From an uncultured Thermoleophilia bacterium (lineage in GTDB: Bacteria; Actinomycetota; Thermoleophilia; Miltoncostaeales; Miltoncostaeaceae), in NCBI GenBank assembly GCA_947258365.1, contig CAMYIK010000003.1:1-36998 (forward strand): a stretch of 36,998 bases of DNA, written 5' to 3'. Each line of letters opens with the position of its first letter. The stretch's first letter is position 1. The translations under genes and the position numbers were made by a program. Of the stretch, positions 1 to 36,998 are shown piece after piece. The notes below the pieces were generated by a model. The model was not told where the DNA came from. It was given only the letters and a program-made list of their open reading frames with translations, and ran no database searches.

Positions 1-749
1 GGGGCACCTGCCGGTCGGCTCGTGGCGCGCGACATCATGAAGTGAACCCGGCTCAGTCGTCCGCCACGACGCTCCAGCAGCGACCAGACGTCTTTGCCGC
101 CGTTGCGCCACTCGGAGCGGGTAAACGGTGTGATGCGGCCTCCGCGAGCGTGGTACATCTCGAGCCACACCCCGCCGGCCGTGGCGAGCCCGGGCATGAC
201 CTTGTTCCAGGTGGCGAAATGGGCCTTACCGTCCCGCCCGAGATTGTGATTGCGGCCCCGGCCCTTCGCGATCGCGGACGTGAAGTTCGGCGCCATGTAG
301 AAGTGCACCCGGCTTGCCCAAGTACCGCCGAACGGGCTGGTGGTGTTGAGCTGGCGCATCGCCGCGGTGAGGTTCGCGCCGTTGCGTGGACCCTTGCGGT
401 CGTTGAACGCCTCCGTGATTTCATCGACAAAGACGAGGTGGCTGGTGCAGGCGTGGTTGCGCCCGCGAATCGTGCATCGGCGAATGTGTCTCTTGAGCAG
501 CGCTGCGATCGAGGCAGCGCTTCGCCCCTGCAGTTCGCCGCCGCTGACTTTGCTGACGCGATACTTGCGCCCTAATATCTGCCCGGCCGGCGCCTGGTGA
601 AGCGCGCCTTTGGGTCCTGACAGGCCGCCGCGAACGATCTGCTTTACGGGCCCCTCGGCGTCGTAGAGCACACTGGTCGCCGCGCTGGCGGCGACGGGGA
701 GGGCTGCGAACGCCGCTAGGGCCGCGCCGATGGCAAGGGTCTGTCGCAT
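1..749 (-). CDS. Secreted hypothetical protein with N-terminal signal peptide; 3' end runs off the window
   Basis: Manual reverse-strand translation from ATG at 749 gives MRQTLAIGAALAAFAALPVAASAATSVLYDAEGPVKQIVRGG...HFYMAPNFTSAIAKGRGRNHNLGRDGKAHFATWNKVMPGL..., open to base 1. The ORF track lists only other-frame ORFs here, probably because this frame has no stop inside the window. Confidence 0.75.
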   Translation of the reverse strand, partial: MRQTLAIGAALAAFAALPVAASAATSVLYDAEGPVKQIVRGGLSGPKGALHQAPAGQILGRKYRVSKVSGGELQGRSAASIAALLKRHIRRCTIRGRNHACTSHLVFVDEITEAFNDRKGPRNGANLTAAMRQLNTTSPFGGTWASRVHFYMAPNFTSAIAKGRGRNHNLGRDGKAHFATWNKVMPGLATAGGVWLEMYHARGGRITPFTRSEWRNGGKDVWSLLERRGGRLSRVHFMMSRATSRPAGA

Positions 750-977
750 CGCTGGGACCCTTCCGCACGCGTATGCGGGAGGGGTGAAGTTGACGTTAGC
801 GCCCCTAAGAGGCTTGTGATGGACCCGGTGCCAGTCTGTCGCTCGAGCCCGGTGCGTCGGATATGGCTGCCTCTCATTCGAGCAGTGCCATCTCGCCAAC
901 CCAACGCACGCTGGCGCCTGGCCGTGAGTAGAGGCTCTGTCTAGCTCAGCCCTGCACGATGCAGGAATCCAAGTCGC

Positions 978-1259
978 TCAATCGTCGAAGCGGTTGACGT
1001 AGTCCAGTTCGTCGTCGTCCCAGTCGCGCTGGCCGGCGATGTTCGCGTACGAGCGCCACTCGGCGAGGATCAATCCGACGTCCTTGCCCGAGATCTGGGG
1101 ATGGGTGCCTGCGATCAGCTGTTCTGCGAGCCCGTCGGAGCCCTCAGGCGGTGGGCGGCCGATTTCATTGAGCACCGCCCAGACGTGGTCCTCGTCGAGC
1201 ATGGGGCGCTCGCCGACGATGTACGCCGCGGCCTCCCCGATATCGAGGTCATCGCTCAT
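978..1259 (-). CDS. Small acidic hypothetical protein
   Basis: 93-aa ORF; its ATG overlaps the stop of the upstream ligase gene (4-bp overlap), consistent with operonic coupling. Confidence 0.65.
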   Translation of the reverse strand: MSDDLDIGEAAAYIVGERPMLDEDHVWAVLNEIGRPPPEGSDGLAEQLIAGTHPQISGKDVGLILAEWRSYANIAGQRDWDDDELDYVNRFDD

Positions 1260-2896
1260 CGACCGAGCTTAGGCCCGTGCTCCGTCCGGTCGTAGCAGTC
1301 GTGGTCAGCGCCGAGCTCGCGGAGCTCGACCTTTCTGACTCGCGCGGTCGGTGTCTTGGGGAGAGCCTCCATGACGCGCACGTAACGCGGCACCGCGAAG
1401 TAGGGCATGCGGCGCGCGCAGTGGCTGAGGAGCGCGTGGGGGTCGGGGTCCTTGCCGTCCTCGGGGACCACGCAGACCATGATCTCCTGCTCGGCGCTGG
1501 CTCCTTCGTGGGCCGCGACGCCGATCGCCGCCGCCTCTTCGATGCCGTCGAACTCGGTGACGATGCGCTCCACCTCCACCGAGCTGACGTTCTCGCCTCG
1601 GCGACGGATGTAGTCCTTGAGCCGATCCTTGAAGTAGAGCCAGCCGTGGGCGTCCATTTCGCCGAGGTCGCCGGTGTGCAGCTTGAGGTTGCGGAAGTCG
1701 TCGGTCGTCTTCTGCGGCATCCCTGTGTACGCGCGCATCGTGATGTTGGGAATCTTCATGTCGACGACGATCTCGCCGGAGGTGTTGGGCGGTAACGGCA
1801 TGTCGCTTTTCGGATCGACGACCTGGACGTCGAAGCCTGGGGTCGACTTTCCGCAGCTTCCCGGTTTGGGCCCGTCTCCGGGCGGAACGTAGGTGACCAT
1901 TCCCGTCTCGGTGAGCCCGTAACCCTCGAAGAAGCGAATGCCGAACCGCTCCTGGAAGTCGAAATAGATGTCCTTGGGTGCGGGCATGGCCATGATCCGA
2001 GTCACCTTGTGGGCCCGGTCGAGCTCCGACTCCGGCGTGTTCCAGATGAAGTAGTTGATGGCGCTGACCGTGTTGAACACGGTGGCCTCGGCATCGATGA
2101 CCTGCTGCCAGAAGCGGCGCGCGCTATAGCGGTCGACGTAGGCGACGCGAGCGCCTGCGATCATGGCCGGGTAGCCGGCAAGCACTTGGGCGTTGCTGTG
2201 GAACAGCGGAAGACACGAGAACACCGTGTCTTCCGCTGTGATTCCGCAGACCTCGTTGTAGGTCCGTCCCGAGAAGTAGTCCGAGGCGTGCTGCTTGATC
2301 ACGCCCTTACTTCGCCCTGTCGTGCCGGAGGTGAACATGATGCGGGCGTCGTCCACGTAGGAGATCTCGACGTCGGGCGTCTCATCGGAGGCGTCGGCGA
2401 CCTCCTCCAGCGTTTCGCGCGCGAAACGCGCGGGCGTCTCGCCCGTCGCGCCGTCGGGGGAAGGCCAGACGATCACTCGCTGAAGCCCGGGTAGCTCGTG
2501 GGAGATGTCCTCGAGCAGGTCCAGATAGCAGTCTGCCATCACCAGGGTGCGCGCCTGCGGCAGATTGATGGCCCATGACAGGAAGTCGCCTCGGTAGGCG
2601 GTGTTGATGGGGCACTGCACCGCGCCCGCGGTGAGGATGCCGAACCAGGTCGTCACGTTGGCCTCGGAGTTAGGCATCATCGTCGCGACGGTCTCGCCGG
2701 CCTCCACACCCCGGGCGATTAAGCCGTTGGCGACGCGGTTGGCGCGTGAGCGCACCTCTGAGTAGCTGAGCCACGGCCCCTCTCCGAAGCGGAGGTAATC
2801 GCGGTCAGGATGGGCTTCGGCGCGCGCGCCAAGGACATGCGGCAGCACCCACTTGGTCGGGTCCTCGTGCTGGTACCAATCACTCCACTCGGCCAT
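1256..2896 (-). CDS. AMP-dependent acyl-CoA synthetase/ligase (ANL superfamily)
   Basis: Motifs IMFTSGTTGRSKGVIKQH, GYGLTETGMVTY, LHTGDLGEMDAHGWLYFKDRLKDYIRRRGENVSSVEVE. Start chosen at internal ATG (MAEWSDWYQHEDPTKWVLPHVL) rather than the longer ORF start. Confidence 0.92.
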   Translation of the reverse strand: MAEWSDWYQHEDPTKWVLPHVLGARAEAHPDRDYLRFGEGPWLSYSEVRSRANRVANGLIARGVEAGETVATMMPNSEANVTTWFGILTAGAVQCPINTAYRGDFLSWAINLPQARTLVMADCYLDLLEDISHELPGLQRVIVWPSPDGATGETPARFARETLEEVADASDETPDVEISYVDDARIMFTSGTTGRSKGVIKQHASDYFSGRTYNEVCGITAEDTVFSCLPLFHSNAQVLAGYPAMIAGARVAYVDRYSARRFWQQVIDAEATVFNTVSAINYFIWNTPESELDRAHKVTRIMAMPAPKDIYFDFQERFGIRFFEGYGLTETGMVTYVPPGDGPKPGSCGKSTPGFDVQVVDPKSDMPLPPNTSGEIVVDMKIPNITMRAYTGMPQKTTDDFRNLKLHTGDLGEMDAHGWLYFKDRLKDYIRRRGENVSSVEVERIVTEFDGIEEAAAIGVAAHEGASAEQEIMVCVVPEDGKDPDPHALLSHCARRMPYFAVPRYVRVMEALPKTPTARVRKVELRELGADHDCYDRTEHGPKLGR

Positions 2897-2947
2897 CAGG
2901 ACGCAGTGAATCAGATCGCGCCCGCGTGTGGCGGGCACGGGCGTGGG

Positions 2948-3700
2948 TCAGTCGTTCCTGTTGGTGAGCCGGCCGTAGGCGTTGCGGGCACGAGCCAACA
3001 GTCGACCACGGCTCGAGCGCCGCTGACCGGCGTCGAAGAGTTCCTGGTGCGACTGAAACACGCCCAGTCGCCCGAAGCGGGGCTCTGGTCGCATGATCGC
3101 CAGCGCCAACCCGCCGAACGTCGGCTCGACGCGGTCGGCCGGAGGATTGGGGTGGAAGGTTCCCTGAATGAAGTCGAGTTCCACGTAGTGCACGTACGGA
3201 CACCCACGCCAGTTCGCGTCCAGGATCCCTTGCCGGATCTCTGGCACGAAGCTGTCGTGAAAGACGATGTGCACGGGTCGTGTTGGACAGTGCTGCAGGA
3301 CGGCGGTGATGTCGCGTTTCACGCCTTCGGTGGTGTGGTCGCCGTCGATGAGCACGAACCCGAGGTCCTCTCCTCTCCGCTCGATGTCCTTGAGTAGCCC
3401 CGGCACGATCTCCCGCGAGTCGCCTGTCAGGAAGGTGATGTTGTCGTAGCGACCGTCGAGCGGCTTCACCGCGGACGCGTCGATGTCGATCGAGTAGACG
3501 CGCTCACTGCGTGAGGCCAAGAGCTTGGTGCAACCGCCGCGGCTGGTGCCGATCTCGATCGAGGTGGTCGGCTGGGCGAACTCCAGCAGATGCAGCACGC
3601 CATACTTTTCCGCCCGAGTCATGTGCCAGTGCAAGGAGCTGTCGGGCTCGGGCACGGGTGTTGGGTTGGGAGTCGCTTCGACCCGGTCGATCACGTTCAT
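2948..3700 (-). CDS. Class I SAM-dependent methyltransferase
   Basis: IEIGTSRGGCTKLLAS...VYSIDIDAS...FVLIDGDHTTEGVKRDI motifs; start chosen at MNVIDRVEATPNP. Confidence 0.75.
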   Translation of the reverse strand: MNVIDRVEATPNPTPVPEPDSSLHWHMTRAEKYGVLHLLEFAQPTTSIEIGTSRGGCTKLLASRSERVYSIDIDASAVKPLDGRYDNITFLTGDSREIVPGLLKDIERRGEDLGFVLIDGDHTTEGVKRDITAVLQHCPTRPVHIVFHDSFVPEIRQGILDANWRGCPYVHYVELDFIQGTFHPNPPADRVEPTFGGLALAIMRPEPRFGRLGVFQSHQELFDAGQRRSSRGRLLARARNAYGRLTNRND

Positions 3701-3934
3701 TGGCGGCTCCGCTCTTTCGGTGGCTGGGGGGGAGAGGCCCGGAGCCTCCAGGTGGGATAGCCACACTTACACCCTCGCAAGCTGCGGCTCAGAGAGGGGT
3801 ATTCACCGGACGTCTTTCTCTCAAGTTCCATTCATTTGCGCTCTCCGCCGTCATCGATTGCGCAGCGTGGGCACCTGCCCGCATTAACGAACGCGCCGCT
3901 CAAGTCGGCCACCCTGGGTGTCGAGACAGTTGGC

Positions 3935-4207
3935 ATGCGCCCCGAGAACCAGCGCAGCTCCGCGGACACCAGTCGCAGGAGCTGGATCGCTCCGCGTGCC
4001 CGCACCAGTCTTCGCGAGGCCATCGAAGCCGTATCGGCATCGACCGATGCTCCTTTTCGTATTCGGCCCATCGGCGCTCGAGGCGACGAGCAGATGTTCG
4101 AGGCGCGCGAAGAGTTCGAGTTGGGAACTGAAGGCCGCCGCTTCGTCGTCGGCGTCGACCGTCGCGGCGATGGCGTTCGGGTCTTCTGCAGCGGATGGGC
4201 CGCATGA
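3935..4207 (+). CDS. Hypothetical protein
   Basis: ORF with plausible codon usage; its TGA overlaps the ATG of the next ORF (ATGA). Start uncertain. Confidence 0.4.
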   Translation: MRPENQRSSADTSRRSWIAPRARTSLREAIEAVSASTDAPFRIRPIGARGDEQMFEAREEFELGTEGRRFVVGVDRRGDGVRVFCSGWAA

Positions 4208-4458
4208 GGCGTACCACCGAAGGCATCAAAGCCGTCGAGGTGGCGCAGCTGTGCCATCGCATTCGCGCCGCCGGCGCTCCCGGCGGAAAGGCGCGTCCGA
4301 AGCTGCTCGCGGAATACGAGCGCATCGCGGGCGAGCTCGGCGTCGAGCCAGCCGAGATCACCACCGGTCGCGACCTCGAGCGAGCGGCCGCGAAGCTGCT
4401 GCGCTCTGTCGCCGCCCGTGAGCGTGCTCAGCACGCGCACCGGCGCAACCGCCCTTAA
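4204..4458 (+). CDS. Hypothetical protein (MRRTTEGIKAVEVAQLCHRIRAAG...)
   Basis: ORF with ATGA overlap with upstream ORF; compositionally balanced protein. Confidence 0.5.
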   Translation: MRRTTEGIKAVEVAQLCHRIRAAGAPGGKARPKLLAEYERIAGELGVEPAEITTGRDLERAAAKLLRSVAARERAQHAHRRNRP

Positions 4459-4561
4459 CCCCGCTCTGGGCGTAAACCCGAGCTGGCGAATCGCCACTGA
4501 TCGGCCCAGGTCCCTGTGATACCGTGCTTCGGTCCGGGTTCCGGACGGGAGGGCTTTCCAC

Positions 4562-4720
4562 GTGCCACGTGACGACCGGATGGTCACGATCGCCTGTGAC
4601 GCCTGCGGGCGACGCAACTATCGGACCAACAAGAGCCGGAGCCGCGACGGTGAGAGGATCGCTCTCAGAAAGTACTGTCGCTGGTGCGCACGGCATACCC
4701 TTCACAAAGAGACGCGGTAG
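4562..4720 (+). CDS. rpmG: 50S ribosomal protein L33
   Basis: GTG-start ORF (VPRDDRMVTIACDACGRRNYRTNKSRSRDGERIALRKYCRWCARHTLHKETR) with CxxC...CxxC zinc-ribbon. At 52 aa it is below the ORF track cutoff. Position upstream of tRNA-Trp/secE/nusG fits. Confidence 0.9.
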   Translation: MPRDDRMVTIACDACGRRNYRTNKSRSRDGERIALRKYCRWCARHTLHKETR

Positions 4721-4743
4721 CCGGGTGCCGTATCGGCACACTG

Positions 4744-4816
4744 AGGGTCGTAGCTCAATTGGTAGAGCACCGGTCTCCAAAACCGGGGGTTGGGGGTTCG
4801 AGTCCCTCCGGCCCTG
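4744..4816 (+). tRNA. tRNA-Trp (anticodon CCA)
   Basis: AGGGTCG...CGGCCCT acceptor, TAGCTCAATTGGTAGAGCA D-arm, CGGTCTCCAAAACCG anticodon arm with CCA, GGGGGTTCGAGTCCCTC T-arm. CCA tail not encoded (followed by TAACCC). Confidence 0.95.
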
Positions 4817-4843
4817 TAACCCTCTGACGACGTAAAGGACGGA

Positions 4844-5173
4844 ATGGGAACCTCGCGGCCCCGAAAACGATCAGGAGGCTCTCGGCGACGTCGCAAGACG
4901 ACGCCCGAGAAGTCAACCGCGCAAAAGCCGAATCCGCGCCCACGGTCTCAGCCCAAAAAGGAAAAAGCGGGCTCGGTCACCAAGGCCGTTCAGCGCAACC
5001 GAGGCTCACAGTTTCTCTCCGAGGTCATCGCCGAGCTCCGCAAGGTGAGCTGGCCGGGCCGCGGACAGCTCGCTCAGGGCACCACGGTCGTGCTGATTGT
5101 CGTTGCCATCGTTACCGTCTATCTCGCGATCGTCGACGAAATCTTCGGCCGCTTGATCGACTCAATCTTCTAG
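4844..5173 (+). CDS. secE: Preprotein translocase subunit SecE with basic N-terminal extension
   Basis: FLSEVIAELRKVSWPGRGQLAQGTTVVLIVVAIVTVYLAIVDEIFGRLI; between tRNA-Trp and nusG. Confidence 0.95.
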   Translation: MGTSRPRKRSGGSRRRRKTTPEKSTAQKPNPRPRSQPKKEKAGSVTKAVQRNRGSQFLSEVIAELRKVSWPGRGQLAQGTTVVLIVVAIVTVYLAIVDEIFGRLIDSIF

Positions 5174-5199
5174 CCCGCTTTCCGGAGGCAGTCACTCAG

Positions 5200-5742
5200 G
5201 TGTTCCGCTGGTATGTCATCAACACCTACTCGGGTCACGAGAAAAAGGTGAAGACCAACCTCGAGCAGCGCATTCGCTCGATGGGTCAGTCCGACAACGT
5301 GCGCGAGATCGTCGTGCCGACCGAGCAGGTCGTCGAAACCAAGGACGGCCAGAAGGTGCAGACCGAGAAGCGCACGCTTCCGGGCTACGTCTTGGTACAC
5401 GTCGATATGTCGCCCGACGTCCACTGGCTCGTTAAGAACACGCCGGGTGTGACGGGCTTCGTCGGCGGCTCAAACCTCGGCGGCCGCCAGAGCGAGCCGG
5501 TGCCGCTCTCGCAGATGGAGGTCGACCGCCTCCTTCGTAAGACGCCCGAGTCGCGTCCGCGTGTCCGCATGGAGTTCACCGTCGGCGAGACCGTCAAGGT
5601 CATCAACGGGCCGCTCTCGGACTTCAGTGGAGAGATCGCCGAGATCAACCAAGAGCAGGCTCGCCTCAAGGTGCTCGTGAGCATCTTCGGCCGCGAAACC
5701 CCGGCAGAGTTGTCCTTCGATCAGGTCAAGAAGGTCACCTGA
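5200..5742 (+). CDS. nusG: Transcription termination/antitermination factor NusG
   Basis: GTG start; WYVINTYSGHEKKVKTNLEQR...GYVLVHVDMSPDVHWLVKNTPGVTGFVG...FTVGETVKVINGPLSDFSGEIAEINQEQARLKVLVSIFGRETPAELSFDQVKKV. Confidence 0.97.
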   Translation: MFRWYVINTYSGHEKKVKTNLEQRIRSMGQSDNVREIVVPTEQVVETKDGQKVQTEKRTLPGYVLVHVDMSPDVHWLVKNTPGVTGFVGGSNLGGRQSEPVPLSQMEVDRLLRKTPESRPRVRMEFTVGETVKVINGPLSDFSGEIAEINQEQARLKVLVSIFGRETPAELSFDQVKKVT

Positions 5743-5828
5743 TGCGGAGAATTCTCCGGCGTCCATGGAATGAGCGTGCTCGCGCGTGTAACCTCGCCCG
5801 TCGCTAACAGTCCCGAACGAAGAAGAAC

Positions 5829-6260
5829 ATGGCCAAGAAGGTCGCTGACATCGTCAAGCTCCAGATCCCCGCGGGTGGCGCATCGCCAGCCCCGCCGGTG
5901 GGTCCTGCCCTTGGTGCCGCCGGCATCAACATCATGGAGTTCTGCAAGGCGTTCAACGCCGAGACCCAGCAGGCCGGTGGACTCATCACCCCGGTCGAGA
6001 TCACGGTGTTCGAGGATCGCTCGTTCACCTTCATCACCAAGACTCCGCCTGCCGCGGTGCTCATCAAGCAGGCACTTAATCTGCAGAGTGGCTCCGGCGA
6101 GCCTCACCGCGAGAAGGTCGGCCACTTGAGCCTCGACCAGATGCGGCAGATCGCCGAGACGAAGATGCCGGACCTGAACGCCACCACCATGAACGCGGCC
6201 ATGAAGGTCGTTGCCGGTACGGCGCGCAGCATGGGCGTCACGACCGACCCGATCGAGTAG
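5829..6260 (+). CDS. rplK: 50S ribosomal protein L11
   Basis: [35 protein letters not shown]...; canonical L11. Confidence 0.98.
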
Positions 6261-6268
6261 GAACGACA

Positions 6269-6994
6269 GTGGGCAAGCGCGGGAAACGCTACGACGAGGC
6301 AAGCAGGGGGATCGAGCCGGGTAAGGAGTACCACCCGCTCGAGGCCGTTCAGATGGTCAAGGAACACGAGGTTAGTCGCTTTGACGCCACGATCGAGGTC
6401 CACTTCCGGCTGGGCGTCGATGTCCGTCACGCCGAGCAGCAGCTTCGCGGCACCATCAGCCTTCCCAACGGTACGGGCGGCGACGTCACTGTCGCGGTCT
6501 TCGCTCAGGGCGACCTGGCGAAAGAGGCCGAGGACGCCGGCGCCGACATCGTGGGCGGAGACGATCTTGCGACCAAAATCCAAGAGGGCTTCAGCGACTT
6601 TGACGTGGTCATCGCCGCGCCCGACATGATGGGCGTCGTCGGAAAGCTCGGTCGCGTGCTCGGGCCCCAGGGCAAGATGCCCAACCCCAAGAGCGGCACC
6701 GTCACCCCCGACGTCTCGACGGCCGTAACCGAGATCAAAGCCGGAAAGATCGAGTACCGCACCGATCGCGCGGGCATTGTCCACCTGGCGATCGGCAAGA
6801 AGTCCTTCGAGACGAAACAGCTGGCCGAGAACTACCAGGCTGTGCTCGACGAGATCACGCGGCAGAAGCCGTCGTCATCCAAGGGCAGCTACTTCCGCAA
6901 CATCACTTTGTGTCAGACCCAGGGTCCCGGTGTTCCCGTGGACTCGAACGTGACCGCAGACGAGGTCTTTGAGGAGCAAACCGAAGCCGCGTAG
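6269..6994 (+). CDS. rplA: 50S ribosomal protein L1
   Basis: GTG start; KRGKRYDEA...[19 protein letters not shown]...[19 protein letters not shown]. Confidence 0.97.
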
Positions 6995-7145
6995 ACCACT
7001 AAGAACGGACCACCAAAGACCGCGGGGGGCGCGCAAGCGCCTGAAACCATCACCCCGCCGAGGCAGGACCAAGATTCGGCGACACTCCTGAAAACGGGCG
7101 TGATCACCTCTTGCGGCCCACCTCGATGGGCCGTTCTTCATTCTG
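6995..7145 (+). promoter_or_regulatory. Ribosomal protein L10 leader with terminator/attenuator-like hairpin
   Basis: rplA-rplJ spacer with AAAGACCGCGGGG...CCCCGCCGAGGCAGG, resembling the conserved L10-leader core. Also contains GGCGC-GCAA-GCGCC hairpin (about 7028-7041) and GCGGCCCA-CCTCGA-TGGGCCGT hairpin (7113-7134) followed by a T-rich tract. Confidence 0.75.
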
Positions 7146-7158
7146 AGGAGGTGACCCA

Positions 7159-7716
7159 CTGAAACGAGATCAAAAAACCGAAGCCATCGAGGAGCTCATC
7201 CGTCGCTTCGCGGACAACGACACGATGTTCGCGGCCAGCTACAGCGGGCTGAGCGTCTCGCAGATGCAGGATCTGCGGCAGCGGATCGCCGAGGACGCGT
7301 CGTTCTCGGTCGTGAAGAACACCCTGGCTCGCCGGGCCGCGGAGGCCTCGGAGCGCACGGACATGCTCGAGTACCTGGTCGGTCCTACCGGGATCGTCTG
7401 GATCGCGGGCGACCCCGCGCGAGCGGCCAAGGTAATGACCGAGTTCGGCAAGGAGTCCGACGAGCTTTTCGCCATCAAGGGCGGGCTGCTTGGCGGCAAG
7501 CCCTTCGGTGCCGACCAGGTCGTGGCGCTCACCAAGCTGCCATCCCGGGATGAGCTCATCGCGAAGCTCGCCGGCGGATTGGCTGCACCACTTCACGGCC
7601 TCAGCGCCCTCTCTCAGCCTCTCAATGAGCTCGGTGGCGGTTTGAACCAGCTGCTCACCGGTCTTCCGAATGCGCTGAATCAGCTTCGCACTCAGAAAGA
7701 GGCGGCCGGCGGCTGA
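7159..7716 (+). CDS. rplJ: 50S ribosomal protein L10, apparent CTG start codon
   Basis: Frame reads (CTG)KRDQKTEAIEELIRRFADNDTMFAASYSGLSVSQMQDLRQRI... The first in-frame ATG (7225, ORF track) would delete a typical L10 N-terminus. In-frame TGA at 7144-7146 limits the start region. AGGAGGTGA SD sits 7 nt upstream of CTG. Confidence 0.85.
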   Translation: MKRDQKTEAIEELIRRFADNDTMFAASYSGLSVSQMQDLRQRIAEDASFSVVKNTLARRAAEASERTDMLEYLVGPTGIVWIAGDPARAAKVMTEFGKESDELFAIKGGLLGGKPFGADQVVALTKLPSRDELIAKLAGGLAAPLHGLSALSQPLNELGGGLNQLLTGLPNALNQLRTQKEAAGG

Positions 7717-7767
7717 GCCGTCCCGCACACTTTTTTCGACGACACCCGAATCAGGAGATAGACAGAT

Positions 7768-8160
7768 ATGGCGATGAGCACCGAAGAATGGATCGATGAG
7801 CTCAAGGAGATTTCGGTCCTGGAGCTTTCCGAGCGCATCAAGGCTCTCGAGGAGACCTTCGGCATCACGGCGGCTGCGGCTGCCCCGGTTGCGGTCGCAG
7901 CAGCTCCGGCTGCCAGTGGCGGCGATGGCGGCGACGCCGCTGAGGAGCAGACCGAGTTCACGGTCTCCCTCGAGGGTGCCGGCGACAAGAAGATCCAGGT
8001 GATCAAGGTCGTCCGTTCGGTCACCGGTCTGGGCCTCAAGGAAGCCAAGGCTCTGGTGGACGAGGCTCCGAACCCGATCAAGGAAGGCGTCCCCAAAGAG
8101 GAGGCCGACCAGATCAAGGCTCAGATCGAGGAAGCTGGCGGCGAGGTCAAGGTCTCGTAG
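7768..8160 (+). CDS. rplL: 50S ribosomal protein L7/L12
   Basis: Ala-rich hinge and [57 protein letters not shown]. Confidence 0.98.
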
Positions 8161-8169
8161 TCGATTCCC

Positions 8170-8204
8170 GATACCTGCCGCGGGCATTGCCCGCGGCAGG
8201 TATC
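8170..8204 (+). terminator. Strong hairpin terminator after rplL (no U-tract)
   Basis: Perfect 16-bp stem GATACCTGCCGCGGGC-ATT-GCCCGCGGCAGGTATC starting 10 nt after the rplL stop. Confidence 0.8.
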
Positions 8205-8275
8205 CCAGGGTCTGAGCTCGTACCGCTCGGCCTGATCGGTAGCATCACGTCCTCCGGGTTTCGCCCGGCCGCTCG

Positions 8276-9268
8276 ATGCAGGTACGCCCCAATGAACCCG
8301 TGCTCGCGGGCGCCTTCCGCAAGGACCCCGCCGACGAGGCCTTTCTCGGCGACTTCAACCATGCGCTCGCTGACTTCGAGGATGGCTCGTACGGCGATCT
8401 GCCGGAGGAGTTCCCCACCCTCCATGTGATCGGCGCGCCGCGCTCGGGCACGACGCTGCTCTACCAGGTGCTGGGCAGCGGCTTGGACATCGGCTACGTG
8501 AACAACCTGGTCGCGACTTTTTGGAGAGCGCCGGTCACCGGCCTGAGGCTTGCCCGCAAGCTCGGCCTGGATCGACTGGAGTCATCTTTCGACTCGGCCT
8601 TCGGCCGCACTAGAAGCGTGTCTGAGCCGCACGAGTTCGGCTACTTCTGGAACTACCATCTTCGCTATCCCGATCTGTCAGAGCGCGACCCCGATCACGG
8701 GGCCACGATTGACTGGGAACGCCTGTCGCGCGTGATCATCAACATGTCGGCCTGCATCGGGCGCCCCATCAGCTTCAAGCCGATGCTCTTGATCTGGCAC
8801 CTGGAGGCGCTGGCGCAGGCAATGCCGCGTACCTCCTATATCTGGATCAGGCGCGAGCGTCGTAACACGGCCCTGTCGCTTCTGAAGATGCGCCGCTCAC
8901 TCAGAGGTACGGAGAACGAGTGGGCCTCGTTGAAGCCAGCTGCGGTGCCTGACGAGGATCCGCCCTGGCGGCAGGTCGCGGCCCAGGTGGTCCTGCTGGA
9001 GCAGCGCATCGCCCGCGCAGCGAAGACCCTGGGACCCGAGCGGGTGCTCGAGGTCCACTACGACGATCTTTGTGCCCAGCCGATGACGGTGCTCGAGAAA
9101 ACCCGCGATCTGTTGGGTCGCCAGGGGTTCGCGCCAGAGATCCGGATCGATGCGCTCGCGCCATTTTCGCCTCAATACAACGCCGAGCTCGAGGCGGAGT
9201 TCGGCGAGCGGGTGGACGAGGCCCTCGAGGAGGTCGAGCGACAATTCGCGGAGGTCAGCGATGAGTGA
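8276..9268 (+). CDS. Sulfotransferase family protein
   Basis: 5'-PSB P-loop HVIGAPRSGTTLLYQVL near the N-terminus and C-terminal VHYDDLCAQPMTVLEKTRDLLGRQGF pattern. Confidence 0.85.
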   Translation: MQVRPNEPVLAGAFRKDPADEAFLGDFNHALADFEDGSYGDLPEEFPTLHVIGAPRSGTTLLYQVLGSGLDIGYVNNLVATFWRAPVTGLRLARKLGLDRLESSFDSAFGRTRSVSEPHEFGYFWNYHLRYPDLSERDPDHGATIDWERLSRVIINMSACIGRPISFKPMLLIWHLEALAQAMPRTSYIWIRRERRNTALSLLKMRRSLRGTENEWASLKPAAVPDEDPPWRQVAAQVVLLEQRIARAAKTLGPERVLEVHYDDLCAQPMTVLEKTRDLLGRQGFAPEIRIDALAPFSPQYNAELEAEFGERVDEALEEVERQFAEVSDE

Positions 9269-10370
9269 CGCACCAACGGTGCTCGGGCGTGTCGAGGCGC
9301 CCTTGGTGAATACCAACGAGCCCGATGCTCAGGTCATCGAGCTGCCGCTCCAGGCGTTCTCTGAGATCGCGGTCGGCGATCACATCTGCACCCTCGAGAC
9401 CAGCAAGGCGACCGTCGAGGTCGAGTCCGAGCACAGTGGCTTCGTCGGTCCGTTGACCATCAAGCTGGACGACATCATCAGCGCGGGTGATCTCATCTGC
9501 GAGGTGTTCGACGCGATGCCCGACCAGTCGCAGGTCTCCGACGCCGCCGCCGCGGCTGCTGACGCGGGCGTGAAGATGACCAAGAAGGCGGAGGCGCTGG
9601 CCCGAGAACTCCGCGTAGACCCCTCCGGCCTTCCGACCGGTCGGTTCGTCACCGAGAAGGAGGTCCGCGCCGCGGCTGCGGCTGCGACCCCGGTCGAGCT
9701 GAGCAACGATCTCATCGGGCAAATCAGCGATACGGCGTTGGTCATTTTCGGTGGTGGAGGCCTGGGCAAGACGATCATCGACCTCGTGGGCGCGGCGAAG
9801 ACCTACGAGGTGATCGGAATCATCGATGAGGGCCTCGAGGGCGGCGATGAGGTTCTCGGCGTGCCGGTGCTCGGTGGTCAGCGCTACCTGGCTCCTCTGG
9901 CCGAGGCGGGTCTGCGATACGCAGCGAACGCGGTCGGAGCGATCGGTCGGATCACCACCCGAACGAGGGTCAGTGAGCTGATCTCCGACGCCGGACTGCG
10001 AGGCGCTGTCCTCGTGGAGCCGACGGCGTCCATTGCGGACTCCGCCGAGCTGGACGATGGCGCGCAGATCTACGCGCAGGCGGTGGTCTCCGCTGCGGCC
10101 AAGATCGGCGCCAACACGATCATCAACACCGGCGCGATCGTGTCGCATGACTGCGTTATCGGTGCGAACACCCACGTTGCTCCGGGGGCCGTCTTGGCCG
10201 GCGAGGTCACTGTCGGTGAGGGCTCGCTCGTCGGTATGGGTGCTACGGCCTCGGTCGGCCTCGCCATCGGCGCGCGCGCGGTCATCGGCAACGGGAGCGT
10301 GCTGACGGCTGACGTGCCCGACGGCACCTTTGTCTCGGCCGGCACCGTGTGGTCCGGGGAGCGAAGCTAA
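9261..10370 (+). CDS. Fusion: lipoyl-binding domain + E3/E1-binding (PSBD-like) segment + NeuD/PglD-type hexapeptide-repeat acyltransferase
   Basis: Start at ATG 9261 (ATGA overlap with sulfotransferase), not the longer 9150 ORF. Lipoyl motif GDHICTLETSKATVEVESEHSGFV (Lys49 codon 9405-9407). PSBD-like KMTKKAEALARELRVDPSGLPTGRFVTEKEV. PglD/NeuD-like VIFGGGGLGKTIIDLV...EVIGIIDE...VLGVPVLGG and LbH repeats INTGAIVSHDCVIGANTHVAPGAVLAGEVTVGEGSLVGMGA. Confidence 0.88.
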   Translation: MSDAPTVLGRVEAPLVNTNEPDAQVIELPLQAFSEIAVGDHICTLETSKATVEVESEHSGFVGPLTIKLDDIISAGDLICEVFDAMPDQSQVSDAAAAAADAGVKMTKKAEALARELRVDPSGLPTGRFVTEKEVRAAAAAATPVELSNDLIGQISDTALVIFGGGGLGKTIIDLVGAAKTYEVIGIIDEGLEGGDEVLGVPVLGGQRYLAPLAEAGLRYAANAVGAIGRITTRTRVSELISDAGLRGAVLVEPTASIADSAELDDGAQIYAQAVVSAAAKIGANTIINTGAIVSHDCVIGANTHVAPGAVLAGEVTVGEGSLVGMGATASVGLAIGARAVIGNGSVLTADVPDGTFVSAGTVWSGERS

Positions 10371-10518
10371 GCCGGGGTACTGCCCCGCGAGCGCAGTGAA
10401 CGGACGGCATAGCGAGCGCCGCGAACGACGCCCCTTTGCCGGGCTTCATCGCGCAGGATGTTGACACCGTCGCAGACGTGAAGCCACCGGGCCTCACGGG
10501 AAGAGATTCGGGGTGACG

Positions 10519-11355
10519 TTACGCCGTCCGGGACGGGGTACCCATATGCCTCCAGCACGGGGAGCGCGATGCGCTCGATGCGGCGCTGGACGGCGACGGC
10601 ATCTGTGACTCGTACTTGCGCTGATTCCGCGTCACGACCGTCGTTCGTCCGCGCGATGCGCCGACGGGCTCGGCATGACCCGGAACGGCCAGCATGGAGC
10701 CTTCGAACTCCAGGCCGAGGAACTCCGAGAGGCGACGAAGTTCTCGGACCGGGTCATCGAGCAGGTCCTCGAACCGCACCTCAGCGATGTTCGGCCTGTG
10801 GCGAGCGGCCTGCCGTCGAAACTCGCTGATTCCGTCGACCCACCGCTGGGCGGCGCGAAACATGTTCTTGCCCCACGTCCGGTGTGATGACAGCGCATGG
10901 TCGCGGGCATCGCGCACGATGTGCACGATCCGGGCACTCGGAAAGAGTCGGACCAGCGCCTCGACGGAGACGAGGTACTCGGGCGTCTTGTCACCCCAGA
11001 GGACGTCGCCGCTGTCGTCGATTCGCGCGGCATGGCGCATGAGCGCCTCGTGGACGCCCTGCAGCGTGAAACTGCGGCACCTGGCGTACCACTCATCCGC
11101 CGAGATGACCGGCTCGTCGATGAAGTCGCAGTCATCGAAGTACGGCAGGCGGCGGGCCTGAGCGCAGAACCGCTCGAAGCGACGGCGATCTGTCTGATCG
11201 CCGTCGCGGTCCCAGTTCTCGATCCAGAGAGGGAGAAAGTGCGTCTCGACGATCGCCGGGGATACGCGAGAGTGCCCACTGAGCATCTCGCGGAGCATCT
11301 TCGTACCTGACCGGGGCATGCCGACGACGAAGATCGGACTCGTGGGCGGCGTCAT
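10519..11355 (-). CDS. Sulfotransferase family protein; C-terminus probably frameshifted near 10600-10606
   Basis: P-loop FVVGMPRSGTKMLREMLSGH, ARIVHIVRDARDHALSSH 3'-PB motif, VRFEDLLDDPVRELRRLSEFLGLEF. After RKYESQ the frame becomes low-complexity, while the other frame continues DAVAVQRRIERIALPVLEAYGYPVPD. Confidence 0.82.
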   Translation of the reverse strand: MTPPTSPIFVVGMPRSGTKMLREMLSGHSRVSPAIVETHFLPLWIENWDRDGDQTDRRRFERFCAQARRLPYFDDCDFIDEPVISADEWYARCRSFTLQGVHEALMRHAARIDDSGDVLWGDKTPEYLVSVEALVRLFPSARIVHIVRDARDHALSSHRTWGKNMFRAAQRWVDGISEFRRQAARHRPNIAEVRFEDLLDDPVRELRRLSEFLGLEFEGSMLAVPGHAEPVGASRGRTTVVTRNQRKYESQMPSPSSAASSASRSPCWRHMGTPSRTA

Positions 11356-11444
11356 CGTGCTCTTGCCGCCATCGTGCGACGAGGGGCGGTCACGAAGCGA
11401 CCGTAACGCCGCTCTTGTAAAGGGTGGTTAGCCCTTTGCAGGCT

Positions 11445-11462
11445 CGCCCGCCGAGGCGGGCG
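11445..11462 (+). terminator. Hairpin in sulfotransferase-E1beta spacer; role uncertain
   Basis: CGCCCGCC-GA-GGCGGGCG perfect repeat followed by TTCTT on + strand; a second hairpin GTAAAGGG/CCCTTTGC lies just to its left. Confidence 0.4.
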
Positions 11463-11476
11463 TTCTTGGCGGTTCT

Positions 11477-12499
11477 CTAGACCGCGGCCGGGTCGAGTGC
11501 CAGCACGGCGTCACGAACCTCGCCGGCGCCGGGCAGCATCATGTTCTCGAGGTTCGGCGCGGAGGGGATGACCCCGTCGTTGGCGGCAACGCGGCGCACC
11601 GGCCGGCGGAGCTGGCCCCAGGCGGCCTCGGTCACCTGTGCGGTGATCTCCGCGCCGATCCCGGCGGTGAGCGTGCCTTCCTCGGCGGTGATCAGCGCGC
11701 CGGTGCGACCGACCGATTCCAGGATCGGAGCAAGGTCCAGCGGCAAGAGTTCACCCAGGACGACGATCTCGCAGAACACCTCGTGCTCGAGGATGAGCTC
11801 GGTCGCCGCCTCGACGGCGATCGGCAGCATGCCTCCGTAGGTGACGATGGTCGCGGCGGCCTCGCCGAAGTCGTTGCCGGAGAGTGTCAGCGCCGGGTAT
11901 GTGCCGGAGCCTTCGCGAACGCTCAGCTCGTCGATGTAGCCGTTCTCGGGCCGCCGGTTGGGGCGGCCGTACATGAGCTTGTTTTCGATCAGGAAGACCG
12001 GCTCGTCGTCGTCGATCGCGGCGTGGGTCATCGCCCGTAGGTCGTGGTACTCGCTCGCGGCGACCACCCGGATGTTCGGCACGCCCATGAGCAGTTTCTC
12101 GAGCGACTGGCTGTGGGTCGGCCCGTATCCACGGCGTCCACCCATCGGCGTGCGCACTACCAGAGGCAGGGTCACCTGGTCGTCGTACATCTCGCGGAAC
12201 TTCGAGATGCCATTGATGATCTGGTCGAAGCCGAGCGCGATGAAGTCGCCGAACATGATCTCCAACACCGGTCGGTAGCCGCGCAGGGCCATGCCCGCCG
12301 CCACACCGAACAGCGATGCCTCGCTGATCGGGGTGGTGATAACTCGCTCCGGCCAGCGATCGCTGAGCCCTTGGCTCACCTTGAACGCTCCGCCGTACGG
12401 GTCCAGTAGGTCTTCGCCGATCAGATAGACGTCATCGCGACGCTCGAAGGCCTCGTGAAGGCCGCCGTTCAGCGCCTGGACACAGCGCTCGGACCTCAT
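11477..12499 (-). CDS. 2-oxoacid dehydrogenase E1 component, beta subunit (pyruvate/acetoin dehydrogenase-type)
   Basis: VYLIGEDLLDPYGGAFKVSQGLSDRWPERVITTPISEASLFGVAAGMALRGYRPVLEIMFGDF...MGGRRGYGPTHSQSLE. Confidence 0.93.
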   Translation of the reverse strand: MRSERCVQALNGGLHEAFERRDDVYLIGEDLLDPYGGAFKVSQGLSDRWPERVITTPISEASLFGVAAGMALRGYRPVLEIMFGDFIALGFDQIINGISKFREMYDDQVTLPLVVRTPMGGRRGYGPTHSQSLEKLLMGVPNIRVVAASEYHDLRAMTHAAIDDDEPVFLIENKLMYGRPNRRPENGYIDELSVREGSGTYPALTLSGNDFGEAAATIVTYGGMLPIAVEAATELILEHEVFCEIVVLGELLPLDLAPILESVGRTGALITAEEGTLTAGIGAEITAQVTEAAWGQLRRPVRRVAANDGVIPSAPNLENMMLPGAGEVRDAVLALDPAAV

Positions 12500-13398
12500 G
12501 CCTGGACCGCTCCGGCCACGGGGGCGGCCAAAGCCGCCTCTCGGGCGTCCGCGACTCGCCGCTCCGCCGCTTGCTCGATGTCCGCGCGTAGTTCCGGATC
12601 CAGCCGATCGGCAATCAGGGCGATCGGGTCCGAAGAGGCACGACGCGCTTCGATCTCCGCGGGATCGCGCGTGTCGTCACCCTTGCTGTGCGGACTAAAG
12701 CGATACGTGTCCAGCACCATGAAGAAGGGCTCGCCGGTGGCGCGAATCCGCTCCACGGCGCTTCCCGCGGTCGCGTGGATCTCCTCGACGTCCGTGGTGG
12801 TGATCTCCGCGGTGGGGATTCCGAACGCGGCTGCGCGGGCGCTGATGGAACCGGAGACCGCGAGCTCTTCGGGTGTGGATTGGGCGTAGTGGTTGTTCTC
12901 GACGACGACCATCAACGGCAGCCGCCACAGCGAGGCCATGTTGAGGCACTCATAGAGGGCGCCCTGGCCAAGGGTGCCATCACCGATGAAGACTGTCGTC
13001 ACCGCCCCGCTCTTTCGCTCCCGCTCTGCGAGGGCAATGCCCGTCGCGACTGGCACGATGCTGCCCTGGATGCCGTTGGAGTAGAAGTTGCCCCGGCAAA
13101 GGTGCTGGCTGCCGCCCTTGCCGCCACAGGTTCCCGTGGTGCGGCCGGTGACCTCGGCGATGAGCCCCTCGACATCGTCCGTGAACGCGACGTAGTGACC
13201 GTGACAGCGGTGGTTGCTGAAGATCACATCCCGCTCAGAATCCAGATGAGAGATCACTCCCGCGGCGGTCGCCTCCTGTCCGATGCAGGTGTGGGTGGTG
13301 CCGTTGATCTCTCCTGCCGAGAACATTTCGAGCAGGGTCTCTTCAAGACGTCGAATGACGTACATCTGTTGGTAGAAGCGGGCGAGATCGGACGTCAT
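12496..13398 (-). CDS. 2-oxoacid dehydrogenase E1 component, alpha subunit (TPP-dependent)
   Basis: TPP motif GDGTLGQGALYECLNMASLWRLPLMVVVENN; HRCHGHYVA; start chosen at MTSDLARFYQQMYVIRRLEE. Overlaps the E1beta ATG by 4 bp. Confidence 0.93.
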   Translation of the reverse strand: MTSDLARFYQQMYVIRRLEETLLEMFSAGEINGTTHTCIGQEATAAGVISHLDSERDVIFSNHRCHGHYVAFTDDVEGLIAEVTGRTTGTCGGKGGSQHLCRGNFYSNGIQGSIVPVATGIALAERERKSGAVTTVFIGDGTLGQGALYECLNMASLWRLPLMVVVENNHYAQSTPEELAVSGSISARAAAFGIPTAEITTTDVEEIHATAGSAVERIRATGEPFFMVLDTYRFSPHSKGDDTRDPAEIEARRASSDPIALIADRLDPELRADIEQAAERRVADAREAALAAPVAGAVQA

Positions 13399-13516
13399 GC
13401 GTCGGGGCCCCTCGAGGGGCGCGGACCTGCCCGCGCAACCCTTCAGCAAAGGGGGCGCAACGGACTATAGATGGACTGTCATACGGCTGCGCCCGGCCAG
13501 GCACAGCCGTACTGGA

Positions 13517-13984
13517 CTAGAGGCTCGCGTGGCGGATCGGTGCCGCCTCGTGCCGCTCGGCCATGAAGAAGTCCGGGCCGACCAGGCTCATGAAGGCGGC
13601 GAAGCCTTTGTTGTCACGGGCTCGTTCGCCGATGACACCCCGGAGCTGCGGCTGCCACACCAGAGAGCTCACGGGGTGAATCGACCACTTGTCGCGCTTG
13701 AAGCGTCGCCAGCAGGCGCGCTCACCGCTGTCGCAGATGACGGCGAGACCGTCGATCAAGCAGGCGAGACCGTCATCGATCTCCCCGATGCTGATCTGCT
13801 CGAAGACGTGATCCAAGAGCAGATCTGATGTGTCGGTGTTGAGCAGGCGTCCCGCGTCGCACCGCGACCATTCGTCCACTGAGCGGGTGGTTCGTACGAA
13901 CCACAGCGGGCGCTCGTCGTTGGTTCGGTAGGGCGTACGGCTGGTTCGGGGTGCCTGATCGGGAGAGGGGACTACGCAGATCAC
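13517..13984 (-). CDS. Hypothetical protein upstream of E1 genes
   Basis: 155-aa ORF (...PLWFVRTTRSVDEWSRCDAGRLLNTDTSDLLLDHVFEQISIGEIDDGLACLIDGLAVICDSGE...) with balanced composition; no family recognised. Confidence 0.6.
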   Translation of the reverse strand: MICVVPSPDQAPRTSRTPYRTNDERPLWFVRTTRSVDEWSRCDAGRLLNTDTSDLLLDHVFEQISIGEIDDGLACLIDGLAVICDSGERACWRRFKRDKWSIHPVSSLVWQPQLRGVIGERARDNKGFAAFMSLVGPDFFMAERHEAAPIRHASL

Positions 13985-14246
13985 AATGGCTCCTTGGAAA
14001 ATCGCGCTATAGGGGTGCGGACCAGGTCGTGTGCGGCTTCGTCTCGCCCCGCCTCGGAGAGCACGGCCGCGGTTGCCATCGTCCGGCCGAGGGGGCGGCG
14101 GGGATGGCGGGTGGGGTGTTGGGGGTTCGCGGCAACGGGCTCTCCGGTCTGATGAACCCAGCAGACCAGGGCGCTGTTACACGCTCGTCACAGACGAGCC
14201 TCCAAAGGGGGAGAGCACCCCCAATCGGGCTATGCCGGCGGCGGGC

Positions 14247-17200
14247 CTACAGGAGAGACGCGTAGAGCTCCCGCGTCTCGTCGCTCGGCTCGACGCCGAG
14301 CGATCCGCGCAGGGTCGCGCGGCACGCGTGGAACTGGCGAAGCGCAAGCGCGCGCTCCCCTGCGGCCGCGTAGGCCTTCATGAGTGCCCGGTGTAGCGCC
14401 TCGCGCTCGGGGTCCGTCGCGAGCAACTCCTGGTACCGCGTGATCGCCGCCACAGGCCGGCCGTTCGCCTGCAGAGCGTCGCCGAGGCGCTCGAGCAGTG
14501 CTGAGCGGCTGCGCTCCAGCTGCGATCGGGCGCGTTGGGCCCATTCGTCGTACGGGAAGTCAGGCAAGAAGTCGCTCGTCCAGAGAGACTCAGCCCGCAG
14601 CAAGCGCTCAAGTCCGGAGTCATCCTCGTTGCCGGGGTCTGCCAGGGCGAGGAAGTCGGCGGCATCCCAGGAGTCCTGCTCGCCGAGCTCCAGCCGGTAG
14701 ACGTCCCCGTCGCGACTGATCATGGATCCGCGCGAGCGAGCGCTGGTCAGCGGATCGAGCGTCCGGCGCAGCGCGTGCAAGGTGGTGTCCAGAGCGCGTG
14801 ATCCTCGCGATGGCTCGAGATCAGGCCAGAGCTCATCCAGGAGCTTGTCGCGGTGCACACCGCTCCTGCCGGCGCAGATCAGCGCGCCGAGCAGCACCCG
14901 TGCCTTGGGCCGGCCGAACTCGGCGTCGGGAACCCGGGTGCCCGAGCGGTAGAGGCGCAGACCCCCAAAGCTCTCGATGCGAATGGGAGGTCGGGGTCGG
15001 GTCTCGAGGATCGCCTTGGCGCGCTCCCCGGCTGCGGCGACCTGAGGCTCAGGGTCCGAGACGAGGGCCGACAAGGTCGAGGGATCGAGGTCCGTGTGCT
15101 CATCAATCGCCTCGCCAAGGGCGACACGGGCCTCCACGTGCGCATCGCCGAGCCGCGTCACGCACTCGTCGAGTACCTCTCGACCGCAGGCGGCGGCGAT
15201 CCTCGCAACGCCGTGCGGATCGCCGATGCCGTTCCGCAAGGCGTGGGCGAGAAGCGGCGCGGCCCGGGGACGCTCCCGGCGCGACCACAAGAAATCGAGG
15301 TCGAGTTCGGCCGTGAAATCGATGGCCTGCCGCAGCCGGGCGTCACCGATCTCTCCTGGGCCATGCAGGTCCGCCGAGATCAGCGCGGCGCGCGCCAAAT
15401 ACCACGACAGCTGGTACCGCTCTCCGAACTCGCACGCCTCCTCGATCAGCTCCCGAGCCAACTTGAGCCGGCCGGTCTCCTCGGCCGCCAGGCTCATTTC
15501 GCACAGCGACATCGGGGCGTCATAGCTATCCCCATAGGCCTCGAGTTCTTCGCGAGCGATGGCGATGTGCGACAGGGCACGCTGCTCGTCGCCGCGCGCG
15601 GCTGCCACCCGAGCGCACGAGGCACTGACGCGGTACGCGGTGCTGGTCGTGCCGCCGGACGTCGAGTGTGGGGTGGCAATCTCGGCGATCGGGATGGCGC
15701 TCTCCCAGTCCCGCAGACCGGCATACGCCAGCAGCCGCCACCACATGCTGAGGGTCTCCGCCGCTGAACCCATGCCGAGTGCCTCGCTGAGGTCCATGAC
15801 GGCCTTGGCCTCGAGCAGGCTCTTCCGGAAGCGTCCGATATCGGCGTAGATCACGACTCTGAAGCCCATGCCGAAGGCGCGCAGCATGTTGGCGTCTTGG
15901 ATCTCGATGGGCTCCAGCCGTGCCAGGGCCTCGTCGATCAGGTCGAGCGCGCGATTGACGTTGCCGGTGGGGAACTCCATGTAGAAGGCCCGCAACATGT
16001 CGGCCGTGGGTCGAAGCAGCGGCGACTCCTGCTCGCTGCCAACCTCCAGCGCGGCCGCGATGTGCTGCTCTGCCTCCTCGGGTCGGCATGCCTGCGCGTG
16101 GGCCACCCCAAGGATGAGGTGCACCATCCCAAGCCCCCGAGCCGAGCGATCCAGCGCGTCGAGGTACTTCTCGCCGGAGGCGATTCGGATTTGGGGGTTG
16201 ATGCCGTAGGTCAGCATTCCCTGCTGGAAGCGATAGAGCGCCGCGGAAGCGGCGTCGTGGGCGTTTGCGGCGATGAGCGCCTCGATCGCGGCGGGCCAGA
16301 GGCGGAAGGCGTCGTCGCGCTGGCGCTGCAAGTACGCCAACAGCGCGTGAGCCATCAGCAATCGCGGGTGCCGCGCCCGGACCTCTTCAGGGATGCGAGC
16401 CAGCCACCCCGCGAGGGTCTCCGCTTCAGGAGTGGCGACCATGGCCTCGGCAACAGGATCCAAGGCCTTGGCGGCTTCGTCGAAGAGCCCTACCGAGAGG
16501 TAGTGGCGCACGGCCTCCTGGTAGTCGCCGGCCTCCTCCCAGGCCTCGCCGGCGCGCGCGTGGATGGCCTGCAGGCGATCCGGAGCGTGCTCTTCGACGC
16601 GCCGGCGCAGGAAGGCTTCGAAGAGGTGGTGGTAACGAAACCACTGGCCTTGGAGCCGCACGATGAACAGGTGATCCGCTCGAAGGGCGTCGATGAGCTC
16701 GCGCGCGTCGTCCCTGCCGGTTACATGCGCCGCGAGCTCAGGCGTGAATCGCTCCAACATGGCGGTGTCGGTCAGGAAGTGCTGCTGGTGCTCCGGGAGC
16801 GACCCGAAGACCTCTTCGGCGAGGTAGTCGAAGTGAGGTGTCTCGCCCGGGTCGGCCAGGTCTCCGGTCTCCGGGCGCGTCGCGAGCAGCAGGCCGCTGA
16901 CCCAGCCCTCGGTCTTTTCGTGGACCTCGCCGATCTGGACCTCGTCGAGCGCGTCGTCACGATCGGCGAGCAGCTGCACCGCTTCGTCGTAGGAGAGCGT
17001 GAGTTGCCGCTCGGCGATCTTGGTCAGGTCCCCGGCCGAGACGCGGCCGAAGCCCGAGGGGAGATTGCGGCGACTGGCGAGCACGAGGTGGACATTCGGC
17101 GGAAGGTCCGCGATTAGCGCCGCGAGGCCATCGAGGGTGGCCTCGTTCAGCGCGTGAACATCATCGAAGGCGATTACGAAGTCGTCGGGAATGGTCGCGA

Positions 17201-17573
17201 CGATCTCGTTGGCGAGCAGCTGAACGTGGTCGGCGTCGGCTCCGCCGGCGGTGAGACCGCTCGCCACTCCGGGAAATCCGTCCGTGAGCCCGGCGGCGAT
17301 ATGGCTCACCAGCATCTCCGGCGTCGCGAGTCGTGGATCACAGGACAACCAGATCCATGGCAGTTCGGATTCCTGCATGCACTGCGCGAGCAAAGTGCTC
17401 TTGCCATAGCCGGGCCCGGCGACCACCGTCACCATGCGCCCGCTGAGCCCCGCGACGGTGCGCGAAACCAGCGCAGGCCGGCCGAGGCAATGTGGCGGAA
17501 GGCGCGGCGGCAGGAGCCGTGTTCGCAGCACGCCACTCGGTGCGGCCGGGGACGTTGCAGAAGTTGTGCTCAT
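14247..17573 (-). CDS. Large transcriptional regulator: MalT-like STAND NTPase + TPR-like region + C-terminal wHTH/BTAD (SARP-type) domain
   Basis: N-terminal VTVVAGPGYGKSTLLAQ (Walker A) and FVIAFDDVHAL (Walker B). C-terminal FGGLRLYRSGTRVPDAEFGRPKARVLLGALICAGRSGVHRDKLLDELWPDLEPSRGSRALDTTLHALRRTLD...PEREALHRALMKAYAAAGERALALRQFHACRATLRGSLGVEPSDETRELY. Confidence 0.88.
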   Translation of the reverse strand: MSTTSATSPAAPSGVLRTRLLPPRLPPHCLGRPALVSRTVAGLSGRMVTVVAGPGYGKSTLLAQCMQESELPWIWLSCDPRLATPEMLVSHIAAGLTDGFPGVASGLTAGGADADHVQLLANEIVATIPDDFVIAFDDVHALNEATLDGLAALIADLPPNVHLVLASRRNLPSGFGRVSAGDLTKIAERQLTLSYDEAVQLLADRDDALDEVQIGEVHEKTEGWVSGLLLATRPETGDLADPGETPHFDYLAEEVFGSLPEHQQHFLTDTAMLERFTPELAAHVTGRDDARELIDALRADHLFIVRLQGQWFRYHHLFEAFLRRRVEEHAPDRLQAIHARAGEAWEEAGDYQEAVRHYLSVGLFDEAAKALDPVAEAMVATPEAETLAGWLARIPEEVRARHPRLLMAHALLAYLQRQRDDAFRLWPAAIEALIAANAHDAASAALYRFQQGMLTYGINPQIRIASGEKYLDALDRSARGLGMVHLILGVAHAQACRPEEAEQHIAAALEVGSEQESPLLRPTADMLRAFYMEFPTGNVNRALDLIDEALARLEPIEIQDANMLRAFGMGFRVVIYADIGRFRKSLLEAKAVMDLSEALGMGSAAETLSMWWRLLAYAGLRDWESAIPIAEIATPHSTSGGTTSTAYRVSASCARVAAARGDEQRALSHIAIAREELEAYGDSYDAPMSLCEMSLAAEETGRLKLARELIEEACEFGERYQLSWYLARAALISADLHGPGEIGDARLRQAIDFTAELDLDFLWSRRERPRAAPLLAHALRNGIGDPHGVARIAAACGREVLDECVTRLGDAHVEARVALGEAIDEHTDLDPSTLSALVSDPEPQVAAAGERAKAILETRPRPPIRIESFGGLRLYRSGTRVPDAEFGRPKARVLLGALICAGRSGVHRDKLLDELWPDLEPSRGSRALDTTLHALRRTLDPLTSARSRGSMISRDGDVYRLELGEQDSWDAADFLALADPGNEDDSGLERLLRAESLWTSDFLPDFPYDEWAQRARSQLERSRSALLERLGDALQANGRPVAAITRYQELLATDPEREALHRALMKAYAAAGERALALRQFHACRATLRGSLGVEPSDETRELYASLL

Positions 17574-17702
17574 GAGCGAGGTGCCGATAAGTGGTGCCGG
17601 GCCGGACGAATCATCCTAAAACGACCGGTAGGCCCGGCGAAACGGGGGGTGCACCTATTACGCAAGTCCATAGACGGCGTCGGTACCCTCTGCTTTCGTC
17701 TC

Positions 17703-19184
17703 GTGCGCGTGTTCCGGATCCCCACTCTCATACTCGCTGCCGCTGCCTGCGGTGCCTTTGCTGTGCCCGCCGCGGCGGCCGACCCGGTGATCAGCAACGG
17801 TGCGTTCCGAATGGGCGCCGACACGCTCTGGAGCAAGGGAGTCATCGGCACCGGCTCGACGGTCGCCGTCTTGGACTTGGGCTTCGGGGGCCTCGACGCG
17901 TCGATCGCCGCCGGCGAGTTGCCCGCCCTCGGCATGGTCCAGCGCAGCTTCGACGAAGAATTCGGCATCGAGGGCCGGACCCCAGTGGGGTCGGGGACCC
18001 AGCACGGAACGCGGATGGCGGAGATTCTCGTCGACGTCGCGCCGGGTGCACGGTTGCTACTGGTCAACTACCACACCCAGGAAGAGTTCCAGGACGCGGT
18101 CGACTGGGTGATCACCCAGGCCCCGACGGCGGTCAGTCACTCTAATTCGTTCCTGATCCCCCCGTTTGACGGCACCGGCCCGAGCGCGGCCGCCGTGAAT
18201 CGCGCCGCGGCCGCCGGGATCCTCTGGGTCAACTCGGCGGGCAACTTCGCGGAGCGGCACTGGACGGGGCGCGCCTCGGCCCAGGGCACCCTCTTTCCTC
18301 TCGAGGTCGCCCCCGGCCAGGTCCTCTCCTACAGCGTTACGCCCTTTGGCCCCTCGAGCGACCGCGTCAGGGCCGAGCTGCAACAGCGGGGGGCTTCAGG
18401 CGAATGGGATACCCGGACCAGCGTCGTGGCGGGTTCTGATGGAGCTTTCACCGACACGATGGTGAGTGACGGTGGTGAATGGCGCCTACGCCTCACCCAG
18501 ACCGTCGGCACCGACTCACTCGTTCGCGTCTTCTCGCGCACCGTCGGTTTCGGTGGCCTGGCCGTCGGTGACGGCAGCGTCCCCACCCCGGGCGACGCCG
18601 CGGGCTCATTGACCGTGGGAGCGGTGCCATGGACCGGGACCAACCTGGCGCCTTATTCATCGCGAGGCCCTACCCAAGACGGGCGCCAGAAGCCGGATGT
18701 GGTCGGACCGACCTACGTGACGGCAAACCGCGCGTGGCCAGGCACCGCCGGTACCTCGGCCGCGACCGCACACGTGGCAGGGGCCGCCGCGCTGATCGCC
18801 CAAGAGCAACGGACCATCGGCGGCCCGACCGATCTTGCGACCCTGCGCGGCCGGCTGACCGGCGCCGCGTTCGATCTGGGCGACCCGGGCTTCGATCCGT
18901 CCTATGGCGCAGGCATGGTGCGCCTCGATGCAACGCCTCCCAAGGTCACCCTCGCGGTGAACGATGATCCGCGTCCGCTCCTCACCGGGATCGTCCGTGA
19001 TCAAGGCACCATCGGCGAGGTGGTCGTCTCGATTGACGGAAAGCGGGTCAAGTCGCTTCGCTCCGCGCAAGTTCGCGTGCGACTACCGCGAATGACGGCG
19101 GGACGCCACCGCGTCGTCGTCGCCGCGAGCGACACATCCGGCAACCGCGTAACGACTGGTCGATGGGTCCGCGGCCGCCGCTAG
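17703..19184 (+). CDS. Secreted S8 (subtilisin-like) serine peptidase
   Basis: Signal peptide (FRIPTLILAAAACGAFAVPAAAA). Catalytic contexts VAVLDLGFGG (Asp), GTQHGTRMAEI (His), VNSAGNFAERHW (Asn), GTSAATAHVAGAAAL (Ser). Start at GTG 17703 or 17709, not 17154. Confidence 0.85.
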   Translation: MRVFRIPTLILAAAACGAFAVPAAAADPVISNGAFRMGADTLWSKGVIGTGSTVAVLDLGFGGLDASIAAGELPALGMVQRSFDEEFGIEGRTPVGSGTQHGTRMAEILVDVAPGARLLLVNYHTQEEFQDAVDWVITQAPTAVSHSNSFLIPPFDGTGPSAAAVNRAAAAGILWVNSAGNFAERHWTGRASAQGTLFPLEVAPGQVLSYSVTPFGPSSDRVRAELQQRGASGEWDTRTSVVAGSDGAFTDTMVSDGGEWRLRLTQTVGTDSLVRVFSRTVGFGGLAVGDGSVPTPGDAAGSLTVGAVPWTGTNLAPYSSRGPTQDGRQKPDVVGPTYVTANRAWPGTAGTSAATAHVAGAAALIAQEQRTIGGPTDLATLRGRLTGAAFDLGDPGFDPSYGAGMVRLDATPPKVTLAVNDDPRPLLTGIVRDQGTIGEVVVSIDGKRVKSLRSAQVRVRLPRMTAGRHRVVVAASDTSGNRVTTGRWVRGRR

Positions 19185-21268
19185 CTCTTTCGCTCGGGCT
19201 CGCTCTCGCCGTCCTCGTCACCGCTCCGGCCTTCTCCTCGCCGGTACCGGTCGAGGTCCAGGCCGAGCCAGGAAAAGCTGAGGTCGCGGCCAAGGCCCTC
19301 CGCGCGGCGGGCCATGACATCGATCGTCGCGACGGTGCCTCACTGCAGGTCGCCGCTGAGCCGTCTGAGGTCGTGGCGTTGGAAGAGTTGCCCGGAGTCG
19401 CGGCTGCGGGTGAAGCGCCGACCGCCTTCGGCGACGCGATCAGCAGCATCGGGCTACAGCGCAGCGGCGCCGCGGCGTTCGCTCCGATTTCCGGTGACGG
19501 CTCCGGGTTGATCATCGCGGTGCTCGACCTGGGATTTGGCCCCCACATCACCACACGTCAGGTCGAGCGGGAGTTACCGCCACCCTCCCGGCTCGTACAG
19601 ATTTCGTTCGATCCCGTACATGGGCTGGCGGGGCGCAACGCTTACGGCAACGCGACCAACCACGGCGAGCTGGTGGCCCAGACGGTCTACGACTACGTGC
19701 CGAAGGCCCGATACATCTTCGCTAACTACCGCACGCGCCAGGACTTCGTTCAGGCGGTGGACTGGCTGGCTCAGGTCAAACCGAACATCGTGGTGCACTC
19801 CAACAGCTTCCTGGAGGGCCCCTTCGACGGCACCAGCCCCGAGGCCCAAGCCGTAGACCGAGCCGCCGCCGCGGGCGTCCTCTGGTTCAACTCAGCCGGC
19901 AACTACGCCCAACGCCACTGGGAAGGCCCATGGGCCGACCTCGATCTCGATGGGGCTCTGGATCTAGGCACCAACGGGGAATGGACCTTCGGGCGCGAGC
20001 TCGGCAAGCCCACGACATTCACGCTGAGTTGGGACTCCCCGGAGTCCGGAACGACCGACCTCGCCCTCGCGATGGAACGTCAGGAGCCCGACGGCAGTTG
20101 GTCACCAGCGGTCATCTCCGACGACGATCAGACGGCGGGGGCACGCGAGTCGGAACGCTTCGTGGGCTACCGCAACGGCAAGGGCGGCACCTTCCGCATC
20201 CGGGTGACGCGCACGAGCGGACCGCCACCCGAGGCGATCACGATCTTCTCTCGCGAGATCGATCTTGCCGGCGCGGGGGGATCCGAGGGCTCCAGCCAGC
20301 CCGGGCCGGGTGACGCCGCGGGCGCCATCAGCGTGGGAGCCGTCGACTGGCGCGGCGATGGTCGCAAGACCTACTCATCGGTAGGGCCGACCGATGACGG
20401 CCGCCGCAAGCCTGATTTCGTCGCGCCGACCAACACGCGCGTAATGGGGACGGCCGGGCCCCGTCGCGTCGGCGGAACCTCGAACGCGGCCCCGAACGCC
20501 GCCGGAGCGGCGGCGATCGTGATGGGGATGCTGCGCAAAGCCGGACTCGACTTCAGCGCGGCCGCCGTTCGTGAGCGACTCTTTCAGCGCCCGTTTGATC
20601 TTGGCGATCCGGGACCCGACTTCCGATTCGGGTTCGGGCGGGTGCGCGTCGAGCATGATGCCCCGAGGCTCACACCCAAGAGCCCCGCGCCGTACTCGTT
20701 CGTGCGCGGCCGGGCGAGGGTCGACGTGGCGCCCTTCGACACCTCGCGACTGGCGAACTGGCAGCTGAGCATCGATGGGGCCGCGGTCACACCTGTGCGC
20801 CGCACTGGTCGCATCGCGCCGCTCATCGATACTCGCCGGCTGACCGACGGGTGGCATCAGATCCGCGTGGTCGCCGAAGACTGGCCGGGCAACACCGGTG
20901 TGGGCGAGTGGTGGGTCAGGGTCGACAACACCAACCCCCGGTTGGTGGTGCGTCGCACCAAGATCGCCGCGCGGAAACTCCCGGTGCTTCCCGAGGAAAT
21001 CGGACCGGAGGAGCGCTCCCGGCGGGTGCGCGCCGCTCGCCGGGTGCCTCGGGGCGTGCGCCTGCAGATCCTCGCGCGCGACAACTTCGGCGGACGCCTT
21101 ACCGTGGGCGTTCAGGTCCGTGACAAGCGCGGCAACGGCGTGAGGCCCGGCGCCAAGCGATGGCTCCCCGTCGGGAAGCTCCGCCGAGGGCGCTATCGCG
21201 TTCAGCTGCAAATGAAGGACGTGGCCGGCAATGTCACTCGCGCGGAGAAGCGCATACTCGTTCGCTGA
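19163..21268 (+). CDS. Secreted S8 (subtilisin-like) serine peptidase, paralog of the preceding gene
   Basis: IIAVLDLGFGPH (Asp), ATNHGELVAQTV (His), FNSAGNYAQRHW (Asn), GTSNAAPNAAGAAAIV (Ser); start overlaps upstream gene by 22 bp. Confidence 0.85.
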   Translation: MGPRPPLALSLGLALAVLVTAPAFSSPVPVEVQAEPGKAEVAAKALRAAGHDIDRRDGASLQVAAEPSEVVALEELPGVAAAGEAPTAFGDAISSIGLQRSGAAAFAPISGDGSGLIIAVLDLGFGPHITTRQVERELPPPSRLVQISFDPVHGLAGRNAYGNATNHGELVAQTVYDYVPKARYIFANYRTRQDFVQAVDWLAQVKPNIVVHSNSFLEGPFDGTSPEAQAVDRAAAAGVLWFNSAGNYAQRHWEGPWADLDLDGALDLGTNGEWTFGRELGKPTTFTLSWDSPESGTTDLALAMERQEPDGSWSPAVISDDDQTAGARESERFVGYRNGKGGTFRIRVTRTSGPPPEAITIFSREIDLAGAGGSEGSSQPGPGDAAGAISVGAVDWRGDGRKTYSSVGPTDDGRRKPDFVAPTNTRVMGTAGPRRVGGTSNAAPNAAGAAAIVMGMLRKAGLDFSAAAVRERLFQRPFDLGDPGPDFRFGFGRVRVEHDAPRLTPKSPAPYSFVRGRARVDVAPFDTSRLANWQLSIDGAAVTPVRRTGRIAPLIDTRRLTDGWHQIRVVAEDWPGNTGVGEWWVRVDNTNPRLVVRRTKIAARKLPVLPEEIGPEERSRRVRAARRVPRGVRLQILARDNFGGRLTVGVQVRDKRGNGVRPGAKRWLPVGKLRRGRYRVQLQMKDVAGNVTRAEKRILVR

Positions 21269-21350
21269 GCAGTTGCTGCGCCAGCCGTTGACTCGGCAGG
21301 CGTCATTGCTCACAATTCCGGGAGTTCTCACCCAGCATGAAGGGGGCTGC

Positions 21351-21554
21351 ATGCCGCTCGATCAGGACCTGAAGAGCAAGCTTCGCGACCGCGTTTCGAC
21401 TGCGAACAAGTCGAATGTGACCGAGGTCATCGCCGAGGTTGAGGAAGCCCGCGGCACGCTCGCCGAAGACGACAAGGACCACGCGCGCCTCGGTGGCTGG
21501 CTGGAGGACCTCTCCCAGGTTGCCCGCGGCTCGGTGCCGGGGAAGTTCAGCTAG
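21351..21554 (+). CDS. Small hypothetical protein
   Basis: 67-aa ORF MPLDQDLKSKLRDRVSTANKSNVTEVIAEVEEARGTLAEDDKDHARLGGWLEDLSQVARGSVPGKFS. Confidence 0.65.
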   Translation: MPLDQDLKSKLRDRVSTANKSNVTEVIAEVEEARGTLAEDDKDHARLGGWLEDLSQVARGSVPGKFS

Positions 21555-21564
21555 GCGGTCTGGC

Positions 21565-22047
21565 TCAGCGCCGGCCGTGTGCCGGCGCGAGCTGCTGCAG
21601 TACGCGTTGGAGACGGCGGGTCTCGGCTAAGGCGTTGACCTGCCGTCGGTCTCGGCTGATGTTGCGGGCGCGCTGGATACGCTCCTCGCGCCCCTCGCGG
21701 GCCTCGACCCACCGCTCGTATTCTCGGATGAGATCGAGAACCGTGTCGGCGATCTCGCGATGCTCGGCGGGGGAAAACGGTTTGCCGTCGACCGCCAGGA
21801 GGCGGTCGGCGGCCTGATAGTGCAAGGATCCCGTTGCGCCGCTGGCTGAGACGTCGGTGACAGAAATGCGGATCTGAGCGCCACGCCACTCCCGTTTCAG
21901 GACACCAGGCTCGACCGCGGGTCGGAATCCGAAAGCACGCAGCCGACGTCGCTCAGCGAGTGCTGACCACTGGGCGTGGGCGGTGGCAATCACCGTCGCG
22001 ATACGCGAGGTGAGCACCGACTCATCGGTGTCATTTCGAGAGACCAC
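21565..22047 (-). CDS. Hypothetical protein (start uncertain)
   Basis: ORF extends to 22173, but the upstream part looks non-coding and overlaps the candidate rpoB promoter; in-frame GTG starts at 22047 and 22017. Confidence 0.5.
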   Translation of the reverse strand: MVSRNDTDESVLTSRIATVIATAHAQWSALAERRRLRAFGFRPAVEPGVLKREWRGAQIRISVTDVSASGATGSLHYQAADRLLAVDGKPFSPAEHREIADTVLDLIREYERWVEAREGREERIQRARNISRDRRQVNALAETRRLQRVLQQLAPAHGRR

Positions 22048-22069
22048 GGAGGCGGCTACGTCAAAAGAT

Positions 22070-22098
22070 TTGCATTTCGCGACACAGACGCTTAGACT
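22070..22098 (+). promoter_or_regulatory. Candidate housekeeping promoter for rpoB
   Basis: TTGCAT - 17 nt - TAGACT, about 150 nt upstream of rpoB. Confidence 0.5.
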
Positions 22099-22252
22099 AC
22101 CGTCTTTGGCCATCCGTCCATCCGGATTCGCCTGCTTTCTTCCTGTCGCGCCGCCGCCAGTCAGTGACAACACCGCATTCGTTGGTGTCGTGTGTTGCTG
22201 CCTGCCGTAACCCGGCAGCTACTACCCCGCCCATGCCAGGAGGCATCGAAGA

Positions 22253-25200
22253 GTGAGCACACGAACCCGTGAACGCCGCTCCTTCTCGAAACTCGACAAG
22301 GTCCTGGATGTCCCGAATCTAATCGACATCCAGAAGTCCTCGTTTGAGTGGTTCCTCAATGAGGGACTGAAGGAGACAATCCGAGATATATCACCGATCG
22401 AGGATTTCACGGGCACGCTTGCCGTTGAGTTCGGGAAGTACACGCTCGGCGGGTGGGAGCCCGGGATGGATCTCGACGAGATCCAGCCCAACAACATGAT
22501 CCGTGAGTGCCGCGAGAAGGACCTCGTCTACGCAGCGCCGCTCACCATGGAGGTCGCGTTCATCAACCGGGAGACCGGTGAGATTCGCGAGCAGAAGGTC
22601 TTCATGGGCGATCTCCCGCTCATGACTAAGGCGGGCACCTTCATCATCAACGGCACCGAGCGAGTCGTCGTGACTCAGCTCGTGCGCTCCCCCGGCGCAT
22701 ACGTCATGGAGCCGAAGGACGCGGAGAAGCAGGTCTTCATCGCGAACCTGATGCCGGCTCGTGGTTCCTGGGTGGAGCTCGAGATCGACAAGCGCGGACT
22801 GGTCAACGTCCGCATCGATCGCAAGCGCAAGCTGCCGGTCACCACTTTGCTGATGGCGCTCGGCTACACCCGAGACGACATCGTCAACCTCTTCCCGAGC
22901 ACGCTCGACCCCAAAGAGGTCAACCCCTTCATCCGCAACACCCTCGAGAAGGACGACACCGAGGGTGCGCCCGAGAGCGGCAACAAGAAGAGCCTCAAGG
23001 AGATCGACCAGGTCGTCTCCGAGATGCAGAAGCTCGCCAAGGGCATAGATGGGCTACCCAGCGACGAGCGCGCTGAGATCCAGGCCGAGATCGAGAAGCT
23101 CGAGGCCAAGCTCGACCTGCGCGCAGGCGAGTCGATGCAGCACGCCCTCATCGAGGTCTTCAAGAAGCAGCGCCCGGGCGAGCCGCCGACGGTGGACAAC
23201 TCCCGTTCGCTGGTCCGGTCACTCTTCTTCGACCCCAAGCGCTACGACCTGACTCGCGTCGGGCGCTACAAGCTGAACGCGCGCCTCGACCTCGACCTCG
23301 ATGCCGATATCCGCACGCTGAGCAATCCGCGCTTCACCGGCCGCCTCAGCGGCATGGACGACGACATGGTCGAGCTGGTCCGGCGCCTCATCGCGCTGCC
23401 GCTGACTGTCGGCGCCAACGTGGATGTCAAGGATCTCGCCGCCGAGACGGCCCTCGCGCCGCGCGAGGAGATCGCCGGCGAGCTCGACGAATACGAGCAC
23501 TTCGGCAACCGTCGTCTGCGTACCGTCGGTGAGCTGATCCAGGAGGCCTTCCGGGTCGGCTTCTACCGCATGGAGCGCGTCGTTCGTGAGCGGATGAGCA
23601 CCGAGGACGTCGACACGATCACCCCGCAGACCATCATCAACATCCGCCCAGTGGTCGCGGCGCTGAAGGAGTTCTTCGGCTCCTCGCAGCTCTCTCAGTT
23701 CATGGACCAGACCAACTCACTGGCCGGGCTTACCCACCGACGCCGTCTCTCGGCGCTGGGTGCCGGCGGTCTGACCCGCGAGCGGGCTCCGATCGAGGTG
23801 CGCGATGTGCACCCGACTCACTATGGCCGCATGTGCCCGATCGAGACTCCGGAAGGACCGAACATCGGTCTGATCGGCTCGCTCGGCAGCTATGCCACGG
23901 TCAATGAGTTCGGCTTCATCCAGACGCCGTACCGGGTGGTCAAGAAGGGCAAGGTCGTCGATCAGATCGAGCGTCTCGACGCGACCCAGGAAGAGCACAA
24001 GATCATCGCCCAGGCCAACGCCGAGATGGACGACAAGGGCAACCTGATCAGCCCGGTCCTCTGCCGCCAAGGCGGCGAGCCGGTCATGTCCGAGCCAAAC
24101 GACGTCCACTACATGGACGTCTCGCCGGCCCAGATCGTTTCGGTCGCGACCTCGCTGATTCCGTTCCTGGAGCACGACGACGCGAACCGCGCCCTCATGG
24201 GTGCCAACATGCAGCGCCAGGCGGTGCCGCTGATGGTCACCGACGCGCCATTGGTCGGTACCGGCATGGAACGCCGTGCCGCGATCGACAGTGGTGACGT
24301 TGTGGTGAGCCGTACGAAGGGCACCGTGGTCGCGGTCGACGCGAACCACGTGATGATCGAGGACCCCTCGGGGGAGCTTGAGCACTACGGCCTGCACAAG
24401 TTCACGCGCAGCAACCAGGGCACGCTGATTCATCAGAAGCCGATCGTCGCCTTGGACGACACGGTGAAAGCCGGCGACGTACTCGCCGACGGCAGCTCGA
24501 CCGACCAGGGCGAGCTCGCGCTCGGCAAGAACATCCTCGTCGCGTTCATGAGCTGGCAGGGCTACAACTTCGAGGACGCGATCATCATCTCCGAGCGCCT
24601 CGTCAAGGACGACGAGCTCTCCTCGATCCACATCGAGGAGTACGAGATCGACGCGCGCACCACCAAGCTGGGCGCCGAGGAGATCACCCGCGACATCCCC
24701 AACCGCTCCGAGGAGTCCCTTGCGGACCTCGACGAGCGCGGCATCGTCCGCATCGGCGCCGAGGTCAGCTCCGGTGACCTGCTGGTCGGCAAGGTAACGC
24801 CGAAGGGCGAGACCGAGCTCACCGCCGAAGAGAAGCTGATTCGCGCCATCTTTAAGGAGAAGGCCGGAGAGGTCCGAGACACCTCGCTGAAGGTGCCTCA
24901 CGGTGAGGGCGGCAAGGTCATCGACGTCAAGACGTTCAGCCGCGACGGCGGTGACGATTTGTCGCCGGGCGTCAACGAGCTGGTTCGCGTCTACGTGGCG
25001 AAGCGCCGCAAGATCGCCGAGGGCGACAAGCTCGCAGGACGCCACGGAAACAAGGGCGTCATCAGCAAGATCGTTCCCGAAGAGGACATGCCTTTCCTCG
25101 AGGACGGCACTCCGATCGACATGATCCTCAACCCGCTCGGCGTGCCGAGCCGGATGAACATCGGTCAGATCCTGGAGACCCACCTCGGGTGGGCCGCCGG

Positions 25201-25990
25201 TCAAGGCTGGAACGAGGACGGCGAGAAGGGCACCCCGGTGCGCACGCCTGTGGCGACGCCCGTCTTCGACGGCGCGAGCCCTGAGGACGTCGACGAGGCG
25301 CTCATCAAGTGGACCGAGAGCCACCCGGACAGCCCGATCAACCTCAACGTCAAAGATGACCGCGAGGGCCGCAAGGCGTCCGGGAAGCTCAAGCTCTACG
25401 ACGGGCACACGGGTGAGCCGTACGACGGCAAGGTGACCGTCGGGTACATGTACATGCTGAAGCTCCTGCACCTCGTGGACGACAAGATCCACGCGCGCTC
25501 GACCGGCCCGTACTCGCTGGTCACCCAGCAACCCCTTGGCGGTAAAGCCCAGTTCGGTGGTCAGCGCTTCGGTGAGATGGAGGTGTGGGCGCTCGAGGCA
25601 TATGGCGCGGCGTACACCCTCCAGGAAATGCTCACCATCAAGAGCGATGACACCGTGGGCCGGGTCAAGGCCTACGAGGCCATCGTCAAGGGCGAGAACA
25701 TCCAGGAGCCTTCGGTCCCCGAGAGCTTCAAGGTGCTGCTCAAGGAGATGCAGAGCCTGGGGCTCGACGTCAACGTTCGGGGCGAGTCCGGCCCGGAGTT
25801 GGTCGGCCACGAAGAAGACGACGACCTGCTTCGCGCGGCGGAGGAGCTTGGCATCGATCTGTCAGGCGGACTCGGCAACGCGCAGCGAGCACCCGCAGCC
25901 GAGAACGGAGCCGAACAGGCCAAGCCGGTCGCGGAAGCCGAGGAGGCGGTTGCGACGGCGGAGCCCGCCGAGTCTGACGACAAGACGTAA
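22253..25990 (+). CDS. rpoB: DNA-directed RNA polymerase subunit beta
   Basis: GTG start with [79 protein letters not shown]. Confidence 0.99.
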
Positions 25991-26001
25991 GGGCAACTCG
26001 G

Positions 26002-26024
26002 GATCAGCCTCGACGAGGCTGATC
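26002..26024 (+). other. Hairpin in rpoB-rpoC intergenic spacer
   Basis: GATCAGCCTC-GAC-GAGGCTGATC perfect 10-bp stem, 11 nt after the rpoB stop. Confidence 0.6.
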
Positions 26025-26094
26025 TAGCAACGGCGACTGGCAGGGATCAGGTGCCCACAGGTACCTGACGCGCGAAGAGAGAGGCTCTCACCAA

Positions 26095-30657
<4,563 letters not shown>

Positions 30658-30678
30658 ACAGACTCGCTCAACCGAGTG

Positions 30679-30714
30679 ACAACGGCCTCCGGCGTTCGCG
30701 TCGGGGGCCGTTGT
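30679..30714 (+). terminator. Rho-independent terminator after rpoC
   Basis: ACAACGGCCTCCGGCG-TTCG-CGTCGGGGGCCGTTGT, 16-bp stem (with wobbles) and UUCG tetraloop, followed by CGTTCT. Confidence 0.85.
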
Positions 30715-30718
30715 CGTT

Positions 30719-31135
30719 CTAGGGCGCGTCCAGCAGTTCGGAGGCGAGCTGGTCGAGGCACATCTCCCAGCCACCACGATGATGTTCGTTCAGGTCGGCT
30801 GGCAGGCCCGAGTGCGACAGCCGGATGCGAGTGCCCTCCGGTGTCGGTGAGAGGTCGATGGTGACCGTCGTCGATCCTGGCGGCATCTCGAACGGAGCGC
30901 CCGTCCAGCCCCAGGTCACGACCAGGCGCTCGTTCTCGACTGCCTCGACGACCGTGCCGGAGGCGACGGCGCCATCGGGCATCCTCATCTCGAACGGCGC
31001 CCCGGCACGGGCGTCGATGCTGCAAATTACCCCTTTCCACCGCGCTCAGAGCTCGCCGGTCGTCAGGTATGGCCAGACCTTCTCCGGTGGCACGCCGACG
31101 ACCCGCTCGACCGATACCGGGGCAGACTGATTCAC
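30719..31135 (-). pseudogene. AHSA1/SRPBCC-family protein gene interrupted by in-frame TGA (31046-31048)
   Basis: Translation from GTG 31135: VNQSAPVSVERVVGVPPEKVWPYLTTGEL*ARWKGVICSIDARAGAPFEMRMPDGAVASGTVVEAVENERLVVTWGWTGAPFEMPPGSTTVTIDL...GGWEMCLDQLASELLDAP. The start overlaps the arsR stop (GTGA). Confidence 0.8.
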
Positions 31136-31440
31136 GGAGTCTCCTGAGGGTGGTCGGCTTCGATGACCTCCACCAGCGTGTCGAGTTTCGATGCCCAAAT
31201 GCTCTCCAGGACCGCGCGCATCTCCCCGAGCGCGTCCTTGTCCGCGCGGTAGAGGCGCCGATTGCCGTCCTTGGTCACGGTGACGTAGCCGGCATCACGG
31301 AGCACGGCCAGGTGTTGGGAGACGGCGCCGAAGGTGATGTCGAATTGCGCAGCGACCTCGCCAGCGCTGTGGTCGCGGTCCCAGACCAGTCGGAGGATCT
31401 CCCGGCGGCGGGGCTCGGTGACGATCTGCACGGCATCCAC
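31132..31440 (-). CDS. ArsR-family winged-helix transcriptional regulator
   Basis: PRRREILRLVWDRDHSAGEVAAQFDITFGAVSQHLAVLRDAGYVTVTKDGNRRLYRADKDALGEMRAVLESIW; GTG start. Confidence 0.93.
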   Translation of the reverse strand: MDAVQIVTEPRRREILRLVWDRDHSAGEVAAQFDITFGAVSQHLAVLRDAGYVTVTKDGNRRLYRADKDALGEMRAVLESIWASKLDTLVEVIEADHPQETP

Positions 31441-31442
31441 GG

Positions 31443-31511
31443 ATCTATTTTAGTGACGGTTGAAATGCGTGCCAGCGTCGGGCTACTGTTCACGTGGTGA
31501 CTAAAATAGAT
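31443..31511. promoter_or_regulatory. Divergent regulatory region with 12-bp inverted repeat (candidate ArsR operators)
   Basis: ATCTATTTTAGT (31443-31454) and its exact reverse complement ACTAAAATAGAT (31500-31511), each abutting one of the divergent starts. Candidate + promoter TTGAAA (31460-31465)-18 nt-TACTGT (31484-31489). Confidence 0.65.
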
Positions 31512-31521
31512 GGAGGTACCG

Positions 31522-31962
31522 ATGAGCGATCACCGCATGGTCTTTCAGACCGTCGTTGACGCCAGCCAAAGCGAGGTGATGACGGCACTGACGACGCCAG
31601 AGGGTATCGCCAGTTGGTGGACGGCCAGCGTCGAGATCGAGGCAGACGCGCTCAGGCCGTCGTTCCCGAGTGCGCCGCTGCGGTTCGACGTGACGATCTC
31701 CGAGAGCGGACCTCGGCGTCTGGTGTGGACCGCCGGGGAGTTCCCGCCGCCGTGGCAGGGAACCCGCTGCGTCTGGGAACTCTCAGACGGACCCGAGGGT
31801 GGAACCCAGATCGACTTCTCCCACCGCGACTGGACCGACAACAACCCGATGATGGGCATGGTCACGATGGAATGGGCGCGCATTCTCGACCACCTGGCGA
31901 GGTACGTTGAGACTGGCACACCCGACCCGCGCACCCCCGCGGGAGCCTACGAGGAGAACTAG
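31522..31962 (+). CDS. SRPBCC/AHSA1-domain protein
   Basis: VVDASQSEVMTALTTPEGIASWWTASVEIEA...TQIDFSHRDWTDNNPMMGMVTMEWARILDHLARYVETG; start at MSDHRM with GGAGG SD. Confidence 0.85.
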   Translation: MSDHRMVFQTVVDASQSEVMTALTTPEGIASWWTASVEIEADALRPSFPSAPLRFDVTISESGPRRLVWTAGEFPPPWQGTRCVWELSDGPEGGTQIDFSHRDWTDNNPMMGMVTMEWARILDHLARYVETGTPDPRTPAGAYEEN

Positions 31963-31973
31963 GGAGGCCCGGG

Positions 31974-32345
31974 ATGAAGATGCCCAAGCCGACGGAGGCC
32001 GACAAGCAGTACTTCACCGAGCTCGTCGCCAAACATCCGGAGGTCGAGCTGAAGCCGATGTTCGGCAATCTCGGTGCGTTCGTGAACGGCAATATGGTGG
32101 CCGGCCTGTTCGGAAGTGTGGTCGGCTTACGGGTAAACGAAGTTGATCGCGCTGCCCTGGAGGCGGAGCCAGGTTCGGGCCCATTCGGGCCCGAGGAGCG
32201 ACCGATGAAGGACTACGTCGCCATCCCGGCCGCCTGGCGTACCGAGCCCGCGACGACCACCGACTGGGTCCAGGGGGCCGTCGCACATACCGCGGCGATG
32301 CCTCCCAAAAAGAAGAAGGCGAAGCCCAAGAAGAAGGCGGGCTGA
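31974..32345 (+). CDS. TfoX/Sxy N-terminal-domain-like protein with Lys-rich tail
   Basis: YFTELVAKHPEVELKPMFGNLGAFVNGNMVAGLFGSVVGLRV... ends MPPKKKKAKPKKKAG. Confidence 0.7.
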   Translation: MKMPKPTEADKQYFTELVAKHPEVELKPMFGNLGAFVNGNMVAGLFGSVVGLRVNEVDRAALEAEPGSGPFGPEERPMKDYVAIPAAWRTEPATTTDWVQGAVAHTAAMPPKKKKAKPKKKAG

Positions 32346-32347
32346 GG

Positions 32348-32734
32348 ATGCCCCCACGCTTCAACGCGGTCGGCATCGTCGCCGACGACCTGGACGCGGC
32401 CCTCGCCTTCTACGAACTACTCGGTCTCGACGTTCCCTCCGAGCGTGAGGGCCACGTCGAGGTGGCGATGCCAAACGGCATCCGGCTCATGTTCGACTCT
32501 GTCGAGGTCGTCCAGAGCTTCTCGGCATGGTCGCCACCGACCGGCGGCGGGCGCCGAGTGGCGCTTGCCTTCCTCTGTGAGAGCCCGGCTGAAGTCGACG
32601 AGGTGCACGCCCGGGTCGTCAGCGTGGGGCACCGATCCCAAGTTGCGCCGTTCGATGCGCCGAGGGGTCAGCGCTACGCGACCGTCATCGACCCCGACGG
32701 TAACCGGGTCGACCTCTTCGCGGCCCTCGGCTAG
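32348..32734 (+). CDS. VOC/glyoxalase-like family protein
   Basis: VGIVADDLDAALAFYELLGLDVP...GQRYATVIDPDGNRVDLFAALG. Confidence 0.85.
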   Translation: MPPRFNAVGIVADDLDAALAFYELLGLDVPSEREGHVEVAMPNGIRLMFDSVEVVQSFSAWSPPTGGGRRVALAFLCESPAEVDEVHARVVSVGHRSQVAPFDAPRGQRYATVIDPDGNRVDLFAALG

Positions 32735-32743
32735 GGGTTCGAC

Positions 32744-33139
32744 CTACCCGGCAAGCCGCGCCTTGAGCCGGGAGGCGACCTGGGCAAGCTGGTCGTGCTC
32801 GGCGGGCGCGGTGCGCGAGAAGTCCATCTCTCCGATTGAGTCGATCGGAGACAGATGCACGTGGACGTGGTGGACCTCGAGACCCACGATCATCATGCCG
32901 ACCTTCTCGGAGCCGAACTCCTCGTGGATGGCCTTACCGACCTTCTGTGAGGCGACCATCAGATGCGAGAGGAGCTCCGGCGAGAGGTCGAGCCAATGGT
33001 CGACCTCCTCGCGCGGCACCATCAGCACGTGGCCGTCTCGTAGAGGCTCGATCGTGAGGAAGCCCACGCAGTGTTCGTCTTCGTAGACGGAGTGTCCGGG
33101 CAGGTCGCCCTCGATGATGCGGGTGAAGAGCGTCGGCAC
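32744..33139 (-). CDS. HIT-family protein
   Basis: FTRIIEGDLPGHSVYEDEHCVGFLTIEPLRDGHVLMVPREEVDHW...HHVHVHLSPI (HxHxH motif). Confidence 0.92.
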   Translation of the reverse strand: MPTLFTRIIEGDLPGHSVYEDEHCVGFLTIEPLRDGHVLMVPREEVDHWLDLSPELLSHLMVASQKVGKAIHEEFGSEKVGMMIVGLEVHHVHVHLSPIDSIGEMDFSRTAPAEHDQLAQVASRLKARLAG

Positions 33140-33141
33140 GA

Positions 33142-34332
33142 TCAGGCCCCATACTTCTTGAGACGGCCCGCGCAGGCCAGCAGGATCGGCATCATCTCTG
33201 ACATCCGTCGCTGACCGAGCATTCCCGAGCGAGCGAACTCCTCGCCGAAACGGGTCACCTCGTCGCGGCCCCCGCGCTCCGCCCGAATCAACACCGGCAC
33301 CGGATGCCAGGAGTGCGCCTCCATCTGTGGGGGTGTGGCGTGGTCTCCGGTGACCATGACGACGTCCGGATCGAGCGCCATGACATCGGGAAAGATGCGA
33401 TCGACTGCCTCGATGGCGGCGATCTTGGCGTCACGATCACCATCTTCGCCGGCGGCATCGGTCGCCTTGTGGTGCACGAAGAAGTAGTCGTAGTCGGCCC
33501 AGGCCTCGCGCAACAGCGCGGCCTGGTCCTCGAGATCCTCAGGCTGGCGGAGCACGTCCATTCCGAGCAGTCGCGAGATGCCTCGATACATGGGGTAGAT
33601 CGCCACCGCGGCGGCGTTCAAGCCGTAGCGGTCGGCAAAGCTCGGCACGTCCTCATGTGTGTCGAAGCCGCGTAGCAGCATGCCGTTGGCCTTTTCGCCC
33701 GCCAGGATCTTGCGAACCTGCCGCTCAAGCTCGGCAAAGAGTTCCGCGGTTCGACCCGCATCCGGGTGGAGAGCCGCCGGGGGGTTCGGAGGGACTCCGG
33801 TCTGCTGCGGATCGGTGTCGCCGATCCGATGATCCAGTCCGGGTCCGCGAAGCATCACCATCGCGCGGTGTTCCCGCTCATGGCGAATGGTCAGCTCCGC
33901 CCCCTCGAGGCTGACCTCGGTCTGAATGCGCTCGACCAGCGGCGCCGCCTCGGGGCTCGGGATGCGGCCGGCGCGACGATCGGCGATGTTCCCGGCGTCA
34001 TCGAGCGTGCAGAGGTTGGCGCGCGCGGCGACGTCGCCGGCTTGCAGCTGCACGTCGAGGCCCGCAGCCGACAGCGCACCACGGCCCAACTCGAACTCGA
34101 GTGGGTCATAGCCGAACAGCGCCAGGTGCCCGGGGCCCGATCCGGGAGTGATCCCGGGGCCCACGATTTCTGCAAGGCCACTACTGCCCTCGGCCGCCAG
34201 CGCATCGAGGTTGGGCGTGTCGGCGTCTTCGAGTTCCGTGCCTCCGCGGGCATCGGCGTAGCCGCCAAGACCATCGAGCAGGATGACCACGATCTTCGCG
34301 TCCGACGTGGTGAGCAGGGAAGTCAGGTCCAT
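33142..34332 (-). CDS. 2,3-bisphosphoglycerate-independent phosphoglycerate mutase-like (ApgM type, alkaline phosphatase superfamily)
   Basis: IVVILLDGLGG...TPNLDALAAEGSSGLAEIVGPGITPGSGPGHLALFGYDP...YPMYRGISRLLGMDV...FFVHHKATDAAGEDGD...VVMVTGDHATPP. Confidence 0.88.
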   Translation of the reverse strand: MDLTSLLTTSDAKIVVILLDGLGGYADARGGTELEDADTPNLDALAAEGSSGLAEIVGPGITPGSGPGHLALFGYDPLEFELGRGALSAAGLDVQLQAGDVAARANLCTLDDAGNIADRRAGRIPSPEAAPLVERIQTEVSLEGAELTIRHEREHRAMVMLRGPGLDHRIGDTDPQQTGVPPNPPAALHPDAGRTAELFAELERQVRKILAGEKANGMLLRGFDTHEDVPSFADRYGLNAAAVAIYPMYRGISRLLGMDVLRQPEDLEDQAALLREAWADYDYFFVHHKATDAAGEDGDRDAKIAAIEAVDRIFPDVMALDPDVVMVTGDHATPPQMEAHSWHPVPVLIRAERGGRDEVTRFGEEFARSGMLGQRRMSEMMPILLACAGRLKKYGA

Positions 34333-34452
34333 CTCTTCTCCGGTGAGAACGCGCCGAGCTTGGGCGCCAGGGTCAGGTCCACCCCATTCGGGGGTGGGTG
34401 AAGGCTAATACCCCGGGCTAATTTTCACCGGTGATCGGCCGATGGAAGACCC

Positions 34453-35226
34453 ATGTCGGGTAAACGCCTAGTCCTCATCGTGTCGGCGATCGTCGGCGCG
34501 CTCCTACTCATGCTGGGTGGTGTCGGCTTCTACCTGGTGGGTCAGGCCAAGAGCAGCGACGCCGTCACCGTGGACGCTGCGGTGGCCAAGTTTCACGAGC
34601 GCGACGACGGAACGCGCGACATCGCGGGCGCACCCGAGCCCGGCGTCTACACCTACGCGGCGGTCGGGAGCGAGGCGGGTGGAGCGGCGTCGATCAACGT
34701 CACACGCGACCTTCCCGCTGAGGCTCAGATGATGGTCTGGCAGCAGCCCGGCGGGTTCGAAACTGAACTCGTCTACTCGGGCGATCACCGCGAAGGCGCG
34801 CGCTATGCGGTCGGTGACGACGGCATCGCCCAGACCTGGACCCGCACCAAGCTTTCGCTGCTCGGCACGACTTCCGACACCGATGCCGACATAACCCCGG
34901 CGGGACTATGGATCGCGAAGGATCTCTCGGTTGGCGCGGCGTGGGACAGCACTTACGAGGCCGATGGTTCGACGACGTCCTACTCGTCAAAGGTGACCGG
35001 TACCGAGAACGTCACGATCGGAACCGACGAGGTCGCGACCGTCGTCGTGGAGCGCACCACGAAGATCGCGGGCAACGTCACCGGTCAGTGGACCGACACC
35101 TATTGGTGGTCGACCGAGCTCAATATGCCGGTGAAGATGAGCGTGGAGGGCGACAGCAAGGAAGGCATCGGCACCTTCTCCCAGTCATCGACACTCACCC
35201 TCGTCGCGGGCGAGCCCCGGCTCTAG
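34453..35226 (+). CDS. Membrane-anchored/exported hypothetical protein
   Basis: N-terminal TM helix MSGKRLVLIVSAIVGALLLMLGGVGFYLVG followed by a Thr/Ser-rich extracytoplasmic domain. Confidence 0.75.
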   Translation: MSGKRLVLIVSAIVGALLLMLGGVGFYLVGQAKSSDAVTVDAAVAKFHERDDGTRDIAGAPEPGVYTYAAVGSEAGGAASINVTRDLPAEAQMMVWQQPGGFETELVYSGDHREGARYAVGDDGIAQTWTRTKLSLLGTTSDTDADITPAGLWIAKDLSVGAAWDSTYEADGSTTSYSSKVTGTENVTIGTDEVATVVVERTTKIAGNVTGQWTDTYWWSTELNMPVKMSVEGDSKEGIGTFSQSSTLTLVAGEPRL

Positions 35227-36089
35227 GGAGCCAGCGGCTCCGGTTCGTAAGCTGGCACGTCGCCGTCTCCCACGAAGTCGAAGTCCTCGCAGCTGACGGC
35301 GTTCCGCTCAACGCGAGCCATTGCGGCGACGGTTGCACGGGTCGCGTTCTGGTCTGATTTCTCCCGGTAGTCGGCGCTGACCGACCCGTTGATCGTGGCT
35401 CCGGTGGGCAGTGGCGGATCATCTGGCCCCGGCTGCAGCTCCACGAAGCACATTCCTGCGGGCGGAACGTAGAAGTCGCACTCGACGGCCGCCGGAGCGA
35501 CTCCGGCGAGGTTCGCGAGTATCGCCGTCATGCGTGGCTCATGCTCCTGCGCCATGAAGGAACCGGAGACCCATCGGTTGATATTCACACCCTTTGGAGT
35601 TCCCGCCGGCACATCGACCACGCCTTGGGCGAAGCAGCTGCCCTCACCGCCTTGCGGTGGAGAGGTCTCAGCGTCGTCCGCCGCGGCCGCGGCCGCGGGC
35701 CCCGGCTCGACGACGAAGTCGCTGCACTGGATCTTCTCGGGTGCGGCCCCAAGGTTGATGAGCGCCGTGCGCGCATCAACCTTGGTCGCGGAGCCCGCGA
35801 AGGAGGCCGATGTGAAGACGTCCATCCCCGCGCCCGGAGGCAGCGAAAGGCTCTTCGGCAGAGCAGGATTCTCGGAGACCGAGCATTCGTTGGCCGGCGC
35901 GATGTCTTGCGCAGCGCCGTACTCGGTCCGTACTCGGCGCGCAGCGGTGTCTCGCGATGCCGTCGCGTCGTTTTGTACGACCGGCTCGGTCGGTGACTGC
36001 TCGCCGTCATTCAACGCCAGGGCGATGCCACCGGCGCAGACGGCGACGCCCGCAGCGGCGATCAGGGCAAATCCCAGCGACCTCTTCAT
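35223..36089 (-). CDS. Secreted hypothetical protein with three Cys-bounded repeats
   Basis: MKRSLGFALIAAAGVAVCAGGIALAL signal/TM; three about 56-59 aa units each starting and ending with Cys. Confidence 0.75.
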   Translation of the reverse strand: MKRSLGFALIAAAGVAVCAGGIALALNDGEQSPTEPVVQNDATASRDTAARRVRTEYGAAQDIAPANECSVSENPALPKSLSLPPGAGMDVFTSASFAGSATKVDARTALINLGAAPEKIQCSDFVVEPGPAAAAAADDAETSPPQGGEGSCFAQGVVDVPAGTPKGVNINRWVSGSFMAQEHEPRMTAILANLAGVAPAAVECDFYVPPAGMCFVELQPGPDDPPLPTGATINGSVSADYREKSDQNATRATVAAMARVERNAVSCEDFDFVGDGDVPAYEPEPLAP

Positions 36090-36154
36090 GGCTTCCTCCT
36101 CGGGTGGCTCACTCCGAGTCCGTTGCCGGGCGCTGTGGCGTCACGGACGTCCGG

Positions 36155-36998
36155 TCAGTTACCCAGCCCGTCGGGGTCCGGAAAGCGCGCATGGAGGTGG
36201 TCGTCGTGGTTAGGCCAGCGCACGACCACGCCCTTTGGCCCGCTCAGATTCAAGTTGGGACCGATCAGGACGAGGCTGGCTCCACGCGCGACGAGCCGAT
36301 CGACGAGATCTTGGGTGAGCTCGGCGTCGTAGTCGCCTGCATGAGCTCCCCGCTCGGTCCTGTCGGAGCGCACCAAACGAATGTCGACATCCAGGCCGTT
36401 CTGGTGGGAGAGATGGCCGATGCCCGGACCGCCAAAGTACCCACCCTCCGTGCGGGAGAGGTCTCCTACGCCGAGCCGCGGTGCTTGCGGATGTGTCCGG
36501 GCCCACCAGCGCCCGAGCAAGATGATCTCCCTGACAAGCGTTGCGGTGCCCCATTGGCGGTTGGCGCCACCGGGCTGACGCTGGACCGCCGGGTCATAGG
36601 TGTAGAAGCCTTCGCCCGTGAGGGGGAGCTGCACTCCGCGAATCAGGCGACCGTTGTTGGGTGTGCCTGAAGCGACGCTCTCTCTCCACACCACCCGCTC
36701 CGTGGCATCGGGTGGTCGGGCGCGCCGCGGCGCCTGCGGGACCGTGGCCGGTCCGGACTGCTGGATCGGCGCTTCGACGGCAAGGGCGCTGCTGGCCCCG
36801 CTTCGGTCGTCGAGCGCGGCAAGAGGGAGCAAGCTGACCATGATCCCGAGCACCCCGAGCCAGGCATAGCGTGGACGTTTGCTGCGCTTACTGGGCGGCC
36901 TGACCGACGCGGCGCAGGCCGGGCAGCACTGAGCGGCGGCCTTGCGGCGGGCGCGGGCGCCGCGGACATCCGCGGAAACGTGCTGTGTGCAGGCGTCC
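36155..36998 (-). CDS. Penicillin-insensitive murein endopeptidase-like (M74/MepA) protein; 5' end runs off window
   Basis: GIGHLSHQNGLDVDIRLVRSD...RWPNHDDHLHARFPDPDG metal-binding motifs. Manual extension past the track start (36853) stays open to the window end: DACTQHVSADVRGARARRKAAAQCCPACAASVRPPSKRSKRPRYAWLGVLGIMVSLLP. Confidence 0.82.
   Translation of the reverse strand, partial: DACTQHVSADVRGARARRKAAAQCCPACAASVRPPSKRSKRPRYAWLGVLGIMVSLLPLAALDDRSGASSALAVEAPIQQSGPATVPQAPRRARPPDATERVVWRESVASGTPNNGRLIRGVQLPLTGEGFYTYDPAVQRQPGGANRQWGTATLVREIILLGRWWARTHPQAPRLGVGDLSRTEGGYFGGPGIGHLSHQNGLDVDIRLVRSDRTERGAHAGDYDAELTQDLVDRLVARGASLVLIGPNLNLSGPKGVVVRWPNHDDHLHARFPDPDGLGN

Follow-up and report, generated by a model that had tools for sequence, protein, structure and literature searches.

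A lipoyl arm fused to a NeuD/PglD acyltransferase, together with a dedicated E1, suggests a CoA-independent acyl relay in Thermoleophilia

Introduction

Lipoyl arms normally hand acyl groups to CoA, and NeuD-type sugar acyltransferases normally draw theirs from acyl-CoA. What becomes of the acyl group when both are built into one polypeptide? The window analysed here, a stretch of 36,998 nucleotides from an uncultured Thermoleophilia bacterium (contig CAMYIK010000003.1), encodes such a protein, in which an E2-like lipoyl arm runs into a NeuD/PglD acyltransferase. The original prediction, made from the sequence alone, was that the acyl group could pass from the arm straight to a sugar or small-molecule acceptor with no free acyl-CoA in between. 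Here we describe the anatomy of this fusion, its distribution, its partner genes and its nearest relatives, and weigh what they say about the source and the destination of the acyl group.

Results

The fusion gene (positions 9261–10370, forward strand) is open throughout from its ATG at 9261 to its stop codon at 10368–10370 and encodes 369 residues; reading of the ORF, sequence matches in Pfam, NCBIfam and the PDB, and an alignment with orthologs bear out the coordinates, domain order, Lys49 and histidine context first assigned to it. At the N terminus is a lipoyl domain (9285–9512, residues about 9–84) with an NxNEP loop and an ETSKA site, recognised in the alignment, by E2 lipoyl domains in the PDB (1gjx, E=8.7e-6, residues 22–82) and by Pfam Biotin_lipoyl (E=2.9e-8, residues 34–81, above the gathering cut-off); the lipoyl match on which the original prediction depended is significant. 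Biotin_lipoyl is found in 14 of 14 fusion homologs, and in the alignment of all 14 both Lys49 (9405–9407), the residue predicted to be lipoylated, and His296 are invariant. A reading as a biotin carrier protein was rejected: there is no AMKM-type motif, and every member has ETSKA or ETTKA.

Behind the lipoyl domain lies a segment resembling a peripheral-subunit-binding domain (PSBD; 9570–9674, residues about 104–138). Alone among the four Pfam families expected of the protein, E3_binding stays below its cut-off, matching 2 of the 14 members with a best E of 0.053, while Biotin_lipoyl, PglD_N and Hexapep all pass theirs. When the 14 orthologous segments were combined into a profile and compared with the PDB, PSBDs nevertheless came out on top (2eq8_C, E=2.7e-4; 1w4i, E=0.01), and the loop in the fusion falls about three residues short of its canonical length. 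A lipoyl domain, a linker and a PSBD-like segment follow one another in the order seen in E2 components, which likewise have E1alpha and E1beta partner genes. The fusion differs from E2s in having ET(S/T)KA where ordinary E2s read E-(T/S)-D-K at the lipoyl site, and E(T/S)DKA over the same five residues, in its shortened PSBD loop, in the absence of an E3 gene near it and in lacking the 2-oxoacid_dh catalytic domain (PF00198), for which Pfam returned no match.

In its place are a PglD_N Rossmann-like domain (9735–9977, residues about 159–239; Pfam PglD_N E=6.8e-10 over residues 160–239, above the gathering cut-off) and a left-handed beta-helix acyltransferase domain (10017–10334, residues about 253–358; Hexapep E=1.8e-14, likewise above its cut-off). 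Residues 160–358 score 169.7 bits against NCBIfam NeuD_NnaD (TIGR03570), whose cut-off is 160.8; the most remote fusion, in genome G180, scores 131.5 and falls under it. The best PDB sequence matches are the Neisseria pilin-glycosylation acetyltransferase 4m98 (E=1.2e-26, residues 159–359) and Caulobacter PerB 4ea7 (E=5e-26). His296 (10146–10148), in a VSHDC motif equivalent to that of PglD His125 and Pcryo_0637 His142 (PMC8040287), is the predicted catalytic base. An AlphaFold model computed from an alignment of two rows had a mean pLDDT of 42, and we draw no inference about the fold from it.

As judged from its sequence, then, the catalytic half belongs to the NeuD/PglD/VioB/PerB N-acetyltransferases, with which it shares PglD_N and the beta-helix at full length, the catalytic histidine motif and a score above the family cut-off. 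It departs from them in its N-terminal lipoyl and PSBD segments, in its own linked E1 genes and in one feature of the tail. Nearly all sampled unfused NeuDs end in G-x-P-A-(R/K), whereas the complete rows of the close fusions read A-G-x-x-W (S-G-x-x-W once); in the window the replacement is AGTVW (10338–10352), as seen in the alignment. The last turn of Pcryo_0637 and of PglD contains a conserved cis-proline that shifts conformation with CoA, and beyond this proline the tail is folded back against the helix (PMC8040287). The replaced tail of the close clade fits an altered donor but does not prove that CoA binding has been lost.

Of 299 Thermoleophilia genomes sampled, 14 encode the full fusion; they span three families at 30–81% identity, 13 of them reaching about 50% or higher and G180 (L045) standing at 30%. 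The two halves are fused in every ortholog, where separate genes would have spoken against the original prediction. Across 398 genomes of the phylum, full-length fusions occurred only in Thermoleophilia, the other matches being to the NeuD half alone; three queries of plasmid records returned no full-length fusion, and a scan of viral contigs gave one NeuD-like match only. The partial literature collection searched held no precedent for lipoyl–NeuD or lipoyl–beta-helix fusions, for lipoyl enzymes in sugar clusters or for flagellin glycosylation involving pyruvate dehydrogenase. The nearest named relative is a Thermoleophilia metagenome-assembled genome (JAOTZF010000002.1).

Directly upstream of the fusion is a sulfotransferase family-3 gene, SULF1 (8276–9268, forward strand; Pfam Sulfotransfer_3 E=4.6e-16), whose 3' end overlaps the 5' end of the fusion gene by 8 bases. 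As read from the sequence, the fusion gene has its ribosome-binding site, GGAGGT (9250–9255, forward strand), within the end of SULF1, and translational coupling of the two genes is likely on this arrangement. A SULF1 ortholog occupies the same position in 13 of 13 close orthologs. Two further genomes, G031 and G043, keep the sulfotransferase ortholog (L090:9752-10681 and L091:9808-10764) and have neither the fusion nor the dedicated E1 described below.

On the opposite strand follow a second sulfotransferase, SULF2 (10519–11355; Sulfotransfer_3 E=8e-38), and the two E1 genes. SULF2 is frameshifted near its C terminus, its continuation sitting in another frame, and the copy in L005 is intact; a link between SULF2 and the fusion or E1 is uncertain. 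E1beta (11477–12499, reverse strand) comprises Transket_pyr and Transketolase_C and was assigned by Pfam, NCBIfam and trees. E1alpha (12496–13398, reverse strand) starts at an internal ATG of an ORF that opens at 13449, matches NCBIfam PDH_E1_alph_y at E=3e-74, below the curated cut-off, and has human PDH E1alpha as its PDB match. Aligned with the human enzyme, it has Thr and His in place of Phe and Tyr at what we take to be pocket positions; this only suggests a substrate other than that of human PDH. We noticed no ACP gene beside the fusion.

The block between rplL and rpoB reads SULF1, fusion, SULF2, E1beta, E1alpha, a BTAD-type regulator and two subtilases, and the entire island (8276–22253) splits a neighborhood that is continuous in most bacteria. 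Subtilase-family proteases also lie near sulfotransferase–fusion genes in several genomes (17154–21268 in the window, and L037, L038, L043 and L093); in the window and in L005 two of them stand in tandem.

To describe how E1 and fusion are distributed, we scored the dedicated E1beta as present at E of at most 1e-75 in the same 299 genomes. It occurs in 19 of them, including all 14 fusion genomes (Fisher's exact test, P=3e-20, genome relatedness ignored). The five others (G051, G075, G147, G176 and G278) each have, directly behind E1beta, a second kind of lipoyl–beta-helix protein, which we call LipLbH; G176 additionally has, at a contig edge, the final part of a NeuD fusion, and G009, G033, G171 and G262 have both fusion types. 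All 19 dedicated E1 genomes hence carry a lipoyl–beta-helix protein (P about 2e-30 for either type, again ignoring relatedness). The E1 genes adjoin the NeuD fusion, in more than one orientation, in 10 genomes (G000, the source of the window, G152, G167, G061, G146, G168, G262, G134, G025 and G180); in G009 and G171 they lie away from it and adjoin LipLbH; the contigs of G033 and G113 end too soon for adjacency to be judged. No canonical E2 stands beside the dedicated E1 genes, PF00198 genes being present in 14 of 14 fusion genomes at other places. LipA is found in 13 of the 14, and the genome without it is 73% complete. In a tree that also holds 18 housekeeping E1betas from related genomes, a 100/100 branch sets the dedicated E1betas apart from these. 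The fusion and the dedicated E1 are a gene partnership.

LipLbH takes the finding beyond the original prediction: as its sequence reads, a second and different beta-helix acyltransferase bears the same kind of arm. It is about 520 residues long (for example L041:808-2388, forward strand; also L092 and L094–L100) and joins a lipoyl–PSBD arm to a WcaF/WbbJ-like, rather than NeuD, beta-helix and a further C-terminal domain. In one Thermoleophilia family it lies directly behind E1alpha–E1beta genes of the same clade as those of the NeuD fusion, which it faces in some genomes, and its tail retains G-V-P-A-(R/K). We argue the likeness of the two arms from their shared loop and motif because the segment tree, with 69/79 at its deep split, is too short to decide their common descent. 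Immediately upstream of the E1alpha–E1beta–LipLbH operon are sulfatase-family genes (L094:5973-7145 and L095:5814-8347), accompanied in L095 by a phosphodiesterase-family gene.

We wondered what the dedicated E1 and its arm resemble outside Thermoleophilia. In the plasmid collection, the sequences that matched E1beta best were RenH from the renieramycin cluster (39.6%, E=7e-76), a gene on a Streptantibioticus cattleyicolor plasmid (42%) and one from Streptomyces NBC_01136, where an NRPS cluster runs ACP, E1alpha, E1beta and a lipoyl-E2-like protein. These three and a Nonomuraea sequence, placed irrespective of its genomic context, fall with the Thermoleophilia dedicated E1betas on one side of a 100/100 branch in a tree whose opposite side holds 20 housekeeping or other E1betas. 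Within this clade the branching order is not firm and the sister group is unsettled, the G180 E1beta going weakly with the NRPS ones. The E1betas share R-x-P-x-G-G-x-R-G-Y-G-P-T-H-S; the E1alphas share G-T-x-H-T-C-x-G-Q-E (with Y or A for C in some), N-H-R-x-H-G-H and, with few departures, H-S-K-G-D-D.

The kinship extends to the arm: the lipoyl domains of RenI and of its S. cattleyicolor and NBC_01136 counterparts carry, as both fusion types do, an ETSK site together with an N-x-N or closely similar loop. For QncN/QncL/QncM and SclQ1-4 (PMC6335953), and likewise for NapB/NapD (PMC7570522), published work describes a relay in which a ketose phosphate supplies the C2 unit and an acyl carrier protein receives it; the NapB/NapD unit originates from xylulose-5-phosphate (PMC9268379). 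On sequence criteria, the dedicated E1 and lipoyl arm most resemble these NRPS/PKS C2-unit relays (RenH/RenI, themselves related to QncN/QncL and NapB/NapD). The Qnc, Scl, Nap and Ren relays have in common with the fusion system PDH/transketolase-like E1alpha and E1beta of one clade, as compared for RenH and two NRPS/PKS-cluster E1s, and a lipoyl domain with the N-x-N loop and ETSKA site; in QncN/L/M and NapB/D the published acyl acceptor is not CoA (PMC6335953, PMC7570522), as is proposed for the fusion. They differ in that their arm, as in RenI, S. cattleyicolor and NBC_01136, bears a 2-oxoacid_dh-type acyltransferase and serves an ACP, whereas the fusion bears a NeuD/PglD beta-helix. The fusion can be classed neither with the E2s nor with the standard QncL-type relays, and the ordinary 2-oxoacid dehydrogenase setting in which it was first placed gives way, for the E1 and the lipoyl arm, to the glycolyl (C2) relays.

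The context of the remote homolog bears on the acceptor. In G180 the fusion lies in an operon (L045:5110-15822) of a GFO/IDH/MocA oxidoreductase, a DegT aminotransferase, E1alpha, E1beta, the fusion, a methyltransferase, a second DegT aminotransferase, an epimerase and a formyltransferase; a glycosyltransferase follows further downstream. The flanks of the operon (L102 and L103) encode flagellar and chemotaxis proteins, as read from translations, and the whole looks like a flagellin sugar island.

Discussion

We favor, with moderate confidence, a CoA-independent acyl relay from the dedicated E1 through the lipoyl arm and the NeuD domain to an amino sugar. The thiamine-diphosphate E1 (11477–13398) would make the acyl group, most likely from a ketose phosphate, and load it reductively onto the lipoyl arm at Lys49, while the PSBD may hold E1; because the E1 and arm are related to C2-unit relays, we predict that this group is most likely glycolyl (hydroxyacetyl). 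The arm would then bring its acyl thioester to the trimer formed by the NeuD/PglD beta-helices of the same chains, where His296 would take a proton from the amino group of the acceptor, an amino sugar linked to a nucleotide or a related one, to yield an N-acylated sugar, and an E3 encoded elsewhere would re-oxidise the dihydrolipoyl arm. The originally proposed passage from lipoyl arm to sugar without acyl-CoA gains strong, though indirect, support because a dedicated E1 co-occurs with the fusion, no canonical E2 is adjacent and the C-terminal tail is altered; the direct transfer itself is still something we infer.

An amino sugar as the acceptor is argued from the NeuD half, with its strongest context in the G180 operon, and the argument rests on domain homology and one remote (30%) homolog because the close clade has no adjacent NDP-sugar genes; that clade adjoins sulfotransferases only, which speaks against a relay to an amino sugar, and the acceptor is less certain there because the invariant neighbor is a sulfotransferase. 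The E1–lipoyl relay might accordingly be real while the beta-helix works in concert with the adjacent sulfotransferase and O- or N-acylates another molecule, for instance a lipid, a sulfated glycan or a carrier protein. The sulfatase- and phosphodiesterase-family genes beside LipLbH would suit such a role, as would the PglD_N residues that contact UDP, which are only partly kept: the Asp-Asp pair (positions as in PMC8040287) reads D-E, D-D or N-D in the fusions. Yet the catalytic half clears the curated NeuD/PglD cut-off, NDP-amino sugars are the substrates of its closest PDB matches and its remote homolog sits within an amino-sugar operon, and we regard a different acceptor as rather unlikely.

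The donor invites a further alternative, in which the beta-helix acts as an E2 catalytic domain that passes acyl from the arm to CoA, or uses acyl-CoA supplied nearby; acyl-CoA would then occur free as an intermediate, and the fusion would do no more than channel it. Beta-helix acyltransferases of the NeuD/PglD family do use CoA thioesters (PMC8040287), and LipLbH retains its G-V-P-A-R tail; against this, the close clade has replaced the tail bearing the CoA-linked cis-proline, and related NRPS relays bypass CoA (PMC6335953, PMC7570522). We consider a CoA intermediate improbable.

The arm might instead be a non-catalytic docking or assembly module on an ordinary acetyl-CoA-dependent NeuD, with the E1 serving another E2; housekeeping E2s do exist elsewhere in each fusion genome. 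The invariance of Lys49, the separation of the dedicated E1 clade from housekeeping E1 and the fact that in 19 of 19 genomes E1beta is never without a lipoyl–beta-helix protein make this very hard to credit. An assembly error or chance joining of two neighboring genes, conceivable in a fragmented source assembly (2.76 Mb, 337 contigs, 87% complete), is refuted by full-length fusions in 14 genomes of three families at 30–81% identity, of which G009 is assembled as a single contig, and its probability is negligible.

Returning to the relay from E1 to an amino sugar, we put forward more tentatively its broader form, in which the system offers a CoA-free route to N-acylated, specifically N-glycolyl, amino sugars and the arm is a portable unit with which at least two different beta-helix acyltransferases have been equipped. 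If this is true, the fusion and its own E1 would connect central sugar metabolism directly with a modified sugar, and the C2 relay of antibiotic assembly lines would have been rebuilt with other acyltransferases. It would give a concrete test for the origin of N-glycolyl or similarly unusual acyl groups on bacterial glycans, and its modular design, an E1 with a lipoyl–PSBD arm and an exchangeable beta-helix enzyme, may be searched for elsewhere.
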